A DNA stretch of 64,000 nt, taken from contig OZ035997.1 of assembly GCA_964035015.1 (NCBI GenBank), positions 80,504,489-80,568,488 on the forward strand, written 5' to 3'. The stretch comes from Corallium rubrum. Lineage: Eukaryota; Cnidaria; Anthozoa; Scleralcyonacea; Coralliidae. The notes under the pieces are model-generated. The model saw nothing but the letters and a program-made list of their open reading frames with translations. It was not told where the DNA came from and made no database searches. The translations under genes were made by a program, and so were the position numbers. This document shows, one piece after another, positions 1 through 64,000 of the stretch. Each line of letters starts with the position of its first letter. The stretch's first letter is position 1.

Positions 1-1764
1 ATTTAGTGGGTAATTACTGCCATGGGCAAAATTTTGCGTATGGCGTAATTGGTGTTGACTGCGGCGAAGGGCCTGTTGGAAAGTTAGTTAGAGAGCCCAC
101 TCGCTTGTTTTACAAAGCACAATTTTTCAATTTTTTATTGACTAATATTATACATGCACGGACAATCTTAGATTGGGAATTCCTATACTGTACAATGGTA
201 TTTTGCTATCAGTCACCATGACATTGCTTCGGTATATTGAAGTACATGTACAGTGTTGTAACATTTTATGAACATATTAGACTACTATGATTAGACTTCT
301 TTTGGTTACTGTTCATATATTGTTTACAAGTGTTCTGCAGTTTTCATTCGTCATTGGATATATGGATCAGGATATAAATGATGATTTATTTATGACATAA
401 AATCATCAGATGATTGCCATGGCATCATAGCACGCTCATGCTGTCTTACAGGGTTGATGTATGGATATAATTCAGACCATTGATGGCAAGCCAATGATTA
501 ACCACTCCACATGATCATTCCTTATCAAAGAGAGACGCATACGCAGTAATCAACTTCGCTGCTTTGCCTTGGGTTTATTGACACAACGAAAATTGCACTT
601 TATGAATTCAAGCATGTGGTTAAAATAAAGTTATTATGGTGAACATTAATTTCTTTGGCTGAGTGGTGACTTGAAAGTCCACTAAATTTGTAATCACGAT
701 TGTCTATTTATTTATAGACTATTGATAATGGCCATAAAATAAACATGCCAGTGAATTATGCCAATAAGTTTTGTCTTTGATTTTGTACACTGTATTGATG
801 AGTAAATGCTTTTGGTCTAAGACAACCCTAGGGTCTAAGGCTCAAAATCTTGAGTGATTAGTACTGATTATTACATGAACAAATATCAATCCAAGCTATT
901 AGCTATACAGTATAGTATTAAATCATAATGTCAATTTTTAAGAGATTTGTTTTATTTGAGGCTACATGTATTCACGTCTATGTGACTATGGTTATTCAAT
1001 GAGCTTGAGTTCATCAATCATCAGTTCAATTTATACACCACAGTAAATATTACTGCAAATCAAGAAAACAACGGATCTATTTATAAACACGCAGGGTAAA
1101 CTGCTCAAACAAAATGGTTTGAACATGGTATAAAAACTTCTGTTCTATAAACTAAACTGTAAACATTGACAATCAATGACACTGGAAATATTAACAAGAC
1201 AGCTTACCTTTTATAAATACTTCAACAGATCCTGGTGGGTTTCTAAATTGGCTATTCTGTTTTGCTATTAAAAACGGCCATACAATGTCTAATATCGCCG
1301 AAAGATTGACTCCTTGTTGTTTCTTTCGAAGAACACGTAGTCAGACAAAGGTGCCATAGACGTAATTTTTCGATTAAATCATTTAAATTGTGATTTCTAA
1401 TAGAGACAACTCGCAAAGCCTGTTGGGGCGATATCGCGCGGCTGGGAGACTAATGATCACGACCCCCCCCCCCCCCCCCCCCCTAAAAAAAAATCAATAA
1501 TAATAATAACAGAGCCAAAACCTAGACTCGGCTACCACAGGTAGCCCGAGTAATTAGCCGGTTTTTCTCTGTTTTCTAGGACTGCCCATAGATCGTATTT
1601 GCATAATGTGACAACAAAAGGCGGACACTTTCTGTTGAGTCCAGGAAATATTTTGTCTTCTCCCTTTCTTCACAAATTTGAGCTCGAAATGCCTATGACT
1701 GCCTCGCTCTACCATGCAGCTGAATGCTCGTGGCATATTCTTGCAGGAACCTAACGATTATCAT
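1..1764. other. Non-coding stretch, no gene supported
   Basis: No long reading frame with recognisable similarity is present. A 21-base poly-C run lies at about 1463-1483, followed by an A-rich stretch. The composition is AT-rich, like an intron or intergenic DNA. The short frame at the very start (6-221) has no recognisable domain and is not called. Confidence 0.6.
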
Positions 1765-3790
1765 TCTACTAAAAATACATGAATGCAACAACCCCTCGCC
1801 CACTTTTATTAAATGTTTTTTGAAACAACCACCCACCCACCCACCCACCCACCCACCTACCCTGATTAAAATAAGCACACCTGATGTACAGCCAATATAA
1901 AAACAAACAGATATAAAAACAAATGATAATCCTCAAGATTTATTCTATAATTTATGAATAAGATGATTAAACTGATTTAACATTTCAAAGCAAAACTTAG
2001 ATTTCATTATTAAATAATTAAATTCTGGTTGTACAAAATTTGTTTTTTGGAGGTTTCAAAAGGGATTATTTTTAACAAGCTTTAAATGGCTTCCCTATGC
2101 ATACATGTTTTACAAAGGCAGAATTAAAAATCAACAGCTCAAAAATTACATTAATAATAGAGTCCGAGATAAAAACAATTCGGTAGAATCGGATTCTAGA
2201 AAGAAGTATTAAACGGACAATGTTTCAGTCGAAAATTTGGAAATACAGCCAAAAAAAAATCGCCAAAGCCCATGAGTATTTAATAACAAAAGGTGATTGC
2301 AATGCCAATAAAAACATCACGTCTACATAAGCTTATAAAAGTAGTGTTTTAAGTTAGCTTTAGTTAAGCTGATTTATGGTTTGGATGAGCAAAGGGAAAG
2401 CACGAAAACGTGAAGCTGTATATTGTTTAGGTTAAGCGAAAACTTCAAAACAACAAGAATCCTACCGTTAACTATAAAATGACGACATTTTGACCACGGA
2501 GTCATTGTTGTAATTCAGATCGAGTTTTTGTTTACCATACGGCGTTTGGTTTCTTCAAGTTCTCTGGTTTCTCTTCAAGATATATTAAACGGGTTGTTTG
2601 TATCCTTCTTTTCTTCGTGCTCCATTTCGTTTCGTTTAAATAAAGGAAAGCAAAATACTATTTTATTTGCTTGAGAGTTTAATTATAGTTTTCTTCGTCG
2701 CTTGTCACCAGTGCCCAACAATTCTTACCGCGTGACACCGTACCAAACATATATATAAATATATATATAAACTAGAAATACATGAATGCAACAACCCCTC
2801 GCCTGCTTTATATGCATTTTTTAACCCCACTCCCCTCCCCCCCCCCCCCCCCTAATTTCTGTTTTTGTTGTATCAATGACATACAGATCATCTTTAAATT
2901 TTATATGTATTTTTGAAACACACACCCCCTGATTAAAATATTAAAGCCCTCCTGATATGCATTTAAGGGTGACTAACTGTTTACTTTCAGATTTCTGATT
3001 TGAAAATTGAACATTGAACATGAAAGAAAAACTTAGGTTTCATTAATTGAACAAACCTCGCAAACCCCTGTAAAACATATATTCATTGTTTATAGGTTTC
3101 CAAGGGAATTATTTTTAGGAAGTCTTTAAATGGCTTGCCTCTGCTGTTCTGCATACATGTTTTGCAAAGACAGAATTAAAAGTTAACAGCTCCAAAACTA
3201 CATTTATAATATAAAGTCTGAGATAAAAACAATTCAGTAGAATCGGATTCCAGAAAGAAATATTAAACAGACGTTTCTGGCGAAAATTTGGAAATACTGC
3301 CTAGAAAATTGGCAAAGTCGGCCCATGAGTATTATAAACAATAAGTGCATATACATAGTCAATGAAAAACACCGTCCAGATAAGTTTTACAAGTTAGTGT
3401 AAAAAGGTAAGCACAAATGTAAGTGGAGCTGTATATAATTTAGGTTTAAGCGAAAACATGAAAACAACACAATGTACTAAACTTTATATAATAGCCGGTC
3501 TTGGCACTTAATACAATGAACCCAATCAGCAAAATAAATAGACAAATCCCCTACCTGAGTTACCACAAACACTGCCAATTCAGATCGACTTTTTGTTTAC
3601 CATACAGCGTTTAGTATCTTCAGGTTTTCTGGTTTCTCTTCAAGATATATTAAACCGCTGTTTGTTGTTTTAGTAGAGCGGGCTCCATTTCGTTTCTTTC
3701 GTTTCGCAAAATATAGCCATAGATTTAGTTTAAAATTTTGTGGTGCTTCGTTGTCAGTCACCAGTACAATTCTTACCGCATGACACCCTA
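1765..3790. repeat. Diverged tandem duplication, unit about 1 kb
   Basis: Two consecutive copies, about 1765-2770 and 2772-3790, share the same order of landmarks. Both open with a segment reading tacatgaatgcaacaacccc, followed by a C-rich microsatellite. Both then contain a block with gagataaaaacaattc, a block with ggtttctcttcaagatat and an end near taccgcrtgacacc. They differ by many substitutions and small indels, so the duplication is old. Each copy ends at an AT-dinucleotide stretch, which may have helped the duplication. No coding potential was recognised. Confidence 0.85.
1827..1860. repeat. (CCCA)n microsatellite
   Basis: About eight CCCA units lie inside copy 1 of the 1-kb duplication. 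Copy 2 has a C-run (about 2838-2852) at the equivalent place, so this C-rich spot is unstable. Confidence 0.9.
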
Positions 3791-3794
3791 CGAC

Positions 3795-3795
<1 letters not shown>

Positions 3796-3841
<46 letters not shown>
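3796..3841. repeat. (TA)n microsatellite
   Basis: About 23 uninterrupted TA units end the second copy of the 1-kb duplication. Confidence 0.95.
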
Positions 3842-3844
<3 letters not shown>

Positions 3845-3857
3845 AGCTTCCAGATTT

Positions 3858-4085
3858 TCGTCTGCCTTGCTTTTCCTACACGCGTGTAAAATGAACTCCA
3901 CGCGTGTCGAGATTAGCACCCTCACCGGGCTCCGGGCCTTCGGCCCGTCGCCCGGCTCGGGGACTATTTCCCAGAATTCGTCTCCCTCGCTTTTTCTACA
4001 CGCGTGTAAAATGGACTCCACGCGTGTCGAGATTAGCACCCTCACCGGGCTCCGGGCCTTCGGCCCTCCGCCCGGCTCGGGGATG
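3858..4085. repeat. GC-rich 120-bp repeat, two direct copies
   Basis: Two units of about 120 bp (near 3858-3965 and 3978-4085) each hold two ACGCGTG blocks around a TAAAATG core, then a segment rich in CCGGGC/GGCCTTCGGCC. They are far more GC-rich than the surroundings. A third copy lies inverted near 24.73-24.83 kb, so this is a dispersed repeat. The frames that open across it on both strands come from its composition and are not genes. Confidence 0.85.
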
Positions 4086-5160
4086 ACAATAAAGCACTGC
4101 GAGCTAATCGTCCTTACTCGCAGCCAGCTGCTGAATTTCGAAGGACGTGGTCAACGTGACCGTGTCGAGGCAAAACAAAGGCACTCCAGGCAGCCGCCAT
4201 ACGACACAGTTCAGATCACGGATCAGAGCTAAGATGTTAGGTGGTGATTTTATCGAGGGGAAAAACCCTACTCGGAGCCAGGCAAAAACTATACTCACAT
4301 CGGTCATTCCCAAGCGGTCACCCATGCAAGTACTAGGCAGCGCGTTATCAGCACACGTCACCCGTACTCCCCTAATGTACAGTGTTTCGAATTCTATTTT
4401 AACATCATTCTTAAAAAATGAGAATTCCAAACAATTTGTCAAGTGTCATATTTTATAGGGGCCATATGAAAGGCGGTGAAATATGCGATCGGTCTAAAAT
4501 GCGGGTCACAGGTCACAGGGCAAGTTACACGTTGTAGCTTACAATAAAAGTTGAATCAAATAAAGTTAGAATTGTAAGAGCAAAGATTGTATTATATGTT
4601 AGTAGAATAAAATTTTTCCAACGGATGTTTAAATATTTGGCGCTAACTGGTCTACCTTCAATCTTCTATGACACTATTAGTGAGTTAGAGATCAAATTAT
4701 TGAAACAGAGTGAAAGTGCTTGTTTGTGAAGCATCGGGGTTGACAGTTTTCGTCATTTCACAGATTCCTAAGTGGATTCTTGGAGATATGATGTAACCTT
4801 GGTTACTATAGATCGACCACCATATAATTACGTGGGAAAAGTTTAAAAATGCAAAACAATGGTAGAAAGTTTGCTTTTTGTCGTGGTTTCAGTACGTTTC
4901 TTCAAATTAATATTTTGTAGGACTAGCAGTTGATATATACTAGAAACGTTTTGACAACTTGTCTTCGTTGTATAAGCGATAGTCGCTGATATCAGCTTTT
5001 AGTATAAATTTACAAGTTTCTATCACAAAAACTTGAATTTCATTGGCTATTGCAGGAGTTACTATATCCGCTCATAGAAACCTCTGTCGATAAGCCGATG
5101 AAAAGCCTCCTTTTAACGAAGCTGACCAATCACAAAATGCGTAGTATGTCACGAGCAACG
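4086..5160. other. Intergenic, no gene recognised
   Basis: Two overlapping frames of about 100 aa on opposite strands (4104-4442 minus, 4147-4458 plus) show no family resemblance. The rest is AT-rich DNA without a recognisable element. Confidence 0.4.
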
Positions 5161-5216
5161 ATCATGCATTAAAGCTAGTGGTTGTTCTGTGAGGCAACAA
5201 TGGCGCCGAAATTATA

Positions 5217-5319
5217 ATGAGTGGGAAAATGACAGAAGAAATTGAACATTTACGCCAAGTAATAAATTCTACAGAAAACAAAAGCGGCTGCAAAATAGTA
5301 AGAATGGAAATTATTAATG
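5217..5319 (+). CDS. Possible first coding exon of an unknown host gene
   Basis: A short frame opens with Met-Ser-Gly-Lys and stays open to a good 5' splice site (AATG|GTAAGA at 5319/5320). The predicted piece is 34 aa, hydrophilic and possibly helical (EEIEHLRQVIN). The DNA just upstream holds an earlier ATG with an immediate stop (near 5200). No family was recognised and no matching second exon could be fixed. The AcademH element inserted about 430 bp downstream, which would place it in an intron if the exon is real. Confidence 0.2.
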
Positions 5320-5755
5320 GTAAGATCGTTACATTTTTTATCAGTGTTCGTTTAAAACAAAATAACGGGAAACAAAACACATTTCAAAATTACGCTTGCC
5401 GTTGACAAGATTTCGTGATGTGACCTACATGCTAAATTGAATATTTCTTTCAACTTTTTGTCACTTTTACAAATCAAATCAGTGGATATATATTGTTTCA
5501 ATATAGTACATGAAACCCCATACTAAATTATGCAAGAAAACTTTACTTTTCCACCAGTTACTGTACGGGACCAAGGAGATGTCCGAAATGACTGTTGAAC
5601 GTTTGTTGGCAGTTAAAAAATGTATGAAACGAGCCTCAATGCATGAATACGTTATGGTTGAGAATTTATTTAAGTTTTGTTGGTAAATTTATACTAAAAC
5701 AATTAGACAACTGGCCCTCGTTTTCTGTGAGTGCTCATAGAAATCTCGGACTCGT

Positions 5756-5848
5756 TAGCCTGCGTGCAGACTCTACTCGTTTCCGGAAGATGATACTTGA
5801 GTAGAGTCTGCGCATCGGAGCGATAAAGCTTGTATGATCACGTGGATT
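5756..5848 (+). repeat. Left terminal inverted repeat of AcademH-like element
   Basis: It matches the right end (18507-18599) over 93 bp. Within it is a second inverted repeat, GCAGACTCTACTC against GAGTAGAGTCTGC, separated by about 22 bp. The single strand could therefore fold into a stem-loop, a plausible transposase-binding structure. Confidence 0.95.
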
Positions 5849-5928
5849 GTTTGCATAATTATTTTTTTCATAAAATTGAATTTTTGCATAATTTCCGGTA
5901 TGTAAATTTTGATTTGTATAATTACAAC

Positions 5929-6951
5929 ATGGCGTCTCTTATATGCGTTCTGTGTTTTATGAAGTTCGAAAGAAAAGCTGATATTAATCTTGTTTCGGGC
6001 AAGCGGATTATCGATATAGCGGCAGAAATCGAAGACCTGGATTTTGTGGTACAGCGAGTTTCAAAACATATTTGCCGTCCGTGTTTGAGTTTAATTACGC
6101 AGAGAGTAAACCACCGAAGAAAAATTGATAACCTGAATGGAAAACTGCGGAGCGACTACCAAACAAAAGCTCGGGAAAGGGGTATGGCAGTGAAGATGAA
6201 AGAGTCGGCAAAGCGTTCCCTATCATTTGGTAGTTCAACAACGCAAGAACAACGAGAACAACAATCCACTGTGCGGCCGCCGTTCGACGCAGATCGACTG
6301 CCATTTAGCTGCACCGTTTCTTCGCCTCAAGGAGCTGACGCCAGTAGAAAGCAACAGCATGTAACATTTAAAGATTTTAACCCAACCAGTATGTCCACTC
6401 CGCGTAAAATGTTTTCCACACAACATGCCAACGTGCCACCATCGCCTGAGATTGCCCAAGTTCAAGCTTTTAAGACTGTTGTTTCGATAAAAGTGCAATG
6501 GAAAACCCAGATGAGCAACAGAATTTTGCCAGATGACCTTAGCTCCCTTGGCAAGATGATGTGTCGTGGTACATACACTCAAATTGCTAGGGCGGCTTGG
6601 CGTAACACAAGAATTAGGGAACAATTGATCTCTTTGGTCTTAAAAGAAGTTGATAAAGAGTGTTGCAACTTGTGTTCTTCAAAAAATCCAAGTATCTTAC
6701 GAAAGACAACAAAAAAGGATATCTTAAACTTCTCCCTCGCAAAGCTCGATGAAGAGTTAAAGAAACGTGCTCCCCTTTTAAGAAGCGTCTTGTTGACAGC
6801 CTCCGTTCGCAGAACCAAGAAGGAAAGATCAGACCTATACCGGATTCCAGCAGTATGTATGTCGTCTGCCGTGTGTCTAAAGAACAGATCCCCTTACATG
6901 ACTGCAATGCAACTCTTAAATACCATATTTATTCAACATTCAGGTTTAATG
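5929..6951 (+). CDS. AcademH transposase, exon 1 (N-terminal zinc-binding region)
   Basis: It starts at the ATG at 5929, just inside the left TIR, and runs to a consensus donor (AATG|GTAAGT at 6951/6952), giving about 341 aa. Near the N-terminus CxxC (CVLC, residues about 6-9) and a later CRPC pair form a zinc-binding module of the kind that opens many DUF6589 proteins. A long polar, low-complexity linker follows, then a helical segment with another CxxC (CCNLC). The exon ends in the conserved helix entering the next exon (IQHSGLM). It is read through the donor into a stop 18 bp later, which supports splicing. The role is the first part of the transposase that cuts and rejoins the element. 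Confidence 0.65.
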
Positions 6952-7331
6952 GTAAGTTGTGTTTTTTAAAGTTTTTGTATAAAATTCCTGGTGTACTGCC
7001 AAATTATGACAGAGTAAGATTTCTTCATTTTTTCACTTTGAAGAACCTCAATGTACCACTACACTAACATTGATATGGCACATACTATTACTGTGATACA
7101 TACTATTACAGTATACATGTAAAGCCAGGTTCAACAAAAGGGTTAATTTCGCTTGTTCCCATTTATAAACGTGCACAAGTTTACAAGTTTGTGCAAGACA
7201 ACATCTTATTTGTTTCATTCAGCTTGTTGTACAGTACTTACCTCTATAAGACGTTCGATGTAAACATAAATTGTTGCCTGTTATCATGTATAAATGTGCA
7301 CTAATATGCAACATTATCTTATTTGTTTCAG

Positions 7332-7861
7332 TCAACTCTTTGTCGACTAAGGGTTCACCGACTGGCTGTGTCCCACACTTACCTCTATAAGAAGTAGATG
7401 AGTTTGGTGAACACCACAATGGAGAAATATTGTCAAAAGTTGCTGCTGAAGAGAAGAGGATGGGAGAAGAAGAAAGTGGAGTGCCTGGTTTGGGAGAGCA
7501 TGGACCAGACTTGGGAAGGAAGATTGTCTTTGACAATTTTGACTTCAAGCAGAATGTACATCATATGACTGAAGCACATCAGAATGTGGATAATCATTGG
7601 GTCAGTCACATGAGCACAGAAAACAGAGTGTCTGGCAACCACTTGTCTACAGCACAGCCAGCAAAAGCCACCATTCTTGACATAGACAATGGGAAGTTTG
7701 TCGCAAACAAGTCAAAACACACACTACAAAGGGAAAATTACACAAGTTTGGTGTCACGCATGATTGTAAGGAACATTGCATGCTTGCACTTCCTAAGCGA
7801 ATGTGCCCCAAAGCATATTAAGCATCAATACAGATCAGAAATGATGCAAAACACAGAAACT
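7332..7861 (+). pseudogene. AcademH transposase, exon 2, frameshifted
   Basis: The acceptor is TTTGTTTCAG|TC at 7331 and the donor is ACT|GTAAGT at 7861. The first about 20 codons are in one frame. A 1-base shift near 7395 (around aagaagtag) then moves into the frame that carries the conserved segment VDEFGEHHNGEIL and further on VFDNFDFKQNVHHMT. In DUF6589 transposases the latter holds the first catalytic aspartate and an HHMT motif. The shift would end translation early, so the transposase is not full length in this copy unless the start of the exon is spliced differently. Confidence 0.6.
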
Positions 7862-8199
7862 GTAAGTTATGATTATTGTAGCTATCTATATATACTTTAT
7901 ACAATGTATCATTTTCCTTTAACTGTTCTATGCACCACTTTCATGTGCATCTTAATCAGCCTTTCTGGCCTCGTTTGTGTGTCTGCGATACAAAAGAATC
8001 TTTGCTTCATAACGAGGCCAGGAAGGCTCATTTAGATGCACATAAAAGGATATCTAATGTGAAGGCCTTTTATGAGAGTGGTCTATTATCCATGGTACAC
8101 TGTTGACTGTATGTTACATGTGCGTGTAGTTAATTTTTTTACACTATAAAATAATGCAGGTTCATTAATTCTTGTGGTTTGAATTTTACTTATAACAAG

Positions 8200-8466
8200 G
8201 TTTTCCTCGGAATGCTATTCCATGATGAGAACACAAGTGAAGGGATAGAACGTGTCCTCGAAGAAGTTAACCAGTATGTGCCAAGTCATGGGGATGGGGA
8301 AGAAAAAGTGTATTTGCAAAACCAAGGGATTGTTGGAGACCAGTTGTCTGTAGAGCGGGGTATAAATCAACTGCTACAGGTTGCAAATGGGTTTACTCCA
8401 GAAGAACGAAAGGAGGGGCTTCACATGGAGATAGCAGACTTTCATGCTCAAATGAAGTTCTTACAG
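8200..8466 (+). CDS. AcademH transposase, exon 3
   Basis: The frame is open from an acceptor near 8199 to a donor (TACAG|GTACTG at 8466). It contains GIVGDQLSVERG, which matches the GDxLTxER motif of DUF6589 proteins and probably supplies the second catalytic aspartate. The exon ends ADFHAQMKFLQ, and the family continues with a segment that matches the start of the next exon. The 3' boundary is good. The 5' boundary is less certain because the polypyrimidine tract is weak. Confidence 0.6.
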
Positions 8467-9504
8467 GTACTGCATCCTATTTACATGTACATATGTTTAA
8501 TATTGATGTTTGCTAATCTGGAACATTTAGTTGAACCGACTTACATACAGACTGTATGGTACTACATAACTGGACTGCTTGCTCCTATTGCTTCGTAGTC
8601 ATAAAATGTTTCCACAGTTTTCCCAACAAAATGGCAGAAATAAAGCTTCTTGCAAGCTCCCAGTCTTCCTCATTTTCTGAAAGCAAGTTGAAAGCAAGGG
8701 ACTTTGTTAGGCCATGAGTAAAAGGACCAGTAAATCCACCATTTTGTTGGGGGAAACAAAATCCACAATTTTTTTGGGTGGGGACCTACAGTTTAGTTAT
8801 ACACACTAACAGGTTGATGTTTGGACCATTCAGTTCTAATGTATGTCAGGTGTGACAACTATATTTCAGAAATATGATTGGGAAGGTGAAAAGAGAAATT
8901 CACACCCTGTATCCTACTGTACAATGTGTAAGGAGGGCCACCGAGAAAAATTTTGGGCCCGTGGTCCAAAGCTATTTGTGTGCCCCTCTACTGCTTGGTT
9001 GAGTGCCATAGGTGCGAGAAGCCTCTACAGGGGCAACCCCCACAGAAAATTTTGAAACCTAGAGTCTCAGAAATGGCATTTCCTGCATTTTGGAGAAGAT
9101 TTTATAGAATTCTGAATACACATTACAATGTATATATAATTCAAAATGGCCTTTTAAAGTAATTTTTAAGTTAATTCGTCAGTGTTAAAATGAGTATAAG
9201 ACTGGTGACAAGAAAACAGTGCAAGTGGTTGTTGCCTGTTGGAGGGACAGCTTCATTTTGTTTACACTACCAAACATGCAATTTGTCCCTCCAAACGATC
9301 CCAAAGACACTTCCACTGCTACTCTTAACCAGTTTTTCACTTCTTTGTTAAAGGTCAAAAAGTGTTAAAGGACCATTCAAAATAGTTTCTGACCAAAAGC
9401 TATTTATTCAAATTACGTCAGAAATCATTTCTAATTGTTGGATCAGTTTTTTTACGCTGTAGTATATTAAAGGTATAATGATTATTATCTTATGTTGTTT
9501 TCAG

Positions 9505-10632
9505 GTGGTATTTGACCATTTATATAACCCTGGTGCAGCAGCAGACCAATGTACCCTGTTTTCAGATAGGAATCTGATAAACAGACGGAATGTAGTAGAA
9601 GATGTCAAGAAGAAATTCAGTGCCTGTAAACAATTCTTCAATTTGGAGATTGAGGCAAGAGTTGTTGCAGCTGCTCTTAATATCCTGAGTATCCATTCTA
9701 TGGAGGAAGCACCCAACGAAGAACTTCTACCAGAATTAGTTAAAGAAAGCCCGATTGCTACACAGAAGATTTTTCTCAAAGATCTGTCCATGAGAATTGT
9801 CGACAAATTCATTTTACACGAAGATAAAGTCAATGCTATTATCAGTGATTTAGAGAAAGATAAAGGAAATTCTGAAATCCTACCAACCGGTCGTTTTCCG
9901 TGCAGGTATCCTGGGTGTTCCAAGTCTTTTGCGCGTGATGGGAAAAGCAGAATATCCCATGAGAGGACTCATGGACTTCATGCAGACACATCACAGTCTA
10001 CACTTCTTGACACAGGAACTTCGAGGGATGATATGTTGAACTATCAGCATGCTCTCCTTGAGTATGGTATGCTGTACCATAATTTCTGTGATGCTGTGTC
10101 AGAAGGAGATGGTCAGCGGATCATTCGATGCTGGAAATTCTTTTTACTCTTTCTCAAGATGGATGGTCAACGAAGTTGTAAATATGCACTAGAAGGCCTG
10201 ACCATCATGTGTCAAATTAATGCCTTTCTTTCTCCAAGAGATGCCCATAGGCTAATCTGGAACCGATCAGTTAAACCAAAGTCTGGCATGGGTGGAAATA
10301 TTCCCCTTGACCTTGCTTTGGAGCATTACAATCGAGTGTTGAAGGAAGTCATAAAGAAAATGGGGCCTAATGCTTCGAATGAAAAAGCAGTTAATCGATT
10401 CTGCAATGCTATTGGAGTGACAAAGCACCTCATGGACAACTTTGACTTGGACTGTCAGTTACTCAAAAGGTCTGGTCATCATGTGGCAAAGAAGGCCATT
10501 GGTGACTTAAAGAAAGTTGTGGAAGAGCTGGTAAAGTGCAATGCATTTACTAAGAATCCAAACCGAAGATACAAGAAATTTATTGAGATTAGCATTGAGA
10601 GAGTGCAGATGTGCATTTTTGTGCTCCGCTAA
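9505..10632 (+). pseudogene. AcademH transposase, exon 4 (DUF6589 core with C2H2 finger), C-terminus displaced
   Basis: The acceptor is TTTTCAG|GTGG at 9504. The exon runs LYNPGAAADQCTLFSDRN and then reaches a classic C2H2 zinc finger (C-x4-C-x12-H-x4-H, about residues 140-165 of the open frame). After it comes the DUF6589 signature: YQHALLEYGMLYHNFCDAV, KMDGQRSCKYALEGL and NIPLDLALEHYNRVLKEV. The last carries the probable catalytic glutamate. The frame stops at 10632. The natural C-terminus appears to continue beyond the LINE at 15310-15411, so this gene is interrupted in its last part. Confidence 0.75.
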
Positions 10633-10757
10633 TATCTAAATTTTAACTTAATATTTCGATTATAAGTTCTTATATTTATGTAATATGATTCTCCCAATGT
10701 TGTGAGAAACTACTTTGAGACAAATAGGCGTGTTTGAAAGTATTTATTGGAAGCCGT

Positions 10758-11426
10758 ATGCCTCAAACAAGACAAAGCTCGTCTCAAATGGAAGACATTA
10801 GACTCGATATGAAAGAAGCTATACAGTCAGAGCTACGGAATTTTTTCAAGTCTTCTGGCTTTAGAGAAATCTTCGCCGAAGTTGCTAAAACATTAATCAC
10901 TCAATCAGTTGAAGAAGCAACACGTCCTCTTCTGAAGAGAATTGAAGATTTAGAAGTTCAACTCAAAGACAATGCAGTGAAAGCCAACGAGAATGAGCAG
11001 TACTCGCGTAAATATAACCTCAGAATTAGTGGTCTTGATGAAACTGAAGGCGAAGACTGTGTTCAAAAGATCTGTGACTTCTGTGAAGAGAAACTCGATG
11101 TAAGTATTGATAAATCAGATGTTGATCGTGCACATCGTATTGGGTCAAAACATCTCGACAAGAAGAGATCGCTCATTATAAAATTTAAATCCTACGATAC
11201 GAAAGCAAGGATTTATAGATCAAGAATGAAGTTACGAGGTTCTCATTTCTACATCAACGAAGATCTAACTAGATATAACGTTGAGTTACTTAAAAGTGCC
11301 CGAACAGAATGCAGTAAAATCAAGTCCGTTTGGTTCTCAGATGGCAAAATTTTGGCTCGTACTGGTAACGATGAAATTCACAGAGTTCGGCATAGAGATG
11401 ACTTCGCTAAATTTAACTTAACTTAG
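10758..11426 (+). CDS. LINE ORF1 (coiled-coil nucleic-acid chaperone)
   Basis: The ATG at 10758 opens a 222-aa frame. It has a polar helical N-terminus and a coiled coil around residues 60-90 (EEATRPLLKRIEDLEVQLKD). A segment with YSRKYNLRISGL and VDRAHRIG follows, the pattern of L1-ORF1p-like (transposase 22) proteins, with an RRM-like fold and a basic C-terminal domain. The family trimerises and binds element RNA. It lies 227 bp upstream of ORF2. It is open end to end, with no visible damage. Confidence 0.8.
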   Translation: MPQTRQSSSQMEDIRLDMKEAIQSELRNFFKSSGFREIFAEVAKTLITQSVEEATRPLLKRIEDLEVQLKDNAVKANENEQYSRKYNLRISGLDETEGEDCVQKICDFCEEKLDVSIDKSDVDRAHRIGSKHLDKKRSLIIKFKSYDTKARIYRSRMKLRGSHFYINEDLTRYNVELLKSARTECSKIKSVWFSDGKILARTGNDEIHRVRHRDDFAKFNLT

Positions 11427-11653
11427 ACAGTGATTCCTTAGTGGCTTAAACGATATTGGTATCCCGTCTGACGTTCTGCCGACTGTCTCAAACTAAGTAA
11501 AACATTATATATATATGTTTATATTCTTCTCCATATTGTGTACATATATGGGTGTGGTTAAGATTAATTTAATTTTTAATATTATTTACCTTAAACGTTT
11601 ACGTAATTGCACCAGGATAACCGTCAAGCGAGGTATGTTTGTTTATTGCCCTA

Positions 11654-12934
11654 ATGGGGGTTAATCTTATAACTTATAGAGCGGCTATTGGCTTGTTTAA
11701 TATCTTAAAAATTAAACTATTTGGTTTGCAGTCACATAACGAATTGTACAAATTATTGACATTGGTATTGAACTTGGGATTATGTATATTATTTGTTTTC
11801 GCGGTAATAAGTTTAATATTAGCCGGCGATATTGAATTAAATCCTGGCCCAAAGCTATCCTCTCTTATGATCGGGCATATAAACGCAAGAAGCCTAGCAG
11901 TCGAAGAAAAGTTTGACGAAATTTCTTCTTTTATTCTAGATACAAAATTTGATGTTTTCGCAGTTACGGAAACGTGGTTAGACTTTAAAACCCTTGATAA
12001 TTCTTTAGACATAACAGGCTATTGTTCTATTTTGAGAAAAGATAGATTAAATATGCGAGGTGGTGGAGTTGCCTTATATGCATCTCAACAACTCGCTGTT
12101 AAAAGACGCCACGATCTCGAATGTGACAATGTGGAACTGCTTTGGGCTGAGATTAAATTGCAAAACTTAAACTTGCTATGTGGTGTTTGCTATAGACCCC
12201 CTAACAATACTATTGATGGATTTGAGGACTTCTTAGATTATGTACAAACTATGCTAGATTTAATTCCACAAAATCCACAAACATTGGTTGTAATAATTGG
12301 AGATTTTAATGCTCATTTTAGCTCTACAAACCCCGAAGAAAATAGTATAATTGGTACTCGATTATATCGATGGTTAGAGGGCAATGCCCTGACTCAGCTG
12401 ATCAATGAACCCACTCGTGTCACTCAACACTCAGCTACAGTGCTAGATCTTATTATTACAAATACTCCCAGCTACTTCGTTGATTACGGAACATTTAGTC
12501 CACCTGCAAATTGTGATCATTCTTTTATCTATGGAAAAATTTACATTTCATATGAGAAAAGAAAAGCTTTCAAACGGCACATCTGGGACTTTTCTAATAT
12601 TAATGTCCCCGAATTAAATGAAGAACTCACAAATCTAAATTGGGATGAGTGTGTTTTGAACACCACTTACGTGGACGAAGTGTATGAGAGTTGGTTTTCT
12701 CGCTTTCAGCACATAATCAAGACACATATTCCCAATAAAATAGTTGTCATTCGGCCAAAAGATAAATCTTGGATGAATTCCACCATTCGGAAAGCAATCC
12801 GGAAAAGAAATAGGCTTTTGAAAATTCATTGTAAACGTAAAACGCCTACATCATGGCTGCGTTATAAAAGTCAAAGAAACTATACTACATCCGTAATTCG
12901 CGATGCCAAAAGAGCGTACTATACAATAAGTTAA
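11654..12934 (+). CDS. LINE ORF2, endonuclease part with 2A-like leader
   Basis: The first about 65 residues include a strongly hydrophobic helix (LGLCILFVFAVISLIL) ending directly in the 2A ribosome-skipping motif GDIELNPGP. The APE endonuclease then begins: GHINARSL, TETWLD, GGGVALY, GVCYRPPN, IGDFNAH and CDHSFI. The two last motifs include catalytic Asp/Asn and the terminal DHS. The frame hits a stop at 12934 because of a 1-base shift near 12920, and the RT continues in the next frame. 2A sequences at this place are known in CR1/L2-type LINEs. Here the hydrophobic leader could be released or could target the leader peptide. Confidence 0.85.
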   Translation: MGVNLITYRAAIGLFNILKIKLFGLQSHNELYKLLTLVLNLGLCILFVFAVISLILAGDIELNPGPKLSSLMIGHINARSLAVEEKFDEISSFILDTKFDVFAVTETWLDFKTLDNSLDITGYCSILRKDRLNMRGGGVALYASQQLAVKRRHDLECDNVELLWAEIKLQNLNLLCGVCYRPPNNTIDGFEDFLDYVQTMLDLIPQNPQTLVVIIGDFNAHFSSTNPEENSIIGTRLYRWLEGNALTQLINEPTRVTQHSATVLDLIITNTPSYFVDYGTFSPPANCDHSFIYGKIYISYEKRKAFKRHIWDFSNINVPELNEELTNLNWDECVLNTTYVDEVYESWFSRFQHIIKTHIPNKIVVIRPKDKSWMNSTIRKAIRKRNRLLKIHCKRKTPTSWLRYKSQRNYTTSVIRDAKRAYYTIS

Positions 12935-15084
12935 ATATTCAGTTAACAAATCCTCGGTTAAGTAAAAAGAAATGGTGGAGTTATACAAGGTCACTCTTTA
13001 ATAAAAACCATGAATCATCCATTCCTGTCATTCTAGAGGGTACTGAACTTGTTTCCGATCCTAAGAAAAAAGCTGAAATATTTAACGAATATTTCGCTAG
13101 TCAAGCTATGGTTGATGATACAAACGTATCACTGCCAGAAGTGGTTGATTCCCGAGTGAGAGATCAATTTTCGATGGTTGAAACAACTAAACAAGAAGTT
13201 TTATATTTGATGAAAAATGTTGATATATCTAAAGCATGTGGCCACGATGCCATTGGAAATAAAATAATTAAGGATTGTTCCTTTGGTCTTGCCGAGTCAT
13301 TTACACGGCTGATTAATTTAAGTTTTGCTCGAGGAGAATCTCCTTTAGAGTGGAAAAAAGCGAATGTTATTCCTCTATATAAAAAAGATAATTGCCAAAT
13401 TAAGATTAACTATCGACCTATTTCGCTTCTTTCCTCTCTCTCAAAGATACCTGAGAAAGTTGTTTTCTCAAGACTTTATGAGTTTCTTCAAGAAATAGGT
13501 TTTCTTTACCGTTATCAGTCTGGTTTTAGACCAGGTGATAGTACGGTATACCAACTTACTCTTGTTGTTCATAAGATTTATGAAGCTCTAGAAACAGGGA
13601 AAGATGTACGCATGGTTTTTCTTGATTTAAGTAAAGCGTTTGATAGAGTGTGGCATAAGGGACTGCTTTTTAAGTTAGAAAAGCTTGGAGCTAGGGACCC
13701 TATGTTAAGCTGGTTTAGGAGTTATTTATCAAATAGAAAACAAAGAGTAGTCATTGATGGACAGTGCTCGAGTTGGGTGAACATTGAAGCTGGGGTACCT
13801 CAGGGTTCTGTGCTCGGGCCATTACTTTTCTTAATATATATAAACGATATAAACACAAATATTTTATCTGAGAGCTTTTTATATGCGGATGATACATCAT
13901 TACTTGATATAATAGATGATCCACTCTATTCTTCTACGAAATTAAATAATGATCTGCATAATATCAACCAATGGTGTAGTCAATGGCTAAAGACCATGAA
14001 TCCTACTAAATGTAGAAGCATTACTTTTTCTTCTAAAATAGATCGATTGGTTCATCCGGTATTATATTTAAATGGTGAAGGGATAAGAGAAGTTGAATCA
14101 CATACACATTTGGGGTTAGCACTTTCTTCTAAATTTTCTTGGAAAAATCATATATTTAATATGTACGCAAATGTCAGTAAAGCGTTAAATGTATTAAAGA
14201 CTTTAAAGTATAAACTTAATAGAGCTTCGCTTAATAGTCTTTATAGAAGTCATGTTAGACCATTGATGGAATATGCTGATGTCATATGGGATGGATGTAG
14301 TGAAGGTGAAGCCAATATCTTGGAAACTGTTCAATATGAAGCAGCTCGTGTAGTTACTGGTGCCATGAAAGGTACCAATAAGAGGAGATTATTGAATGAG
14401 TTATGCTGGGAAGACATGAAAACTCGACGTCTTGCCCATAAATTAATTTTATTTTATAAAATAACCAACTCCTTGACGCCATCTTACCTGTATGACATAA
14501 TGCCTCTACAAGTAAATCAGAGAATTCGAAGTGCTTATACACTTCGATCTAGTGATAACTATTCTCTTATCCCTGCACGAACAGAGCGTTTTAAAAAATC
14601 CTTTTTTCCATCTACGGTAGCAGAATGGAATGTTTTAGACACTGATCTGCGTAATACTCAATCTTTTTTTGCATTTAAAGCTGGAATACGCACACTATGT
14701 TGTGGTGATAAGTATAATAAAATTTATGATATTTCATTGAGCCGTTTTGGCTCTATATTACATACACGATTGCGCTTGGGTCAGTGTCAATTAAACTCCT
14801 ATTTGTACAGAATTAATTGTAAACCATCTCCTTTCTGCGACTGTACACAGAATATTATAGAGTCTATTACACACTACTTTCTATACTGTAGCCAATTTGC
14901 CGCTCAACGTGGTTTGTTAATTGCCTCTGCTTCTCGGTTATTTGGTGCTAACTGGTATAATTTTTCTGATTCACAAAAGATTCAAATATTCTTGCACGGT
15001 TCAGAATTACTCGATCAAGATGATAGTCAAACATTGATGTTTGATGTTCAGTCATATATAATTAATACCAAGCGATTTTGTTAA
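12921..15084 (+). pseudogene. LINE ORF2, reverse transcriptase part (frameshifted from the endonuclease)
   Basis: After the shift the frame reads NKLNIQL and on into a full RT. It has KKANVIPLYKK and NYRPISLL (motifs 0-2), MVFLDLSKAFDRVWH (motif A), GVPQGSVLGP (motif B) and LYADDTS (catalytic motif C). A C-terminal region follows with YRSHVRPLMEYADVIWDG and a late Cys-rich patch (CDCTQNI). The 658 codons from 13108 to the stop at 15084 are intact. Only the single shift separates this part from the endonuclease. Confidence 0.85.
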
Positions 15085-15309
15085 ACTAAAAAATTAATTA
15101 TATAAGTGTGATTACTGATTTGCAAGAATATTTGATTCTATATTTGATTCTATTCTTCTAATTTAATTGTTGTGTGTAAATATGCACTTTCTCATACTGT
15201 ACTTTATTTATGATAATATTGGAACATGATCTCCCTCGATGAGCTTTTAGCTCTCGGAGAAAATGTTTTTACTTTGAAATATGTTTAAATAAAATAAAAA
15301 TAATTTATT

Positions 15310-15411
15310 AATGTTGCACCCACTATGTTGGAAAATTTTGATTTAACATCAATGTTCAAATGGATAAATGACCACAAAAAATCAATTTATTTGCAAAAAA
15401 CTGCAAGATAA
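15310..15411 (+). pseudogene. Displaced C-terminal piece of the AcademH transposase
   Basis: The frame reads NVAPTMLENFDL and then FKWINDHKKSIYL, ending at a TAA. It begins in the AATGTTG copy that flanks the LINE on this side. The upstream side (10690-10702) ends in the same bases, so removing the LINE joins the two sides. How the frame connects through 10633-10695 is unclear; an intron is possible. Confidence 0.45.
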
Positions 15412-16037
15412 GTCTTAGACAAAAACAGCATTGACTAGTGATCATGTTACCCAAATAAGTGGGCAGACACTCAGAGACTTGATTTATATATTTTATATTA
15501 AGAGTTGATTTTATGGTATCCAAAAATCTTATCATTATGTAAATAGTATATCATTACCTGTAAGATTTGATTTAATAGTATCCTAGTTACCATTGCCAGG
15601 GTCTAATAATGCACATTGTGTATATTATTATTATCTATTGAGTATTGATATAATTATTGTCATTCAGGGGTGTCGCTAACCCACATTGATTGGGGGTTGT
15701 CCAACTAAATTTACAAATTGCACGAATTTTATTTACTTTATAAATACTTTACAACACCAAATTTTGCCCAAATGTAATGCTTGAAACTGCCCATTTTTGC
15801 CAAAATTTTCTCTATTTTTGAAAATTTTGGGTGGGTGTGACCCCCCCTCCCCCCGGTAGTGATGCCCATGTTGTCATTTTCATTTTTCATTATCAAATCA
15901 ATTATTTGACTAACAATAACACTGAGATCGAGTTTTGAAGACTTGAATTATTTTATTGCCATGGCAACATTAACTGTTTTTACTACTTATGTTTTTACTT
16001 TTTACTTACTGTTATTTGCTTATTTAAACCATTATTT
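15412..16037. other. Convergent 3' region between transposase and helicase genes
   Basis: AT-rich, no open frame of note. The stretch near 15840-15856 is C-rich. It separates the 3' ends of two convergent genes of the AcademH element. Confidence 0.5.
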
Positions 16038-17442
16038 TTAAGAAGTGTCCATATTATCTGGATCAATACAACGGGATACATCATATGCTAGAATATTTAC
16101 GACATTACTGCTATCCATGTCATCTTGATCAGACTGATCAAATTCACTCATTGCTCTACTTACATCTGATATGTTAGTTGTATCTTGAAGCAACAAGTTC
16201 ATATCTGACTCATCTCTGATATCTTCCCACTCCGAGTCCACTGTACGCTCCAACTCATCTTCAGTATCCTCAAATAATTCCATGTCAGCCATATCATTAA
16301 AAACCTCATTTAGAATTTCTAAAACTCTCCTTGCATACTCAGTTCGCCATATTTCCACACAGTTCTGAATGTCTGCTATAGAGAATAACTTGAAACAATT
16401 TTGAATTACCTGTGAGATTTGAGGTTTCCCAAACTCAAACAAAATATTTGCATATAATACAGGTTTCAATGACTTATCCCTTAATTTATTGATATAAGCA
16501 ATTAATTTCGATTTTAATAAAGCTTTTTGGTCATCATTGACCATCCTTTTGTTGAATATGTACGTGCAGGCTTTTATACCACCAGTTTCCAAGATCATAG
16601 CTGAAGAACATTTACCAGGTTGACCAGCACAGCAACACTATTTTGCACACATGTCACAACATTTGCACCCATGCACAGTTATTTCATGTTGACCAGGGAA
16701 GTGCTTTAGGATTTCCTTTCTTCTGCATTGCTCATTATCTATATTACCTCTCATATCATCAGCACAACGAGATGATAAGAGTGTATTATACAGCAACACA
16801 CAAGTGCTCTCTTGACCATCTCGTCCAGCTCTACCACATTCCTGAAGGTAACTTTCAACATTAGAAGATAGACCAAAATGAATCACTCTGTGGATACCTT
16901 TGCAATTGATGCCCATACCAAAAGCAATGGTGCAAATTATAATGCGGATATGGCCATTCACATCAGCTATATTCTCTAGAATAAGATTCTTTACTGATTT
17001 TGGTGTGCCTGAATGAAACATCTGTACAAGGCAATCCTTTGGTGAATAACTTCTCTGGAGATATAAATCTCCATCCAATTCCAACTTAAAAACACGCCAT
17101 AAAATAGCACATTGTTTTCTTGTTTGGCAATAGATAATTGTTCTACAAGTTTGTTCTTTCTCAATCCGAACTTCTTTGATTATTTTGCTGAATACATCTA
17201 CCAATGGCATGCTATTTTCCACATATTGGTTAACATATCTCAAATTAGTACGCTCAGGACTCATTTCTATCTCCAATGTATTTGTTGAGTTTAGTGCCAG
17301 AACATCAAATATCTTTCTCTTAGTGGTGATAGTGGCTGTTGCTGTGCAGACAATAAAATTTGTGGCACTGAACAGTGATCTCAGATCTCCCAGGTTCCCA
17401 TACCATTTTCTAAAAGGAATAGGTTTTGATCCAGGTAATCCC
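16038..17442 (-). pseudogene. AcademH RecQ-like helicase, exon 2 with in-frame stop
   Basis: The acceptor is TTTTGTAG at 17443 and the reading phase matches the donor of exon 1 across a Trp codon. The exon reads GLPGSKPIPFRKWYGN, then motif III (FSATN) and motif IV-VI of the second RecA lobe (IIYCQTRKQC, HSGTP, IIICTIAFGMGINCKGIHRVIHFG, QECGRAGRDG). A RecQ-type zinc patch (CKCCDMC) follows. A TAG at 16638-16640 then interrupts, but the same frame stays open for another about 200 codons through a Cys-rich patch and an acidic Ser/Asp tail to 16038. The stop therefore looks like a late nonsense mutation in one long exon, not the natural end. Confidence 0.75.
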
Positions 17443-17896
17443 CTACAAAATAAAGGTGAATATATATAAACCCTGATATGTTCAGTGCCAGGATTATAGG
17501 ATACCTGTCCACTTTCACTAATTGCATGTATGTTGATGGTTATTGGTTAGTTTCAGCATATTTTACAGGATCAAATTGGGGAAAGTTTATCATTTACAAT
17601 TACCTCATTCCTTAGCAAAATTCCTTTCAAATAGACAACAACCAGCAAGTACATGCAATATACATGTAGACATTATATTTAAAGAGATTTTTGAGCATCT
17701 CGGTTTGTATTTCTACTTTTAAATGTGGTTTGAAAAGTGGACGGGTAATCTAGATATCAAACAGAACTTGATATTGTTGTGGTTTATATTTGTCAGTGGT
17801 TTTATATATTTGTTAGCGAAATCGAGAAGAGTAGAAGACAGTGAGACTTTCATAAATCGTTGGATTAGCTGTAAAATAAAATGTAAACAAACTTAC
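17443..17896 (-). other. Intron of the helicase gene
   Basis: It begins GTAAGT (17896 on the minus strand) and ends TTTTGTAG. Both sides keep the reading phase. No other feature was seen inside. Confidence 0.7.
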
Positions 17897-18403
17897 CATT
17901 GACTGATGCAGTGGGCTTCGTCTACTGCGACAACGACACAATTCTCAATAAAATGCGATGATTGGAGCATTTTTTCCATCGTTTCACACCAAGCATGGAC
18001 TCTGGCGAAGCGTACACATGCGAAAAAACACCATCTTCGATATCCCTTAGGAATTGCTCGTCCTGACCTTCGAATACAGCGGCGGCATTTACACCAATGG
18101 ACTTCAAATAGGCAACTTGGTCAAGCATAAGGGATACCAATGGACATATGGTTATCCCGATGCTTGTTCCTATATAACTTGATCCAGTAAAAGATCAGTC
18201 AGGAGTGGAATGACTTGAAAGACCATAGATTTCCCATAGCCAGTGCCAGCACTAAAAAAGATATTCTTTCCCAGAAAGAAATTTTTAAGGGCATTTATTT
18301 GCTCTTCGTGAAGATTGTCCACTCCGAAAAAACAGCAGACGATTTTAAGAGCACTTTCAAAAGGTTCGGCTTCGAGCTGTGAAGGGTCGACGACAGACGC
18401 CAT
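17897..18403 (-). pseudogene. AcademH RecQ-like helicase, exon 1 with two frameshifts
   Basis: It starts at the ATG at 18403 (MASVVDPSQ). The Q-motif-like FGVDNLHEEQ and Walker A GTGYGKS are in the first frame. A shift near 18168 moves to the frame with motif Ia (ICPLVSLMLDQV). A second shift, in a run of six A (minus strand, near 17977), leads to motif II (VVAVDEAHCISQW), which straddles the splice donor. Together with exon 2 this gives the full set of RecQ-family helicase motifs, an ATP-dependent 3'-5' unwinding enzyme. The element encodes it opposite to the transposase. Confidence 0.75.
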
Positions 18404-18506
18404 TTTTGTATAATCCCTGTGAATTCTTAGTAAAATAGTAAAATTAACATTAAACATGCATAATTAGCGATTGACCAATCAAGAGCCGTCCCAACTTTTG
18501 TTGGGA

Positions 18507-18599
18507 AATCCACGTGATCATACAAGCTTTATCGCTCCGATGCGCAGACTCTACTCAAGTATCATCTTCCGGAAACGAGTAGAGTCTGCACGCAGGCTA
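18507..18599 (-). repeat. Right terminal inverted repeat of AcademH-like element
   Basis: Exact reverse complement of 5756-5848. The 9-bp CGGACTCGT follows directly at 18600-18608. Confidence 0.95.
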
Positions 18600-18939
18600 C
18601 GGACTCGTTGGCTATTTGTTAAATAGAAAACTTGGTTTCGTTGTCTAATTGATAAGTATGTGTGGATCACTGACCTCTATATAACTGGATGCGGGTCCCC
18701 GATACTTTTGTATTACATGAAGTGTCTCCAACAGTGAACTCTATATATACCTGGAAGCTGACTCCCAATCAAAAAGTGAGGCAAAACATGGCGGCAATGG
18801 GGAATTTTTGGACGTCAGTTTTTAAGTTTTCAGTTTTTAAACAATTTTTAAGTACATGTAGAGTTTAATAAAATATCAAAAAATGTAGATCTATATAAGG
18901 TGGCTAGAAATCAGTTTTGAACGTGTGTTATATTATAAG

Positions 18940-20111
18940 TAATATAGTTTAGTTTAGTTTAGTTTAATAGCTTAATCATCAAATATACAAATAATCTGAT
19001 GAAAGGTGGTCCAACGGGGCAAAGCCCCAATTGAAATGAACTACCAAAAAGAATACAACTGCAGTATATACAAAATTAGGATAAAACATACAAACTATGA
19101 CCATGTGCACACGGCAACGCCCCCGAGCGCCCCCGCACTGCTTACCGTTCTCAAGGGAATCGAAAACAATCATCTAATTACTTGAAACAGTACGAAAACA
19201 CCCGGAAACGCTACCGCGCGCACACAGTGTATATCTACAAGTCGGTAATTCGTAACTATTACACTTTCTTAAAGAAATGTGCTCTAATTGCCCTTTTAAA
19301 AGCTAGATTAGTGTCTATCGCTTTGATTTCCCTAGGAAGGGAATTCCATGCCCTTACAACCCTAGGAAAGTATGAGTGATAAAAAAAATTAGTCCTACAT
19401 TTGAATTCAATAAAGTTATTTGGGTCATGTGACCTAATTGAGTATCTAGGCTCAGGTATTCTTTGAACAAAATTATCTAAATTTAAGTTATATTGTCCAA
19501 GTAAACATTTATGAAGAAAAAAATAAATCGCAGATATCTCTGCGGTACTCGAGCGGAAATAAATTGAGTTTGGATAACCTCTGTTTATAAGTCATGTCTT
19601 TAGGATAATTTAAGATAAAGTTAGTTGCCCGGCGTTGTATGTTTTCCAGAAGAAGTTTTTGATTGATTTGGGTTGGTGACCATAACTGCGAACAATACCC
19701 AAGCTGCGGTAGGACCAATGAACAATACAAGGTTCTCCTTGTGTTAGTATCTTTTAAGTCTTTACATAATCGTTTGATCAAACCGAGAACTTTGTTTGCC
19801 TTAGAAGTAATGTTAGAAATGTGCTGACACCAATTTAAGTCCTCAGAAACAGTGATTCCAATGTCTTTAACCGTTCTAACATTTTCAAGAGCTGTCCCAT
19901 TCATAGAATAACTTACATCCGCTGTCGACTTCTTACGTGAAATGGACATAGTCTTACATTTATCAATGTTAAAAACCATCTTCCAATTATTGGCCCAAAG
20001 GGAAGCGCGTTGAAAATCAGCCTGTAGACCGAGACTATCACCCTGAGATTTTACCACTTTGAAAATTTTGGAAATTTTGACATGAGGGAAATTAGTAAAT
20101 AACCATGACAT
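18940..20111 (-). mobile_element. 5'-truncated LINE fragment (RT C-terminal region)
   Basis: The minus-strand frame 20111-19509 reads the last part of an RT ORF2 of CR1/Rex type: LQADFQRASLWANNWKM, VNGTALE-like MNGTALENVRTVKDIGI, TRRTLYCSLVLPQLGYCSQLW and NIQRRATNFIL. A shift in a run of seven T (near 19515) moves into a second frame that continues to about 19265 (PRVVRAWNSLPREI). A short tandem tail of TAAAC units at about 18941-18970 is probably the element's 3' end. At the 5' junction, a 27-bp direct repeat containing gacatgagggaaattagta (about 20079-20130) marks the break. Confidence 0.7.
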
Positions 20112-20318
20112 GAGGGAAATTAGTAATTAAAATGTCCGCAAAAGCCGAGTCCCGACATGACATGGTATTAGTTTGTAATACCACGATTATCTTATAATAA
20201 TGCATTTCTTTGTTGTGTAAAAGAGTACTGTTTGGATGTTTTGTCGTGCGTGCTTTGAGTCGTATATGAGCTCATAGCCAACGAGGCGCTAGAGAAAATT
20301 GAAATTTCCCCTGTTTGG

Positions 20319-20701
20319 TAGCCTGCGAACTCAGACGTATTTCTCCAGGAAAATAGCATCTGCGAACCCGAGCCAAGATTCGACTTCCGTGACGTATTAC
20401 CTTTTGTCTCGTGTTATCCAATCAAATTTGAACATTTATTTAGCTAAAATTGCCCACGCGTGGACACACGCTGAATGAAGTCAAGGAAGGATGGAAAAAT
20501 ATTTGCAACATTTGACAAGTATATTGTATAGTACTAAATCTTTATATAACCATGAGTGACACTCCACAGAAATTGTCACATCTTGATGATGCTTGTTTTC
20601 TTTGTAAGAAAGCATTTCCCGCGACAAAGGCGAAAATTAATTACGTTCTAATTCACTGCGTTCAAACGAACGTAAAGTATTTTCCCCTTTTATTACTATG
20701 A
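20319..20701 (+). mobile_element. Possible end of a second Academ-like element with first exon
   Basis: The sequence at 20319 begins TAGCCTGCG and continues with a CAGAC block, the same start and general layout as the AcademH TIR at 5756, but with different internal bases. At 20552 a short frame opens with MSDTPQKLSHLDDACFLC. The CFLC pair followed by KKAFPATKAKINY resembles the zinc-binding start of exon 1 of the AcademH transposase. A donor-like AAC|GTAAAG follows. The other end was not found in the window, so the element is truncated or was split by the YR retroelement next to it. Confidence 0.4.
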
Positions 20702-20869
20702 AAACAGACAAACAGGTTATGGTTGGATTCACTAGCAGATCTCAACTATTTTAATAATCGAGAAATACGACGTTCGCTAAATCATCACACAATGTTATTA
20801 CGTTGTAAATTGTCTCAAGAAAGTACAAATAATAATTTTACAATTATAGCCCCAGATAACTGGAAACTT

Positions 20870-21855
20870 CTAATCTGCTGTGAAACTTTCCTGAACGTAC
20901 ATATCCTTAGCAGTGTCCGTTTTCCATCTTCCGTGTAATTTGAGAAGTCTTTCAGGAATGGAGTTGTTACTGTTTTGTACCACTGATGTTATACCACCTG
21001 ACCTTAAACTGTGTAGACCATACTTCGTGGCGTCATAACCGAGAGTCGTTAACGCTTCCTTAAATAACTCTCGGCTTCGTGAATACGAAAGTGCACCTTT
21101 TCCCAACGAATAGAAAGATCCGCGCTTGTGGAACACCAATGGACGGAACAGAAAGGCCGAGCTGTCGAACTCGATGTTGGCAAGGCCCATGTACTTCGAT
21201 AACACGCTTACGGGACAGTATTCGCCGCCGATTTTTTGAATGTAAACAAATTGTCCTTCACGATAAATATCCGTTTTGCTTTGTGGAACAAGTATTCTAA
21301 GATGGTCGTCGTGCCAATCATTGTGATCTGCTTGAATATTGCTCAATTCCTTAAACCTAAAAAATCCTGCAAAACCTATTGAACACATAGCTGCAATTCT
21401 TAAATCTTTTAGATTATTGTTACTTCTGCCAAATTTGTCTATTAACTTTTTGATAAGGCCTGTAGACACGGGTTTCTTCTTTCGGATGGGTTTGCTATAG
21501 GTTCTCTTCGCAGATTCTATTATGTTCTTACAAAAAGGACTGTCCGGTGGATTAGGATTATTATCAGGTGTAAAAGAATGCACTACTTTAAAGCGGCGCT
21601 GGCTAGCTGAACTGAACTTACGGACTTCGAGTCTTTGGCTTTCGAAAATAGAAACAACGCGATAACTGAAACGGGAAAGGGCAATGTTAGCGGAATTTCC
21701 TTTTCCTTGCAGCACTGAAAGAACTTACTAATAACTCGTTCGTATGCTTTTGTCGTTGAGTCGCTACGAGATTTTAACACGACATCAACAAGACTTTCCA
21801 GACGTTGAATGACAACTTTAGGCGCATTTTCCCAAGATTTGCTTGAGCATACAAC
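20870..21855 (-). pseudogene. Tyrosine recombinase of YR retrotransposon, one frameshift
   Basis: The exon starts at a strong acceptor (CCTCTTTCAG|GTTG at 21856). The first part is a core-binding domain (SRSDSTTKAYERVISKFFQ), read to 21583. A 1-base shift near 21585 leads to the frame with VVHSFTPDNNP and the catalytic domain. The first Arg (GFAGFFRFKEL), a Lys region (VPQSKTD), HSLRSGG (His-x-x-Arg), HGRWKT and the nucleophile Tyr in AKDMYVQES are all visible. The enzyme would integrate circular cDNA by site-specific recombination without target duplication. Confidence 0.75.
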
Positions 21856-22198
21856 CTGAAAGAGGGGAAACGTTAGTGTGTGCAACAATGCTTCTATTCA
21901 CGCTCAAAGAGTATTGCAATAATTTAAAGTCTGTACTCTGTAAGCCGTGCACAAAACAATATTTCATATTCTCTCAAAACGTTGGAGCAGCCAGCGCCGC
22001 TTCTGCACATATAATATAGGCCAGTGCCACATTAAATCCTCTTTTAAAATATCTGACACTAACAAATTGTGGCCAGTGCCACTTGTTAGTTCGTTTCATG
22101 ATAACCCAAAACCATTTCTTACTATTAAAGGCGATTTCAAATGAAATATGCTGCCAGACTGTATAAAACATATGAACAGAAAGTAGAACACAATTTAA

Positions 22199-24286
22199 TT
22201 ATCTCTGGAAGTCCATGCGAAAAGCCATCATTTGTCCCCAGAATCTGTCAGATCCGAATAGGGAATTAACATTGCGACCTTGCTTTAAAATATCTTGACC
22301 CTCAAAAACTTTACGATCTATGACAAACGCTCGAAACTTCGACATGATAACAGGCCAAAAATTAGCCGATGGCCAAAAGGGTACTACTATGGTCGTTGTT
22401 GCTTGCTGATGCCACATGTAATGCAGAACTCTGGAAATAATGGGAACTGGCGGGACAGCCCAACAAATCTCATTGGCTAAGTTTTGGATGAAAAAATCGA
22501 CTCCGCTTGTATTGGGATTCCAAAATCTTGAGAAAAATCGTTGTAACTTACAATTGTAGTAATTCGCAAAACAATCAACCGTATACGGTCCCCATAGATT
22601 ATTCAAATAAGCAAAACACGCATTCGTGATTTCCCAATCGTCGATATCGATAAGACGGCTTAGATAGTCAGCTCTAGTGTTCAAATCTCTCGGGATCCAC
22701 TGAATATCCAAGTTAATAGCGTTTTGAAGACAAACGCTGAAGATACGAAGAGCAATATCGTGCAGCTCTAAACGCATACTTCCGACCTCAACTATTTTTG
22801 CTGCTGCCTGATTGTCAGTAAACCATTTAACGTGGGAACCTTTTATAATATCTTTAAACGATAGAATAGCAAATTCGATGGCAACCAATTCTCTCCATGT
22901 GGAACTTTTAGCCCTCTCATGAGGTAACCACATTTTGTGACATACAGTAGCCTCATTCATTGTTATCAGCGATCCGCAACCGGTATCGCTGGCATCTGAG
23001 TACGCAAAACAACTTGGCGTTTTATACAAAAAACAGTTCCTTTCGTTGAAGACTCTTATATTGTCTCTCCAAAAATAAATCTCGCGTCTACAGTAATCAT
23101 CTAATCGGAATTCTGTGTCCCAAGTAGAGGCAGTAGCTATGGACATGCTACAATGCCTGGTCATTATCCTCGCTATGGTACCAATAACTGCCCCAGTGGA
23201 AATAATCTGCCCGACAAGAGCTGCCAATTGCCTTGCCGAAATCTTAAATGCAAATGCAATTATTTGCTCTATTGTGTCGAAAATTTTTTGAATTCGTCTT
23301 GGCACAATACTCAAAGTACCTTTTTGAGAGTTCCACGTCAGCCCCAACCAATCTAACGATTGTGTAGGTTCCCAAATTGATTTTTCATCGTTTGGGATAA
23401 AACCTGCACGTATGAGATCATTTCTCACCGTTTTGGCATTAGAACTGCAAGTTTGCATACTTTTGTCTAAAGACCAACCGTCATCCAAAAATATAGCAGT
23501 GATTATACCGATATATCGCCAGTGCTTTTCTAAAGGTTTCACCACTTTGGTGAAAATATGTGGAGCTGTCGATAGACCAAATGGAAGGACAGTAAAAACG
23601 TAAAAGGAATCGCTTTGTGCATTAGGAGAACGCCAAGAAAAACCTAGATACGTTTGATGCTCGTTGTATATGTCTATATGAATGTATCTAAACATGTATG
23701 CATTCTGCTGGTAATACGCCAAGGCTATTTTCCAATCTTCGTATTTGACTTTCATTTTCAGCAAACACTTATTCACGTGCCTTAGGTCTAGGATTAATCT
23801 CTTTTTACCGCTCGCTTGGACAGCGACTGATAAAGGATTAACAACTTGAGGAGCAGTATGAATCTGGATAACCCTGCCAGAGTTAACAAGCTCTAAAATA
23901 GCTTCGTTGACGAAAACCACATGCTTTTCAGCTGATTTATTGTTCTTCAAATGCACTGGTTCCGGTAAATTTTCGAAAGGCAATTTGTAGCCATGCTCTA
24001 TAACGTCAAGGATAAATCTTGATGTACCAATTGTTCTCCAAAACGATACATTTCTTTTGAGATTTCCTTTCACGTTTTGAGTATAGCCTATTTCAAACTC
24101 AAAATTTTTAGAGGATAATTCAGGTACCTGTAACAATTCATCGCGGCTTGAAATTGGGTCCTGATTTACCGTAAGTATATCCACTTTGGCCTCCGTATTG
24201 GAATGGTCTGTTATTCCACGGTAATTTACACTGCCTTGCCCAGTGGCCGCTATTGTTGCATTTGAAACATCTGCCGTAGTCCTCAT
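22199..24286 (-). CDS. YR retrotransposon Pol: RT, RNase H and C-terminal domain
   Basis: A 695-codon open frame without stops. The RT has LILDLRHVNKCL (motif 1/2), VLPFGLSTAPHIFTK (motif B) and IFLDDGW (catalytic F/YxDD). RNase H shows YSDASDTGCG, the Glu of TWRELVAIE, WFTDNQAA and the final Asp of NTRADYLSRL. The C-terminal domain (GPYTVDCFANYYN, FWPSANFWPVI) is the one that follows RNase H in DIRS/Ngaro-like elements. The ATG used lies inside the gag overlap, so the real product may begin by frameshift or splicing. Confidence 0.8.
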   Translation of the reverse strand: MRTTADVSNATIAATGQGSVNYRGITDHSNTEAKVDILTVNQDPISSRDELLQVPELSSKNFEFEIGYTQNVKGNLKRNVSFWRTIGTSRFILDVIEHGYKLPFENLPEPVHLKNNKSAEKHVVFVNEAILELVNSGRVIQIHTAPQVVNPLSVAVQASGKKRLILDLRHVNKCLLKMKVKYEDWKIALAYYQQNAYMFRYIHIDIYNEHQTYLGFSWRSPNAQSDSFYVFTVLPFGLSTAPHIFTKVVKPLEKHWRYIGIITAIFLDDGWSLDKSMQTCSSNAKTVRNDLIRAGFIPNDEKSIWEPTQSLDWLGLTWNSQKGTLSIVPRRIQKIFDTIEQIIAFAFKISARQLAALVGQIISTGAVIGTIARIMTRHCSMSIATASTWDTEFRLDDYCRREIYFWRDNIRVFNERNCFLYKTPSCFAYSDASDTGCGSLITMNEATVCHKMWLPHERAKSSTWRELVAIEFAILSFKDIIKGSHVKWFTDNQAAAKIVEVGSMRLELHDIALRIFSVCLQNAINLDIQWIPRDLNTRADYLSRLIDIDDWEITNACFAYLNNLWGPYTVDCFANYYNCKLQRFFSRFWNPNTSGVDFFIQNLANEICWAVPPVPIISRVLHYMWHQQATTTIVVPFWPSANFWPVIMSKFRAFVIDRKVFEGQDILKQGRNVNSLFGSDRFWGQMMAFRMDFQR

Positions 24287-24301
24287 TAGTGCTTCTACTG
24301 C
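24138..24301 (-). pseudogene. C-terminal Gag piece with CCHC zinc knuckle, overlapping pol
   Basis: In a frame different from pol the minus strand reads YGRCFKCNNSGHWARQC, a C-x2-C-x4-H-x4-C knuckle, ending at the stop at 24138-24140. It overlaps pol by about 150 bp. Upstream is a good acceptor (CTTTTCGCAG at 24302), so the rest of gag would be on an earlier exon, which is not recognisable in the window. Confidence 0.65.
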
Positions 24302-24539
24302 CTGCGAAAAGAAGATTGCTCTGCAGTTACAAAATTTTAAACTGTGAGAGGGAGGGTGGGAGGGAATGTGTAGTTGTAGGATCAGCGAGTGAGAGTGATA
24401 ATAGTGCGGCAGAAGGGCGTATTTATACGATACAAGAGAATGAAATTACTGAAGCCTTGCAAGGTATTGTGCTAAGCACAATCAATCTGCTAATCATATT
24501 CATACCAGCGGAAAATTCATTTAATTTAGTACTAACCAG

Positions 24540-24692
24540 ATGTTAACCTCAACCTCAACGCTGCTCAAGAAAGCTGAAACTCGCCTTCACCAGTTAGAGC
24601 AGCTTCAAAAACTCAAAAGAAAGAGACTAAAGGTTCATCTTACTGTAGAATATCCGAGTAAAACAATACAAAAAGAACTGGTAAATGATTAA
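24540..24692 (+). CDS. Small basic coiled-coil-like frame, unknown
   Basis: A 50-codon frame starts at an ATG that directly follows an acceptor-like ACCAG. It is rich in Lys, Leu and Gln (LLKKAETRLHQLEQLQKLKR) and would form a basic helix. It could be the last exon of something upstream or chance. It is oriented opposite to the YR element. Confidence 0.15.
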   Translation: MLTSTSTLLKKAETRLHQLEQLQKLKRKRLKVHLTVEYPSKTIQKELVND

Positions 24693-24728
24693 AATGGTCA
24701 AAATGTTCGCAATTGCTCGTCAAGTAAT

Positions 24729-24835
24729 CCCCGAGCCCGGATGTAGGACCGAAGGCCCGGAGTCCGGTGGGTGCTAATCCCGACACGCGTGGAGTCCATT
24801 TTACACGCGTGTAGAAAAAGCAAGGTGGGATTTTG
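24729..24835 (-). repeat. Third copy of the GC-rich ACGCGTG repeat, inverted
   Basis: It carries the same ACGCGTG-TAAAATGG-ACTCC-ACGCGTG block and the CCGGGC/GGCCTTCGG segment as the two units at 3858-4085, in the opposite orientation. Confidence 0.85.
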
Positions 24836-25015
24836 AGTGATTTGTGAATATTTATATTTATTACACAATAGACGCGGTTTTCCTTGTTATTCATAACCAT
24901 TTATTTCGCATAATTACTTCACTCTCTGAAAGCCCGTGGAGGGACTTTGATATTCAGCAGGGAAGAGCGTGGCGGACGAATTGAATTGAATTCCACATTA
25001 CGTATTCAAAGGCTG

Positions 25016-26035
25016 TACAGGTGTATGTACCACAGAATACCGCACAAATTTACATGTTCCATATCTTTTGTTAAATACATATATAATATGGCATGTTAAC
25101 ATTTTTGCGGATAGCTTTTCACTGTATTTTTTCTTCCCAAGGGGGTTTTTGGGCTAGATTTGATAGACTTAGTTATTTTTATTAATTGAAAATTCCTGGG
25201 GGCTGGGTACGAGTTTAGGCTGAATATACGAGATGGCAGATATTATTCTTGAGTAGCCGGGCAAGTGGGTAATGTACACTGTGCAATTTAACCAGTGACT
25301 GGCACTTAACAAAGCCTCTGGTTTCTTACAATACCATTTCCTTTGTTCATTACATGTATATCTTATATTATGCAAATAATAATAATAAAAAATGAATGCA
25401 CCAAATCAAACGTTTTCCGTACGTAATCAAACGATTGACCGGACATGTTTAGTTGCAGAGATCTGAAGAATTTTGTTAAAAACTCTTTGCTCAGTTTCTG
25501 TACATAATTTTTAAGTAGTTGCATTGTAATAGTTCTTTTACTAAGTATGTTCCTTAAATAAAATATATCAATGCATATTTCCTGCCTTTCTACAGGATGT
25601 TAAAAAACAACATTTTGATACATGTACCACAGAATACCAGTCAAATGGTTATCCAATGTAATAAATAGTAACTCCCATTTTTCAAAGATATATATGCGGT
25701 AGTACTAATCAGTTGGTTAAGGGTTAATTTATGACATATTGAGCAACTTAAATTATGCTGGTTTGCAAACTTAATTTCAAAATTCGGGATTTTATAGGCA
25801 TTGAAAGGAAAAAATTATGAAAAACATAGAATTTTATTTCTGGTTAAACCAGATTATTTTTAAGAATTGATTTGGTAGTACCCTTTTTTGTTTTTATATG
25901 TTCGTTTAGACTAAAATTAATACATATTCACAAAAATGAAGTATATAGCATGTTTCCGCCAAATTTTATAAAAGAAATATATAAACAAACTGGTATTCTG
26001 TGGTACTGTGGTATTCTGTGGTACATACACCTGTA
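25016..26035. mobile_element. Non-autonomous element with inverted ends, about 1 kb
   Basis: A 26-bp sequence, tacaggtgtatgtaccacag plus aatacc, at 25016-25041 is repeated in reverse complement at 26010-26035. Shorter copies of the inner part lie at about 25621-25640 (direct) and 25988-26010 (inverted), so inverted ends are nested. No coding region was found between them. A clear target duplication was not identified. Confidence 0.5.
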
Positions 26036-26205
26036 TGAGAAACATTCCTGGGCAATATCTGTATATTGCCCCGGAACGTTTCTCATATAGCCCTTGAAAA
26101 CTTAACCCGCAATTCAAATCAGTTCATCGTCCTACCCTTTCCTCCTAAATATCAAACCCTTCCTCCGGCTTTTGCATAACTATAAGCATTACTTTCAACT
26201 CATCA

Positions 26206-26496
26206 TTACTTAATTAAACTCAAGATCGTACATTCAGCGCATGCATTAGCCACAACGGTGTATTCAACATTAAGGTTTTTTCGTATCATAAACGCGCAAT
26301 TGCGAAAAGAATCTCTGTTCTTTTTTTCCCTTTTTACTTCATCACAGCACAATTTCTTCACCTCTCTTTTCTTCCCGTCTGACTGACATACCTTTTTTGC
26401 ACTCTGCTCCTTAGCCTCTTTCTCTAGATCTGCTTCGTTACTATCCAGTGACGTGTTACAATCAAACACTTTACAATATTCAACCTTGGTGGACAC
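26206..26496 (-). CDS. Uncharacterised polar frame, doubtful
   Basis: 96 codons, rich in Lys, Glu and Cys (several KK/EK blocks, CC and CAEC), without a recognisable domain. The frame also extends upstream of the first ATG without a stop for some distance. It may be an exon of a host gene or chance. Confidence 0.2.
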   Translation of the reverse strand: MSTKVEYCKVFDCNTSLDSNEADLEKEAKEQSAKKVCQSDGKKREVKKLCCDEVKREKKNRDSFRNCAFMIRKNLNVEYTVVANACAECTILSLIK

Positions 26497-26652
26497 GTCC
26501 GGCTGTTGGTATTTCTGTAGGGACCTCGCGTCTCGATGGCCTGCTCATCCCATCACAAATTTTTCAGGGACCCCCCTCACTAAACCACGTGTTGCGGTTG
26601 TAGCTCTCATGCTGTGATTTGTATACTGACCTTTGTGATTTGTATACTGAAG

Positions 26653-27259
26653 TTTCTTTACGGTTAAATATAGAAGAGGCGAAACCAGGATTCATAATTA
26701 AAATCGTAGACGTTCTCTGGTTTAAATATTTATTATTTACGAGCTTTCGGTTGCCAGTCTGCAGCCTTCAACGGGTTGGTTACAATGAATAGCACTGGTT
26801 TACAATTACTAACACAAAACAGATACATTGACTATAAAGACATAGTGACACTTCCGCCCACGTGAAAAGATGAATAATTATTTACATTGATTTATAATAA
26901 TATTTTGATAGTGTTTTTAAGCCTTTTTAAGTAAAAATCGATATTGTTCTGGCAAGTGTTTTGCATTATTGTCTGCGTTTTCTCTACATGCTGTATACCA
27001 AGATTCTAGAGTCGATCTGTGTCGATAATTTGCGGTGTAAAATATTATTATAAATCAATGTAAATAATTATTCATCTTTTCACGTGGGCGGAAGTGTCAC
27101 TATGTCTTTATAGTCAATGTATCTGTTTTGTGTTAGTAATTGTAAACCAGTGCTATTCATTGTAACCAACCCGTTGAAGGCTGCAGACTGGCAACCGAAA
27201 GCTCGTAAATAATAAATATTTAAACCAGAGAACGTCTACGATTTTAATTTCTTTACGGT
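26653..27259. mobile_element. Foldback element with about 200-bp inverted arms
   Basis: The arm at about 26696-26905 returns in reverse complement at about 27046-27249, with very high identity through the blocks ACGTTCTCTGGTTTAAAT, CTTTCGGTTGCCAG and CACGTGGGCGGAAGTG. The 12-mer TTTCTTTACGGT flanks the whole at 26653-26664 and 27248-27259, a plausible target duplication. On the left, 31 bp (26665-26695) lie between this 12-mer and the arm and have no partner on the right. The loop has no gene. Confidence 0.8.
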
Positions 27260-27279
27260 GTCTCCCAAATGGTATCGAT

Positions 27280-27660
27280 AAATCTTGGACCAAGAAAATC
27301 ACTGTGTCTCGAGATATCGATACCAACTTTAGATTGTGCTGAAAATATTAAAAATTTTGCACAAGGAAAACACTGTGTTTCGAGATATCGATACCAACTT
27401 AGAGTAGATGGTGTCAATAAATATCAAACATCTAGGACCAAGAAAATCAATGTGTCTCGAGATATCGATACCAACTTTAGATTGTGTTGAAAATATTAAA
27501 GATTTTGCACAAAGAATAACATTGTGTTTTGAGATATCGATACCAGCTATACAGTAGATCGTATCAATAAATACAAAACATCTTGTACAAAAATAATCAC
27601 TGTGTTTTAATTTTATTTAAGATATCGATACCAACTTTTAGATTGTGCCAATAATTATTA
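27280..27660. repeat. Tandem repeat with GATATCGATACCAAC core
   Basis: Five occurrences of GAGATATCGATACCA or close variants occur about 74-76 bp apart. Alternate units are more alike, which gives a higher-order period of about 150 bp. Intervening DNA contains ACCAAGAAAATCA or TTTTGCACAA blocks. The plus-strand frame across it is due to repetition. Confidence 0.85.
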
Positions 27661-27812
27661 ATGACTTTGCGCAGGGAGAAACATTGTGTTTTGAAGAATT
27701 GATGAAAAATCGCATGCATGTTTGGTGAAATAAGTGGTATTATGAATATTTTACCAACACAAGTGCGCTTTTTCATTAATTCTTGCTTTGAGAACAAGTG
27801 TTACTTTTTTAA

Positions 27813-27930
27813 CCCTTTATCGACCACTGTAGCATTTAGTATTTTACTCTGGCTAACGCCAGATGATTTTACTCTGGCTAATGCCTGACGATTTTACTCG
27901 TCAATAGGAGACCTCCTGGTCAATATAGGG
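27813..27930. mobile_element. Small TTAA-flanked element, 118 bp (piggyBac-like MITE)
   Basis: It begins CCCTTTATCGACCA and ends TGGTCAATATAGGG, an imperfect inverted repeat, with TTAA on both sides (27809-27812 and 27931-27934). CCC...GGG ends and TTAA targets are typical of piggyBac-type elements. The interior has the GGCTAACGCCAGA motif shared with the elements at 34.5-34.7 kb. Confidence 0.7.
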
Positions 27931-27951
27931 TTAATAAGCTATCTCAATTAA

Positions 27952-28005
27952 CCCTTTATCGACCACTGTAGCCTTTGGTATTTTACTCTGACTAACACCA
28001 GACGA
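27952..28005. mobile_element. Partial second copy of the TTAA element
   Basis: After TTAA (27948-27951) the sequence repeats the first about 55 bp of the neighbouring element (CCCTTTATCGACCACTGTAG and on) and then diverges. The right end is missing. Confidence 0.65.
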
Positions 28006-28325
28006 TCAATTTCAATCAATTTCACACATTCCGGAATGTAGACAAATATTTAACTTATTTGAGATTACAAAATGTTACTTTGAAAGCAGAAAAGCTGCTG
28101 TTTGTAAATATTATAATCCAGACATCTCAATGTGTGATATTTTTTTAATACCCCTATAAAAAATGAAGTATATTATAACCAGAAATGAGTAAAATTGATT
28201 ATAGCATCAGGGTATTAATGAATTCTAAATAAATCAATAAATAATACAGATTTTACTTTTAAGTTCCTCCTCCTGAAAAAAATTCGCTCATTTGGCGTTT
28301 GGTGCCTGCATGAAGTTTGGACTTA

Positions 28326-28591
28326 TCAGTAGATGCAATTCTTTGGGAGGTCATCTGTCCAGGGCTTATCTTTTCCACAAAACCATGGTTCCCATTCTTT
28401 GTTCCACGAACCCTTCCAGTAATGGATTTTTACCGAAGTTGCATTTTTCTCCACAACCTTTCCAATAACTGGAATTGAAATTTTTCATTGTTGTCTAATG
28501 AAACAGCAACAAATCCACCAACAACAACATGCTCCCAAATGTCATTAACATGAGTCACTCCTGTAGGTCTTACATAAGAACCAGTGTAAAC
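28326..28591 (-). pseudogene. Decayed exon of an unrecognised gene (aromatic barrel-like motif)
   Basis: The acceptor is TTGTCTTAG at 28592. The frame reads VYTGSYVRPTG and FVAVSLDNNEKF. A 2-base discrepancy near 28470 then moves to the frame IPVIGKVVEKNATSVKIHYW, which ends at 28326 after a further 35 residues rich in Trp and Lys. The pattern (GKVVE...VKIHYWKGSW) looks like a small Tudor/chromo-barrel strand set, but I cannot name a family. It may belong to the same gene as the exon at 33291-33611. Confidence 0.4.
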
Positions 28592-28637
28592 CTAAGACAA
28601 TTAGAGATAAATACCTAATAAATAATTACATTTATTT

Positions 28638-28812
28638 ATTTATTTACTCACTCACTCACTCACTCACTCACTCACTCACTCACTCACTCACTCACTCACT
28701 CACTCACTCACTCACCCACCCACCCACCCACCCACCAACCCACCCACCCACCCACCCACCCACCCAACCACCCACCCACCCACCCATCCACCCACCCACC
28801 CACCCACCCACA
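28638..28812. repeat. (CTCA)n then (CCCA)n microsatellite
   Basis: About 19 CTCA units change abruptly into about 25 CCCA units with a few interruptions. The WVGG repeats seen in the minus-strand frame at its edge come from this array. Confidence 0.95.
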
Positions 28813-29540
28813 CTTTGCCAACAAATATATTGTTATCATTCGTTTGCCTTGATATATTGCAGCAGGCATCCATCGCGCTTTCAATCTCTTTTAGCCAAGG
28901 TGCATCAGGGTTACCTTTTCCTTCTCTCTCCCAGATCGGTCTGCAAAACGTTTCGGCTTGTTCAAGCGATTCAAAACAATTTCCGTCGCTTTGTTCGTTG
29001 CTGTCACACGTAAGATTCTCTTCCATTTTTGGCCTGGGGTTGTCTGGGTCTTTCGAAATACATTTGCGCATGGTGTTATGTATTCTTGTCGGTTGGTTTA
29101 TGTAGGTATTGTTCCATCTCCTGCATACTACTTGTTTAAGCTTTCGCCTTCGTTTTCTTGCCAACCTCTTAAGCAAAACCTTTTGTTTTTCAATGAACGC
29201 ATATAGGCTTGAGCACCTTCTTTGTTAATTTTGCATGGTTTTGAAGTCGACAAGTCTCCGCACTCGCCATAGAAATTTCTCTTCTCGCCTGTAATATTTC
29301 GCTTTCGACCTTTTTTAAACAGTTAGGTATTCTTGGGCGCTGTGTTCCTGTTCTAGAGTCTCTAACTTTTTCTTTCGCTTTTCCAGTGGTTAAAAGCCAT
29401 GCTGTTGCTGTAGAATATACAACGCAATTATAGTACCATAACCGTGCACTCGGCTCGATATCTGTGTTTTGTAGTATGTTATCCCACAGTGTCTTTGCAA
29501 CAGAATTCAGTATCTTAATCTCAGAGGCAGTAGGAGAAGC
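28813..29540 (-). pseudogene. Broken retrotransposon ORF fragment
   Basis: On the minus strand, pieces in more than one frame read SARLWYYNCVVYSTATAWLL, KAKEKVRDSRTGTQ, MLKRLARKRRRKLKQVV and then AETFCRPIWEREGKGNPDAPW. The last resembles the linker before the RT domain of cnidarian LINE-type polyproteins, but no RT core is present. At least two frameshifts are needed. The fragment is bounded on both sides by microsatellite arrays (28638-28812 and from 29543). Confidence 0.5.
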
Positions 29541-29541
29541 G

Positions 29542-32821
<3,280 letters not shown>

Positions 32822-33290
32822 ATGCAGTTAAGGAAAAAATGTTATTAACTCTTTGAATGTTAATAGCATGTTCTTTCTTTATAAAAGGCCAGCAGGCAGC
32901 ATCAACAGGTAAAAACCTCACAACTAGGTAATCTAAATAAATTCCCAACGCAGACAGGTGAAGAATCAGACATTAACCGTACACTGGCTTACATGTAATA
33001 AAAGTTTTCTTGTCAGTAACTTTTCAAGTTACGTTCAAAAAACCTTTTATATCGCATCTAGACTAGTAGGTACTGTAAATACTACCCTGTATTTAATATT
33101 ATAAACGTGGCGTGTCCAGAAATTAATCTGCTAACGTTACAACGTCAACTTTTTAGCCAAAAGAAAACTAACAACTAAAATTTATGTTGTTTGTGAGAAT
33201 TGTTCGTCTAGGTTAGTGTAGTCTTGAGAAAGAAAAACAATAAAATTTAGTACACCGTACCTCTGGGATATCTGCAAGCTGATCATTTAC
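32822..33290. other. No feature recognised
   Basis: AT-rich DNA after the array. No frame or repeat of note was seen. It is possibly the intron downstream of the exon at 33291-33611. Confidence 0.4.
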
Positions 33291-33611
33291 CATCTGGTAC
33301 TGTTTCTTCGTGCTTTATATTAATATTGTCATGCAATTGACCGTTTGTAGCTTCACCGCTTGACTCACTTTGGATTTTCAACAGTTTAAGGTCATCCAGT
33401 AACCAATTAACCAAACCGAGGGTTTATCAGGACAACTGCCATAAATAACCCCAGCATTGATAAAGAAGTAATCCCACCATCCTTTGTGCTCTTCTGTTAT
33501 TACCCTAGAGTTCTCAAGGAACTTGGGTATATCCCTTTCGAGACGCTCAATGTCAACTTGCTCCGGCGATGATGCCACAAGATTAGGAATTTCAACTGGA
33601 ACAGATACATC
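33291..33611 (-). pseudogene. Decayed exon of an unrecognised gene
   Basis: Acceptor TTATCCTAG at 33612 and donor CAGATG|GTAAAT at 33291. The frame opens DVSVPVEIPNLVASSPEQVD, contains HKGWWDYFFINAGVIYGSCPD, and after a 1-base shift near 33418 continues LVNWLLDDLKLLKIQSE to the donor. It looks like a helical domain with conserved Trp and Asp. No family was recognised. It lies on the same strand and upstream of the exon at 28326-28591, so they may be one host gene pulled apart by repeat expansion. Confidence 0.4.
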
Positions 33612-33617
33612 CTAGGA

Positions 33618-33850
33618 TAAAATAAATGATATTGGGCATTTCACTCGATTACATAGCATGTTCCAAGGATTTAGGGTGAAGGAAAATTCGAGTGTAGAAT
33701 ATATACATTTTAAGACCAAACCGGGAGCAGTTGCAAAAAATGCAACTACACAGGCCCTCCGGCAGGAATTGAACCCACGACCTTGCGATTCTAGTGCAAT
33801 GCTCTGACCACTGAGCCACGGAGGCCGTTGCCCAGAGCTTGATCGCGAGT
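33618..33850 (-). mobile_element. tRNA-derived SINE, copy 1
   Basis: The minus strand starts GGCCTCCGTGGCTCAGTGG (A box) near 33826 and has GGTCGTGGGTTCAATTCC (B box) about 40 nt later. Pairing at the ends is tRNA-like (GCCTCCG with CGGAGG). An unrelated body follows, containing a second ...TTTTTTGCAACTGC... segment and ending in ATTTATTTTA. It is a Pol III-type SINE, not a tRNA gene. Confidence 0.8.
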
Positions 33851-33896
33851 TCTGTATATATAATAAGGTGGTAATGCCAGGAGAGAATTGGGTATA

Positions 33897-34125
33897 TTAT
33901 AAATGATATTGGCCATTTCACTCGATTACATAGCATATTCCAAGGATTTAGGGTGAAGGAAAATTCGAGTGTAGAATATATACATTTTAAGACCAAACCG
34001 GGAGCAGTTGCGAAAAATGCAACTACACAGGCCCTCCGGCAGGAATTGAACCCACGACCTTGCGATTCTAGTGCAATGCTCTGACCACTGAGCCACGGGG
34101 GCCATTGCCAAGAGCTTAGTGGTTC
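33897..34125 (-). mobile_element. tRNA-derived SINE, copy 2
   Basis: Same sequence as copy 1 with few changes, 277 bp to the right and in the same orientation. The regular spacing and near-identity suggest a tandem duplication that includes flanking DNA. At 34115-34157 the plus strand reads GTGGTTCAGTGGTCAGAGCA, an inverted copy of the A-box part. Confidence 0.8.
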
Positions 34126-34496
34126 AGTGGTCAGAGCATTGCAAGTGGATAAAATATATTGTCTGACCTGTTGGGTTCGGACCTTCGGTAACCAGCTTAA
34201 TTAACTTCGGACGTGTTCGACTATTAAATTTAATAATACAGTCGGTAATTGTCGGTAAACAATTGGCGGCAACTGCGGGAATGGCGAGAGAATGAGAAAT
34301 AGTACTTTTTGCTTGACTAGAGCAGCACTCGCTGGCTTTTATTAAATGTGAAAGAATTTACGTTGGACAAGCAGTGATATCCTATAAATATTGGTGTGAA
34401 AGAATACCCTGCACTAGAAAGCTGTGATTGGATGTGGCTACTGGCTACCTGGCTAGGCGCTAATATAGCTAATGATATGGATGTGGGGAGGTTTAA

Positions 34497-34589
34497 CTCA
34501 TTCCTGTCCGGGGGCTTCCCCAGAGGTGAATAAAATCGTCTGGCGTTAGCCAGAATAAAATACTAAAGACCGATTCGGACAAGAAAGAG
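34497..34589. mobile_element. 93-bp TTAA-flanked mini-element, copy 1
   Basis: It begins CTCATTCCTGTCCG and ends CGGACAAGAAAGAG (imperfect inverted repeat), with TTAA on both sides (34493-34496, 34590-34593). The interior has TCTGGCGTTAGCCAGA, a short palindrome also present in the element at 27813. Confidence 0.75.
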
Positions 34590-34608
34590 TTAAAGAGATA
34601 GTTTATAA

Positions 34609-34701
34609 CTCATTCCTGTCCGGGGGCTTCCCCAGAGGTGAATAAAATCGTCTGGCGTTAGCCAGAATAAAATACTAAAGACCGATTCGGACAAGAAAGA
34701 G
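34609..34701. mobile_element. 93-bp TTAA-flanked mini-element, copy 2
   Basis: It is identical in length and nearly identical in sequence to the copy 19 bp upstream. It is flanked by ATAA on the left and TTAA on the right. Confidence 0.75.
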
Positions 34702-34732
34702 TTAATTTATTTCCTTTTTAGTTTTAGGAAAC

Positions 34733-35250
34733 GTCATAAACGTGACAAACGTCCCCGTTTTGTGATTAGGGTTAAGGTTTATCGTTCCATTGTATGGTGG
34801 TCATGTCCGATTTGTGATTAGGGTTAGGATTCATAGTTCCATTGTATGGGGGTCAGGTAATCGTAATTTTCCATACCACAAACCTCCCCAATATGTGACT
34901 AGGGTTAGGGTTCATGGTTCCATTGTATGGGGGGTAATCGTAATTTTCCATACCAGAAGCGTCCACGTTTTGTGATTAGGGTTAGGTCTTTTGGTTCCAT
35001 TGTGTGGGCGTGAGGTAATCGTAATTTTCCATAGCACAAACGTTTCCGTTATGTGATTAGGGTTAGGGTTTTGGTTCCATTGTGTGGGGGTCAGGTTATG
35101 GTAATTTCTATAGTACAAACGTCCCCGTTTTGTGATTAGAATTAGGGCTTTTGGTTCCATTGTGTGGGGGTCAGGTTATCGTAATTTTCCATACCACATA
35201 CGTTTCCGTTATGTGACTAGGGTTAGGGCTTTTGTCAACTTCTATTGTGT
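34733..35250. repeat. About 80-bp minisatellite with TTAGGG-like cores
   Basis: Seven units each contain GTGAYTAGGGTTAGGG or a close variant, then TTCCATTGTRTGGGGGTCAGG, TAATCGTAATTTTCCATA and a CAAACGTCCCCG-like block. The TAGGGTTAGGG core resembles telomeric repeat, but the unit is far longer. Frames opening across it on both strands are caused by repetition. Confidence 0.85.
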
Positions 35251-35277
35251 GGGGGTCTATTGGATTATAAATTGTCT

Positions 35278-35322
35278 TTACGTTCTCCAGAAAATCCAAA
35301 ATAGATCCTCGTCTTTGTTATA
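35278..35322 (-). pseudogene. Merlin transposase, C-terminal piece
   Basis: The last 14 codons (YNKDEDLFW...) and TAA. They are in phase with the piece that ends at 43483, on the other side of the YR element. The pattern (FMWR...DLFWIF) matches the end of IS1016/ISXO2-like transposases. Confidence 0.6.
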
Positions 35323-35497
35323 AATACTTTCCTACGGTACGTAGTGTAGTAGGAAAGTGTATTCATTATGGCACTAGCTGCATGTATTCCCAAGAGGATG
35401 CTGGGGCGGACCCCGTGGTCAGAAGAGCACTTATATAAACAGCAGTACCACGTTGCAGAAGTCACTCGGTTCACAGTGTTGGTCGTCGAACTTGTAT
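35323..35497 (+). repeat. A1 terminal repeat of the YR element
   Basis: 175 bp, matched by A2 at 42846-43020 with only a few differences. It contains a TATATAA box (about 35432). The gag ATG at 35496 overlaps its last bases. It probably carries the promoter. Confidence 0.9.
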
Positions 35498-36284
35498 GAT
35501 GAGTACTAGAGCAGATGTTTCAGATGAGCCCGAAATCGATGTCCAGGATGATAGCGACGAGATTCCTCGGTCCGTTCCTGCTGCGCTGGCTAGACTCGAA
35601 GTCGTCATTGAGTCAAAAATTTCTTCTTTAAAACGTGATTTGGTTATAGAGAATGAAGACAACTTGGCCCGTATCGCTAAGAGAATTAAATCGGAGTCGA
35701 AGCATGTGTTCAAGCATGAAGGAAATCGGGAGCAATTCAATCATGAATCTGATTTGAAAGAGACTTTAGAGTCTGCCTTTAACGCTTTGGCGAGTTCTAA
35801 GTTTAACAGTGCTAAAGAGTTTCTGGAAGAAGGTATGTTGTTAGTTGACAAACGTGTTAAGCTTATTATTCTCGCCGATAAGTTTGGTTGGGATTTTGTT
35901 AAAGAGTATAAGAGAGATGAGATTGCCTCTGACTCCGATGACGAGAAGCATATTAAAAAGTGTTTGAAGTCCGTTTCCGCAGCACGTGTTCAGAAAAGAA
36001 AGAATAAGTTTGCTCGTACTTCTTTTTCGGCACCTGTGCCTGTTGCTTCTCGACCGATGTTTAATTCTCGTTTCCCCGTTCCATTTTCTCGGTCTCCTGG
36101 CTCTATGTTATTCAGGCCCCACCGTCCCTTCGTCGGTCCATGTCATTCCTGCGGCAGGTATCGTCACTACTGGAAGGCATGCCCTTCAAGACAACCAGGC
36201 GGCGCTGGCTCCGGTCGACAGCTTGTTTCTCTCCCTACCAATACCACCGAATTTGCTAGTTCCCGGCTTGGAGCCGCTTCGTGA
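35496..36284 (+). CDS. YR retrotransposon Gag
   Basis: 262 codons. The N-terminus is acidic and helical, the middle has long charged helices, and the C-terminus has CHSCGRYRHYWKAC, a C-x2-C-x4-H-x4-C zinc knuckle for RNA binding, then a Gly/Ser-rich end. The reading frame is intact. Pol overlaps its end by about 300 bp in the +1 frame, the same arrangement as in the minus-strand YR element near 24.2 kb. Confidence 0.8.
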   Translation: MMSTRADVSDEPEIDVQDDSDEIPRSVPAALARLEVVIESKISSLKRDLVIENEDNLARIAKRIKSESKHVFKHEGNREQFNHESDLKETLESAFNALASSKFNSAKEFLEEGMLLVDKRVKLIILADKFGWDFVKEYKRDEIASDSDDEKHIKKCLKSVSAARVQKRKNKFARTSFSAPVPVASRPMFNSRFPVPFSRSPGSMLFRPHRPFVGPCHSCGRYRHYWKACPSRQPGGAGSGRQLVSLPTNTTEFASSRLGAAS

Positions 36285-36894
36285 TTTCCGTGTTGGACCG
36301 TTGTTTCAGTCCTCTTTGTCAAAAACTGAACCTAAAATTAAATTTCCTCCTCGTAAAGGAGATTATTCTAGTACCACTGTGGGTGTTCGTGGTAGATTGT
36401 TTAAGTGTAAAGAGTGGTGGTTTGCAAATTTATTGTTGTCAAAGCTTGTCGTTAATGTGCTTCACCATGGTTATGAAATTCCTTTTGTGAGTGAACCGCC
36501 ACGTTGTTATTTAAAAAACAATGCTAGTGCTTTAAAAAGCTCAGATTTTGTAATTAAGGCAATCAATGATTTGATTCACTCTAATTGCGTAACAGAATGC
36601 GCTGAAGTGCCTTATTGTTGTAATCCCTTATCAGTTGTTGATGGGAAGAAGAAACGTTTGGTGATTGATTTATCACGTTCAGTGAATCCTTATGTAATAC
36701 TTAATTCGTTTAAATATGAGAATCTGATTACTTTATCAGAGATGTTTAGCCATGATTATTGGTTTGTTACTTTTGATATTCAGTCGGGGTATCATCATGT
36801 TGATATTCATCCCCGTAGTCGGAAGTATTTTGGTTTTTCGTTTATTTGGCCGTGTGGCTCTGTGCGTTATTTTGTATTTAACGTTTTACCTTTT
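36100..36894 (+). pseudogene. YR retrotransposon Pol, N-terminal RT part, cut by LINE
   Basis: In the +1 frame relative to gag the sequence reads VKEWW-like KCKEWWFANLL, CCNPLSVVDGKKKRLVIDLS (RT motif 1), FVTFDIQSGYHHVDIHP (motif A) and FVFNVLPF, where the LINE tail begins at 36895. The remainder of the RT resumes at 40438. The exact start of pol is uncertain. Confidence 0.75.
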
Positions 36895-37082
36895 TATTTA
36901 TTTATTTATTTATTAAACTTTGCCAAATTACACAATATGATTACACAGTGTGACAAGAGAGAGACGAAAGGACCTGGCTGGGTTATCATCACAGCTCCGT
37001 AGGACGTATCCACAGGAGCCAATTACGATGAGCCCTTACACAAATACATTAGATACAAACATATAAAAGAGAGATTAAAAAC

Positions 37083-38435
37083 TTAAAAACAGCACACTTT
37101 TATGTTAAGCTGATCAAGGTTTCTGGCGGAGTGACATTTTACACATACAGATTTATACGTTATTGGATTGTCCGGATCGTAAATGCTCATAAGGCATTTT
37201 TTGTATTTTATTATAAGTTTGCGTTTAAAAGTCATTACGCTTTGTGAGAGATCTCTTTCCTCTGCTGACAAGCAGTTCCATACACGACCAGTGCGTACAA
37301 AGTAGCTGTTTTGAAATGACAATGATTTACATCGGGGAATGTTTATCAATGTTCCTGACTGGGAATTATGTTGACGTGTTGTTCGTAACTGCTGCTTAAT
37401 CTGAACCAGACCTTCGGTTATAATGTGAACTTTCCCCAAAAGGATTCGAAAGAACAAGACTAAGTCCTGGACTTCGTGCCAGTATGTTATTGGCAATACA
37501 TCTAACCTCTGCAGCCGCTCCCGGTAAGGAACATTTGTACGAAAAGGCAGATTCAACAAAAACTTTGTAGCTCGTCTCTGCACTCTTTCCATAAGTTTCA
37601 CGTATTTAACCTGCTGAGGTGCCCATAACTGCGAACCATACGAAAACACGGAACGCACAAGTGTCAAGTATAGTGTACGTCGTACGCTTAAATTGGATAT
37701 TTCGGCTGAGCAACGACGGATATAACCCAGTAGACGATTTGCCTTGGAACAGAGTGCATTCACGTGACTTGACCATGATATATTACTGGATACCAGGATT
37801 CCGAGATCTTTCTGTTCCGTAACGGTTGCTAGTACCTCGCCGTTGACTGTATAACACTGAGAGATGGGATGATGTTTTCTGGTGAATGATACAATGCTGC
37901 ATTTTTCCTCGTTAAAATTCATGTCCCATACCTTTGACCAAGATGACAGATTGTCTAGATCGGACTGCAACACAAGAGCGTCATTCAACGATTTGATCAC
38001 TCTAAAACATTTACTGTCATCCGCGTACAAGGCTATTTCAGACCCTTCGTTAACTACTTCGACAATGTCGTTGATATAAATCAAAAAAAGCAACGGACCC
38101 AGTATAGACCCCTGAGGTACCCCAGATAAGACAGGTAAAGAGTCGGAAGTTACGCCTAAAACTGTAACCTGTTGAGAACGATTGGTGAGGTAATCCTTAA
38201 ACCACGCGTTCAATTTGCCAGTAATACCAAATGAAGTAAGCTTGATCAGGAGTTTGTGGTGATTCACGGAATCAAAGGCTTTAGAGAAGTCTAGAAAGAT
38301 TGCGTCCGTTTGTAAGCCTGCGTCCATATTTTCTGAAATTTTGTGATATACTGTAAGGAGCTGAGTTACCGCTGAACGATTCTTTAGGAAACCGTATTGT
38401 AGATTGGAAAGATTGACTGATATATGATCGATAAT
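37083..38435 (-). pseudogene. LINE ORF2, reverse transcriptase part
   Basis: It reads IFLDFSKAFDSVNHHKLL (motif A), GVPQGSILGPLLFLIYIND (motif B) and LYADDSKC (catalytic). VRRTLYLTLVRSVFSYGSQLW and VQRRATKFLLNL follow in the C-terminal part, and a Cys/His end (CVKCHSARN) comes before the stop at 37083. A shift near 38437 separates it from the endonuclease frame. Confidence 0.85.
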
Positions 38436-40419
38436 CTTGTTTTGATACCAGAGAAAGCAGAGAAATAGGTCTATAATTTTCTACTCTTTCAGCTGGAGAT
38501 TTCTTTAACAATGGCACGATGTTCGCCAACTTCCATTCGGTTGGTAATGAGCAGGAGTCTAGAGATAAATTGAACAGGTCCGTTAAGGACGGGGATATTT
38601 CCTCAGCACATTCCACTAAGATTCTCGCTGGGATCTTATCTGGGCCCTGTGCTTTACTACTGTCAATCGATTTTATTGCTGACAGAACGTCCTCGGGATT
38701 CAAAGTAATCTCAGATAACGTTGGAGTCGTGCATATATTGTGAAATTGATCAACCCCAAAGGATGAGGAATCAACGTCACTGGGGTTCAAAAAGGTAGAG
38801 AAGAAAAACCGGTTGAGCATGTCAGCAACCGGACGTGGTCCCTCGGCGTATACTTCACCACCTAACCCATTACTGCGACAAACTTTTTCTGGAACACTGC
38901 GTTTTTTTGTTTTAAGGCTGAAAACTGACCAGAACCGTTTCGGACTCGCCTGTAGAGATTCTGCCAAAGAATTATAATAATCTTTCCGACTCTGCGCGAT
39001 AAGCTTTTTGATACGAGATCTTAAAGCTTTAAATTTTGCCCACTGGGACAGGGATTGTGAAGCTATAGCCTTGATTCTAACGCTAGCCTTCTTCTTTACC
39101 CAATGGATGATTTCACCGGTTATCCAAGGAGGGGAGTTTTTAGTCTTCAGTCTAGCTTTTGGTACGTATTGGTCTACCATTGATTGTAAGGACGATTTCC
39201 AAATATGCCAGACGCTGTTGATGTCAGCTGAATCGCTAAAACGTACATCAGACGCGAGAGTTTTTACGGACTCTTTCAATGCGGGGAAATTACCTTTCTT
39301 ATAATTATAGACTATCCTGGTTGATTTAGCTTTATTCCGAACTGTCGAGCACATAACGAATTGAAGAAAAGAGTGGTCAGTACGGATAAGCGGTTCACCG
39401 ACGACTAAATTTGATATCCTTTCAGACTTGTCCGTGAATAACAAGTCTAAAATATTGTCGCCTCGAGTACTAAAATTGTTGACTTGAGTGAGAAAGTAAT
39501 CGTCCACTAGAGACTTGAATAAGTCGGCGTCACCAACGTTTGCTTTGTTAGGTAAGACATCATTTGCATTTGGAATATTATCGAAATCCCAACGGATACT
39601 GGGATAGTTAAAATCACCGGTAATTAAAACTGAATCGAAGTTGTAATTTGAATATATTTTGTTGAGGAAATCGTCAAAACATTGAGTCCAGATAGTGTTG
39701 GACGAAGGTGGACGGTAGCAGACAGCTATCAAAGTTTCTTTGCCATTAGCGAGCGCCCCGCTTACAGCTACAATCTCCAAGTCGTCTGATTCAATTTCCC
39801 GAACACGATGTATGTTGAGGTCAGATTTTGTCGCAATTAACACGCCGCCGCCCGTTCCGCTCGCACGATCCCGTCTGAAAATATCATATCCGACTGGCAA
39901 AATTACTCTGTCGAATATACTCTCGTTAAGCCAAGTCTCAATGACACAAACTACATCGTAATTTTCGCTATAAACTTGGTTTTGAAATAATGTTAAGTTC
40001 GATACATACGCCTGGCTATCTGGGTCCAAATGGATACTCTTTAGGCTTCGTGCATTAAACACAGCAACCCGACAGCTGTTGTTTGAGCCAGACATAGTTG
40101 GACCAGGATTCAAAGATATGTCATTGCATTGAAGAATGAGGTTAACAATAATCACTCTCCGAGTAAGATGGATAAGCCAAATAAGCTTTTCGCCGTTCTG
40201 AGTTGGTACAACGTTGTTGACGGACATTCTTGATCTTGATGAAAGACGCGGACCAGACGCCTGTATTTGGTTCTTGTTAGACACAATTGAGGCCAGAACG
40301 GCAGTACGAGTACCCACCGAGAAATTTTCTTCAACTGGTTGAGGTTTTCTGTCAAAAATGGTTAGTAGAAAAACTAGGAACAGAGCACTCTTGCTGAGCT
40401 CACAAAACGCAGCCGCCAT
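38281..40419 (-). CDS. LINE ORF2, endonuclease part with variant 2A motif
   Basis: It starts at ATG 40419 (or 40437). A hydrophobic stretch (LFLVFLLTIF) is near the start and another (IIVNLILQC) precedes NDISLNPGP, a 2A-like motif with Ser in place of the usual Glu. The APE endonuclease follows: VAVFNARSLKS, IETWLNES, GGGVLIATK, AVCYRPPSSN, LITGDFNYPS and TDHSFL. The start of the RT (AQGPDKIP, PLLKKSP, NYRPISLL) is in the same frame up to the shift near 38437. Confidence 0.85.
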   Translation of the reverse strand: MAAAFCELSKSALFLVFLLTIFDRKPQPVEENFSVGTRTAVLASIVSNKNQIQASGPRLSSRSRMSVNNVVPTQNGEKLIWLIHLTRRVIIVNLILQCNDISLNPGPTMSGSNNSCRVAVFNARSLKSIHLDPDSQAYVSNLTLFQNQVYSENYDVVCVIETWLNESIFDRVILPVGYDIFRRDRASGTGGGVLIATKSDLNIHRVREIESDDLEIVAVSGALANGKETLIAVCYRPPSSNTIWTQCFDDFLNKIYSNYNFDSVLITGDFNYPSIRWDFDNIPNANDVLPNKANVGDADLFKSLVDDYFLTQVNNFSTRGDNILDLLFTDKSERISNLVVGEPLIRTDHSFLQFVMCSTVRNKAKSTRIVYNYKKGNFPALKESVKTLASDVRFSDSADINSVWHIWKSSLQSMVDQYVPKARLKTKNSPPWITGEIIHWVKKKASVRIKAIASQSLSQWAKFKALRSRIKKLIAQSRKDYYNSLAESLQASPKRFWSVFSLKTKKRSVPEKVCRSNGLGGEVYAEGPRPVADMLNRFFFSTFLNPSDVDSSSFGVDQFHNICTTPTLSEITLNPEDVLSAIKSIDSSKAQGPDKIPARILVECAEEISPSLTDLFNLSLDSCSLPTEWKLANIVPLLKKSPAERVENYRPISLLSLVSKQDYRSYISQSFQSTIRFPKESFSGNSAPYSISQNFRKYGRRLTNGRNLSRLL

Positions 40420-40437
40420 GACTGAAATTTTTTTCAT

Positions 40438-41840
40438 GGGTTGTCGTCGACATGTTACGTGTTTACTAAGATGTTTCGACCATTAGTTCGTAGGTGGCGT
40501 GAGTTAGGTCATGCAACTATCATGTATATTGATGATGGTATATCAGGCCATCTTTCTAAGGCTTGTGCCGTGCGTAACAGTCATCTGATACAAAGTGACT
40601 TGGCTCTCGCTGGTTGGAAGCCTGCGGCGAACAAATGCTTCTGGGAGCCTCGTCAAATCGGTGAGTGGCTTGGTCTCTGTATTGACACTATTCGTATGCA
40701 ATTTCAGGTTCTCCAAAAAAATTGGACAAAGCTTTCGCTCTAGTTCGTCGGAGTTTGTTAGCGTTTCCTCGCCTTTCGGTACTCGAATTAGCTAAGATTT
40801 GCGGTTTTATAAATTCTTTATCCCTTGCCTTGGGGCCTGTTGTTCGTCTGTTTACACGACAGATGTATGCTTGTATTGCTTCTTGTTCTACTTGGAATGA
40901 TATTGTTATTGCCCCCTTAGGAGTTAAACAAGAACTCCAGTTTTGGCTGCATAATTTGCACAGTTTTAATGGTTACTCGATTACTCGTTCGTTTAGCGCT
41001 TCCGCTGTTCTTTATTCAGATGCTAGTAGCACCGGCTTTGGTGCTTATTTCGTCAATGTCGGTGAACGTCGCGCAACGGGCTTATGGTCCGCGGCCGACC
41101 GTGCTAAGAGTTCCACTTTTCGCGAGCTTAAAGCCGTATTTAACAGTGTTAAGATACTTTCTAGGTTTTTATCCGGACATCAACTTGAGATCTTTTCTGA
41201 CAATCAAAATGTTGTTCGAATATTGTCTTTTGGTAGCACTGTTCCAGCATTGCATGCGTTAGCCGTCGACATGTTCAAATTTTCTCTTTCTTATAATCTT
41301 TCGTTTCAGGTGCAATGGATTCCTCGTTCAGCTAATGCTAAAGCCGATTATTTAAGTCGCCTAGTCGACCCCGATGATTGGTGTTTGAACCCTCGATTGT
41401 TTGGCCTCATTTCCGACTTATTGGGTCCTTTTGACATTGATCGTATGAGCGATCATCTAACTGCTCAGCTGCCTCGCTTTAATAGTAAATTTTGGTGCCC
41501 GGGAACTGTTGCTATCGATTGTTTTACTCAAAATTGGGCTACTCTTAACCATTGGGTTTGTCCTCCGCCTGGGTTGATTTTACCAGTTTTGAGGCACATG
41601 CAATTGTGTAATGCCAAAGGTGTATTAGTCGGGCCCGAGTGGAAGTCTGCCCCTTTCTGGCCAATTATTTGTCCTTATCCTTCTCGTTTTGCTACTTTTG
41701 TCAAAGAAGTTTTTTGTTTTTCCCCATGTTCGGATATATTTCTCCCTGGTCCGGGAACTCTGGCTACTTATCGTGATAAGAAGTCTGTTTTTCAAGGTTG
41801 TCCTAACTTTAACGTTCTGGTTATTCGTATTAGTTTCTAG
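40438..41840 (+). pseudogene. YR retrotransposon Pol, RT end, RNase H and C-terminal domain
   Basis: It resumes the RT with the rest of motif B and MYIDDG (catalytic YxDD). A shift in a run of seven A (near 40717) leads to the frame that runs to 41840. RNase H has YSDASSTGFGAYF, FRELKAV, FSDNQNVV and NAKADYLSRL. The C-terminal domain (GPFDIDRMSDHLTAQLPRF, WKSAPFWPII) is shared with the minus-strand YR element. It is followed by a probable intron that ends at 41908. Confidence 0.8.
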
Positions 41841-41908
41841 CTTGTCAACTGTTTCACTACATTGGTTTTCTATTTTTTTTGCTTTTTTCTTCTGATTTTT
41901 TCTCTCAG

Positions 41909-42699
41909 ATTCGTTTCGTTCCAAATTGTGGCTAGATTTGAAATCTGTCAAGCATCCGCGGTTGCAGTCGCTGGTTCATAACATGCCTACATTCTTGTTG
42001 TCTGCTCGCGCGAATTCTACCGTCACTAAATATCAACGTGAATGGCGTCGATGGAAGTCCTGGCAGTTTGAGCATTTTGGTTATCACACCTTTCCTGTTC
42101 CGGTGGATTTAGTTCTTTATATCATTTTGATAAAGTTTCTTCTAGTGCTTCAGCCTCGTCTCTTGCTTCTGCGGTCTATGGCATTCGATGGGCTCACCAC
42201 ATCGCCGGTCTGGAATCACCAACCGATCATTTGTTCGTCAAGCAAATTTTGGAGGCAGGCAAACGCTTGTATGGTAAACCACGCCAGCCTCGGAAACCGA
42301 TTTCCTTAGATACTCTGCGGAAAATCGTTCTCAAGTTTGGCACTGTTCGGGCCTCTTTGTCCGACCTGCGTCTTTGCTTTATCTTTCTTGTAGGGTTTGC
42401 AGGGTTTTTGCGATGTGATGAGTTAATTCATATTCAACGTAAACACGTACATGTCCTCGAAGATCACATGGAAATTTTTATTCCTTCTCGGAAAAACGAT
42501 AAGTATAATGCTGGGCACAGAGTGTTCATTGCCAAAACTTCCCATATTACATGTCCCGTTGACATTACGCTTGTAATGTTCTGTTACCGCAGAACAAATT
42601 GATCTGCATGCGGGGTGGAAGTCAACGCCTTCACAGCGTTTGTATGTTGAAAATAGTCTTGATAGTAAATTAGCTGTGTCTAAGTCTTTGAAGTTATAA
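41909..42699 (+). pseudogene. Tyrosine recombinase of YR element, frameshift and internal deletion
   Basis: It starts after a very strong acceptor (a T-rich tract and TCTCTCAG at 41908). The core-binding part reads SARANSTVTKYQREWRRW. A shift near 42120 leads to the frame with LFVKQILEAGKRLYGK and the first catalytic Arg (GFAGFLRCDEL). After CPVDITL the block with His-x-x-Arg is missing. The sequence goes straight to IDLHAGWKSTPSQRLYVENS, the last box with the Tyr, in another frame. A deletion of roughly 200 bp is likely. Confidence 0.75.
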
Positions 42700-42764
42700 C
42701 TTTAATATATGTTTCACCTGCTTTGCTTTGTCTCGCCTCGTTTCCTTGTCTTTGTAGCTTTCGG

Positions 42765-42834
42765 GAGCTGTTTGTATCCAACACTGGACCCCGCAGCAAG
42801 ATTCTCCACACTCCCAGTTGTCGTGTGCATTGTA
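42765..42834 (+). repeat. B1 repeat of the YR element
   Basis: 70 bp starting GAGCTGTTTGT, repeated as B2 at 43413-43482. It lies 11 bp before A2. Confidence 0.9.
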
Positions 42835-42845
42835 CAGTAATGAAT

Positions 42846-43020
42846 AATACTTTCCTGCGGTACGTAGTGTAGTAGGAAAGTGTATTCATTATGGCACTAG
42901 CTGCATGTATTCCCAAGAGGATGCTGGGGCGGACCCCGTGGTCAGAAGAGCACTTATATAAAGAGCAGTACCACGTTGCAGAAGTCACTCGGTTCACAGT
43001 GTTGGTCATCAAACTTGTAT
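42846..43020 (+). repeat. A2 repeat of the YR element
   Basis: 175-bp copy of A1 (35323-35497), including the TATATAA box. Confidence 0.9.
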
Positions 43021-43412
43021 TTTAATTTGGTCTATTTCTGTACATAGTTTGTTTTTTATATATTATTTCTTTGTATATTACTGCATGTTCGCTCTGTTCG
43101 GGGAGCAGCGCTGGTTATCTCGGTCCCGACCCAGATTTCCTGTCAAGTTTTTCCCAGATGTGGGTTTTTTATCAGACAGGTTTTTTCTGGCCTTCCTGAT
43201 GCCAGCCAATTGTGTAATAGTGCATAGCTAACTTCCTCACCTATCTTGCAGTATACTTGTATATTTTGTCATTGGTTGTTTCTGCATGTATATCGCGCTT
43301 GTTTGTTTCTTTTTATTCTTTGTATATAGTTTTCCTGCATGCCACCATTCATGTAATCTATCACACATATTTCGTAGAATGTCTACGTGTAGTATAGCAA
43401 TGTTTTATTAAA

Positions 43413-43482
43413 GAGCTGTTTGTCTCCAACACTGGACCCCGCAGCAATATTCTCCACACTCCCAGTTGTCATGTGCGTTGTA
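43413..43482 (+). repeat. B2 terminal repeat of the YR element
   Basis: 70-bp copy of B1. It ends ...GCGTTGTA, where the Merlin gene resumes. The 390 bp between A2 and B2 is T-rich and has no gene. Confidence 0.9.
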
Positions 43483-44240
43483 GAGTAATCTCCACATAAA
43501 TTTAGCTAAATGTGACAAGTAATGATATTTTTTTTCTTCCATGGGTTGGTAAACTAGCTTTCATTTGTTTCCAGTGTCCCTCAATTTTGTTGGAATGGTC
43601 TCCATCGTTGTTCTTAAATTCCTGAGAATGATTAACAGTTTTGTGGGTATAACCGTGCTTTTCAATGTTGACATAGGCCTTCCAGCAATCTGAAAATATA
43701 ATGGATTCCGGTGCAATCCATTTCTTTATGAGAGATAAAAGTGTTTTTTCTGATCTGTCTTCCACTGCAACGAGAAAGCACTTTCGTGAGTCTTCTCCTA
43801 TTCCCCCCAAAATCCATTGACCTTGGACATAATGGCCTTTGTGATACTTCTGTTTTCCTACTTTTGATTCATCAATCTGAACTCTTTTTCCTTTGCCGCC
43901 TATTTGTTGACTTTCTCTTTCGATTGTCACCTCACATACTTCTCGGCAAAACATACACCAATCTACCACGGTATTTGTAGAAATTCGCAGCTGGGTCATT
44001 ATTTGATCTTGAGTCAAACCAATACGAAAATAAACCACCAATACGAAAATCGGATTATTTCTTCTAGAGTCATATTACTTTTGTTGAACCATGTATTCTC
44101 TCTCTGATGCTCCTCTCTATTCTGTGCCGCTTGATTGCTTTACCACCTCGACATTCAAACTTGTAACCATCTGATCTATCTGTACATGGTGTCCATTTCA
44201 TGCTGCTACCACAGTGTCGACAAATTACCTGTTTGGCGAT
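43483..44240 (-). pseudogene. Merlin transposase, central catalytic piece
   Basis: It begins next to the hAT-like MITE with a zinc ribbon (VICRHCGSSMKW ... YKFECR). A frame change near 44050 leads to the catalytic region: WVYFRIGLT-type start, VQIDESKVGKQKY (first Asp), SIIFSDCWKAY (second Asp) and HSNKIEGHWKQMK (Glu). A further shift in a run of eight A (near 43535) moves to the frame that ends FMWRLL at 43483. The D-D-E pattern and the zinc ribbon are those of IS1016/ISXO2-like Merlin transposases. Confidence 0.75.
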
Positions 44241-44671
44241 CATAGGCGTAGAGTATGGGGGGGGGGGGGCTGAGGGGCTTTAGCCCCCGGAGAAATCTCA
44301 ATGGGGGGGCTGAGCCCCCCCAGAAATTTTGCAGCAACTGACTCATCAATCACCATTCACAAATTATAGGTTACTCGTTAAGCTAAAGTAACTGTTACAG
44401 CCTCATTCCCGTCAGCCAAAAGCACCCATACACAGTGATAAGTCAACCCAGTAAACACAAAATCGAAAAATTGTTGAAATGTGTTGTATTTTAACTAGTT
44501 TTTATGACATTTCATGACCTTCAGTGTTCTTAAAAATCACCCCTCAGAATGCAGTGCAGGAAATGGCATTTCCAAGACTCTAAATTTCAAAAATTTCCGG
44601 GGAGGGGCATGCCCCCGGGCCCTGTTCAGCACTTCAGCCCCCCTAGACAAAAACAAAATTCTACGCCTATG
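44241..44671. mobile_element. hAT-like MITE, 431 bp, 8-bp TSD
   Basis: The ends are inverted (CATAGGCGTAGA at the left, TCTACGCCTATG at the right). The 8-bp TTGGCGAT flanks both sides (44233-44240 and 44672-44679). An 8-bp duplication and a CA...TG start are typical of hAT elements. The interior is G-rich at the left and C-rich at the right with no gene. It lies inside the Merlin transposase reading frame. Confidence 0.85.
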
Positions 44672-44838
44672 TTGGCGATAAGACCGTACTCTTTAAGCCA
44701 TTGTATTGTTGTTTCTTGGTTTTTCAAATACTTTTCTTTAAGTTCATCGTAAGTTAGTTTGACTTGTGTTTTGTCATTTCTGCCGTAACTACTTGTGTTT
44801 GAAGACGGTTGCACACACTGTGTACTTTTGCTTTTCAA
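44672..44838 (-). pseudogene. Merlin transposase, N-terminal piece
   Basis: It reads LTYDELKEKYLKNQETTIQW and LKEYGLIAN, ending at the MITE. The zinc ribbon follows on the other side. The start codon at 44838 is likely but not certain. Confidence 0.6.
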
Positions 44839-45167
44839 TAATGGAAATGGTGACCCAACTTGTATTGCAGGTACATTTTAAGATTATAATGTTTACGCGT
44901 GCTTCTCCCGATGTATATCCACCTGATCCAAATATTTAAGTGTTTTAAGTGTTTTAAGTTTGCTGGAATAAATTATTTGAGATTAGATTCCTCTCTAGGG
45001 TGATTTGGTATTGTTTTTAAATGAATCGGTATTGAGTTGGAGGCAAATAACTTCAGCTTGCATGTAAATGCAGATTAAGTTTGTGATTGTTCTTGATATG
45101 GTTTGTAAGATATTTGTTTGTAATTAATGTCTTGAGATAAAATTTGAGCAAGTGTGGTCATATAAAG

Positions 45168-46274
45168 ATGTCCTGTTCAAAACGTTTTAAAGTTGGCAAA
45201 CAACATGAGAATACTTGGTCTCAACTACATCGTCGTCTGATTTCTATTCCCTTTTCCTACGAAGATATTTTTCCGAAAGATGTCTTCGACTTCATAAACA
45301 ATGAAGCGATATCAACAAGTTCTTGTATCGGCTACATTGTCCCTTGTCTATTAACTACCACCACATTCGTCGCAGGGATGAATAATTCGGTCATGGCGAT
45401 ATCCTGGGAACACAACGTGCCTTTTAATCTGTATACGATGGTTGTCGGTCCACCTACGACTGGAAAATCTCAAGCAATGAGAGAATGTGTAACGCAACCA
45501 CTAACTGCGGTACGGGAGAGTCATGGTCTAGGAAACTTTGTGGTTGAACGCTCGACTTCATTAGCCTTGGTTAAGTGTATTGCTGAGCAGAGAAAAGCTT
45601 TCTTGTGCTCTCCAGAAATTTATGACGTTCTCAACAAGCTCCTCAAGAGTGATGAGGAAAGTGGAACTGGGGGTGTGCAGTTGTTATGTGGGTTGTTTTC
45701 CGGAGAGCGAACATCGTTTCGGTATGTCACAGAATCAACAAGTGAAATCTCTTCAAATGTGCCTTTTTGTATATTGGGGTCCACGCAGGTTCCTTTTGCC
45801 GCTCGACTGATTTGCCGAATGGATCAAGGACAGGGGCTGTTAGACCGATTTCTGGTTTGGTTTCCCATTTGCTTTCGTCCGACACCGAAGGAAACAGAAA
45901 GTGCAATTGCAGTACTTGAAGACATCCCGCCGAAATGTTTTACTGACCTTTTTATTGAAATGTATAACTTGCACTTGAATAAAAAGGTCTTCGACCTGAG
46001 TGCGGGTGGGAAAGAAATGGTGGATTCTTTAAAAGAGGATTTCATCAAAACAGTAAATGAGGCGATAGCAGAAGGTATCCCTCCACCAAAGTCCAAGCGT
46101 ATTGACCTATTACAAAGAATATCTATCTGTTTCCATATTCTGACGCACACAATTAGCTCTGTCATTCGAGGTCGCAAGCCACGTGCTATGCCAAAAGAAG
46201 TAAGTCTTGATACAGTAAAGAAGGCATTATTACTGTTGGAGTATGTGGAACCGCAGAAGGAGATTGTAGTCGAT
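45168..46274 (+). CDS. DUF3987 P-loop protein, exon 1
   Basis: The ATG at 45168 (MSCSKRFKVG) follows an AT-rich 5' region. The exon reads a DUF3987-type domain. VVGPPTTGKSQAMRE is a Walker A. AEQRKAFLCSPEIYDVL, GGVQLLCGLFSGERTSFRYVT and NVPFCILGSTQV follow, and then GLLDRFLVWFP, the strongly conserved GLxDRFL patch. DUF3987 proteins are helicase/primase-associated ATPases in phages and mobile elements. In animals they are of unknown role. The frame is undamaged to a donor (GAT|GTTAGT). Confidence 0.65.
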
Positions 46275-46538
46275 GTTAGTATAAAAGTTGTTTTAATAGA
46301 TTTAGAATAATACGTTTACTTGCAAAGTACCTGCTCTCCCAACTATTAAATGTAGTCATATCAAATTACCACATGTATCAATTGTTGTATGACATGTGTA
46401 TCATTGTTATTGTGTATTACTAATCAGTCATACCTAAGTATGCGCTATGAAAAGAATACATGTATTGGAACGTATATCACAGGCGTATATTTTGGCCTAG
46501 TGGAGTCATAATTCTGCAATTATTCCAATTATTATTAG

Positions 46539-46937
46539 TTTATAGATGAAGTTACAACAACATGTGTTGATGGCGCAAAAATTCAACCAACAAATCAAAA
46601 TATAAAGGTGGCTATGCTTCTTTTCCCTGGTGTTGTCATCACAAAACGAGCCTTCAAACAGTCAGCGCCCAGACAAGTGCGAGGAGTTGCAGACTCAGAA
46701 TTTGTAAAAGCAGTTGAGGAGTTAGAGAGAGAAAAGTGTGGCGTGCTAGCAAAGGTGCACCCCACACCAAATTCAAGAAAAGAAACCATTGTGTTTGTAA
46801 ATGTAAAGGACCTTCCCGAGGAAGTAAATCTAGTTGAGAGAAATGAATATAACAGGAAATACGCGCAACCCTCTTCATCGTGCTATATCTGCATCGACGA
46901 AAAGGCAACTGGAGGAAAAACAACTTCTTTCGTGTGA
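46539..46937 (+). CDS. DUF3987 P-loop protein, exon 2
   Basis: With an acceptor ATTATTAG at 46538 the phase matches exon 1 exactly and the frame FIDEVTTTCVDGAKIQP runs to a stop at 46937. This gives a 501-aa protein. The second exon has no recognised domain. It contains CYICIDEKATGG near the end. Both exons are free of visible damage, which is unusual among the surrounding elements. Confidence 0.5.
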   Translation, partial: FIDEVTTTCVDGAKIQPTNQNIKVAMLLFPGVVITKRAFKQSAPRQVRGVADSEFVKAVEELEREKCGVLAKVHPTPNSRKETIVFVNVKDLPEEVNLVERNEYNRKYAQPSSSCYICIDEKATGGKTTSFV

Positions 46938-47182
46938 CTAATTGAATTTTGCAATGATTGTTGAAACCTGTAGTATGAAATGAAAATCTAATGTAACTCA
47001 TGCTTTTTTTTATTCTATCTTATAACTTTATCAAAATGAAAAAAAAAATGAAAAAAATTGGACGAGTGATAAAATACAAAGAAATTGTTTGGATTAAAAC
47101 AAGGAATAAATGTGTGTACAGTTTCAAAGTTTAAAGTATGTTGTCCATTTGTTTTTGTCTGATTTCCAAACATTTCTCAAAT

Positions 47183-47318
47183 AGTAAGCCAAGTAGCCAC
47201 ATAGCAAAGCAGCCAAGTAGCCAGGTAGCCAGGCAGCCACGTAGCCAAGTAGCCATGTAGCCACGTAGCCAAGTAGCCAAGTAGCCACGTAGCCAAGTAA
47301 CCACGTAGCCACGTACGC
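47183..47318. repeat. GTAGCCAAG/GTAGCCACG 9-bp minisatellite
   Basis: About fourteen units of GTAGCCAMG with substitutions. The minus-strand frame WLLGYVAT... is a by-product. Confidence 0.9.
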
Positions 47319-47539
47319 AATTCGTTTAGAGTCGAACGTTGGTGTTAACGACGGCGTGTTGTAGCCAAGTGGCAAGCAAGAATATCAGTTTTGTGTGGCG
47401 GGGTATTCTATAGTTATTCCGAGACGAGAGCCTCAGCGTTAGCAACGAGCCGATTTTTACCTCCGACCAGGTCAGAGTTGTATGTAGATTAGAGCACTTG
47501 TGTGAGTGTGTTATCGGGATTTACATACACGAGTTCACT

Positions 47540-48860
47540 AATAATGAACGAGAAATTCAATCCCGTTAGAGGCAAAGCTCTAAGGAACTGCTTCGTGTCG
47601 AAAAAGAGAAAGATCTTGGTGTTTCCCTGACCAACAACCTCACCTGGGACTCGCATATAAATACCATCGTCGCTAAAGCTAACAAACTGCTAGGGCTACT
47701 GAAGAGAACTTGTCCCCTGTTGACGGACATCAAAGTTAGGCGGACGCTATACCTTACCCTTGTTAAGTCCCAGTTAAGCTACGCCACAGAGATATGGTCC
47801 CCAGCCAACACCAAACTCAAGTCTAAGGTTGAAAAGATCCAGAGAAGAGCCACCGCTTGGATTCTCAAATCCAAACAAGGAGAAATATCTTTAAACAAAC
47901 AAGGAGAAATATCTTTAAACAGAGGCTGGTAGCTCTTAAAGTGCTTATGCCACAAAATATTTTTTTTGACTTTTGAGAAGGACAAAAAGTTAGTTAATAG
48001 GTTGTTTAACATTTTTCGGTTTTCTCTTTTCATTCGCGAGATATGCGGCTCAAAACCTTGAAAAATTGGCTTTTAGCAAAAAATTGTCGCGCCCAGAAAA
48101 AAATGGAAAAGGGTCTGGGGCGACAGCCGTGTGACGTAGCTTAAGGGACGGAGGTTCGAATTCACATGTGAAGGAGTACTAAAAAGCTATTGAGAATAAT
48201 AATAAGTCCCTTAAGCTACGTCACACCACGCTCGTCCCAGACTCTTGTTGATACGCGACATTTTCACGAAAATTGCTGTTTAGAGCCGAATAACTAATTT
48301 TTAAAGAACCTATATCTTTGTTAAAGAACCTATTAACTAATTTTTTGTCCTCTACTCAAAAGTCAAAAAAAAATTTTTGTGGAATAAGCACTTTAACTTG
48401 CTACCTTTAAGTTATGACAGAGAAATTCAGGACTTGATATTTTTCTTTAAGGCTCTCTATGGACATACAGACCTGAATGTTCACAAATTTGTTTCTTTTG
48501 TAAACAATGGTCGCACTCGACTTAGTCAAAACCAAACCCTTACTCTTAAAGTTCCTCTATGTAAATCAAATACATTCCAAGCTTCTTACTTCAACCGCAT
48601 AGTCAAACTATGGAATTCAACCTGTAAAATACTCCCTCCACTAGTTTTTCTAGTCTTTCCTTTTTTAAAAGTTCCCTCAAAGAAATGTACTATAATTTAA
48701 GTTACTCAATTTTTCATGTAGATCTGCCGTGCACGTGGTCCTTCGTACGTGATTGCCCCTGTCATAGGTCGTAAACTCAGTTGGGTTTTTATTTCTTTTT
48801 TTTTATTTTTACGGGGAGTGCCCTGCATGGGACTTAGTGTCCCGTTCGCACTCTTCCTGT
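47540..48860 (+). mobile_element. LINE fragment (RT C-terminus) interrupted by a foldback MITE
   Basis: The left part reads EKDLGVSLTNNLTWDSHI, VRRTLYLTLVKSQLSYATEIW and IQRRATAWILK. A short in-frame duplication of GGAGAAATATCTTTAAACA (47878-47923) follows. The right part resumes at 48393 as LLPLSYDREIQDLIFFFKAL and NTFQASYFNRIVKLWN and then shifts frame. The sequence ends with a 3' UTR-like stretch. It is 5'-truncated and old. Confidence 0.7.
47940..48392. mobile_element. 453-bp foldback MITE with TTAA target site
   Basis: The ends AGTGCTTATGCCACAAAA and TTTTGTGGAATAAGCACT are inverted and the pairing extends about 70 bp. A second inverted pair, GTGTGACGTAGCTTAAGGGA with its complement, lies inside (about 48129 and 48212), so nearly the whole element can fold into a hairpin. 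TTAA flanks both sides (47936-47939, 48393-48396), and removing the element restores the LINE reading frame. It is probably Kolobok- or piggyBac-related. Confidence 0.8.
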
Positions 48861-48879
48861 TTGGGTTATAGTAGGTAAC

Positions 48880-49190
48880 CCCCCCATCCACCGCCGGAAG
48901 TGACGTCACGCTATGAACTGGAACTAAATATGTATTCAAAATGGCGGCGGCGACGGAAGTGACGTCACATCTGGGTACCCCTTATCTGGCGGAATTTTCC
49001 CGCCAAATGACGTCACGCTTTCATACCGGAAGTGAGGTGTGCGCACAGGCTGACGTCACAGGGGTGTGCGCACAGGCTGACGTCACAGGGGTGTGCGCAC
49101 ATGATGTGACGTCATTAGGGGTGTGCGCACAGATGTGATGTCATAGGGGTTTATCTGTTATTTGATTGGTTGGAGATAATTATAAATTAA
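48880..49190. promoter_or_regulatory. Dense CRE/ETS/E2F promoter-like block at the Polinton left end
   Basis: Six perfect TGACGTCA palindromes lie at 48901, 48960, 49008, 49051, 49078 and 49107, plus a variant near 49137. Two are in the composite GGAAGTGACGTCAC (ETS plus CRE). TTTTCCCGCCAAA at 48995-49007 fits an E2F site. AAAATGGCGGC at 48939 fits a YY1-type site. GTGTGCGCAC palindromes recur at 49036, 49063, 49090 and 49120, alternating with the CREs in a 27-30 bp repeat. A TATAAAT box follows at 49181, 73 bp before the GRF gene. Motif names come from known metazoan consensus; function is inferred. Confidence 0.6.
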
Positions 49191-49253
49191 GGAAACGAGT
49201 AATAGTTATTTATTCTGTTCATAGTTTTCACGAGGAGAACTTAATAAGATTAA

Positions 49254-49829
49254 ATGATGGAGTGTTTACATGGAGAACCTGCTTCTTGTTCGACAACGAA
49301 AAATGGTTCATTTTGGTTCTGTGGTCAAAAACCAAGCTGTAATTTCTTTTGCCCTGAGGACACAGGTTATCTGTTTGAAAAAGCCATAGTTGCCTGGAGA
49401 TCTACGGGACAGCCGCATCCGCGATGTAATGGACATCATAAGCTTGCAACGATGCGTGTGGTTAAAAATCTGATGAAAGAGAGTTACGGAAGACCGTATT
49501 TTGTGTGCTCTGACAAGAAGAATCCATGTTCCTTTTGAGTATGGGGTGATGTGGCACCAATGATGAGACCGACCTGTTATCATGGATTTCCGTGTGTGTC
49601 CCGAAAGGTGAAAAAGGAAACTATTAACAAGGACCGTATGTTCTTTCGTTGTCCTAACGACAAGGAGAGTTCGTGCAGGTTTTTTGAATGGGTTCCTGAA
49701 GAACGCTATGGATCGCTGCAACCTGTGAACTTTACTTTGCCTGGACAGTGCCAGCCAAAGATCGGCGAGGAGAACTACATTGAGAACTGCATTGACGATT
49801 TAACACGTGGTTTTCAGAACATTAATTAA
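49254..49829 (+). pseudogene. GRF zinc-finger protein of Polinton, in-frame TGA
   Basis: It starts at ATG 49254 and contains three GRF-type zinc-binding units of about 45-60 residues. The first has FWFCGQKPSCNFFCPED, the second YFVCSDKKNPCSF and VWGD, and the third CYHGFPCVSRKV and FFRCPNDKESSCRFFEWV. GRF fingers bind single-stranded DNA and occur in DNA repair and replication proteins. A TGA at 49536-49538 interrupts the second unit. The same frame continues to 49829, and GRF units normally have an aromatic residue here, so this looks like a nonsense mutation of a Trp codon. Confidence 0.75.
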
Positions 49830-49957
49830 TTATGAACATTAATTATGAACATTATTTAAACCTGTTTAGATTTATATCTATTTTTAAACATTGTTTGTAC
49901 TTTAAATAAACGCATTTTGACTTTTTTGTATTCATTTTGTCTGTGTTTGCGTGCAGA

Positions 49958-50326
49958 ATGGAAGTGATTTTGGATGAGCTTCTTCAGAAAAATGACGTCG
50001 ACATTGATATGAGGACGTTATCACATCATATCAATTATTTGCTTGAACATCGCAAAACATTGTATGAACAAATGGCAACGCGTGTTCATCCCTACGATCT
50101 AACTATGTTTTTTCACGAAACGAACGTTATCAATTTTGGTCGTGCCATAGCTTACTTGACCTTAGTTTATGTGATGAATGACTCTTGCTCCGAGCACGTG
50201 ACGCATAGAGCTGTACAGTTGGTTGCTAAACCTCTTAAAAGCTTCGATTTCACAAAGTTTAAGATCGAAGAAGAAAGTTTTTTCCGTAGAATGATTTCTT
50301 TTGCTAAACGTATTTTTTCGTTATAA
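49958..50326 (+). CDS. Bcl-2-like protein of Polinton (putative apoptosis regulator)
   Basis: The ATG at 49958 gives 122 aa. The segment FFHETNVINFGRAIAYLTLV (about residues 50-70) matches the BH1 pattern of Bcl-2 proteins (short acidic loop, N-[WF]-G-R-x-x-A). It lies between amphipathic helices as in the Bcl-2 fold. A BH2 Trp pair is not seen and there is no clear C-terminal membrane anchor, only a basic amphipathic end. Adintoviruses have been reported, as I recall, to carry Bcl-2-like accessory genes. It would act by blocking host cell death. It stops just before the packaging ATPase gene. Confidence 0.5.
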   Translation: MEVILDELLQKNDVDIDMRTLSHHINYLLEHRKTLYEQMATRVHPYDLTMFFHETNVINFGRAIAYLTLVYVMNDSCSEHVTHRAVQLVAKPLKSFDFTKFKIEEESFFRRMISFAKRIFSL

Positions 50327-50370
50327 AATATACGAACATGTGAGATAAAACTCATTTAGTGTTTTGCACG

Positions 50371-50628
50371 ATGGATGTACGGTTTAAAACACCTGCAAAT
50401 TTCTATATTTGTGGGCAAAGTCAAAGCGGGAAATCGTATTTGGTTCGCTTCATGTTGCGTCATTTAGAAGAACTGTTTTATCCTGTTCCGACCAAAGTAA
50501 TATACTGTTATGGAGAGTATCAAAAGGAATTTGACGAAGTGCCTATGCCGAACGTTGAACTGGTGGAAGGTTTTCCAAACGATCTATATAACTTAACAGA
50601 TGGATATGATAACTCTCTAGTCGTACTA
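50371..50628 (+). pseudogene. Polinton packaging ATPase (FtsK/HerA type), 5' part
   Basis: The ATG at 50371 gives MDVRFKTPANFYICGQSQSGKS, with the Walker A at about residues 14-22. The frame continues through a helical lid to the start of the Walker B strand, where a foreign element begins at 50629. A TATAAAA box lies at 50322. The protein family pumps the viral genome into capsids. Confidence 0.85.
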
Positions 50629-51012
50629 CACGGCCAGAAACGCACAAGTTGTAACAAGTCTGTTGCCGGCCTTGATACAACTTGCCATCAACAAGTCTGA
50701 ACCTGGATGCGTTCGCTCAGCTTGTTGTGGCTTGTCGTGACAAGTCTGCAACAAGTTGTCAACAGGCTTGTTGTAAGTTGTTGCGACAGACCTGCAGCAA
50801 TGCTGTCGTCAACAGGCTTGCTGCAAGTTGTCGTAACAGAGCCGTAGCAGTGCTGTTGCCAACAGGCTTGTTGCAAGATGCCGTAACAGAGCCGTAGCAA
50901 TGCTGTTGTCAACAACTTTGCTGCAAGCTTGCTGTGAACAAGCCGTAACAAGTCTGCAGTTGACAGCTTTCAACAAGGTTGATAAAACACGCGTTATTCT
51001 CGCGTTCATGCA

Positions 51013-51116
51013 GTGATTCTATCTGAGTTATTAGATTTCTCAAATATAGAAATAACGAAATTATCACACCGTGTGATACTTTCGTGATTTCTATACTTAA
51101 GAAACCTAATTCAGAT
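51013..51116. repeat. Imperfect palindrome inside the CACTA-like element
   Basis: About 50 bp (CTATCTGAGTTATTAGATTT and on) pairs with its reverse complement directly to the right, centred on CACACCGTGTG. It is a strong potential hairpin. Confidence 0.7.
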
Positions 51117-52880
51117 AGAAAATAAACAACTTAGATATATTATTAAAATTTACACAACTACAAACATCTATCAAAGCAATTTTATTTTACAGAAAACAAT
51201 TCAATACATTGCAAAAATTCAGTCCGCCGATGAAAGTGTAGTTCACTCACCACTTAAATGTTTTAGTACGTTCATGCAAAAATATATTTAACTGATTAAA
51301 CTCACCACTAAAGATATATGTAACAGATGATAGATAAATTAATGTTTGCCATAGAGATATTAATAATTGTATACCGCTTCTTTTTAAACGTTTGTACTTC
51401 TCAGCTTTAGTTTCACTCGTGGTTATAGTTTTCGTTGATAGTTCTTTTTCTTTACGTTGAGTGCTGGACGCCTGGACGAGCGGACAAGCTTAGTCCCCTT
51501 TTTAGCTGTATACACTTGCATGGATACTTGAGAGTAAATTAAAAATAGAAATAAACTGCCATTCCTGACACACTTGCCTTCGCTGTTTTATAAACGACTG
51601 TTTACATTTTTTCCTCAACACTGAAATGCAATCCCACTGACAACTTCTTCCAAACGGTGAACTTAACATGAAGCAGAGCCAAATTTCAATCACATGTCTC
51701 ACTTTATAACCGATAAAAAAGACTCTTGTTCGTGGAATTGTGAATGCCCGTCTGTTTCAACTTTCAAACTGTAAAAAATAAAATTTAGCCAACGGTCCAT
51801 GGTGACGCAAGTTTGTTTTCGTAATCTCATTCTCATTGGCTGGTGATTTAATTTTCTCGCATATGATTGGCTCTCTGAGCATCGGATGATGCAAGCCTCA
51901 TTACTTCCTGTTTTCCCCCTCGAAGCTTCGAGTTTATTTACAAGCTGTTCGAAAGAAACACTTTGAAACTCAAAGGTTTTTTGGACAAACAGAACTTGGC
52001 CCACAAAGATTAAACTGCAAATACAAACAGGGTCTGGAACAGATCAGCTACAGGCAGTTTTATATACGAATTTGAAAATCGCTTGAGAAAATCTTTGCCG
52101 TGAATTGCCGTGGCCATGGGAGACACAGTTTTTAAGGATATTTTGAGCTAAGTTCTTTTTTTGTGGTTATAAACCCTAAAATATGCCTTTTGTGAACTTG
52201 AACAAAAGATTGAAGTGATAAATATGTGTATTATGATCGTATTAACATTTGGCTAGCTTTGATAAATCGATATCTTTCAAAATTTTGCAAGATGAAATAG
52301 TGATGTCTCGACATGCCTGGCCGCTACGGCTGTCTTTGTGTGTTGTAAAATTTATGGTGCAGAAACCGACCAGAATAATGTCGTGTCTTTAATTCTTCTG
52401 AACATTTATAGTTTGAATGAATAGCAAAAACTATAGTTTAGCTGCGATTGTTTTTTATTATTGCTTTTTCACGGGTTTTTTCTTTGTTTCAAACACTTTT
52501 CTGTTAACGAAAAAACGTTTTGAATTTTTACCCACACAAGGACGTTTATTAAGTACTAAACTTGAAATAAACGTTTTCTCTCTCCGCTATAGTGAACCGT
52601 TATTATATTATGTTGTTCATAATGAACAGAAAATGTTTCTGTATACGGTATTTCAATGCAGTATTGATATAAAAAAGAAACGTGCTATCACAGGTTCGGG
52701 GAAAAAAACTCCTGTTACCACAACGAACTTGTGTCGGCAAATTGTCACGGTATCAGTAGAGCGGTTTCTCTTTTTATTTCAGCTTGTTGTGACAATCCAA
52801 GGACCGATTGTTTGTAACACGTCTGTCGCAGGTTGTTATCAGCTTAGTGCAGACTTGCAATAACAACTGGCACCAAGTCT

Positions 52881-53176
52881 GTTGGGACAAGTTGTAACAG
52901 CATTGTTGATTGCATCAGACTTGCTGCAATTTGTTTCATCGAGCCTGTTATTCTTTGTCATCAACAGGCTTGTTGCGGAATGCCAACAAATTGCTACGCC
53001 TCTGTGGGCGACAACTGGCAACAAGTCTGTTGGGACAAGTTGTAACAGCACTGTTGATTGCATCAGACTTGCTGCAATTTGTTTTATCAAGCCTGTTATT
53101 CTTTGTCATCAACAGGCTTGTTGCGGAATGTATCAACAAATTGCTACGGCTCTGTGGGCGACAAGTTGCAACAGGT
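52881..53176. repeat. 148-bp direct tandem duplication in the CACTA-like element
   Basis: The units 52881-53028 and 53029-53176 are nearly identical, both starting GTTGGGACAAGTTGTAACAG. The amplification is recent, because only a few differences are seen. Confidence 0.9.
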
Positions 53177-53297
53177 CTGTTGCCGCAGGCCTGTTAAAGC
53201 CTGATCGAGTCAACAGGCTTGCAGCAACTTGTTAACAACTTGCAGCAAACCTGCACATCCCGCAAATTGCAACAAGCCTGTGAGATTTCTGGCTGTG

Positions 53298-53677
53298 TAG
53301 ATGATTTAATGGCTCACTGTTCCAACGATCAACGTGCATCGGATCTATTTACGTGTGGTTCTCATCATCGTGGCATATCCGTGTTGTACCTTACGCAGAG
53401 TTTATTTCCACCTGGTAAATTGTCACGAACCATCAGTTTGAATTCTCACTATATGGTGGTATTCCGAAATCTACGCGACTCGCTTGGGATTACAACACTT
53501 GCAAAACAAATGTTTCCTAAACATGGCAATTACCTTTTGGAGTCGTATCGTGATGCTACAAGTAAGCCCTATGGATACCTAATGATTGATTGTCATCAAC
53601 TGACACCGGAGAACATGCGTCTTAGAACCAACATTTTACCTGGGGAGAGACAGGTTGTTTACGTAAAGCGTACTTAA
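53298..53677 (+). pseudogene. Polinton packaging ATPase, 3' part
   Basis: After the foreign element the frame resumes with the acidic end of the Walker B strand (DDLMAHC). It continues with SDLFTCGSHHRGISVLYLTQ (sensor strand) and MVVFRNLRDSLGI to the stop at 53677. The reading frame in this part is intact. Together with 50371-50628 it gives a normal-length ATPase of about 210 aa. Confidence 0.85.
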
Positions 53678-53711
53678 ATTGCGTGTGTCGTTTGAATCCG
53701 TCATTTGCAAG

Positions 53712-54041
53712 ATGTCGAAGCGTATGAGAGGAAGTCTTCCATATCTTCAGGTGATAGTGAAATCTAAACCTAAATTGCGAAAGTTGCTTATCGATAACGT
53801 TCCTGCGAACGTTATCACGGCTATTTGTGAGTGTTCACTGAATTTACTTAAAGGTGTTATTCCAGTAACACCACGTCAAAAGCAACGTTTGGTGCGCTAC
53901 AAGACACATCTCCGCGCGTTGGCAAATAAGAAAGTGTCAAGAAAACGGAAAAAGTTGTACCTTAATCAGAAAGGTGGAAATTTATTGTCAGCTCTTTTAC
54001 CACCGGTTATTGGTGTACTTGGAAGTTTGTTTACAAAATGA
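53712..54041 (+). CDS. Small basic virion protein (pX/core-like)
   Basis: The ATG at 53712 gives 109 aa, very basic in the middle (VSRKRKKLYL), then QKGGNLLSALLPPVIGVLGSLF, a Gly-Gly plus hydrophobic amphipathic end. Polintons and adintoviruses encode small proteins of this form between the ATPase and the next virion gene, likened to adenovirus pX or pVI membrane-active peptides. It overlaps the next gene by 4 bp (ATGA). The reading frame is intact. Confidence 0.6.
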   Translation: MSKRMRGSLPYLQVIVKSKPKLRKLLIDNVPANVITAICECSLNLLKGVIPVTPRQKQRLVRYKTHLRALANKKVSRKRKKLYLNQKGGNLLSALLPPVIGVLGSLFTK

Positions 54042-54784
54042 AACATGCAAAACGTATGGTTTTGGTCCCTGAGGACACACTTCAGAGATACGAGCAAAGA
54101 CAAAGACTGGAGACCTCCCCGATTATGGCCAACATGATGCATAAAGATACGGACATGTCAAATATTCTTCAACGCACGGATATGGATGATGATGAAAAGC
54201 AAAAATTGTACTATGCGAACTTGGAACGTTATATGGACTTAAGGCGCCAAAAGGACAGTCAAATACCAACCGTTCGGATAGCACCCGGCGCTGAAAGTAA
54301 AGAGAAGGCACAGTTACCTGATGCAACCGTGGCACAGTTACCTGATGCAACCGTGGCACAGTTACCGGATGCAACCATTGTCGGACATATACCTAAAACA
54401 ATGCGTGAAAGAGCTACATTACTTTTGAATCGATTGAAAACAAGACCTGACGTTATTTCCTGGGATGAAATGGGACAAGTCAAGCTCGAGGGTGAAACCA
54501 TCCCACAATCAAACATATCTGATTTGGTTTCGGAAGCTATGAGGGCAAGAAAACATTTCAATCCTACGGGTTCAAAGGAATTTTTTCGTGTTTTATCTAA
54601 GATTAATATGCCTAAAGATCTTGTGAGAAATGAACAAAGACGGAAACAAGTGGACAATTCGTCAGGTGGAGAAGATGTTTCCTACCGCACTCCACAACGT
54701 ACAACCCCACCATCAAGTTATTTCCAGACTCTTCTAAGGAAACATCAAGGACCACAAGCTCAGAAAAGTCGGCTTAATTATTGA
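54038..54784 (+). CDS. Conserved Polinton protein of unknown function with 8-residue repeats
   Basis: 248 aa, starting at an ATG that overlaps the previous stop. It has MVLVPEDTLQRYEQRQ near the start, DMSNILQRTDMDDDEKQKLY, three tandem AQLPDAT[VI] units (residues about 90-115, a 24-bp DNA repeat at 54308-54379) and a WDEMGQVKLEGETI motif. The C-terminus is polar and low-complexity. Similar proteins with an MVLVPE start and a DMSxIL motif sit at this place in animal Polintons. A role in the virion is inferred from position only. Confidence 0.6.
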   Translation: MKHAKRMVLVPEDTLQRYEQRQRLETSPIMANMMHKDTDMSNILQRTDMDDDEKQKLYYANLERYMDLRRQKDSQIPTVRIAPGAESKEKAQLPDATVAQLPDATVAQLPDATIVGHIPKTMRERATLLLNRLKTRPDVISWDEMGQVKLEGETIPQSNISDLVSEAMRARKHFNPTGSKEFFRVLSKINMPKDLVRNEQRRKQVDNSSGGEDVSYRTPQRTTPPSSYFQTLLRKHQGPQAQKSRLNY

Positions 54785-54994
54785 TCATGTAACTGTTTTT
54801 GAGAGTTATTTAATAAATTGTTTTTAAACTCTCTAATTGTTATTTTTTTTCTCACTGGGGGGTGATAGTGTGAAATCCATATATGTTGTTTACTTATGTA
54901 GTATACAGACGAGCGGTTCGCATGTGAAACTGTTACCTTTGTGCGCAAATCAAAACGTACACGGTATTGAATTTACAACATTTTTATTAAAACA
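54785..54994. terminator. Convergent 3' region
   Basis: The plus-strand cluster ends at 54784 and the minus-strand cluster ends at 54995. The 210 bp between are T- and A-rich (ATTTAATAAATTG near 54808), as expected for two polyadenylation regions facing each other. Confidence 0.4.
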
Positions 54995-55504
54995 TTATTT
55001 TTCAATCAGTTTTTTACAACATTGATTAACATTTGAGTACTTTGTTAACAATACTCTAAAATGACTTTTAACAAACTGAGACACTTTCGCATCATTTAAC
55101 GTAGTATCGTTAGTAAATAACTGCACGATTTTATTCATGCTGTGGCCTCGTGCTCTATGACTAAGGTAAAATATGCAATACAGTCCACACACATCTGACC
55201 AATCACTTTGCAGTTTACGAGTGTTAAATTCCCATTTGTGAGACTTTAAAAAATCTCCAAACGAATCCTTATAGTAATGTGGTGATTGTCCGTAACTGTC
55301 AAAAAATTCTCCTTTCTGTTCCGATGAAAAGTAAAAGGCCACCCAATGCGTTCCAGGTTCGCTGCTCGGATCTGTGTTTGCGACAAATCCGCACGGATAT
55401 TTGTCAATCATTCGAGATAATTTGTCAGAAGGAAACACGCCGCAAAACTTCTTGCTTGTTATAGGATCTTGTTGTAATGCATGCATTATCTGAGCAGTGT
55501 TCAT
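54995..55504 (-). CDS. Adenain-like cysteine protease
   Basis: 169 aa, intact. The triad of the C5/Ulp1 fold is visible: His in GTHWVAFYF, Glu/Asp in GEFFDSYGQ and Cys in SDVCGLYCIFYL, preceded by the oxyanion Gln region KLQSDWSDV. Length and motif order match Polinton proteases that cut capsid precursors. The ATG abuts the stop of the capsid gene (TAAATG), indicating a tight cluster. Confidence 0.88.
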   Translation of the reverse strand: MNTAQIMHALQQDPITSKKFCGVFPSDKLSRMIDKYPCGFVANTDPSSEPGTHWVAFYFSSEQKGEFFDSYGQSPHYYKDSFGDFLKSHKWEFNTRKLQSDWSDVCGLYCIFYLSHRARGHSMNKIVQLFTNDTTLNDAKVSQFVKSHFRVLLTKYSNVNQCCKKLIEK

Positions 55505-56833
55505 TTAGCCAGAGTAATCGTAAATGACGTTCCTCTCAGAGTCGATCTGAATCAGATTTTCAAATTCTCCGTAACAGATGAGACTCACAGCTGCTGTAGG
55601 TGCGGTAGAGAACTTGATGTCAACTGCCAAATTTCCCCTTTGAACGGCATTAAAATGGGATGATGCCCCGCACATATCGGCGGTCAAATCGAAAGCATAG
55701 ATGGCGTACCCTTTTGGGAATTCCTCTCGCGATATATCGTTGCCGGCGTTGAGATACATTTTTCCTGTGCCTGAAAACAATGTGCTAAATGCTTCAACAA
55801 ATCTAGGGCTCACACCACAGGAAAGCTGTATCGGCTTAAACGGCATATCTTCTCCATTTACGGTTATTCCAATAGACGTCACGGTGAAATGCTTAAAGTT
55901 GTACGGATTCTTGGTGTATACCCCATTAAACGCCATACTATCGACAAAACCAAAGACAAACGATTTCGGTACAAGGCCATTAAAGAGGTTATCTTTTCTC
56001 AAAGAAGGATTTCCTGTTGGAACAATGAAACTCTTGCACTCAACGCGACGAATAGGGTAGATCGCTGGTCCTTTTTTCAATGCAATTTCATGAGCCATGG
56101 AAATGCTCGGACTCACTTTCACTTTGCGTATCTTGAGATAAGCATCGACCAGTTTCACTTTGTAATCGGGATTGGCCTCTGCGGACATCAGACAAAACGC
56201 ATCGCTACTTCGATTCAGAATAATTTTCAGGTCGACAAAGCTCAATAGGAGACGATCGGTCATAAATACATCGCTGAATATAGGGCCAGCCATTTCGACA
56301 ATTCCACCTAGTTTGTTAAACGCATATCTCGAATTAAGACCTGCGTTGGCGTTGCCACCTGCTAGGGTAGGATCAGAAACGTCCATTTTTCCTGCGGTAT
56401 CTTTGTAATACATGGCTGCGGTGAGTTGAGATTTCTTTGTCGCCGGACCATAGTTTAGGAGGGTTTCCAGATATGCTCGGTATGCGTAGGTTCCAGTAGC
56501 CTGCGTAACTTGCTTTTCTTTCAGAAAGACGTCGACTTGTTTGAACAGACTGTGTAGGAAATTGTTCACTATTCCAACCTTTTCGTCTGCGCCAAGATTT
56601 GTACCATCACCTTTTGTCACTTTTGCTCTCACCACAAGAATCGTTTTAGATAAATCAACATAATCTTCTGTGACCGGAGACAGAAACGTGATTGGACCAC
56701 CATCTGATACACTGGAAACAGGTTGATGATCGATCCAATGTCCTTTTTCTAAACTGATCTGTGTTGGAGGCAAAGAAAAGAGATCAAGTTCACTTTTTGT
56801 GCATTCTTGTGATTTCGAATGTACGAAATTCAT
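55505..56833 (-). CDS. Major capsid protein (double jelly-roll)
   Basis: 442 aa, intact. The N-terminus reads SELDLFSLPPTQISLEKGHW and SDGGPITFLSP, the typical start of animal Polinton capsids (annotated in databases as F54H12.2-like). YVDLSKTILVVRAKV, NNFLHSLFKQVDVFLKE and later GKMYLNAGND follow, with strand-rich sequence throughout. It assembles as the hexon-like shell. It starts 2 bp after the stop of the penton-like gene, so the cluster may be co-transcribed or read from separate promoters. Confidence 0.88.
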   Translation of the reverse strand: MNFVHSKSQECTKSELDLFSLPPTQISLEKGHWIDHQPVSSVSDGGPITFLSPVTEDYVDLSKTILVVRAKVTKGDGTNLGADEKVGIVNNFLHSLFKQVDVFLKEKQVTQATGTYAYRAYLETLLNYGPATKKSQLTAAMYYKDTAGKMDVSDPTLAGGNANAGLNSRYAFNKLGGIVEMAGPIFSDVFMTDRLLLSFVDLKIILNRSSDAFCLMSAEANPDYKVKLVDAYLKIRKVKVSPSISMAHEIALKKGPAIYPIRRVECKSFIVPTGNPSLRKDNLFNGLVPKSFVFGFVDSMAFNGVYTKNPYNFKHFTVTSIGITVNGEDMPFKPIQLSCGVSPRFVEAFSTLFSGTGKMYLNAGNDISREEFPKGYAIYAFDLTADMCGASSHFNAVQRGNLAVDIKFSTAPTAAVSLICYGEFENLIQIDSERNVIYDYSG

Positions 56834-56835
56834 GT

Positions 56836-58068
56836 TTATCCGAATATGTCAAGAGCTGTTCTCCGCTTCTTGGTTTGATTGCGTCTGGTAGCAGACGTCG
56901 ATGCTTTTCTCTTTTTAACTGTTTTACGCTTTTTGGTCTGTCTGCCTCTGACCGTGGACGCCTTTTGCCTTTTACGTTTTCCGCTTCCTGTTTGAGCATA
57001 AGTTTGAAGTCGATTAACGGCTTTATTCTTTGCAACGTTAGCAGCTTCTTTTCCTCGGCTTTTCACTGATTCTTTCAGATTTCGTCCAGAAGCAATATCT
57101 CCTAACACATTAGCTCCAGCATTCAAAGCAATTTTTCCAAGAGTTTTTGCACCACTTTTTACCATCGGCATCATTGCTCTCGCAACATTACGAAACAGCC
57201 CACCAAGTCCATATCCCATCTGACCATAACCCATTTGCCACGGGCTGCCTCTGAAAACAGGCATTCCACGACCTTGTTGTTGTTCAAGGTAATAGGATAC
57301 GTATGGATTATTCATTTTCACGTAAAATAACTCTGCTGTTTGAAGTACACTGCCGCTGTCACCACGTTCAAATGGCACTGCAGCGCCTGTATCGCTTCTT
57401 AAAAGGATTTCCACATCTTCGAATGATTTTGTTTGGACAGGCACATACTGTATGTTTGTGAATGTTTTAGTAATGATGTCACCCGACTTTCCCTCAACAG
57501 GAACGATTCGGAGTAAAGGGGCGTTCGTATCTCCAACGACTTGTGGCTGTACTATATTACAATAAACGTAAATTGCCGCGACACTAGGCAATTCTGCCAC
57601 GTAAGGACTTTCGGTCGTTGTTTTAAGATTTGTGTTGTTTTCTCCAAACCCCAACATAATTGCTACTCCTTTCCTAAAGGCGAACGTATGTTTCTTTTTT
57701 AAAGTCACTAAGATTTTTCCAGTTATAACATTAAACGATAAGTTGATGTTATCATTAACCTTTTTTGTCGTCAGCTCTTTATTGATGGCCTTGATAAAAT
57801 CTTGCACTGTCGGGTAGTAACCGTAATCTATATCTATGGATGAGTACATAGAACTCTCATCACTATAGTAAAGGCGAGTGTCGGTAATACCCTTTGCTAA
57901 AGTATACCACGTGATAGGGTATGAAATGGAGTACAAACCCACTTCCCAATCGCCATGCAGATTAATGGCTTGTGGTAATTTTACACGATAATTTCCTGTT
58001 TTGTTATCGGGAAAAGTAGAGAGCGATGCATTGCTAGGAAGCGTGAGATAAAAATGTGTTCCACTCAT
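56836..58068 (-). CDS. Penton-like minor capsid protein with basic tail
   Basis: The ATG at 58068 (MSGTHFYLTLPSN) gives 410 aa; the longer frame upstream lacks a better ATG. The first about 270 residues are strand-rich and begin with NASLSTFPDNKTGNYRVKLP and WEVGLYSISYP, the pattern of Polinton penton proteins. A Gly/Met-rich linker (QMGYGQMGYG) follows, then about 80 residues of Arg/Lys-rich sequence with GSGKRKRQK and TKKRKTVKKRK. The tail could bind DNA or serve as a nuclear import signal. The frame is intact. Confidence 0.82.
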   Translation of the reverse strand: MSGTHFYLTLPSNASLSTFPDNKTGNYRVKLPQAINLHGDWEVGLYSISYPITWYTLAKGITDTRLYYSDESSMYSSIDIDYGYYPTVQDFIKAINKELTTKKVNDNINLSFNVITGKILVTLKKKHTFAFRKGVAIMLGFGENNTNLKTTTESPYVAELPSVAAIYVYCNIVQPQVVGDTNAPLLRIVPVEGKSGDIITKTFTNIQYVPVQTKSFEDVEILLRSDTGAAVPFERGDSGSVLQTAELFYVKMNNPYVSYYLEQQQGRGMPVFRGSPWQMGYGQMGYGLGGLFRNVARAMMPMVKSGAKTLGKIALNAGANVLGDIASGRNLKESVKSRGKEAANVAKNKAVNRLQTYAQTGSGKRKRQKASTVRGRQTKKRKTVKKRKASTSATRRNQTKKRRTALDIFG

Positions 58069-58115
58069 GGTCAGTACTAGAGTACGAATAAAAGACACGC
58101 GACACAGATGTTGGT

Positions 58116-59189
58116 TTAAATCTTATTTATTTCAGAAGCAGGTACCCACGAATTAAACTTGTTTGGGTACCCTAACCATTTTACAAGATATTGTACATTG
58201 TTACCTCTTCCACGTTTCTTCAGAATTTTTTCAACTTCGTAGACACCGTCCTGTTTAATGACTTTTTGCAATTCTTTATCGTAAAATGTTCCTTTCAGTT
58301 CCTCATCATCATAATCTTTGAGTTTATACACAGGAGGATCGCGTGGCACTTGTTTGCTTACAGTGAATATTTCTTTTGAGAAATTTGGTAAATAACCCTT
58401 TTCAAATTTCCGTTTGATTTTACTAATTCTTACTTGATCACCAATTTTAAATTTATACTTTACATTTTTCACATCTTTATGATCGTCGTACAAAATGTGC
58501 CATACTTTCTTTTCGTTTTCGACAGTAACATTTGCTGGCTTTGTTTTAATACTACGATGAACACTATGATTGTAAGAATACACTAAATCAGGCAGCATGT
58601 CAATGTATCGCATGGTTTTCTTGGATGTAAAGTATCGCCACATCTTTGTTTTCAACGTACGAATCAACCGTTCTACGATCGAGGCTTTCGTTTCGTTATA
58701 CGTGTTGTACAACTCTATGTCCTCCTCCTTCATCAATGCTTGAAAGTGTCTGTTGAAAAACTCAGTTCCTTGATCCGTCATAATTTTTTCAGGCTTGCGT
58801 CCAGAAGACAAAATGACTTTGAAAGCGTCAACCAGTGAAAGTCCCGTTTTATTTTTCAAAGGAACTACCCATGCATACTCTGAAAAGACATCAATGCAAA
58901 CAAGCAGATAGCGATAACCATCGTTAAACTTCTGCATGGATTGCATGTCTGCTAAATCCATTTGCCATTGTTGGTTGATACCGCCCACGATCACAAGGTT
59001 TCTTTTGAAATTCCGACGAGCAGGTTTATGTAAAGTGTACGTATCTTGTGACATCAACCATTCTTTAATTTGTTGACGACTCACTTTAAATTTTCCCTCC
59101 TTTTTTCCGTCGTCGTACAAACGATTCACTCCACCAAATCCCCCCGACCGTTTTGGATTGTAATAAACGCTAGACAAGTAATCGTCCAT
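58116..59189 (-). CDS. Polinton integrase with C-terminal chromodomain
   Basis: The ATG at 59189 (MDDYLSSVYYNP) gives 357 aa. The rve core carries WQMDLADM (first Asp), KIMTDQGTEF (second Asp) and, 35 residues on, SIVERLIRTLK (Glu). Conserved YNHSVHRSIKTKPA follows. The last 55 residues form a chromodomain (YEVEKILKKRG, QYLVKWLGYPNKFNSWVPA) with the aromatic cage residues Tyr, Trp and Trp. The enzyme inserts the linear genome into the host, and the chromodomain may guide it to modified histones. The frame is intact. Confidence 0.92.
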   Translation of the reverse strand: MDDYLSSVYYNPKRSGGFGGVNRLYDDGKKEGKFKVSRQQIKEWLMSQDTYTLHKPARRNFKRNLVIVGGINQQWQMDLADMQSMQKFNDGYRYLLVCIDVFSEYAWVVPLKNKTGLSLVDAFKVILSSGRKPEKIMTDQGTEFFNRHFQALMKEEDIELYNTYNETKASIVERLIRTLKTKMWRYFTSKKTMRYIDMLPDLVYSYNHSVHRSIKTKPANVTVENEKKVWHILYDDHKDVKNVKYKFKIGDQVRISKIKRKFEKGYLPNFSKEIFTVSKQVPRDPPVYKLKDYDDEELKGTFYDKELQKVIKQDGVYEVEKILKKRGRGNNVQYLVKWLGYPNKFNSWVPASEINKI

Positions 59190-59245
59190 GTTTACGCATT
59201 GCTGTCTCACATATAATGAAAGAATATCTCGAATCATAAATTGTT

Positions 59246-59485
59246 TTATTCTTGGATGTTTTGAATACTGTTTCTTTCATTTTCAGTGCTGTTAATGTGT
59301 TCCTCATTCGGCAAAGCATCGCTTTCAACAGGTTTATAGTTTTTGATGGTTTTACTAGTGTACCCCATCTGTAAATGTCCCTCGAGATTAAGATCATTGC
59401 GACCAACACTTATACCTACTCTAAACATTTTCTGTTTATTACGATTTTTATTGATCTTTGGATTTTTGCTGGCAGAGTGACCCAT
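59246..59485 (-). CDS. Small putative N-myristoylated protein
   Basis: 79 aa from the ATG at 59485. It starts MGHSASKNPK, which fits the myristoylation rule (Gly2, Ser6, Lys7), followed by a basic patch (NKNRNKQK) that would strengthen membrane binding. The rest is polar without a domain. It lies 56 bp upstream of the integrase in the same orientation. A minus-strand TATAAAA lies at 59552-59558, 73 bp from the ATG, as in other genes of this element. I do not recognise a family. Confidence 0.45.
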   Translation of the reverse strand: MGHSASKNPKINKNRNKQKMFRVGISVGRNDLNLEGHLQMGYTSKTIKNYKPVESDALPNEEHINSTENERNSIQNIQE

Positions 59486-59551
59486 GGCTATGAACAATGT
59501 TCACACTATGCCATGTATTTCATTATGACAGTACTAACTGCTGTTGATGAA

Positions 59552-59634
59552 TTTTATAAACATCAAACGAATATTATAAAATTTCGAACAAGTGCCATTT
59601 CGGGCCTTTCCGGGCCTAATCGAGTCGTATAAAA
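59552..59634. promoter_or_regulatory. Divergent TATA boxes
   Basis: A minus-strand TATAAAA at 59552-59558 faces the small myristoylation-motif gene and a plus-strand TATAAAA at 59628-59634 faces the gene at 59696. They are 73 and 68 bp from the respective ATG codons. Confidence 0.55.
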
Positions 59635-59695
59635 CATCTCGAACTTAAGAGAACTGTCAAACATTCTCTGATACTCGTCAAGTAAAGAGCTAGTC

Positions 59696-60097
59696 ATGGC
59701 AGAACCACCGGACATTGATAATCTGGAATTAGTTTTGCATCATCGTCAGAAACGTATCGAAAGGGAAATTTTAAAAAGTTACGCTGAAGAGATAGCATCC
59801 ATCATATCACGCCTTGTTGTTGAAAACTGTAACGGTTGCATTAACGAGCATTTGTCTCAAAGACAACATGACTGTCTCATGATGGAAAGGGATGAACAGT
59901 TATGTTTGTACTATGACCATGCTTTGGAAAAAATTTCAGAAGCAAATGTTATGGAGGCTTTTCCCAAAAGTTTGAACAATATTACCCCTAAAGTGAACGG
60001 TCTTGAAATGCTCAAGTATACATGTGATGATTGGAGAACGGTTTTTTGTACCGATCAGAGACGGTTGTTAAAAGAAGAGACCTTTAAGCTGTTGTAA
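59696..60097 (+). CDS. Conserved Polinton accessory protein with Cys/His motif
   Basis: 133 aa, intact. The core reads VENCNGCINEHLSQRQHDCLM, a C-x2-C-x3-H-x-S-Q-x2-H-x-C pattern that would bind zinc. Helical regions surround it. I have the impression that this motif recurs in animal Polinton accessory proteins, but its role is unknown. It is the first of three short plus-strand genes between the virion cluster and the polymerase. Confidence 0.6.
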   Translation: MAEPPDIDNLELVLHHRQKRIEREILKSYAEEIASIISRLVVENCNGCINEHLSQRQHDCLMMERDEQLCLYYDHALEKISEANVMEAFPKSLNNITPKVNGLEMLKYTCDDWRTVFCTDQRRLLKEETFKLL

Positions 60098-60108
60098 AAT
60101 GGGAATGT

Positions 60109-60115
60109 TATAAAA
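60109..60115 (+). promoter_or_regulatory. TATA box of the gene at 60185
   Basis: TATAAAAA, 76 bp upstream of the ATG. Confidence 0.5.
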
Positions 60116-60184
60116 AACTGTACTATCTCTGATTTTGATCACAATCGTTCGACAGCGTCAGTAGTGGGAGTTTAAGAGCACAAT

Positions 60185-60448
60185 ATGACTATCGGCATAC
60201 TCTTTATGGCTAAGAATCGACTTGTGCTTCGTGTCAATATGTGTGCTTCTAATTTTGAGAATAAAATCTTAAATGAGTTGACAGAGGAAGAAATAGAGAA
60301 ATGGGTTCCCGTCTTTGATGATGATAAAACGTTTACCAATCAGGAATTCATCGAAAAGATTTGGTACACGTGCGTTAGTCATGGATATATTTCTACAGAT
60401 TACGATGTAATGGGAAAGTTTCTGGACAAGATGAAAGTTATTCTATAA
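60185..60448 (+). CDS. Small hypothetical Polinton protein
   Basis: 87 aa, or 79 aa from the internal ATG at 60209. It contains ELTEEEIEKWVPVFDDD and DYDVMGKFLDKM, helical and acidic. No family was recognised. A TATA box at 60109 supports expression. Confidence 0.45.
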   Translation: MTIGILFMAKNRLVLRVNMCASNFENKILNELTEEEIEKWVPVFDDDKTFTNQEFIEKIWYTCVSHGYISTDYDVMGKFLDKMKVIL

Positions 60449-60456
60449 GCAATATG

Positions 60457-60462
60457 TATAAA
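60457..60462 (+). promoter_or_regulatory. TATA box of the gene at 60528
   Basis: TATAAA, 71 bp upstream of the ATG at 60528. Confidence 0.45.
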
Positions 60463-60527
60463 CGTGAAAGCGCATGCGTACAAATGTAATTTTTGATCAG
60501 ATCAGACAAACATTTGATAGAAGCAAC

Positions 60528-60859
60528 ATGTCTTGGAGAAACATCGTAACCCAATGGCTTTCGGACAAAACCATAACGCAAGAGGGAGACTTTTGATACA
60601 GAAGAATATGATACCGGCAACGCTTATCGATAACTTAACGCTACATTCAATCATGTTAACACAAATCATATTAGAAACATTAAATGGTATAACGGTACCC
60701 GCAGCCCCCCAGGATGGGAAATACTTTGTTTATCATATGAACGCCAAAGAAATGATGATGGGGGACCTATGCGGAAAGAATGCACAGCAGATCAAGTCGT
60801 TGGAAGAAAAGACAGGGGTAAATCTGGATCATTACCACAAATTAAAGCTCGCAAATTAA
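60528..60859 (+). pseudogene. Small hypothetical Polinton protein, probably frameshifted
   Basis: The ATG at 60528 (MSWRNIVTQWLSDKTITQEG) sits at the usual distance from a TATA box but the frame stops after 22 codons. The overlapping frame, with an ATG at 60554, continues from the same point (RLLIQKNMIPATL) to 60859. The simplest reading is one gene of about 110 aa with a 1-base shift near 60590. The second part has a helical, hydrophobic stretch (LHSIMLTQIILETL). No family was recognised. Confidence 0.4.
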
Positions 60860-61021
60860 CGAACATTTCAAACGTTTTATTTCAACTGTAATTTAAACAT
60901 GAATAACTGTTCAACAAATATAACTGTTCTTTGTATTTCAACAAATATAACTGTTCTTTGTATTTCAACAAATATAACTGTTCTTTAAAACTTTTAACTG
61001 TATTTAAAATCCATAAGGTAA
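60860..61021. repeat. Three short direct repeats at the 3' end of the polymerase gene
   Basis: The phrase TTTCAACAAATATAACTGTTC occurs three times (about 60910-61000), with a spacing of about 30 bp, between convergent genes. Confidence 0.75.
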
Positions 61022-61690
61022 TGTTTTGCATTCATCAACAATGACTCGTTTGTTGTAAACAATACGATAGTCCTTTTTCATGCGCTTGGTTTCGATGTTT
61101 TTTTGTCTTTGTGTTTCTCGTTATGTTGAATGGGATATCCACTGACACATGTCCCTTGACATTACATTTTGCGTGAAGGTACACCAATGCACGTATAACA
61201 TCAAAGTTCACGTTTTGCCTCGCGGTGCAATTTAGTGTGATACCTCGTATCTTCGTTTCCACCTTGTTCGTGTTGGTGCGATAGCAATAATTCTTCGGTC
61301 TGCCAGAGATAAATGTAGTGATGTGATCCCCTTTCAATTCATCCGTTAATTCGCCGAGATACGGGCCTATCGGAGGTTCTGGTTCCCCCGGTTTGCTGAC
61401 GAATATGACCGAATCGGTATCGTAGTAGAGGACTCTTTCTTGTAGTTGATCCAACACATCGTAGAGTTTGAGACGCGCATAGGCTGTGGCGAAAGCAGCG
61501 ATGACCACGTTGGTTTTGGCGTTGGGCTCGATGAAATCCTCGTTGCTCTCATAATGGATCTCGATCACTTCATCACTCACCAGGTTGGCGTTGAGCACGT
61601 TGATCCCGTCCGAAGTCAAATAGTCAAAGTATACTTGCGGATCCTTAATCAACTCCACTTTGGTCATGTTGGCTCATTGAGCGAATTTGC
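61022..61690 (-). pseudogene. pPolB, last exon (palm motif C and C-terminus)
   Basis: It begins at an acceptor (CTTTTAG at 61691) in phase with the previous exon. It reads GKFAQ, a TGA at 61674-61676, then ANMTKVELI. After LYDVLDQLQERVLYYDTDSVIF (motif C, catalytic DTD) it continues GELTDELKGDHI and YCYRTNTNKVETKIRG. A shift in a run of seven A near 61097 moves to the frame with the natural end at about 61016. The TGA replaces a conserved Arg, a CpG-type change. Confidence 0.85.
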
Positions 61691-61766
61691 CTAAAAGATA
61701 TAAATATTAAGTGTTTAGATTAAAAAAAAATATTAGGCATTATGATGTTTACGTCATAATACTCAC
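61691..61766 (-). other. pPolB intron
   Basis: GTGAGT...TTTTAG, 76 bp. The Gly codon between WG and KF is split by it and the phase is kept. Confidence 0.8.
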
Positions 61767-62335
61767 CCCAAAATGAGTTCAGCATCAACTTTGCCAATGC
61801 ACGCAAACCAGGATTGTGTTCGATCTTGCTTCGATCTAATTGTATCCCCTCAACCTCTAGGTACTCATCGACATATTGCTGCTTTTGTTCCTCCGTTGTA
61901 CAGTTCTTCGGGTAACCACTCGCCTCCTGCTTGATCTTAAGGAAGGTGTTCACCTAATCTTTGAACAGCTCGTCCGATTGTTGACGGAAATGCCATACTT
62001 CGTGTAGTTGTAGGATTCGATACCCCTTCTCCAACGCTTTTTCCAACTCTACGCTACACCACGTTCCTTGGATAGCTCTTTCGTTATCGGAATGGGTACA
62101 GGGGGTCTGGTTACACGTATCTGCGCAGGATTTTCACAGAGGGAACATCAGCTTACCCTGGGTACGGTATGGTAGGACCGGATGGAAGAGACCTCGAGGA
62201 GGAAGCACTGTGCATTTGATCAAACCAAAATAGGCGGAGATATCGTCAAAGTTTTCGGTGATGATACGAGGATGACCGACGACTGCCCGAGTCATTTTGT
62301 TGCACCAAGGATAGAGACTGGTAAAATCGACGTAT
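61767..62335 (-). pseudogene. pPolB, exon with motif A and thumb region, frameshift and stop
   Basis: It opens YVDFTSLYPWCNKMTRAVVGHP (motif A, Asp plus SLYP). It then reads TVLPPRGLFHPVLPYRTQGKLMFPLC and, after a shift near 62140, CTHSDNERAIQGTW and GYRILQLHEVWHF. A TAG at 61954-61956 interrupts before VNTFLKIKQEASGYP, which is followed by LAKLMLNSFWG (motif B). It lies between two introns that keep phase. Confidence 0.85.
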
Positions 62336-62415
62336 CTGTAAGAAATGACGTCAAAAATTAGATTTGCTCTGACGTCCCTAAACCTAGTATCATCTTGTTA
62401 CAAAAATCATCGTAC
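62336..62415 (-). other. pPolB intron
   Basis: GTACGA...CTTACAG, 80 bp. It joins GEKIR to YVDFTSLYP, which is the expected order in protein-primed B polymerases. Confidence 0.8.
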
Positions 62416-62534
62416 CTTATCTTTTCACCATCTTTGCACTTGTGGAAGAGTTTCGTAACGTTAGTTCGCCCGCCATAGAAAGAATCACGAGGTACCAAAG
62501 GATCCACCATATATGAGTAATATTTGTTCATATT
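62416..62534 (-). pseudogene. pPolB, short exon before motif A
   Basis: It reads VDPLVPRDSFYGGRTNVTKLFHKC and GEKIR. The FYGGRTN motif precedes motif A in Polinton polymerases. The start of the exon is unclear because foreign DNA lies upstream. Confidence 0.7.
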
Positions 62535-62544
62535 AATTCAGAAA

Positions 62545-62850
62545 AAGCTCAATTTCAATGTTTTAGAGCGGAGATAGTGACCTGATATACAACCACTAGG
62601 TGTTGTATATGTGATACAACCACGTGTGGTTTGTATCAGATATACAACCTCCTTCACGGTCATGATTTCTTTTGTGTTTTCTTCATGAATTATTAATGAG
62701 TGTTTTAAAGTTATATACCGTAGTTATTGTACATAATGAACTTTGTTTTATTTCATTCTTACTTGTATATATTAAATAGTGTGACGCCCCTCGTGGAAAT
62801 CAGCTAATGTTGACGAGGCTAGCGTGTTTAAATAAAGTTTTACCTACCCT
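62545..62850 (+). mobile_element. LINE 3' end and small hairpins within the polymerase gene
   Basis: The plus strand ends TTTAAATAAAGTTTTACCTACCCTACC, a polyadenylation-like signal and ACCTA-type tail of the kind ending CR1-like LINEs. Just upstream a stretch near 62580-62660 has nested inverted repeats (GTTGTATATCAG, TGTATATGTGATACAACC). It separates two pPolB coding pieces that are contiguous in intact relatives. Confidence 0.5.
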
Positions 62851-62852
62851 AC

Positions 62853-63046
62853 CTAATTGTCGAAGTACCGTTTCATATCTTCATCTTGTTCCAATTCTCG
62901 CTTAATGTCACATTCCCATACTTCGACCACATTGAAACCTTGGTCCTTAAGGTATTGAATCTTTTCCACGGTAGTTTGATGTAAGTCATGCATCGTCTTA
63001 CCACTCACGTTATTGACGGTATCGCGCGCATAGTATTTCAGGCATC
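62853..63046 (-). pseudogene. pPolB, exon between exonuclease and polymerase parts
   Basis: It begins at an acceptor with a long T tract (TTTTTTTCAG at 63047) and reads CLKYYARDTVNN, LHQTTVEKIQYLKDQGF and VVEVWECDIKRELEQ to a stop at 62853. The stop is at the edge of the LINE-derived stretch and may not be natural. Confidence 0.75.
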
Positions 63047-63133
63047 CTGAAAAAAACAAAACAAAAAAAAAACACAATAAATCTTAAAATCAAACATTGA
63101 AAGGGTGAGAAACTTTGAAACGTGACAACTTAC
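63047..63133 (-). other. pPolB intron
   Basis: GTAAGT...TTTTTTCAG, 87 bp, between CFWHG and CLKYYAR. Confidence 0.75.
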
Positions 63134-64000
63134 CGTGCCAAAAGCAGCCATTAACTTCATAGGCTGTGTTAGTTTCTTCGTAATAACCATCCAGCAGATA
63201 ATTGCCAATACGTTTTTCACCAGCAGTGCGAGCATGTTGGATGTAGATGTCATTCTTCTCAGCCTTATACGAGAGCATTTTAGAGCCAAGATGGATTGCT
63301 TGTCTTTAGGACGATAACCGTGAGGAGGAATGATGGCAATGGTATTTTCTTGGAGATAATTCGTTCGAAACACGAGGTTGCATGCTGATGCAATCGTAAG
63401 ACATTTCTCGAACGGGTCGATATCTGTGACATCACGGAACAGTTCGCGGAACTCGAGGCAACAACGACGGAGAATATCGACATCGGAACGACAGTAAGTG
63501 AGGATTTCTTGTTGGAAGTCGAACACGTAGTTATTCTGTTTCAAATTGTTATGCCAACTCAGAAACTTTTCTTTCTCATCAGGACTCATTCCGTCAGGAT
63601 GGTAAAATGGACTCGGAGGTATGGGTCCAACATAGTTCTCATTTTCCTTTTTGTTGAAAAGGTGAGGGAAATAGCCTTTCGCGAGTTCATCGATACCAAA
63701 GGTTTTTGGAAAATCTGCGAGTCTCATCGGTATGAAGCTCAAAGAGTCGATGAATTTTATCTTGAACATCGGAACATTTAACGTAAGGATCTTGGCACCG
63801 CGCATGATGACTTCGGGAACTACACCGTTCTCGTGTAAGTATTGTTGAATGAAATACCCGTCGTAGCCTTGAAAATTGTGAGCCATTACGATACAGTTCG
63901 CATGTTCCTGTGTAAAGAGCCATTCGCAAAATTCATTTCTCGTGTTGTCTCCTTCGAATACCCATTCGTCACCGGCCTCGTTCTGAATCACGCACAAATT
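63134..64000 (-). pseudogene. pPolB, exonuclease domain, runs off the window
   Basis: The frame from the right edge shows proofreading motifs: NCIVMAHNFQGYDGYFIQQYL (ExoII) and YCRSDVDILRRCC (ExoIII). RLADFPKTFGI and KGYFPHLFN also fit Polinton polymerases. A shift near 63272 moves to the frame with IYIQHARTAGEKRIGNYLLDG and NTAYEVNGCFWHG, ending at a donor at 63134. The N-terminal part, including any terminal-protein-like region, lies beyond the window. Confidence 0.87.

What the first reader, a model, noticed from the sequence alone, without database searches (positions are those of the whole stretch)
48880..49190. Host-like CRE/ETS/E2F/YY1 promoter on a Polinton
Six exact TGACGTCA sites, ETS-CRE composites, an E2F-type site and a YY1-type site lie within 240 bp, four in a 27-30 bp repeat with GTGCGCAC. 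Such density suggests that the provirus listens to CREB/ATF and cell-cycle factors, as DNA tumour viruses do. I know of no description of this in Polintons.
Basis: partly seen in the sequence, partly recalled or inferred. Interest (0 to 1): 0.75.

Follow-up and report, generated by a model that had tools for sequence, protein, structure and literature searches.

The report
Host-type switch sites at Polinton ends
The end of a virus-like mobile element in a coral-type animal genome carries a dense cluster of sites that look like the host's own gene-switch sites, found at both of its ends and in many related elements, which suggests that such elements may use the cell's control proteins to switch on or copy themselves.

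Summary
Six exact TGACGTCA sites, two exact ETS-CRE composites, one E2F-type and one YY1-type site lie at 48895-49143; shuffles of the block never reach its CRE, ETS, YY1 or GTGCGCAC counts. The block is not flanking host DNA: it is the left terminal inverted repeat (TIR) and adjoining promoter of a 19.4-kb Polinton. The terminus is at 48870, the other end lies outside the window and also has six CREs, and the insertion has a 6-bp target duplication, GGTTAT. In the same genome CGGAAGTGACGTCA occurs 536 times (backwards control 0). In 16 of 20 hand-picked sites it sits behind an AGTA terminus, in 14 at exactly 26 nt. Related Polintons put other things there: AP-1 arrays, TGACG half-site arrays, ETS alone, or an unrelated 29-mer. 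One insertion has two different end types.

I read this as a modular terminal control region: an ETS(-CRE) site at a near-fixed distance from the end, plausibly origin-associated like adenovirus NF-I, then at the left end a bZIP-type array, CCAAT and TATA before the GRF gene. The anatomy is shown; binding, promoter activity and origin role are inferred. E2F and YY1 parts rest on single sites in three insertions. The papers searched listed no description of this.

The parts
48864..48869 (.). 6-bp target site duplication GGTTAT (left copy); the right copy lies beyond the window
   Evidence: L001 flank GGTTAT, L015 right-end flank ATAACC (its reverse complement); for the position
48870..49038 (+). 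Left TIR of the Polinton (starts AGTAGGTAAC); the matching right copy is at G000:C1:80572627-80572793(-), 95% identical
   Evidence: row for C1:80572627
48895..48908 (+). ETS-CRE composite CGGAAGTGACGTCA, 25 nt from the terminus here (23-26 in the five related ends, with the length of a C run; 26 in most other ends read)
48938..48948 (+). YY1-type AAAATGGCGGC
   Evidence: invariant in 6 of 6 ends of this TIR type
48954..48967 (+). second ETS-CRE composite
48995..49004 (+). E2F-type TTTTCCCGCC
   Evidence: invariant in 6 of 6 ends
49008..49015 (+). CRE TGACGTCA
49027..49033 (+). third ETS core CGGAAGT
49036..49143 (+). 27-30 bp array: GTGCGCAC x4 (49039, 49066, 49093, 49123) with CRE at 49051, 49078, 49107 and a degenerate one at 49136
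49165..49169 (-). CCAAT box (ATTGG on +); a single 5-mer, not enriched on its own
   Evidence: same order in F2; control
49181..49187 (+). TATA-like TATAAAT
   Evidence: TATATAAG or TATAAA in the corresponding place in F2 relatives
49254..49829 (+). GRF zinc-finger gene; in this copy interrupted by an in-frame stop at 49536-49538
   Evidence: pieces searched apart: E 9.9e-5, below Pfam's cut-off, and E 7.6e-11
49958..50326 (+). Bcl-2-like protein (fold and weak profile evidence only)
50373..50700 (+). N-terminal part of the packaging-type ATPase (P-loop), cut short before a tandem-repeat block
   Evidence: weak Pfam matches below cut-off
54995..55504 (-). Adenovirus-type protease
   Evidence: Peptidase_C5, 22.8 bits, cut-off 21.3
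55505..56833 (-). Major capsid protein candidate; named relatives 69-79% identical in octocorals
   Evidence: no Pfam match; model of low confidence
58116..59237 (-). rve integrase with C-terminal chromodomain
61035..64000 (-). PolB in several broken frames, runs past the window
   Evidence: DNA_pol_B_2 1.1e-24 for 63041-63997

Best explanation
The block is the terminal control region of a Polinton. Outermost is a 25-26 nt terminal segment (AGTA...). Directly inside it an ETS-CRE site at a near-fixed distance from both ends is, I propose, bound by host ETS and CREB/ATF-type proteins. At the left end it is followed by an expandable array of CRE/GTGCGCAC units, then CCAAT and TATA boxes, which together form the early promoter of the GRF gene. 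Related Polintons in the same genome keep this order but exchange the modules (CRE, AP-1, TGACG half-sites, ETS alone), so each lineage would be tied to a different host signal. Because the site is at both ends, at a near-fixed distance, also in short elements and at a right end without an inward gene next to it, I propose that it also assists protein-primed replication, as NF-I does at nt 23-36 of the adenovirus 2 origin. Shown: anatomy, copy number, position, module exchange. Inferred: factor identity, binding, promoter activity, origin role.
For: TIR, target duplication and second end. Shuffle tests. CGGAAGTGACGTCA 272+264 in 474 Mb, backwards control 0+0. Of the first 100 listed sites, 30 adjacent pairs lie 0.2-25 kb apart, 26 of them in +/- order and 3 in -/+ order, against a mean of 7.6 and maximum of 17 +/- pairs with shuffled strands. 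16 of 20 hand-picked sites have an AGTA terminus, 14 at exactly 26 nt; 14 of 14 partner ends have it, 11 at 26. 14 of 16 element pairs have identical 6-bp duplications. F1 integrase copies on C1 in the listed range: both ends ETS-CRE in 6 of 8, one end in 1, none in 1; F2 copies 0 of 8. Relatives: AP-1 x4-7 then ATTGG, TATATAAG and GRF or PolB; array GCGTGACTCACGCATGACTCACGCA 71+73, control 0+0; GTGTGACGCCCG arrays and TATAAA before GRF. ETS core at offset 26 also in F2a and F2e. One insertion (C13:9.60-9.61 Mb, duplication TATATC at both ends) has a 29-mer-type left end and an ETS-type right end. NF-I at nt 23-36: passage in PMC6410123.
Against: No binding, expression or chromatin data. F3 has no bZIP site, and the F2b, F2c, F2d, F2f and F3 ends tested lack the terminal CGGAAGT, so no single site is universal. 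The nearest ORF at the right end of the window element points outwards, so a promoter role there is not evident. The array copies arose by duplication, so high counts need not mean selection. Motif columns vary only somewhat less than others in the window-type TIR: 3 of 73 against 13 of 99. In one search, 2 of 16 pairs lack a matching duplication. F1 and F2 were compared in one genome only.
Confidence: 0.68

Rival explanations
1. Promoter only. The array is an early enhancer-promoter of the left-end gene; its presence at the right end is a by-product of the two TIRs being kept alike during replication.
For: CCAAT, TATA and GRF start follow the left block and recur in F2. The two ends of one element mostly agree in their outer 26 nt: of 14 pairs with 26 nt at both ends, 11 identical, 1 with one mismatch, 2 with eight; different elements differ by 7.4 on average, range 1-16.
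Against: The near-fixed 26-nt distance of the ETS(-CRE) site from the end is not needed by a promoter. The right end of the window element has extra CREs that are not copies of the left array.
Confidence: 0.35
2. Passive inheritance. The ends descend from a few founders; the sites are just old TIR sequence plus tandem duplications and are bound by nothing.
For: Most sites read are in copies of a few families; arrays are tandem duplications; some CREs have decayed to TGATGTCA or TGACATCA.
Against: In 9 independent ends found by their inner sequence, positions 6-26 differ at 0.34 per site but the ETS core just inside at 0.037, although it lay outside the BLAST match. Nearly all end types tested keep a TGAC-type or ETS-type unit in different sequence. 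The order array, CCAAT, TATA, gene recurs.
Confidence: 0.15
3. The sites are bound by the element's own proteins (integrase, GRF or C2H2 zinc-finger, PolB/terminal protein) and only resemble host motifs.
For: Integrase and polymerase must recognise the ends; one short element carries a C2H2 zinc-finger frame (L019 1822-1995, zf-H2C2_2 42.9 bits, cut-off 40). GTGCGCAC matches no factor I could name.
Against: The match is to exact full-length palindromes and composites of well-known host factors, including two different bZIP classes. Behind the invariant first five bases, the outermost segment, where integrase and polymerase should bind, is the variable part.
Confidence: 0.15

Closest known systems
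Adenovirus inverted terminal repeat origin (core origin, NF-I, NF-III/Oct-1)
   Same: Protein-primed linear genome with TIRs; host transcription-factor site just inside the terminal core: NF-I at nt 23-36 (passage, PMC6410123), here ETS-CRE from about nt 26-27. A reference title there also reports ITR elements that promote bidirectional transcription (Hatfield and Hearing 1991, title only). Presence or absence of the site varies between lineages.
   Different: ETS/CREB-type instead of NF-I/Oct-1; expandable arrays; integrated provirus with integrase; outer segment variable between elements. No replication test.
Herpesvirus immediate-early enhancers with repeated CRE and AP-1 units (recalled, no call)
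   Same: Tandem CRE-bearing repeats upstream of an early gene; copy number varies.
   Different: Located in and next to the terminal repeats of a Polinton in a cnidarian; array type differs between element families.
Polinton/Maverick TIRs of vertebrates (PMC8097293, passages)
   Same: TIR 46-1447 bp, ends (AG)n or (AGT)n, 6-bp target duplication, PolB, integrase, capsid genes.
   Different: The passages seen describe TIR length and ends; 'transcription factor' and 'binding site' occur 0 times in the text, and neither 'promoter' passage is about the TIR.
Adintoviruses (PMC11071296, passages)
   Same: [quoted passage not shown] discussed with small DNA tumour viruses.
   Different: 'promoter' and 'transcription factor' occur 0 times in the text; here an integrated multi-copy family.

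Membership tests
Polinton/Maverick | Type B viral/organellar DNA polymerase | tested here: met
   DNA_pol_B_2 E 1.1e-24 in window 63041-63997(-); E 7.9e-45 in the F2 relative; broken frames in this copy
Polinton/Maverick | retrovirus-like integrase | tested here: met
   rve 51.1 bits plus chromodomain 45.6 bits, both above cut-off
Polinton/Maverick | adenovirus-type protease | tested here: met
   Peptidase_C5 22.8 bits, cut-off 21.3
Polinton/Maverick | packaging ATPase | tested here: inconclusive
   P-loop fragment, Pfam matches below cut-off, ORF ends before a repeat block
Polinton/Maverick | double jelly-roll major capsid protein | tested here: inconclusive
   relatives named F54H12.2-like (the link of that name to Polinton capsids is recalled); no Pfam match; model pLDDT 52, not searched
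Polinton/Maverick | TIRs with AG(T) ends and 6-bp target duplication | tested here: met
   GGTTAT on both sides
Viral early enhancer-promoter responding to CREB/ATF, AP-1, ETS | clustered binding motifs upstream of TATA and first gene | tested here: met
   relatives (sequence only)
Viral early enhancer-promoter responding to CREB/ATF, AP-1, ETS | factor binding and transcription | not testable with these tools
   no binding or expression data at hand
Transcription-factor-assisted protein-primed origin (adenovirus type) | host-factor site at fixed distance from both termini | tested here: met
   for the F1 family: 14 of 20 hand-picked left sites and 11 of 14 right ends at exactly 26 nt; both ends in 6 of 8 F1 copies. 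Not met in F2b, F2c, F2d, F2f and F3 ends
Transcription-factor-assisted protein-primed origin (adenovirus type) | site stimulates initiation of replication | not testable with these tools
   needs an experiment
Promoter with cell-cycle (E2F) input, as in DNA tumour viruses | E2F sites conserved across the family | tested here: not met
   one E2F-type site, in 6 ends of 3 insertions of one TIR type; 0 of 46 other ends tested over up to 300 bases
Promoter with cell-cycle (E2F) input, as in DNA tumour viruses | LxCxE-type Rb-binding motif in an element protein | tested here: not met
   0 of 14 ORFs of the part of the element inside the window; genes beyond 64000 not tested

The most novel reading that the evidence does not exclude
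Polinton ends are interchangeable signal-input cassettes. Behind a short terminal core each lineage carries an ETS or bZIP module that couples both replication and early transcription to a host pathway (CREB/ATF, AP-1/stress), and lineages swap these modules between ends, so co-resident Polintons and their short non-autonomous relatives would wake up under different host cues. The hypervariable outer 26-nt segment, equal at both ends of most elements, would act as a replication tag.
Probability: 0.3. Interest if true: 0.85.

Novelty: new variant of a known kind. Interest (0 to 1): 0.64.

Why it matters
What controls the activity of Polintons in animal genomes is, as far as I know, unresolved. 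A dense, recurring set of host-type sites at a near-fixed place in their ends gives a testable answer (which factors, which signals), would link them mechanistically to adenovirus origins and early promoters, and means that hundreds of ends scatter CRE, ETS and AP-1 sites over a host genome, a possible source of new host regulatory elements.

Tried and rejected
Host-DNA origin of the block: rejected, since it lies inside the TIR with matching 6-bp duplications.

Cross-species test: IMG/VR scans with the integrase (one weak locus, L031, 27% over 105 residues), with the terminus pattern (L032, whose long reading frames look phage-like by eye and match none of 15 window proteins) and with the capsid alignment (none) gave no relative. 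No other anthozoan genome could be reached, so conservation outside this genome is untested.

F3 right ends (L082, L084) and the F1 copy at C52:4.77 Mb (L085, L086): no terminus was recognised; F3 left ends were read. Of 14 F2 end regions fetched, nine showed a terminus when read (L067, L068, L070, L071, L072, L074, L075, L077, L079); L069 showed none, L073 and L076 begin inside the TIR, and L078 and L080 showed no marker of one.

Helper-satellite matching of outer tags: by eye no short element shared the exact 26 nt of a full-length one among those fetched; too few to conclude.

Literature: searches listed no paper on transcription-factor sites in Polinton TIRs; the listings were capped at 8-20 rows of larger sets, and the library lacks most subscription journals. 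PMC2871265, PMC9004415, PMC6146688, PMC4357725 and PMC6431247 were seen as passages and did not bear on it directly.

Full report
What was checked. The block at 48880-49190 holds six exact CREs, two exact ETS-CRE composites, a third ETS core, one E2F-type and one YY1-type site and four GTGCGCAC units. Against 2000 dinucleotide shuffles of 48870-49190 the CRE, ETS, YY1 and GTGCGCAC counts are never reached, E2F in 24, CCAAT in 1331. The tandem units are duplicates of each other, so the real number of independent sites is smaller, but by eye at least four contexts differ. Only three exact CREs are inside the 27-30 bp repeat; the fourth unit is degenerate.

Where it lies. The window is part of a 474-Mb genome (G000). 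Named relatives of the capsid-type protein among the 120 listed of 2512 hits are octocorals (Paramuricea 79%, Dendronephthya 73%, Xenia 69% identity), and the named hits of an ORF outside the element are anthozoans plus one sea cucumber, so the host is an anthozoan, probably an octocoral (inference). A search of that genome with 48860-49260 gave 56 matches (40 of 385 candidates scored). One, C1:80572627-80572793 on the minus strand, is the other end of the same element: it matches 48870-49038 at 95%. The terminus is AGTAGGTAAC at 48870; the flank is GGTTAT on the left and its reverse complement is read outside the right end. From these coordinates the element is 19,436 bp long, and the block is its left TIR plus the next 150 bases. 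The right end also has six CREs. Gene content (integrase with chromodomain, C5 protease, PolB, capsid candidate, ATPase fragment, GRF zinc finger) fits a Polinton; several genes of this copy are broken.

Anatomy at the left end. Terminal segment of 25 nt, ETS-CRE, YY1-type, ETS-CRE, E2F-type with CRE, ETS core, four GTGCGCAC/CRE units, CCAAT, TATAAAT at 49181, GRF start at 49254. At the right end the nearest ORF (L015 544-1038) points towards the TIR and by eye no TATA follows, so that end is not an evident promoter.

Related elements. The 14-mer CGGAAGTGACGTCA occurs 272+264 times in the genome and 0+0 times read backwards. Of the first 100 listed sites, 30 adjacent pairs lie 0.2-25 kb apart; 26 of these are in +/- order and 3 in -/+ order; shuffled strands give a mean of 7.6 and at most 17; 59 of 100 sites are in +/- configuration; the 26 pairs are 1.8-22 kb apart, 17 of them 2-5 kb, so many elements must be non-autonomous. 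I read 20 left sites chosen by hand and 14 right partners: 16 of 20 and 14 of 14 have an AGTA terminus; 14 of 20 and 11 of 14 at exactly 26 nt. Of the four without, L087 looks like a mutated end, L095 is a small palindrome, and L089 and L090 are something else. Seventeen element pairs were compared; one lacked a terminus at one end; 14 of the other 16 have identical 6-bp duplications. Of eight F1 integrase copies on C1 within the listed range, six have the composite at both ends, one at one end, one at neither; of eight F2 copies none.

Other families. The integrase search scored 110 of 1987 candidates and listed 112 matches: 36 rows at 82% identity or more (F1, the window's family), 73 at 56-59% (F2), two at 53% (F3) and one short row at 75%. 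F2 ends differ among themselves. F2a has ETS at offset 26 and five or six AP-1 (TGACTCA) units, mostly every 11 bp, then ATTGG, TATATAAG and PolB. F2b has CAAAGGGATGCCGCCTCATTAAATATTCA at that place, then four to seven AP-1 units, the same boxes and GRF or PolB. F2c has the 29-mer and two or three TACGTCA half-sites, then the Bcl-2-like gene. F2d has a form of the 29-mer with one change, then a GTGTGACGCCCG array with seven to ten TGACG half-sites, TATAAA and GRF. F2e has ETS at offset 26 and two TACGTCA half-sites; F2f has two TACGTCA half-sites but neither ETS nor the 29-mer. F3 has 27-bp repeats with CGGAAA cores (4 in 300 bases; 5 of 2000 shuffles reach that) and no bZIP site. The AP-1 array 25-mer occurs 71+73 times, the 29-mer 380+355 times, controls 0; 12 of 12 and 45 of 46 adjacent pairs on C1 among the places listed are in +/- order. 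The insertion at C13:9.60-9.61 Mb has a 29-mer-type left end (L067) and an ETS-type right end (L068) with the same duplication TATATC: module exchange between ends.

Two-part reading. (a) The site at a near-fixed distance from the end behaves like part of the end, not like part of a promoter: it is at both ends, in short elements, and beside a right end without an inward gene next to it. In adenovirus 2 the host factor NF-I binds nt 23-36 of the origin (passage in PMC6410123). Hence the proposal of a factor-assisted protein-primed origin. (b) The array, CCAAT and TATA in front of GRF or PolB look like an early promoter. Both are inferred from sequence. In nine independent ends found through their inner sequence, positions 1-5 do not vary, positions 6-26 differ at 0.34 per site, the ETS core at 27-32, outside the BLAST match, at 0.037, positions 41-72 at 0.014; the last figure is lowered by the way they were found. 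In the window-type TIR (six ends, three insertions) 3 of 73 motif columns and 13 of 99 others vary, a weak difference; the YY1-type and E2F-type sites are unchanged in 6 of 6, and neither occurs in the other 46 ends tested.

Limits. One genome only; no expression, binding or chromatin data; factor names come from recalled consensus motifs; GTGCGCAC has no assigned factor; cell-cycle input rests on single sites. Literature: ten searches listed no description of such sites in Polinton TIRs in the rows shown; papers were seen as passages only.

Noticed in passing
49958-50323 (+); also behind the terminus in L075, L077 and L081: A Bcl-2-like protein is the second gene of the element; relatives of it are the first reading frame behind the terminus in the F2c and F3 copies read.
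   Followed up: partly
L088-L120, L018/L019, L022/L024, L028/L029, first 26 nt: The outer 26 nt vary strongly between elements but are identical at both ends in 11 of 14 pairs; two elements (L093/L110, L100/L114) share a target duplication but have different end segments.
   Followed up: partly
C1 and other contigs, e.g. C1:24258254-24263179: Many short (about 2-6 kb) elements with Polinton-type ends and 6-bp duplications; one read carries a C2H2 zinc-finger frame.
   Followed up: partly
49536-49538 and 50700-53240: In-frame stop in the GRF gene; the ATPase frame ends shortly before 50-bp and 148-bp tandem repeats.
   Followed up: no
L064 5200-5612: By eye, the leader of the F2 PolB gene looks like an intron-containing 5' UTR (GTAAG ... 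TTGACAG just before the ATG).
   Followed up: no
47570-48700: LINE-like remnant interrupted by a hairpin element (47936-48396) that holds a second 41-bp hairpin with TGACGTAGCTTAAGGGAC; the Polinton sits just beyond it.
   Followed up: no
L095; C1:4208612/4208673, 59283959/59284020, 73568653/73568713: Pairs of ETS-CRE composites in inverted order about 60 bp apart; the one read (L095) is a small palindrome without a Polinton terminus.
   Followed up: no
29545-32821: A 3.3-kb microsatellite of CTTG/CTTT/CCTT-type units.
   Followed up: no
45144-46310: DUF3987 (PF13148, as given for its relatives) open reading frame with named relatives mainly in anthozoans, perhaps from another mobile element.
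   Followed up: partly
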